From: Deltaproteobacteria bacterium
Lineage (GTDB): Bacteria > Desulfobacterota > UBA8473
Length of the DNA: 17,302 bases
NCBI GenBank assembly: GCA_030621455.1
Contig: JAUXHQ010000007.1
Coordinates: 1 to 17,302, forward strand
Direction: 5' to 3'
Positions 1-17,302 of the stretch are shown piece after piece (the stretch's first letter is position 1; each line of letters begins with the position of its first letter). A program made the translations under genes and the position numbers. The notes beneath the pieces were generated by a model. It worked only from the letters and a program-made list of their open reading frames with translations. It made no database searches and was not told the DNA's origin.

Positions 1-164
1 GAGCAGTTGTTGAGTCAGTGGGTATTACTAATATCCTGACGAAATGCCTGGGCTCACATAACCCCCACAACGCCGTTAAAGCAACCCTTCAGGCCTTAGG
101 TCAACTTAGGAGTCCCGAAGATATAGCGAAAAAACGTGGTAAAGCTTTGAGTGAGATTATTTAG
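1..164 (+). CDS. rpsE: 30S ribosomal protein S5 (uS5), 3' end only
   Basis: Partial gene; its 5' part lies before the window. The frame starts at base 3 and ends with TAG at 162-164. The last 53 residues read [17 protein letters not shown] and then a segment containing [15 protein letters not shown], which matches the C-terminal domain of S5 (the family's G-SNNP-N-V-AT--GL pattern) and ends in the usual RGKAL-EI tail. S5 sits in the 30S body at the mRNA entry channel and affects decoding accuracy. The next gene is rpmD, as in the canonical spc operon. The 69-nt gap to rpmD is purine rich and holds a small CTCC/GGAG hairpin near 182-195; no other gene is convincing there. Confidence 0.95.
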
Positions 165-233
165 TCGTCCACCGAAATATACTCCTTTCATGGAGGAGGG
201 CAGGGTGGGATGCCTGGAGAAGGGTAGCAGCGC

Positions 234-419
234 ATGGAAGAGAAAGAGCTTAAGGTAAGGCTGAAGAAAAGCGGCATCGGTAGACCCCGAAAGCACAGGG
301 AGACATTGATAGGATTGGGTTTGACTAAGCTCAATAAGATCGTTACCTTGAAAGATACCCCTGAAATTAGAGGAATGATAAATAAAGTGCCCCATTTGGT
401 TGAGGTTATTGAGCCATGA
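234..419 (+). CDS. rpmD: 50S ribosomal protein L30 (uL30)
   Basis: This 61-residue protein has the whole L30 pattern: [19 protein letters not shown] followed by [12 protein letters not shown] and a C-terminal [19 protein letters not shown]30 is a small large-subunit protein found in bacterial ribosomes but absent from some lineages, so its presence is mildly informative. The start is ATG at 234, preceded by a purine-rich AGAAGGG at suitable distance. The stop codon overlaps the rplO start (ATGA at 416-419), indicating translational coupling within the spc operon. Order rpsE-rpmD-rplO-secY is canonical. Confidence 0.96.
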
Positions 420-856
420 GATTGAGTGAATTAAAACCTTCTACAAGGTTTAGAAAGCGGAGGAAGAGAGTCGGGCGAGGGCAGGGTTCCGGTTTAGGGA
501 AAACGGCGGGGCGTGGAACAAAAGGGCAAAAATCACGTTCCGGATCAAGTATACCTGCCGGTTTTGAGGGAGGACAGATGCCCCTTAAGCGGCGTCTTCC
601 CAAGCGGGGTTTTACTAATATTTTCAAGAAGAAATACGTCTTGGTAAATATTCGTGATTTGAATCGATTCGAAGAGGGCACCACGGTTAACGATCAGGCC
701 CTGGTTAACTGTGGATTGGTAAAAGGTGTCTATGATGAGATAAAGTTGTTGGGAGATGGAGAAATAAGTTATCCATTGGTCGTGAAAATCTGTAGGTTTA
801 GTAAAACGGCTAAAGAAAAGATCGAAGCTGCTGGCGGGAAGATAGAGGTGGTCTAA
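416..856 (+). CDS. rplO: 50S ribosomal protein L15 (uL15)
   Basis: The 146-residue product is of normal length for L15. The N-terminus is a glycine- and arginine-rich rRNA-binding extension ([20 protein letters not shown] at about 18-37) followed by [18 protein letters not shown], the L15 signature. The C-terminal globular part ends [15 protein letters not shown]15 is a late assembly protein of the 50S subunit near the central protuberance. The gene overlaps rpmD by four bases and its TAA stop directly abuts the TTG start of secY, so the three genes are probably translated from one message. Confidence 0.97.
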
Positions 857-2182
857 TTGGCGGGCGGGTTTCAAAATATACCCAAGATTCCTGAACTGAA
901 AAAACGGATTTTAGTCACTCTACTTCTATTATCGGTTTATCGAATCGGCGTATATGTTCCTACACCAGGGATCGACAGGGAGGCGCTGTCTTCCTTTTTT
1001 GCTCAGGCTAAGGGTACCCTCCTTGGTCTCTTTGACATGTTTTCCGGGGGGGCGTTGGAGAACCTATCGGTATTTGCTCTGGGCATAATGCCATACATCA
1101 GTGCCTCTATCATCTTACAACTCCTCACTGTGGTTAGCCCGCATTTAGAGAAATTGTCCAAAGAGGGAGAAGCGGGGAGGAGGAAGATAACCCAGTATAC
1201 AAGGTATGGTACGATCATCCTGAGCGTTATCCAAGGTTTTGGCATAAGTGTCGGACTGGAAAGGATGACGGGTCCTGCAGGAGAGATGGTTGTCATGAAC
1301 CCTGGTTTGGCGTTTACGGCAATGACAATAATCAGTCTGACAGCAGGAACGGCATTCATTATGTGGCTCGGTGAGCAGATTACCGAGAGGGGTATTGGAA
1401 ACGGGATTTCTCTGATAATATTTGCCGGTATTGTTGTCCGATTACCTGCTGCCTGTTCCAATACTGTCCGTCTCCTAATGGCAGGAGAGATGAGCATCTT
1501 TACGGTTTTAATGCTTATAATTCTTATGGTCCTCGTGGTAGGGGTAATCGTTTTTGTAGAACGTGGACAGAGACGTCTTCCAGTTCAATATGCTAAGAGG
1601 GTGGTGGGTAGAAGGATGTATGGAGGCCAAAGCACCCACCTACCGTTGCGTGTAAACACCGCCGGAGTTATTCCACCAATCTTTGCTTCTTCAATATTGA
1701 TGTTCCCTCTAACCGTTGCAAATTTTTTACCTAAGGAGTGGATGGAATTGCATCCATTTTTTCAGGGCATAATAGACAGCTTAGGGCCCGGTAGGCTTGT
1801 TTACAGTATCGTATATGTTGGTCTTATTGTTTTCTTTTGCTACTTTTACACGGCAGTTACATTTAATCCGGTTGATATTGCTGACAATATGAAGAAATAT
1901 GGGGGATATATACCTGGGATAAGACCCGGTAAAAGAACGGCTGATTATATAGATAAAGTCCTTACGAGAATTACTCTGGGCGGAGCTATCTATGTTTCGG
2001 CCGTATGCATACTCCCTACAATTCTTATCAGGAAGTTCAATGCGCCTTTTTACTTTGGGGGTACCGCACTACTGATTGTGGTAGGGGTTGCTATGGATAC
2101 GGTTTCACAAATTGAGTCCCATTTACTTGCAAGGCATTATGAAGGATTCATGAAAAAAGCTAAGATCAAAGGTCGTCGTTGA
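857..2182 (+). CDS. secY: Sec translocon channel subunit SecY
   Basis: The 441-residue, strongly hydrophobic protein is the channel-forming subunit of the SecYEG translocon in the inner membrane. It has about ten membrane spans. Recognisable SecY elements are the plug/TM2 region [15 protein letters not shown] (about 76-90), the cytosolic stretch [20 protein letters not shown] (about 97-116), [19 protein letters not shown] near 175-193, and the cytosolic loop [20 protein letters not shown] near 345-364, where SecA and ribosomes dock. The start is TTG at 857, immediately after the rplO stop; GAGGTGG at 845-851 gives the ribosome-binding site, and the translation MAGGFQNI matches other SecY N-termini. 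It is the last gene before an 87-bp gap that carries a promoter candidate for adk. Confidence 0.97.
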
Positions 2183-2216
2183 TTAGATAGATAATATGCA
2201 GGTTTATTTTAGCATT

Positions 2217-2245
2217 TTGGATGGGTATCTTGCTATATATATAAA
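2217..2245 (+). promoter_or_regulatory. sigma-70-type promoter candidate upstream of adk
   Basis: TTGGAT at 2217-2222 and TATAAA at 2240-2245 are separated by exactly 17 nt, in an AT-rich 87-bp gap between secY and adk. A start site near 2252 would leave a short leader of about 18 nt before the adk ATG at 2270. Seen by pattern only; it would add an internal promoter within the spc operon. Confidence 0.45.
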
Positions 2246-2269
2246 CGTTTAAGAAAGGATGGTTTCATC

Positions 2270-2917
2270 ATGAATTTGATACTGGTAGGTCCGCCGGGTT
2301 CCGGAAAAGGTACCCAAGCGAAGATGCTGATTGATAAATACGGCATACCTCAAATTTCAACAGGTGATATCTTGAGGGAAGCCGTAAAGGAAGGTTCTCC
2401 ATTGGGTATGAAGGCAAAGGCCTTGATGGACAAAGGTTCTCTAGTGTCCGATGACATTGTGATAGGAATAATCGAAGATAGACTAGGTAAGCCAGATTGT
2501 AAAGGAGGTTTTATTCTAGACGGGTTCCCACGAACTGTGGCCCAGTCCGAAGCCTTGGACAATATCCTGGTCAGAATGGGTTTGAAGATTGATCATCTGA
2601 TTAATATTGAAGTTGACGATGGAGAGTTGATGAAGCGGCTAACAGGTAGGCGGACTTGCAGGCAATGTGGACAGGGATACCATGTTATGTTTGATCCACC
2701 GAAGAATGAAGGCGTGTGTAATGAGTGTAATGGAGAACTTTACCAGAGAGATGATGATAAAGAGGATACAATAAAGAGCAGATTGAAGGTCTATCATGAT
2801 CAGACTGCCCCGGTAGTTGGACATTACCAAGCAAAGAAATTATGCAGAACCGTTAATGGTGTTGGTAAGATGGACGAGATTTTTAAGAGGATTACAGACA
2901 TAATTGATCGGGTATAA
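2270..2917 (+). CDS. adk: Adenylate kinase, zinc-binding LID type
   Basis: The 215-residue cytosolic enzyme catalyses AMP + ATP = 2 ADP. The P-loop GPPGSGKGT lies at 8-16, the AMP-binding stretch STGDILREAV at 30-39 and DGFPRT at 84-89, and the LID region begins at LTGRRTC (124-130). The LID carries four cysteines (C130, C133, C150, C153), so this is the zinc-binding long form found in Gram-positives and many deltaproteobacteria. The enterobacterial long form has a hydrogen-bonded LID instead. The start is ATG 2270, with AAGAAAGGA about 10 nt upstream. adk next to secY is the usual place. The common next gene, map, is missing; infA follows after 21 bp. Confidence 0.97.
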   Translation: MNLILVGPPGSGKGTQAKMLIDKYGIPQISTGDILREAVKEGSPLGMKAKALMDKGSLVSDDIVIGIIEDRLGKPDCKGGFILDGFPRTVAQSEALDNILVRMGLKIDHLINIEVDDGELMKRLTGRRTCRQCGQGYHVMFDPPKNEGVCNECNGELYQRDDDKEDTIKSRLKVYHDQTAPVVGHYQAKKLCRTVNGVGKMDEIFKRITDIIDRV

Positions 2918-2938
2918 ATACATAGAATTGAGACTCTT

Positions 2939-3157
2939 ATGCCAAAAGAAGAAGCTATTGAAGTGGAAGGAACCGTCTTGGAAACATTACCCAACGCCAT
3001 GTTTAGAGTGGAGTTGGATAACGGACATAAGGTCCTGGCGCATATATCCGGGAAGATGAGAATGCACTTCATTAAAATACTTCCCGGTGACAAGGTAACT
3101 GTTGAGTTGTCCCCATATGACCTCAGCAGGGGACGGATTACGTATCGTTCCAAGTGA
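2939..3157 (+). CDS. infA: Translation initiation factor IF-1
   Basis: The 72-residue single-domain OB-fold protein matches IF-1 over its full length: [20 protein letters not shown], then [19 protein letters not shown], then the conserved end [16 protein letters not shown]-1 binds the 30S A site and helps IF-2 and IF-3 in initiation. The start is ATG 2939, which gives the normal length. The upstream sequence GAATTGAGACTCTT has no strong Shine-Dalgarno motif, so translation may be weak or coupled to adk. A 402-bp non-coding stretch follows instead of rpmJ. Confidence 0.96.
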
Positions 3158-3237
3158 CCGCTCTATACGCTCGTGTGTCTACACGCTGAGTTCGGTTAGC
3201 GAGAGCCCCCTCCAGGGTTCAAAAGATTTGACCTGTG

Positions 3238-3279
3238 CAGTCGGGCAGGTTTACCGTTTGCCGGCTGCTTATTTCGTTT
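3238..3279 (+). terminator. Possible rho-independent terminator after infA
   Basis: CAGTCGGGCA (3238-3247) pairs with TGCCGGCTG (3259-3267) as a nine-pair stem with one bulged G and one G-T pair. A T-rich but interrupted tail follows (CTTATTTCGTTTGCTTTTT). The stem is strong, but the U tract is broken by C and G, so termination may be partial or this may just be a leader hairpin. Confidence 0.35.
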
Positions 3280-3322
3280 GCTTTTTATAAACTACATTCC
3301 GGCATAAATCTAAAGCAAACGA
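3274..3322 (+). repeat. 11-bp perfect inverted repeat
   Basis: TCGTTTGCTTT at 3274-3284 and AAAGCAAACGA at 3312-3322 are exact reverse complements around a 27-nt AT-rich centre. In RNA this would be a long stem with a large loop; in DNA it could be a binding site for a dimeric protein. It partly overlaps the T-rich tail of the hairpin at 3238-3267, so the two structures might compete. Confidence 0.6.
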
Positions 3323-3423
3323 GACAAGCCCCCGACGCTTAACGCAATCCGGTTAACTGAATTATCAGCGACAATTCGCCACACAGGGTTTGTATAACTG
3401 CACAGATCGAAAAGTATTGCGCT

Positions 3424-3452
3424 TTGCTTCACTAAGGTTCGGAAATTAAAAT
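3424..3452 (+). promoter_or_regulatory. Promoter candidate for the alpha operon (rpmJ-rplQ)
   Basis: TTGCTT (3424-3429) and TAAAAT (3447-3452) are spaced by 17 nt. A start near 3459 would give a leader of about 100 nt before the rpmJ ATG. The alpha operon must be transcribed either by readthrough across the spacer or from a site such as this one. Confidence 0.4.
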
Positions 3453-3559
3453 CCGTTCCTAAGAACCATTGGCAAAAATTGTCAAGATCTGAACGTCAAA
3501 AGGTTTTTAAACCCGCTCTGAATGAAGCGACGTGACAAGACAAAGGATGGTGGGTCAGT

Positions 3560-3673
3560 ATGAAGGTAAAAGCGTCAGTAAAAAAGAGATGTGATAAGTG
3601 CAAGGTGATTAGACGAAAGGGTGTAGTAAGGATAATCTGTGAAAATCCGAGGCACAAGCAGAGACAAGGGTAG
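3560..3673 (+). CDS. rpmJ: 50S ribosomal protein L36 (bL36), zinc-binding form
   Basis: A 37-residue ORF starts at ATG 3560 and ends at TAG 3671-3673: [20 protein letters not shown] and a tail ending NPRHKQRQG. This is the full-length L36 pattern. The zinc-ribbon ligands C11, C14, C27 and H32 are all present, so it is the zinc-containing (C+) paralogue rather than the zinc-free form induced by zinc starvation. AAAGGATGG lies upstream as the ribosome-binding site. L36 contacts 23S rRNA and closes late 50S assembly. It begins the alpha operon, 17 bp ahead of rpsM. Confidence 0.95.
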
Positions 3674-3690
3674 GCAGGGAGGTACTGACA

Positions 3691-4059
3691 TTGGCAAGAA
3701 TTGCTGGGGTTGATTTGCCCAGGGGCAAACGTATGGAGATTGCTTTAACTTATATCTACGGGATTGGGCGGTCTAATTCCAGGGAGATTCTGAAGAAAGC
3801 AGGGATTGATCTTGGTATAATGTCCGATGATATTTCAGAGTCCGAGGTGGCCAGGATAAGGGAGATAATTGATAGTAAGTATAAGGTGGAAGGTGACCTA
3901 AGGATTGAAATCTCAATGAACATAAAGAGATTGATGGATATAGGGAGTTACCGGGGGTTACGCCACCGGCGTTCTTTGCCTGTTCGCGGTCAAAGAACCA
4001 GCACCAACGCAAGGACGAGGAAAGGTCCCCGTAAGGCAATCGGCGGTAGAAGGAAATAG
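3691..4059 (+). CDS. rpsM: 30S ribosomal protein S13 (uS13)
   Basis: The 122-residue product starts [20 protein letters not shown] and carries the helix-two-turn-helix [14 protein letters not shown]. Its basic C-terminal tail, [18 protein letters not shown] then [10 protein letters not shown], reaches toward the P-site tRNA. S13 lies in the head of the 30S subunit and forms intersubunit bridges. The start is TTG at 3691, preceded by GGGAGGT (3677-3683) at good spacing; it gives the invariant MARIAG N-terminus. rpsK follows after 8 bp. Confidence 0.97.
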
Positions 4060-4067
4060 GAGGGTGG

Positions 4068-4463
4068 ATGGCAAAACAAAAGAAAAAAGGTGTTAGGAAG
4101 AAAAGGGAGAAGAAGAATATCCCAAAGGGTATCGCACACATTCAGGCTACGTTCAATAATACAATAATTACGATTACTGATCTAAGTGGAAATGTGATCG
4201 CTTGGTCGAGTGCTGGAACTCAGGGGTATAGGGGCTCTCGGAAGAGTACCCCCTTTGCTGCTCAGTTGACTGCAGAAGATGTTGCCAAGAAGGCTATGGA
4301 ACATGGAGTTAGGAATATAGATGTATATATTAAGGGGCCGGGAGGTGGACGGGAATCTGCTCTAAGAGCCCTCCAGGCTGTGGGGTTCAATGTCAATTTA
4401 ATTAGAGATGTTACACCTATCCCCCATAATGGGTGTCGTCCGCCCAAGAGAAGAAGGGTTTAA
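4068..4463 (+). CDS. rpsK: 30S ribosomal protein S11 (uS11)
   Basis: The 131-residue protein has a lysine-rich N-terminal extension ([19 protein letters not shown]), then the S11 core: [40 protein letters not shown] and the end [16 protein letters not shown]. The NG dipeptide in HNGCR corresponds to the position known to form isoaspartate in E. coli S11. S11 sits on the 30S platform next to the Shine-Dalgarno helix. The start is ATG 4068, with AGGAGGGTGG immediately upstream, partly inside the end of rpsM. Confidence 0.97.
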
Positions 4464-4475
4464 AGGAGGCGTAGT

Positions 4476-5102
4476 TTGGCTCGGTACACTGGGGCTGTAT
4501 GTAGGTTGTGCAGAAGAGAGAATGTAAAGTTGTATTTAAAGGGTGACAGGTGTTATTCGGACAAGTGCGGCAACGAAAGGAGGAATTATCCTCCGGGTCA
4601 GCACGGGCAGAGACGCACCAAGTCTTCCGATTATGGTATCCAACTTCGCGAAAAGCAAAAGGTAAAGCGAATTTACGGTATTCTTGAAAAACAGTTTCGC
4701 GCGTATTTTGAAAAGGCTGAGAGGTTGAAGGGCATAACTGGGGATAATCTGTTGATCTTTCTCGAGAGAAGAATGGATAATATGGTATTTCGTTTTGGAT
4801 TTGCCAGCTCCCGCAATGAAGGAAGACAACTAGTGAGGCACAACCACTTTATTGTAAATGGGAAAAAAGTGAATATACCTTCTTACCTCATGAGCCCTGG
4901 AGATGTTTTAGAGGTGAGAGAGAAAAGCAGAAAGGTTGGCAGGATAATTGAATCATTGGAGTCCATGGCACGTCGTGGTTTGCCGAACTGGCTGGAATTG
5001 GATAAGGAGGCCATGAAGGGGAAGGTAATCTCCTTGCCTGCCAGAGAGGAATTGACTATGCCAATTCAAGAACAACTAATTGTGGAACTATATTCAAAAT
5101 AA
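4476..5102 (+). CDS. rpsD: 30S ribosomal protein S4 (uS4), four-cysteine form
   Basis: The 208-residue protein is a primary 16S rRNA-binding protein that nucleates 30S assembly and affects decoding accuracy. In E. coli it also represses the alpha operon. Its N-terminus carries four cysteines (C9, C12, C26, C31), the zinc-binding version of S4. The S4 RNA-binding domain runs through [20 protein letters not shown] and [20 protein letters not shown] near 95-135. The end is the typical [13 protein letters not shown]. The start is TTG at 4476, with AAAGGAGG (4462-4469) as ribosome-binding site. rpoA follows after 55 bp. Confidence 0.97.
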
Positions 5103-5157
5103 ACTTATTGTTGTCTGTTTTTTTGAAAGAGGCGGACTGTCCCTAGATGGAGTAAAG

Positions 5158-6177
5158 ATGCATGAGAATTGGCAGGAATTAATTAGACCGAAGAGGTTGG
5201 ATGTTGACGCCGAATCTCTTACAGAATGTTACGGAAAGTTTGTGGGAGAACCCTTTGAGCGGGGGCTTGGCCTAACTCTGGGAAATGCCATGCGCAGGAT
5301 TCTACTGTCCTCTATCGTAGGGACCGCTATTACTTCTGTTAGAATTGAGGGTGTTCTTCATGAATTCTCAACGATCTCCGGGGTTAGGGAGGATGTGACG
5401 GACATTGTCCTTAACCTAAAAGAAGTCCTCCTGGAGATCCATTCTGATGGTCCGGAGATTATCAGGATTGATATTGAAAAAGAGGGTGAGGTAAGGGCTT
5501 CAGATATTGCCGTAAACAACAACGTTGAGATTTTGAGTCCCGATTTACATATCGCTACATTATCGAAAGATGCGAGGCTCCAAATAGAGATGGTAGTCAA
5601 GCAGGGGAGGGGGTATGTTCCTGCGGAAATGAATAGGGAAGATGACCAGCCTATCGGCACCATCCCTATAGATGCGATCTTTTCTCCTATCAAGAAGGTC
5701 AATTACACAGTGGGTCAAGCAAGGGTGGGTCAGGTAACTGACTATGACAAACTGACACTGGAAGTATGGACAGACGGTAGCGTATTACCGGAGGATGCGA
5801 TTGCCTATGCGGCAAAGATATTAAAGGATCAACTCGACATCTTTATCAATTTTGATGAGGCTGAAGAGAGTATGGAGGAAGAAGTCGCTGCAGAAAAAGA
5901 TAAAGTCACGCTTAACGAGAACCTGTTCAAGAGTGTTGCTGAACTAGAATTATCAGTCCGTTCAGCCAACTGTCTTAAGAATGCTGAAATACAGCATATT
6001 GGCGAACTGGTTCAAAAGACTGAGGCTGAGATGCTGAAGACTAGAAACTTCGGGAGAAAATCCCTCAATGAGATAAAAGAGATTTTAACAGAGATGGGAT
6101 TGTCTCTGGGGATGAAATTGCCGGATTTCCAGCCACCTGAAGAAGATTTTGACGAAGAGAAGGAATTTATAGGATGA
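5158..6177 (+). CDS. rpoA: DNA-directed RNA polymerase subunit alpha
   Basis: The alpha subunit dimerises to scaffold RNA polymerase assembly. From ATG 5158 the product is 339 residues, begins [20 protein letters not shown] and has the dimerisation motif [19 protein letters not shown] at about 34-52. An acidic linker ([20 protein letters not shown]) precedes the C-terminal domain (about 256-318: [17 protein letters not shown] ... [18 protein letters not shown]). That domain binds UP elements and activators. The frame is open 26 codons further upstream into rpsD, but 5158 is preferred: it has GGAG five bases ahead and gives the family's usual N-terminus. The stop overlaps the rplQ start (ATGA at 6174-6177). 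Confidence 0.97.
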
Positions 6178-6575
6178 GACACCAAAAAGCTGGCAGAAAA
6201 TTGGGGCGTACATCTAGTCATCGTAAAGCAATGTTTAGAAATATGGTCACCTCTTTCTTTGAACATGAGAGGATAGAAACAACGGATGCCAAGGCAAAGG
6301 AATTACGGAAGATTGCCGAAAAGATGATTACCTTAGGAAAAAAAGGAGATTTGCACTCAAGAAGGCAGGTTCTCAGCGTTATCAGTGATAAAAAGGTGGT
6401 CAGGGATTTATTCGATACGATTGCCCCTCGATATTTGCATAGAAATGGGGGATATACGAGAATTTTCAAGACGGGTAGAAGACTGGGGGACAACGCCCCA
6501 CTTTCGGTCATTGAGTTAATGCCCGAGGATGATGGTACAGCAAATAAGGGATCTTCCAAAGAAAAAAGGAAGTAA
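6174..6575 (+). CDS. rplQ: 50S ribosomal protein L17 (bL17)
   Basis: The 133-residue product begins with the invariant L17 N-terminus [20 protein letters not shown] and continues with [20 protein letters not shown] and the C-terminal [20 protein letters not shown], the full L17 pattern, plus a short charged tail. L17 lies near the peptide exit tunnel of the 50S subunit. It is the last alpha-operon gene, coupled to rpoA by a four-base overlap, and the terminator at 6715-6741 lies 140 bp downstream. Confidence 0.97.
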
Positions 6576-6714
6576 AACGTAGCCGGGAATAAAGCCCGGG
6601 ATTGGTCTTGAATCCCAATATAAACGAAACCGTAAAAAGGCTGTTGGCAAACGAAGGGATAGGAAAGGAGAAAAGTTCCTCACGAAAGGCACCACACAGA
6701 TCAGTAAATTTCCT
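6576..6714 (+). other. Structured 3' region after rplQ, with two overlapping hairpins
   Basis: CCGGG (6583-6587) can pair with CCCGG (6595-6599), and GGGATT (6598-6603) can pair with AATCCC (6611-6616). The two stems share bases 6598-6599 and cannot both form fully. No gene is visible: a TTG-initiated frame runs through but has no family resemblance and continues across the terminator. The stretch may simply be a structured 3' UTR of the alpha operon. Confidence 0.4.
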
Positions 6715-6741
6715 AAGGCAAGGTCTAACTTGCCTTTTTTT
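6715..6741 (+). terminator. Rho-independent terminator of the alpha operon
   Basis: AAGGCAAG (6715-6722) pairs perfectly with CTTGCCTT (6729-6736) around the loop GTCTAA, and the stem runs into a tract of seven T (6735-6741). This is a textbook intrinsic terminator after rplQ and before the promoter candidate of the next unit. Confidence 0.85.
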
Positions 6742-6752
6742 ATTTGAAGAAC

Positions 6753-6781
6753 TTGATTTTTATCGACTTTTGGTCTAAGAT
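6753..6781 (+). promoter_or_regulatory. Promoter candidate for rsfS-comF
   Basis: TTGATT (6753-6758) and TAAGAT (6776-6781) are spaced by exactly 17 nt and begin 12 bp after the terminator T tract. A start near 6788 would give a leader of about 55 nt containing AAGGAGAAGGGG before the rsfS ATG. Confidence 0.5.
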
Positions 6782-6843
6782 ATGGGCATTTTGAGCGGAG
6801 TATGTATAGAGAACAAAGGAGAAGGGGTGATAGGTAAAGGTAG

Positions 6844-7197
6844 ATGGTTATAAATTCGAAGGCTAAATCTCTCGTTTGTGCCAATGCCATCTTGGACAAG
6901 AAGGCCTTGGATTTGGTAATTCTGGAAATGAGGGAACTGTCTTCAATTGCTGATTACTTCATAATATGTAGTGGGAAATCGGATCGTCAGGTTCAAGGGA
7001 TCGCCTATTCCGTAGAAGAAAGTCTGAAAAAGAAAGGGATCTACCCCTTGGGTATTGAGGGCTTTTCTGAGGCTAAATGGATACTACTGGACTATAATGA
7101 CGTTATAGTAAATGTATTCTATGAGCCCATTAGAGAGTTTTATGACCTGGAGGGACTCTGGAGTGATGCGCCGAGAGTTGAGATGGACACTGGATAA
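6844..7197 (+). CDS. rsfS: Ribosome silencing factor RsfS (RsfA/Iojap family)
   Basis: The 117-residue protein is a full-length member of the Iojap/RsfS family. Family hallmarks are LDLVILEMRELSSIADYFII followed by CSGKSDRQVQ, then GIYPLGIEGFSEAKWILLDY and the C-terminal VFYEPIREFYDLEGLW. RsfS binds ribosomal protein L14 and blocks subunit joining, which lowers translation under nutrient limitation. It lacks the nucleotidyltransferase catalytic residues of the fold it resembles. The start is ATG 6844, with AAAGG a few bases upstream. The 3' end overlaps the likely start of the ComF gene. In many bacteria rsfS sits by nadD or proA; here it follows the alpha operon. Confidence 0.93.
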   Translation: MVINSKAKSLVCANAILDKKALDLVILEMRELSSIADYFIICSGKSDRQVQGIAYSVEESLKKKGIYPLGIEGFSEAKWILLDYNDVIVNVFYEPIREFYDLEGLWSDAPRVEMDTG

Positions 7198-7918
7198 ACC
7201 TATAAGACAATTCCTTTGTGCCTTTCTGGATTTGCTCTTTCCAGAAAGATGCCTCATATGTAATAAAGGGCCTGTTGATAGCCAAGGGATTTGTGAATAT
7301 TGTCTTTCGAGCATAAAGTACATTTCATCTCCTGCCTGTTCCAAGTGTGGTATCCCTTTCAACTCTGACGCTGGAGAAGATCACCTTTGCGGGATTTGTC
7401 TAACCTCGAAAGTACACTTCAGCAAAGCCAGGGCGGTGGGCTTTTTTGAGGGGGTACTACAAGAGGCCATTCATCAGTTTAAGTATAACAGAAAGACCAT
7501 CTTGGCTAAACCTCTCGGCGACTTCATGGTGAACTGCAATCGCGATTCTATTGATTTCAAGGCTTATGACTTTCTGGTTCCGGTCCCTCTGCATCCCAGA
7601 AGATTAAGAGAAAGGGGGTTTAACCAGGCCCTTTCTTTAGCTAAACGAATTGCTAAAAGATGTGGGGTGCCTGTTGATTATTTGAGCCTTAAGAGGGTTA
7701 GATGGGAGAAACCCCAGATTAATCTCAGCAGAAAAGAAAGAGAGCGGAATGTCAGGGGGGCTTTTGCCTTCTACGACAGGGGGAAATTAAGCAAGAATAG
7801 AGTTCTTCTGATAGATGATGTCTGCACAAGCGGAGCGACCGTTAACGAATGTGCAAGGGTATTGATGGAAGCCGGAACACGCAGGGTGGATGTTTTGACA
7901 CTGTGCAGGGCCTTATGA
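7166..7918 (+). CDS. ComF-family amidophosphoribosyltransferase-like protein
   Basis: From ATG 7166 this is a 250-residue ComF-type protein. The N-terminus starts FLDLLFPERCLIC and holds two CxxC pairs for one zinc finger (C29, C32, C43, C46), then a second Cys set (C58, C61, C75, C78). The phosphoribosyltransferase domain follows, with VPVPLHPRRLRERGFNQA at 138-155 and the PRPP-binding loop VLLIDDVCTSGAT at 213-225. ComF is needed for ssDNA import in natural transformation in Bacillus and Haemophilus (ComFC), but homologues are widespread in non-competent bacteria, so competence cannot be inferred. The frame stays open back to 7112; 7166 is chosen because GGAG and GAGGGA lie upstream. It overlaps rsfS by 32 bp. 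Confidence 0.88.
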   Translation: MRRELRWTLDKPIRQFLCAFLDLLFPERCLICNKGPVDSQGICEYCLSSIKYISSPACSKCGIPFNSDAGEDHLCGICLTSKVHFSKARAVGFFEGVLQEAIHQFKYNRKTILAKPLGDFMVNCNRDSIDFKAYDFLVPVPLHPRRLRERGFNQALSLAKRIAKRCGVPVDYLSLKRVRWEKPQINLSRKERERNVRGAFAFYDRGKLSKNRVLLIDDVCTSGATVNECARVLMEAGTRRVDVLTLCRAL

Positions 7919-7929
7919 AGCAAGACTCT

Positions 7930-8015
7930 AGCCGTCAGCTTTTAGCTTTTAGCTTATAAAATTAGTGAGGTGTACAAAAATGCAACGGCTAATTGCTAAT
8001 CGCTAACAGCTTATC
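7930..8015. repeat. Two short arrays with 7-nt periodicity
   Basis: Four 7-nt units at 7930-7957 (AGCCGTC, AGCTTTT, AGCTTTT, AGCTTAT) and four more at 7988-8015 (GCTAATT, GCTAATC, GCTAACA, GCTTATC) flank a unique 30-bp core. All units share a GCT/GCC start in the same orientation. The element fills the gap between the ComF gene and the polyprenyl synthase gene and makes no protein of its own. Such degenerate heptamer blocks look like a dispersed intergenic repeat, but copies elsewhere cannot be seen here. Confidence 0.6.
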
Positions 8016-8109
8016 ACCTGATCTTCACCATTGGAAAAGAAGGTTAAACCATTCTCAGTGCTGGGACAGAGCGCTTTTGGTTCAGATACTAATTAAATAC
8101 GGGGGTTCG

Positions 8110-9090
8110 ATGGACATTCAAGAAGTCTTTGAACTTGTAAGTGACGATCTCCAAAAAGTCGAAACAGAGCTTTCAAGAAATCTTGAATCCTCTGTTTTGT
8201 TGATACCAGAAGCGGGTAAGTATATCTTGCTAAGCGGAGGGAAGAGGTTTAGACCATTGATCCTGATCCTTTCTGCAAGATTATGCGGATATACGGGATT
8301 ACACCATGTTCCCCTAGCCGGGGTCTTCGAATTTATTCATACAGCTACACTCCTGCACGATGATGTTGTTGATAATGCTGAAGTGAGACGGGGCAGTTCC
8401 TCAGTTAATGCTGTGTGGGGGAATGAAACTAGTATTCTGTTAGGGGATTATCTTCTGTCTAAATCCTTTTCCGTGCTGACACGTGTTGGAGATTTAAGTA
8501 TATTAAAGGTGATGTCTGACACGACAACTCGTCTGGCCCAGGGTGAAATTATGGAGTTGCAGAGATGCGGGGACCCTCTGACTACGGAAGACGACTATAT
8601 CTCTATCATAACCGAAAAGACAGCCGTGTTGATCTCAGCGGCCTGTAGAGTAGGAGCCATCCTCGGTCATGCATCTCATGAGAAAGAAAAGGCGCTGGAA
8701 GGTTTTGGTCTAAATATGGGCATTGCCTTTCAATTGATAGATGACCTCCTTGACTATGTTGCGACTGAGGAAGAATTTGGGAAGGCAATCGGGAAAGATT
8801 TATGTGAAGGGAAGGTTACCTTGCCGTTAATTCACACGCTGCAGGTCAGCAACAACCATGATAGGGAAAGGATTATAAAGATTATTGAATCAGATGACCA
8901 AGAGGAACAGGAAGAGGATTTATCAACGGTAATCGACTTGATTCGAGGTCATGGCGGAATAGAGCGCACATATGAAACGGCTAGGGAATATGTTGAAACG
9001 GCGAGGGGCTTTTTAGATGGTTTTAATGCCTGCAAGGAGAAAGAGGCCCTTCTAGGAGTGGCTGATTATGTTATTAAAAGGAAGTGGTAA
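8110..9090 (+). CDS. trans-Polyprenyl diphosphate synthase (quinone side-chain type)
   Basis: The 326-residue enzyme condenses isopentenyl diphosphate onto an allylic diphosphate to build a long all-trans chain. It has the GGKRFRP motif at 43-49, the first aspartate-rich motif DDVVD at 84-88 inside FIHTATLLHDDVVDNAEVRR, and the second, DDLLD, at 211-215 (FQLIDDLLDY). The FIHTATLLHDD context is that of IspB/HepT-type octaprenyl or heptaprenyl synthases, so it most likely makes the menaquinone (or ubiquinone) tail; product length cannot be read from sequence. The start is ATG 8110; the open frame upstream runs through the 7-nt repeats and is not protein-like. The ribosome-binding site is a weak GGGGG. 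Confidence 0.9.
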   Translation: MDIQEVFELVSDDLQKVETELSRNLESSVLLIPEAGKYILLSGGKRFRPLILILSARLCGYTGLHHVPLAGVFEFIHTATLLHDDVVDNAEVRRGSSSVNAVWGNETSILLGDYLLSKSFSVLTRVGDLSILKVMSDTTTRLAQGEIMELQRCGDPLTTEDDYISIITEKTAVLISAACRVGAILGHASHEKEKALEGFGLNMGIAFQLIDDLLDYVATEEEFGKAIGKDLCEGKVTLPLIHTLQVSNNHDRERIIKIIESDDQEEQEEDLSTVIDLIRGHGGIERTYETAREYVETARGFLDGFNACKEKEALLGVADYVIKRKW

Positions 9091-9140
9091 ACCTCAGGCA
9101 TTGCAGCTTACGTAGAATTGCTGAAATTGGGAGGTTTTAG

Positions 9141-10925
9141 TTGACGGATACGATGAAAGGTTTAAAAAGAACCCACAACTGCGGGGAGTTGAGAATAGAT
9201 GATGTGGATAAAGAGATAATCCTCATGGGATGGGTCCGGCGTCGAAGGGACCACGGGGGGGTGACATTTGTTGACTTGAGGGACAGACACGGAATAACAC
9301 AGGTTGTCTTTCGTCCTGATGTGGATAAGGAAACACACGATAGGACAGCCCTAATTCGCGGCGAATACGTTATAGCCGTGAGAGGCACCGTTTCGGGGAG
9401 ACCGGAAGGGACTAGAAACCCCATCATGCCTACCGGAGAGATAGAGGTTCAGGCTAAAGAGCTGAGGATATTAAACAATGCCGGGACTCCCCCTTTTCTT
9501 ATTGAGGAGGATGTAGATGTGGCGGAGGACACCCGGCTGAAATACAGATACCTCGATATAAGAAGAAAAAACCTTCAGGGAAATCTCATCCTGAGGAGCA
9601 ATGTTGCAAAGGCTATGAGGGATTATCTTTATGAACAGGGGTTTTTGGAAATCGAGACCCCTTTTCTCACCAAGAGTACCCCCGAAGGAGCCAGAGACTA
9701 CCTGGTGCCCAGCCGGGTAAATCCCGGGCATTTCTATGCGTTGCCCCAGTCCCCTCAATTATTTAAGCAGCTTCTAATGGTAGGAGGGTACGACAGGTAT
9801 TTTCAAATCGTAAGATGCTTCCGGGACGAAGACCTACGGGCAGACAGGCAGCCGGAATTCACCCAGATGGATATGGAGCTTTCATTTGTTGATCGCGAAG
9901 ATATATTTGGAATAGTAGAGGGCATGATGGCCTCGGTCTTTAAAGAAGTATTGAAGATAGATGTAGAGATCCCCTTCAAGAGGCTTACCTATGATGAGTC
10001 TTTGCAAAGATACGGGGTGGATAATCCGGATATGAGGTTCGGGCTGGAATTGACGGATGTGTCCGACATATTCAGGGGGTCTGACTTTAAAGTATTTGCT
10101 GATGCGATTGAGCAGGGCGGAGTTGTAAAGGCATTAAATGCAAAGGGCTGTGCCGGCTTTTCCAGAAAGGACATGGATAACCTTACAGATCTTGTTAAGG
10201 TCTATGGAGCTAAGGGGCTGGCATGGTTGAAGTGTGAATCGGGAACCTGGCAATCACCCATTGCTAAGTTTCTAAACGACACGGATAAGGTCAGCCTTTC
10301 TAATAAGCTCCATGTATCGGATGGCGATCTTTTGCTCATGGTGGCAGATCGAGTGAAGATAACGAATGAAGCATTGGGCCATCTGAGGCTCAGCATATCG
10401 GAGAGGCTAAATCTTGTCAAAGAGGGCAACTTTGACTTCACATGGATTACTGACTTCCCGTTATTGGAATACGACGATAATGAGATGCGGTATGTGGCGA
10501 TGCACCACCCTTTCACCGCGCCTATGGACGATGATATACCAAGACTCAAGACTGACCCGGATAAGGTAAAGGCAAAGGCCTATGACCTAGTATTGAATGG
10601 CTCTGAAGTGGGAGGAGGAAGCATCAGGGTGCATCAAAGTGAGTTGCAGTCAACGATGTTTAGGATCTTGGGAATTGGAAAAGAGGAGGCACGGGCAAAA
10701 TTTGGTTTTCTTTTAGACGCATTGAACTATGGGGCACCCCCTCACGGTGGAATCGCAATTGGCCTTGACCGGCTCATTATGATTCTCGCTGGGACGGATT
10801 CGATCAGGGATGTGATCGCTTTTCCGAAAACCCAAAAGGCTACCTGTTTAATGACTGGAGCCCCTTCAAAGGTGGGTGGCAAACAACTTACTGAGTTATC
10901 TTTAAAATTAGATGTTGTGAAGTGA
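9141..10925 (+). CDS. aspS: Aspartyl-tRNA synthetase, bacterial type, probably non-discriminating
   Basis: The 594-residue class II synthetase charges tRNA with aspartate. An N-terminal OB-fold anticodon domain (about 15-110, [19 protein letters not shown] at 31-49) is followed by class II motif 1 ([20 protein letters not shown], 168-187), motif 2 ([19 protein letters not shown], 226-244), the bacterial insertion (GAD) domain at roughly 290-420, and motif 3 with [15 protein letters not shown] near 537-551. The start is TTG 9141, with GGGAGG six bases upstream; an ATG four codons later is spaced too far. H38 in RRRDHGG matches the residue tied to relaxed tRNA choice in Pseudomonas AspRS, so it may also form Asp-tRNA(Asn). 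It is the last + strand gene, convergent with the Hdr operon. Confidence 0.95.
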
Positions 10926-10991
10926 TATCAGGGCTATTCACAGACAAGAAGGGGGCTGGTGAAATTTCCGGTGAAATGTTAGATAAAAGGT

Positions 10992-11894
10992 CTATTCGGT
11001 GGCGTAATTTTCCTTTAGGTCCATGAGTTTCTTTATGTAGAATTCTCTATGGGCGAGTCCCATCTGGTTTGAGATGTTGTCCAATACATGATTAATATAG
11101 TGCCTGATATCGATACCGTATTTGTTTTGATGGCGTTCATTTGCCCGGTGGATCACAAGGACAGCGTAATAACTTACCAGGGCTTGAATCCTGGAATCCC
11201 TCCGTAGTAGATACGATCTACCTGCTAGGGTGTCAAGGAAGAACCCTGCATACTCATACATAGCCTCCTCGCTGGAAGGACAGATCCCCAAACTATCCTT
11301 GCACTGATCCTTAGAAGAGAACCATCCATAGAACAGGGCAGAGATGATTTCCACAATGTCGGACTCGTTGGCCAACACCTCCTTTACGAACCTAACCTCT
11401 TTTTTGCCAAGCATCCTGTAGAAATGTGCCATATTTTTTACCAGACCATAGATATCTGTTGTTTCTCCTGAGACTACCGGTCTTTCTCGAGAAAGCTTAC
11501 TTACCGCCCTTTGGGTCCATTCATATACCCCACCCTTCCAATTATACGACTTAACGTATTCTTTTTTATCCAGATAGGAAAAGAAGGTAAGTATCTGACG
11601 TTTCAACTCTTCACAATCTACCTCTTTAATTACTTCAGAGGGGAGGATCGGCTTTTCTCCGAATGCATCCACGAGTTTCCCCTCGGGTAAGGATGTCTCA
11701 TGTTTCTTTATCTCATCCTGAAGTTGAACGATTTTTTTCTGCAGTCTGGATGTCTTTTCCTCCCACGTTTCCTTCTTTTTCTCTCTGGTCTCCTCCAACG
11801 CTTGAGGATGCCAAACCATGAATTGATAGTAAGCCAGACAACCGAGCGCCACTAAGACCAGACCCACGATCACTATCTTCGCAGACCTTCCCAT
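10992..11894 (-). CDS. Membrane-anchored coiled-coil protein of unknown function
   Basis: I do not recognise this family. From ATG 11894 the product has 300 residues. One hydrophobic span (about 6-24, KIVIVGLVLVALGCLAYYQ) follows a short basic start, so it is probably a signal anchor with the rest outside the cytoplasm. C19 sits in ALGC, which is a poor lipobox. A charged coiled-coil-like stretch follows (about 34-66, rich in E, K and Q). The rest (about 90-297) looks helical, with aromatic clusters such as ISALFYGWFSSKDQC, C198 and C205 as a possible pair, and YYAVLVIHRANERH. The start is chosen over 11921 because GGGGGAAG lies just upstream; the ATG is one base past the stop of the HdrA-MvhD gene, so they are cotranscribed. 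A membrane-tethering or accessory role for the Hdr proteins is a guess from position. Confidence 0.7.
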   Translation of the reverse strand: MGRSAKIVIVGLVLVALGCLAYYQFMVWHPQALEETREKKKETWEEKTSRLQKKIVQLQDEIKKHETSLPEGKLVDAFGEKPILPSEVIKEVDCEELKRQILTFFSYLDKKEYVKSYNWKGGVYEWTQRAVSKLSRERPVVSGETTDIYGLVKNMAHFYRMLGKKEVRFVKEVLANESDIVEIISALFYGWFSSKDQCKDSLGICPSSEEAMYEYAGFFLDTLAGRSYLLRRDSRIQALVSYYAVLVIHRANERHQNKYGIDIRHYINHVLDNISNQMGLAHREFYIKKLMDLKENYATE

Positions 11895-11895
11895 C

Positions 11896-14316
11896 TTACT
11901 TCCCCCTCTTTTGTTTCTCAAGGAGTCTCCTTGTATCTTCTATCTCCTCAGAGGTAACAGTAGCCTTCAGTTCCGCCATCTTTTTCATGACTCCGGAAAA
12001 ACGGACACCTTCAGCGGCACTGATCCATTCTAATTGCAATCGTTCTTTTCGAATACCCAGCTTTTTCATCCGTTTCCAGATTTTCTCTATCCTTTTCTGA
12101 GTCCAGTGGTTAGCGTCGATATAGTGACAGTCCCCAAAGTGACATCCTGAGACGAGTACCACCGGAGCGCCTTTCTCAAAGGCCCTCCAAATGAATTTCT
12201 TGTCTACCCTGCCGCTGCACATGGTCCGGATGAGACGAACCTGGGGAGGATACTGCAACCGCGAGACCCCCGCAAAGTCGGCTCCGGCATAGGAACACCA
12301 ATTGCACGCAAACGTAAGAATCTTGTCTGCCGGGTCTTCCTCAAGGATTGAATCGATCTGGCTTTCTATCTGAATATCGGTAAAGTGTCTCATGGTGATG
12401 GCATCCGTGGGACATTCCGCCGCACAGGTCCCACATCCTGAGCATGCAGCCTCATTGACGTGAGCCGGGATCTTGTTGTCCTTATCTAATGTAATGGCAT
12501 TGTAAGGACATACCTTGACACAGATACCGCAAACTTTACATTTTTTCTCGTTTACGATAGCGGTGATCGCCTCTATGGTTATCTCTCCGCTATTCATGAG
12601 ACGCATGGCACGTGCAGACGAGGCCGACGCCTGAGTGACGGAATCCTTGATGTCTTTGGGACTTTCCGCACACCCGGCAAAGAATATGCCTTTGGTGGCG
12701 GAATCAACCGGCTGGAGTTTAGGATGTGCCTCCAGATAGAACCCGTCCGAGGTTGTCTGGAGTGTCAACATCTCCTGAGTCCCCTTGGCATCCTCTCTAG
12801 GCTTCACCCCGAGAGAGAGCACCACCATCTCAGCGTCATGTTTCTCCAGCTCATTGGTGGCGGTATTCTCCACTGTAAGAACCAGGTTCTTGGTGTCAGG
12901 GTCTTCCCTTATCTGTCCGGGAAGTCCTCGGATGTAGCGGACCCCTTCACCTTTGCTCCTCCTGAAAAGGTCCTCAAAACCCTTGCCAAAGGCCATGATA
13001 TCTATATAGAATACCTTCACGTCCATCTCAGGATAGTGCTCCTTGAGCATGAGGGTATCTTTGACGGTATTCATGCAGCAGATATTACTGCAATAAGGTC
13101 CCCCTTTCTTGGAGGATCGAGAGCCCACACATTGAATAAAGGCTATGGATCGAGGCGCTCTACGGTCGGTAAACCGAATGATCTCTCCCTTTGTGGGTCC
13201 CCCGGCATTTATGAGCCTTTCGAACTCCATGCTGGTGATAACATTTTCATAACGTGTATATCCATATTCATCCATCTCTTGAGGGTCGTACACGTCCATC
13301 CCTGTGGCAACGATGACCGTACCTACCTTGAGTTCGATCTCTCTATCCTTCATGTCGAAATCAATACAACCCTTTTCGCAGGCCTTCATGCACTTCCCGC
13401 AGATAATAGGGTCACTTCCCAGACACTCTTCAGGGTTAATGACATATGCGGAAGGTACCGCCTGGGGGAAGGGTATGTAGATCGCCTTGCGAGAGCTGAG
13501 CCCCATATTGAACTCATCCGGCATAACGACAGGGCAATCCTCAGTACAAATCCCGCAAGCGGTACATTCATTTTCATCCACCAACCGGGCCTTCTTATGC
13601 ACTGTTACATCAAAGTTTCCCACATAGCCTTTTACGGATGTTACCTCACTGAGAGTAAGTACCTTAACTCGGGGATGCCGACCGACATCCATCATTTTTG
13701 GGCCGAGAATTCAGATGGAACAATCCATAGTAGGGAAGGTCTTGTCCAGTTGTGCCATGATCCCCCCGATGCTTGGTTTTTTCTCTACAAGGTACACTTG
13801 ATAGCCGCTGTCCGCTAGATCCAACGCCGCCTGGATACCGGCCACTCCTCCGCCTATTACGAGGCTTGATTTGGCAACGGGAACCTTCATCTCCTCCTGA
13901 GGTTCGAGAGCACGAACCCTGGAAATGGCCGCCTTTACAAGGTCCTTGGCTTTTTCTGTGGCCTCTCTCGGTTGACTCGAATGCACCCAACTACACTGCT
14001 CTCTCAGGTTGGCCATCTCCATCAAGTACGGGTTTAGCCCTGCCTGTGAACACGCCCGTCGGAACGTGGGCTCGTGGAGCCTCGGGGAACAGGACGCTAC
14101 CACCACCCTGTTCAATCCGTGCTCTTTTATGTCATCCTGAATTAACTGTTGACCTGGTTCAGAACAGATGTACTCGTTTTCTTTGGAAATCACCACATTT
14201 GCCAGCCCCTCTGCAAAACGGGCTACCGCATCACAATCAACAGTGCCTGCAATGTTTAATCCACAGTGGCAGACATAAACGCCGATCCTCAACTCACCGC
14301 TTGAACTTTCAGCCAT
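11896..14316 (-). CDS. hdrA: HdrA-MvhD fusion selenoprotein (heterodisulfide reductase subunit A)
   Basis: One gene interrupted by a single in-frame UGA (13713-13711), read here as selenocysteine 202; 806 residues. Order: HdrA N-terminal domain with [11 protein letters not shown] (C16, C18), C51, C76 and C108; FAD Rossmann motif GGGVAG (155-160) and [19 protein letters not shown]; Sec202 in SI-U-ILGPKM; inserted ferredoxin (C251, C254, C257, C261; C298, C306, C309, C313); C396, C409, C413 and C414; second FAD half [14 protein letters not shown] near 543-556; two C-terminal [4Fe-4S] motifs (C593-C603, C625-C635); MvhD domain from about 665 ([13 protein letters not shown]671, C674, C700, C725, C730). 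In characterised HdrA the FAD bifurcates or confurcates electrons and MvhD feeds them in. Most HdrA proteins have Cys at position 202, and methanogen and deltaproteobacterial Sec versions are known. The start is ATG 14316, with GGGAG nine bases upstream. Confidence 0.93.
13668..13713 (-). promoter_or_regulatory. Bacterial SECIS element with its Sec UGA codon
   Basis: On the minus strand the UGA (13713-13711) is followed by a stem with GGATGTC (13690-13684) pairing with GGCATCC (13679-13673), including one G-U pair, and an apical loop GGUC (13683-13680). A lower stem, CTCGG (13707-13703) with CCGAG (13672-13668), is continuous on the 3' side. The exposed G and U in the loop are the known SelB-binding feature of the E. 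coli fdhF SECIS, and the UGA-to-loop distance of 27 nt is in the bacterial range. It lies wholly inside the coding region, as bacterial SECIS elements do. Confidence 0.85.
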
Positions 14317-14353
14317 TTAAGCTACTCCCATTTATATGTAACTTTTCAAAACG

Positions 14354-15508
14354 CTAATCCAATGCATCCGCAAAAAGCGATACCATATCCTTTATCTCTA
14401 TACTCCCATCATCACAGAAGTCCTTCATCGTGCACTGGAGGTGTATGAGACACTTGGGGCAGGAAGTTACCAACAGGTCGCTTCCTGTGGCTAACGACGC
14501 CTTCAGGCGTTTCATCTGGATGCTCTTGGAATGAGCTCCACAGCCCACCCATGCGGAATTGCCGCAGCAAAAATCCCCTATCTTTGAATCCGGTGTTTCT
14601 ATGATGTCTAACCCTGGGATTTGTCCCGATATATTCCTGAGCGCTTGAGAAGTGTTTTTATAGTAACTCAGACGACAAGAATCCTTTAAGGTGGCTTGCA
14701 AAGGCAAGAGTTTCAGACCGAAATTATCGGTCTCCTTCTTTAACTGCTCTTCAATAAGTTCATAGATATGAGTTATTTTCAGGTCAAAACCCTCTATCAC
14801 TTGGGGGAATATCTCACTAAAACTATAGAAACATTCAGGGCAGGACGTAATGATCTCCTCCACTCCATGGTCCTTGATATCCTCATAGCTCTCTTTTGCA
14901 AGCCTGGCAAAACCTTTTTGATCTCCTGCCCAGAAGAGGTCGTGACCACAGCACCTTTCATTATCCAATACCACAGGCTCGATATTGCATCGGTTAAGTA
15001 TCTTCAATGAATTGACGGCTATCCGAACCATATTTAAGTTAAGGTTCTTGAAGAAGACATCGAAATAGGGCAGGCAACCAACGAAATACATGACCTTGCC
15101 CTCTGATAGGGTCTTAACCTCTGCGGGGATAAAGCCCTTCCTGTTTTGCCTTATGCCCGGCGAGGACATCATCCGCATTAATGAAAACATTGCCCCACCG
15201 TGGCTGTAGACACCCGGTTTTCCGGAGTCAATCCACCGGCTTCTCAACAACCGGACAAAATTGGAAAATTTGACGCCAGAGGGACACCTGTCATCACACC
15301 TGCCACACGTAAGACATGCCCAGATAAAGTCTTGTACGTAAGGATCACTGTCTCCTTTTTCAATGACCCTGCTGGCCGCTAGTCTTGGAGAGAAAGGTTT
15401 CCCCGTCTCAGCAACGGGACAGGCCCCTGTACATTTACCACAATCCAGGCACTGGTAGATGCCCGTCTCTTTTATGATGAGACTAAGGTCTTTGTCATAA
15501 TCCGTCAT
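14354..15508 (-). CDS. HdrC-HdrB fusion (HdrD-like FeS / CCG-domain protein)
   Basis: The 384-residue protein joins two Hdr subunits. The N-terminal HdrC part has two [4Fe-4S] motifs: C20, C23, C26, C30 and C65, C68, C71, C75 (CLTCGRCDDRCPSG). The C-terminal HdrB part has two CCG domains: C145, C186-C187, C223 and C226 (ERCCGHD, SCPECF), and C278, C314-C315, C323, C350 and C353 (DFCCGNSAWVGCG, SCPKC). In methanogen HdrB these motifs hold the non-cubane [4Fe-4S] clusters that reduce a disulfide; all ligands needed are present. The same layout occurs in HdrD and GlpC-like proteins. The bacterial substrate is unknown. No membrane span is seen. The start is ATG 15508, with GGAAGAG upstream; it lies 12 bp after the mvhD stop and 37 bp before hdrA. 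Confidence 0.9.
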   Translation of the reverse strand: MTDYDKDLSLIIKETGIYQCLDCGKCTGACPVAETGKPFSPRLAASRVIEKGDSDPYVQDFIWACLTCGRCDDRCPSGVKFSNFVRLLRSRWIDSGKPGVYSHGGAMFSLMRMMSSPGIRQNRKGFIPAEVKTLSEGKVMYFVGCLPYFDVFFKNLNLNMVRIAVNSLKILNRCNIEPVVLDNERCCGHDLFWAGDQKGFARLAKESYEDIKDHGVEEIITSCPECFYSFSEIFPQVIEGFDLKITHIYELIEEQLKKETDNFGLKLLPLQATLKDSCRLSYYKNTSQALRNISGQIPGLDIIETPDSKIGDFCCGNSAWVGCGAHSKSIQMKRLKASLATGSDLLVTSCPKCLIHLQCTMKDFCDDGSIEIKDMVSLFADALD

Positions 15509-15520
15509 TTCGCTCTTCCA

Positions 15521-15928
15521 TCATCCCGACACAGGACTCTTCCCGAAAGTCTCCATCTTCTCCACAAACCGGTGCAAATCAGAGGATAGCTTCTCAGACT
15601 CGTGAGCCAAATAGTATGTGAACTGGACTCTCTCTCTTTCCAGTCCTAATAAGTCAAGTATCTCTCGGGTATGGTCGATGTTTCGCTCGGCCAGGTCCGG
15701 CCCGGTTCCATGCTGACAGTTGTCTGTCCGGCACCCAACAATCAAAACCCCGTCGGCCCCTTTTTCAAAGGCCTTGAGGAGAAGGGGAGTACTGACACGG
15801 GCCGCACATATGACCCTGATCACATTGACCTCTCCGGGAACGGGTATCCATTGTTCTCCCATGCCGGTATAACAAGACCATGGAGCCCAGTTGCATAGGA
15901 ATGCCAAAACTTTGATTCTTTGTCTCAT
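15521..15928 (-). CDS. Free-standing MvhD/FlpD-like hydrogenase delta subunit, [2Fe-2S]
   Basis: This 135-residue MvhD-family protein matches the MvhD domain fused to the neighbouring HdrA: VLAFLCNWAPWSCYTG, VIRVICAARVSTPLLLKAFE and GADGVLIVGCRTDNCQ. The cysteines are C12, C19, C41, C66 and C71. The usual CNWC pair is replaced by C-x6-C (CNWAPWSC), a variant that also occurs in other hydrogenase iron-sulfur subunits. In methanogens MvhD carries electrons from hydrogenase or formate dehydrogenase to HdrA. It overlaps the upstream HdrA-like gene by four bases (ATGA, 15925-15928), so it probably partners that protein, while the fused HdrA carries its own MvhD domain. The start is ATG 15928. Confidence 0.88.
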   Translation of the reverse strand: MRQRIKVLAFLCNWAPWSCYTGMGEQWIPVPGEVNVIRVICAARVSTPLLLKAFEKGADGVLIVGCRTDNCQHGTGPDLAERNIDHTREILDLLGLERERVQFTYYLAHESEKLSSDLHRFVEKMETFGKSPVSG

Positions 15929-17302
15929 CTCAGCATCACTTCAATCAGTTGTTCCGTCTGTTTTTCGGTTTTGTATGTAGTGTCTACTGCGCCTGTGGGA
16001 CATATGGAGACACATGTGCCGCATCCCTGGCAGTGCATTTCAATAATAGCCGCTGTCTTTTGTTCAGGGTCATCTCCTCTCATCTCTATTGCTGAAAAAG
16101 GACATGCCTCGAAGCAGTGGCCACACCCCCTGCATAGATCCTGGTCTACCTGGGCTACTATGTTCTTGGCCCTTATCTCTGACTTTCGTAGAAGCGCCGC
16201 CACCTGGGCAGCCGCGGCTGCGCCCGGCAGGCCTTTTTTGTTGAAGGCATTTTCTCCGGGGATCATTATTTCAAAGATACCCGGTATCCCTGTGCTCCAG
16301 GGAGAAAAACTGGGAAACCCAGGGAGTGTCCTGTGACTAAACCCTTTCCTCAACAAATTGCCGGTCAAGGGAACGTTTTCCAAGTCAACCCCTGAAAAGA
16401 GTATGGCCGATACCCTCAAGCGCGACGGATCAGTTCCGTTGAACGCCATCTTGAAGCTTCCCAGATGACCCTCCAGGGCTTTCATTTGGAGCCCCGGCAG
16501 GTAGGTAATTCTGCCAAGATTGATCTCCTCCCGGATACCCTCAACTGTGAGGGCGTAAGATGTATCTCCCCCAACCACATCTTTGTCAGAGAGAGTGTCC
16601 CCCTCATCTATCAGATACACCCGGTAACCCATCTTTTCCAGGTTAAGGGCTGCCATTAAGCCCTCCGGTGTAACGCCTGTCACGGCTACAGTCTTTTGGA
16701 CGGTTCCTTTTTGGCCAGGCAGTTCTTTCTGGAATTTCACTCTGGACAAGGCGCACTCTATCATATTCTTACCGCCCTCGAGTATGCCTTGTAAGTCCAT
16801 ACCACGCCTGGTAGCCAGAAAATTCTTCAGGTTAATCATTTCAAAGATGGAGGGATCAAGTCCTTGTTTGTTGAAAAGGTTTCCTTTGCAGCGCAACCTC
16901 TGGTCATTGCATGCGGTGCATATCATGTCCAGGGCACAGCAAGAACAGGCAGCCAGGACTGCCCTTGTGATCCCCTTTTCTTCTATAGCCGAAGCGATGG
17001 TTCCGGCCCCATCCGGATGGCAGGCTGAAGGCAAGACTTCACTGTGTATTACTTCCTCGAACTTGGCGCTGAACCTCAGCAACTCGTTTATTATTTCCTT
17101 ATTCCCAATGGTCTCGTTGCATGAACATACGAAGAGGCCTGTTCTCACTTCCTTTTTGTATAGGGGGGGCAGCCTTCTGTCACCCGGGGGAATCACCTGC
17201 ATTCGAGACGTGAGAAACGCCGCAGCCCTGCCGGCCAAACCTGCCCCAAAAAGAAGGGATTCCTCCAGATTCCTCCCTTCACCGAACTCACTTTCGTGGA
17301 AT
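15925..17302 (-). CDS. HdrA-like iron-sulfur protein, N-terminus beyond the window
   Basis: The frame is open to the window edge (458 residues visible, first full codon 17301-17299), so the gene starts outside; a TTG at 17238 is not needed as start. Counting from the edge, residues 15-34 (SLLFGAGLAGRAAAFLTSRM) look like the end of a preceding FAD domain. Next comes an HdrA N-terminal-type domain with FVCSC (C59, C61), C94 and a Cys-rich ACSCCALDMICTACNDQRL (C119, C121, C122, C128, C131, then C138). A Rossmann-like segment follows whose glycine motif is degenerate (VTGVTPEG). Two ferredoxin motifs end the protein: C390, C393, C396, C400 and C424, C427, C430, C434. There is no inserted ferredoxin and no Sec. 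It probably relays electrons for the Hdr complex; FAD binding in the visible part is doubtful. Confidence 0.85.
   Translation of the reverse strand, partial: FHESEFGEGRNLEESLLFGAGLAGRAAAFLTSRMQVIPPGDRRLPPLYKKEVRTGLFVCSCNETIGNKEIINELLRFSAKFEEVIHSEVLPSACHPDGAGTIASAIEEKGITRAVLAACSCCALDMICTACNDQRLRCKGNLFNKQGLDPSIFEMINLKNFLATRRGMDLQGILEGGKNMIECALSRVKFQKELPGQKGTVQKTVAVTGVTPEGLMAALNLEKMGYRVYLIDEGDTLSDKDVVGGDTSYALTVEGIREEINLGRITYLPGLQMKALEGHLGSFKMAFNGTDPSRLRVSAILFSGVDLENVPLTGNLLRKGFSHRTLPGFPSFSPWSTGIPGIFEIMIPGENAFNKKGLPGAAAAAQVAALLRKSEIRAKNIVAQVDQDLCRGCGHCFEACPFSAIEMRGDDPEQKTAAIIEMHCQGCGTCVSICPTGAVDTTYKTEKQTEQLIEVMLR

Follow-up and report, generated by a model that had tools for sequence, protein, structure and literature searches.

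The sequence between 11896 and 14316 on the reverse strand is very probably a single gene, hdrA2, encoding a selenocysteine-containing HdrA2, that is, an HdrA-MvhD fusion of 806 residues with selenocysteine (Sec) at residue 202. The analysis covered the whole 17,302-nucleotide stretch of DNA, referred to here as the window. Coding through the UGA at codon 202, and a constraint on the RNA beside it, are demonstrated by comparison with homologous sequences; from these we infer the insertion of Sec itself.

The only internal stop in hdrA2 is the TGA at 13713-13711 on the reverse strand, codon 202, which we read as Sec (C-S-I-U) on the basis of the translation and the comparison. Reading through it gives 806 residues, with both halves in one frame and no frameshift, and the coordinates, frame and lengths are as described in the initial annotation, which had proposed a single UGA within one gene. 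Gene calling with translation table 11 yields exactly the two proteins which that annotation had foreseen, namely a 201-aa open reading frame (ORF) at 14316-13711 and a 599-aa ORF at 13695-11896. When residue 202 was entered as Cys, the 806-residue protein matched NF040770, the NCBIfam HdrA2 profile, with 1224.5 bits against a cut-off of 1100, and the match extended over profile positions 1-776 of 777. Pfam places FAD-binding and ferredoxin domains in the protein, with Fer4_21 at residues 586-642, followed by the MvhD/FlpD domain at residues 666-782 (11971-12321, reverse strand; PF02662, 1.8e-46; 5odc_D, 1.6e-41). Since the NF040770 match is full-length and PF02662 lies at 666-782, the MvhD part is the normal C-terminus of the HdrA2 family. 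The fusion singled out by the initial annotation is therefore real, but it is a mark of HdrA2 in general, not a feature specific to this operon.

For the fetched loci, the column-202 codon was taken directly from the nucleotide sequence. We dropped 18 alignments with a local score below 300 (paralogues with little of the motif, which include three Cys codons and no stop) and merged identical 75-nt stretches, leaving 76 distinct sequences; the counts do not include L071, where the codon is N, or L076 and L086, where the codon was not reached. The initial annotation had tied its reading to the presence of Cys or Sec at this position in homologues, and this is what the alignment gives, with 32 TGA, 41 Cys and three Thr. 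One of the 41 Cys sequences is a decayed copy in L162, and neither TAA nor TAG occurs at this column among the 76. The TGA sequences comprise 28 of the fused HdrA2 type, the window included, and four unfused HdrA, one of which sits on contig C28 of the window's own genome. Cys is found in the four Cys members of the HdrA2 clade and in most other HdrA. The three Thr codons occur in HdrA paralogues (L032, L033 and L035); HdrA copies without Cys197 are described as likely heterodimer partners in excerpts of PMC9012536.

Two further kinds of stop-bearing match were considered and rejected as sites of Sec. Some HdrA matches in relatives carry TAA or TAG, which might have been recoded as Sec. Nine of these matches were read, and in all nine the stops lie elsewhere; column 202 is Cys in eight (L038, L153-L155 and L157-L160) and Thr in one (L033). 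A match with one TGA near 15925 fits the hdrL stop where it overlaps the start of mvhD.

A tree of 69 proteins was built with column 202 blanked, leaving out rows shorter than 550 residues, L084 and the L162 remnant. One fully supported clade holds 28 Sec and four Cys forms, and Sec on the tree needs three state changes, at least two of which are forced by supported branches. The 28 Sec rows of the tree differ by one from the 28 sequences used for the hairpin below, having L066 for L078. The named Sec-HdrA2 members of the clade belong to the Thermodesulfobacteriota, Chloroflexota, Fidelibacterota and Coatesbacteria; Desulfocarbo indianensis SCBM (L048) is an example of a strain that carries this gene. 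For estimates of selection, the window gene was compared with four relatives from its family (L018-L021, 85% identical). Upstream of the UGA, dN was 0.075-0.085 and dS 1.2-1.9; downstream, dN was 0.091-0.101 and dS 1.1-1.4. The low dN/dS 3' of the UGA indicates that the half which follows it is under selection as protein.

The initial annotation had also noted a hairpin with a GGUC loop after the UGA, and this is present at 13690-13673 on the reverse strand (GGAUGUC-GGUC-GGCAUCC), with a 7-bp stem, the loop at 13683-13680 and 27 nt between UGA and loop. As set out in excerpts of PMC13188914, the model of the bacterial SECIS element specifies a loop of 3-9 nt on a stem of 4-16 bp, a G in the first two loop positions, a UGA-to-loop distance of 16-37 nt and a minimum free energy of −7.5 kcal/mol or lower. 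Applied by hand, all four criteria agree with the hairpin (loop 4 nt and stem 7 bp, GG, 27 nt, and −14.6 kcal/mol for the 54 nt containing it), in line with the SECIS element that the initial annotation had expected here. Folded alone, the window hairpin does not stand out (z = −0.98; 29 of 200 shuffles are as stable), and Rfam gave no match in the whole window at gathering scores, nor in 13640-13730 at E up to 10. The support for the hairpin comes from comparison of sequences and not from single-sequence folding.

All seven pairs are formed in 26 of the 28 TGA sequences of the HdrA2 type. Over these sequences (n = 28, 26 distinct) 98.4% of cells are paired, as against 95.7 ± 0.6% in shuffles, none of 500 being as high, and 23.6-56.0% in slid versions of the hairpin alignment. 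The number of cells changed on both sides (seven) and the covariation score were above all 500 shuffles, while the number of pairs with a change on both sides (one) and the number of pair types (three) did not rise above the shuffles, of which 478 of 500 were as high. The sole covarying pair of the seven, at columns 29/36, is UA in 18, CG in seven and UG in one (n = 26), the last of these, a G-U, being the window's own sequence. In terms of codons, Val GTC occurs with Arg CGA in 20 of 21 sequences and Ala GCC with CGG in six of six, and the 28th sequence has ACG with CGG (Fisher p = 2.4e-5, relatedness ignored). As the change between CGA and CGG is silent, this coupling points to the RNA. When the tree is taken into account, four of four independent comparisons go in the same direction (p = 0.125), too few for significance. 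The loop is GGTC in 28 of 28 TGA sequences of the HdrA2 type; elsewhere in these genes only 28% of the codons for Gly are GGT, and CGA and CGG together account for 31% of those for Arg. At the same columns, GGTC occurs in none of 44 non-TGA homologues, none of which forms seven pairs and four of which form six.

The four unfused Sec-HdrA sequences are without the HdrA2 hairpin at these columns, where they form one to three pairs. Two of the unfused HdrA loci with TGA at column 202 are L003/L161 (G000:C28:2760-4715) and L172 (G003), and their SECIS, if any, would lie elsewhere than the HdrA2 hairpin columns.

The assembly to which the window belongs (G000) consists of 292 contigs, totals 1.92 Mb and has a completeness of 78%. 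It has selA (632 bits) and selB (360 bits), both over their cut-offs. In this 78%-complete assembly no selD was found and no selC passed its cut-off, the best match (42 bits against 47) being a tRNA-Ser according to ARAGORN. A congener, G001, whose HdrA2 is 96% identical to that of the window, has a tRNA-Sec (selC) with a UCA anticodon at 81.5 bits, together with selA, selB and selD. The sel genes on which the initial annotation had partly staked its reading are thus present in part in the window's own genome, with selC and selD found in the congener. Of the family's eight genomes (G000-G007), five have a strong selC match (74-82 bits), seven have selA and four have selB over the respective cut-off, and six have selD. 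In G002, which is 98% complete, the UGA gene is kept and no selB passes the cut-off; assembly gaps may be the reason, and are the sole explanation we offer. Over all 59 genomes searched, matches above the cut-off were found for selC in 52 (some of them weak and near the cut-off), selB in 48, selA in 51 and selD in 52. The window's genome contains further UGA-Sec candidates, an HdrA on C28 and an MvhD on C238 (G-U-MEGEC), which fits a Sec-using organism. The latter, at L167:552-971 on the reverse strand (G000:C238), is the third Sec candidate in this genome, and adjoins a 1398-aa frame that by eye has HdrA- and GltD-like sequence.

If a TGC or TGT codon had mutated to TGA, or had been misread as TGA, hdrA2 would be a pseudogene or a sequencing error. 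A standard caller does see a broken gene here, the genome is a draft, and a truly decayed copy of HdrA2 exists in the congener (L162). However, the TGA recurs at this codon in 28 distinct HdrA2-type sequences, which come from many assemblies and span several phyla, both sides of it are under purifying selection and the hairpin is conserved, all of which makes this explanation extremely improbable and upholds the central claim of the initial annotation, that of a selenoprotein and not two broken genes. Alternatively, the 201-aa and 599-aa products could be two separate proteins, made by termination at the UGA and restart at the ATG at 13695. An ATG is indeed found 18 nt downstream of the first base of the UGA in 28 of 28 sequences. 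Yet the five codons from the UGA to the ATG encode I-L-G-P-K in all 28 whilst varying at synonymous sites, and the Cys members of the clade run as one ORF. In addition, inspection by eye shows no Shine-Dalgarno-like run ahead of the ATG, in contrast to the start of the gene, which has GGGAG in front of it. We therefore consider termination and restart highly unlikely.

It is also conceivable that the UGA is read as another amino acid, either as Cys through a selC*-type tRNA-Cys and SelB*, or as Trp. Such tRNA/SelB pairs are known (excerpts of PMC7609411), and some of the tRNAs have a UCA anticodon; the congener G001 has a tRNA-Sec-like tRNA-Cys beside a second SelB. The anticodon of this tRNA-Cys is GCA, however, and not UCA, and an ordinary tRNA-Sec with UCA is present in G001 too, along with selA and selD. 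Furthermore, secY, rpoA and aspS in the window (named by eye from their translations) end naturally in UGA, so a code with UGA as Trp is not in use here. The chance that an amino acid other than Sec is inserted at codon 202 is accordingly very small, and the reading of hdrA2 as a Sec-containing protein is retained in what follows.

The tRNA-Cys (GCA) and second SelB of G001 adjoin the decayed HdrA2 on contig C245 (L162/L176), where the HdrA2 remnant lies at about L162:3055-3701 on the reverse strand, SelB at 1044-2996 and the tRNA at 940-1030, both on the forward strand. This pair resembles the known selC*/selB* pair as described in excerpts of PMC7609411. The remnant has a Cys codon at column 202, its frame is broken soon after and most of its middle is missing; despite the Cys codon it keeps a perfect SECIS hairpin, shifted by one base. 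Its DNA is 76-84% identical to the intact family genes, and intact copies are found elsewhere. Second tRNA-Sec-like tRNAs also lie beside second SelB genes in L163 (G051:C36), L164 (G012:C163) and L165 (G036:C11), with the anticodon GCA in L163 and L165 and UCA in L164. In G051, a second selD adjoins the second tRNA/SelB (L163).

In the window, hdrL, which is truncated where the contig ends, is followed by mvhD, hdrCB and hdrA2, all on the reverse strand. The hdrCB gene (14354-15508) encodes an HdrD-like fusion of a 4Fe-4S dicluster with two CCG domains (PF02754, 3.1e-21; PF13183, 2.7e-12), and the HdrB and HdrC partners are thus encoded beside hdrA2 as one protein. A separate mvhD (15521-15928; PF02662, 4.9e-32) has a start that overlaps the stop of the upstream gene. 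The latter (15925-17238) is the 3' part of an hdrL-type gene with pieces of HdrA and a GltD-like domain, in a frame that is open to about the contig end; its 437-aa ORF corresponds to the last part of a protein that in the congener G001 has 1131 aa. In G004, the HdrL homologue (L173:4538-7927) has Pyr_redox_2, Fer4_20 and GltD-like matches as well as HdrA-like ends. It is preceded by three genes of the 2-oxoacid:acceptor oxidoreductase type (Pfam), of which alpha alone exceeds the cut-off of its NCBIfam model (562 bits, with the cut-off at 411); the matches of beta and gamma fall below theirs. Sec-HdrA2 is preceded in L054 (Fidelibacterota) by part of a 2-oxoacid oxidoreductase alpha and by beta, after which comes a GltD-like protein that includes FlpD, and in L049 (Chloroflexota) by beta; gamma-like ORFs were recognised by eye in L046 and L067. 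Parts of the operon thus recur in Thermodesulfobacteriota, Chloroflexota and Fidelibacterota. The hdrA2 gene is the last of an operon of 2-oxoacid oxidoreductase, HdrL, MvhD, HdrCB and Sec-HdrA2, the oxidoreductase genes being those seen in relatives.

Of 34 loci (33 with TGA plus L071, where the codon is N; several are the same gene from two collections), 26 have an HdrCB homologue no further than about 4 kb upstream of HdrA2, and the other eight loci start inside the HdrA2 gene or hold at most about 1.7 kb before it. Among the four Cys-type loci, whose flanks extend no more than 1.5 kb to either side, three have weak partial HdrCB matches (28-31%) and one has none. No gene for a hydrogenase large or small subunit adjoins hdrA2 in the window. 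Downstream is an ORF of about 300 aa (10992-11894, reverse strand) with no Pfam or NCBIfam match. Among the 38 loci compared it was matched in the congener only (93.5%), and it may lie outside the complex. By eye, its N-terminus is hydrophobic.

As the initial annotation stated, the class is not new: Sec-HdrA is already known in bacteria, and this gene is a further member. In the excerpts consulted, PMC1794560 gives 16 such genes, PMC8318568 reports them too, and PMC2702500 describes Sec-containing HdrA1, HdrA2 and also HdrL in Desulfobacterium autotrophicum. The 2026 review PMC13188914, again in excerpt, already lists the heterodisulfide reductase alpha subunit, NF040770, as a CxxU Sec family, and in the window gene this position reads C-S-I-U. 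The window gene shares with these Sec-HdrA of bacteria and Sec-decoding archaea (PMC1794560, PMC13188914) a UGA-encoded Sec, the CxxU motif and a bacterial SECIS just 3' of it. It differs from the operons hdrA-frhD-frhG-frhA (with glpC in bacteria) of the PMC1794560 excerpts in having MvhD fused, and in that its neighbours in the window include no gene for the large or small subunit of a hydrogenase. D. autotrophicum HRM2 (Sec-HdrA1/A2, Sec-HdrL1/L3) likewise combines Sec HdrA, MvhD, HdrL and HdrD-type HdrCB fusions in one organism, its HdrL being an HdrA/glutamate-synthase fusion; in HRM2, however, HdrA1-A3 and MvhD are separate colocated genes, as described in excerpts of PMC2702500, whereas the window has a single HdrA-MvhD fusion, with an HdrL-type gene in the same gene row.

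Extension of HdrA2 with MvhD-like sequence is described in excerpts of PMC6019823, and those of PMC12054007 set type Ia HdrA off by its MvhD fusion. The domain order, with MvhD fused C-terminally, is that of HdrA2 of Methanosarcina acetivorans (HdrA2B2C2; 'type Ia' HdrA). Unlike that protein, the window's HdrA2 is bacterial, has HdrC and HdrB as one protein, carries Sec at CxxC/U and adjoins HdrL and, in relatives, 2-oxoacid oxidoreductase genes. It also resembles HdrABC-MvhADG of Methanothermococcus (5odc), with 816 bits to HdrA over residues 8-658 and 145 bits to MvhD over 664-780, but in 5odc MvhD is separate and the partner is a NiFe hydrogenase, and no such partner is seen beside the window gene. 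In the open-access literature searched, we found no paper on a gene row of 2-oxoacid oxidoreductase, HdrL and Sec-HdrA2, nor on Sec-HdrA2 in Marinimicrobia.

In the mechanism we propose, SelB, tethered to the hairpin that follows codon 202, would bring Sec-tRNA to the UGA, giving the 806-residue flavoprotein, which by homology would bind the bifurcating FAD. By analogy with the solved HdrABC-MvhADG, electrons would enter via MvhD, with one branch passing through HdrCB to a disulfide-type acceptor and the other through the HdrA clusters to ferredoxin. In 5odc, the HdrA residue (5odc_A) that corresponds to residue 202 in the alignment is 197, and Cys197 is described, in excerpts of PMC9012536, as ligating in trans the N-terminal FeS cluster that belongs to the other HdrA, in the ferredoxin branch. 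On the strength of this alignment, Sec202 probably provides, in trans, a selenolate ligand to the N-terminal [4Fe-4S] cluster in a partner HdrA-type subunit of that branch, where it would tune the cluster or its stability. The position is thus not simply near a cluster beside the FAD, as the initial annotation had it, since the equivalent Cys197 is described as serving a cluster of the other HdrA.

Judging tentatively from the operon, possible electron partners are 2-oxoacids, in view of the KorABC-type genes, and NAD(P)H, in view of the GltD-like part of HdrL. A more speculative proposal, which we think rather unlikely as a whole, is that Sec-HdrA2 lies at the heart of a complex not described before, KorABC-HdrL-MvhD-HdrCB-HdrA2, which would bifurcate or confurcate electrons, couple 2-oxoacids, NAD(P)H and a disulfide, and have passed between bacterial phyla together with its SECIS. 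HdrL has the N-terminal domain of HdrA, and no Cys197 equivalent was seen in it; in a heterodimer, Sec202 of HdrA2 would therefore complete the HdrL cluster.

A gene that standard callers split is now corrected, and fused, Sec-bearing HdrA2 can be placed in uncultured anaerobes of at least four phyla, the Thermodesulfobacteriota, Chloroflexota, Fidelibacterota and Coatesbacteria. If Sec202 does ligate the cluster of its partner, the natural Sec and Cys forms of this one clade would offer a direct test of what selenium does in the low-potential branch of flavin-based electron bifurcation.
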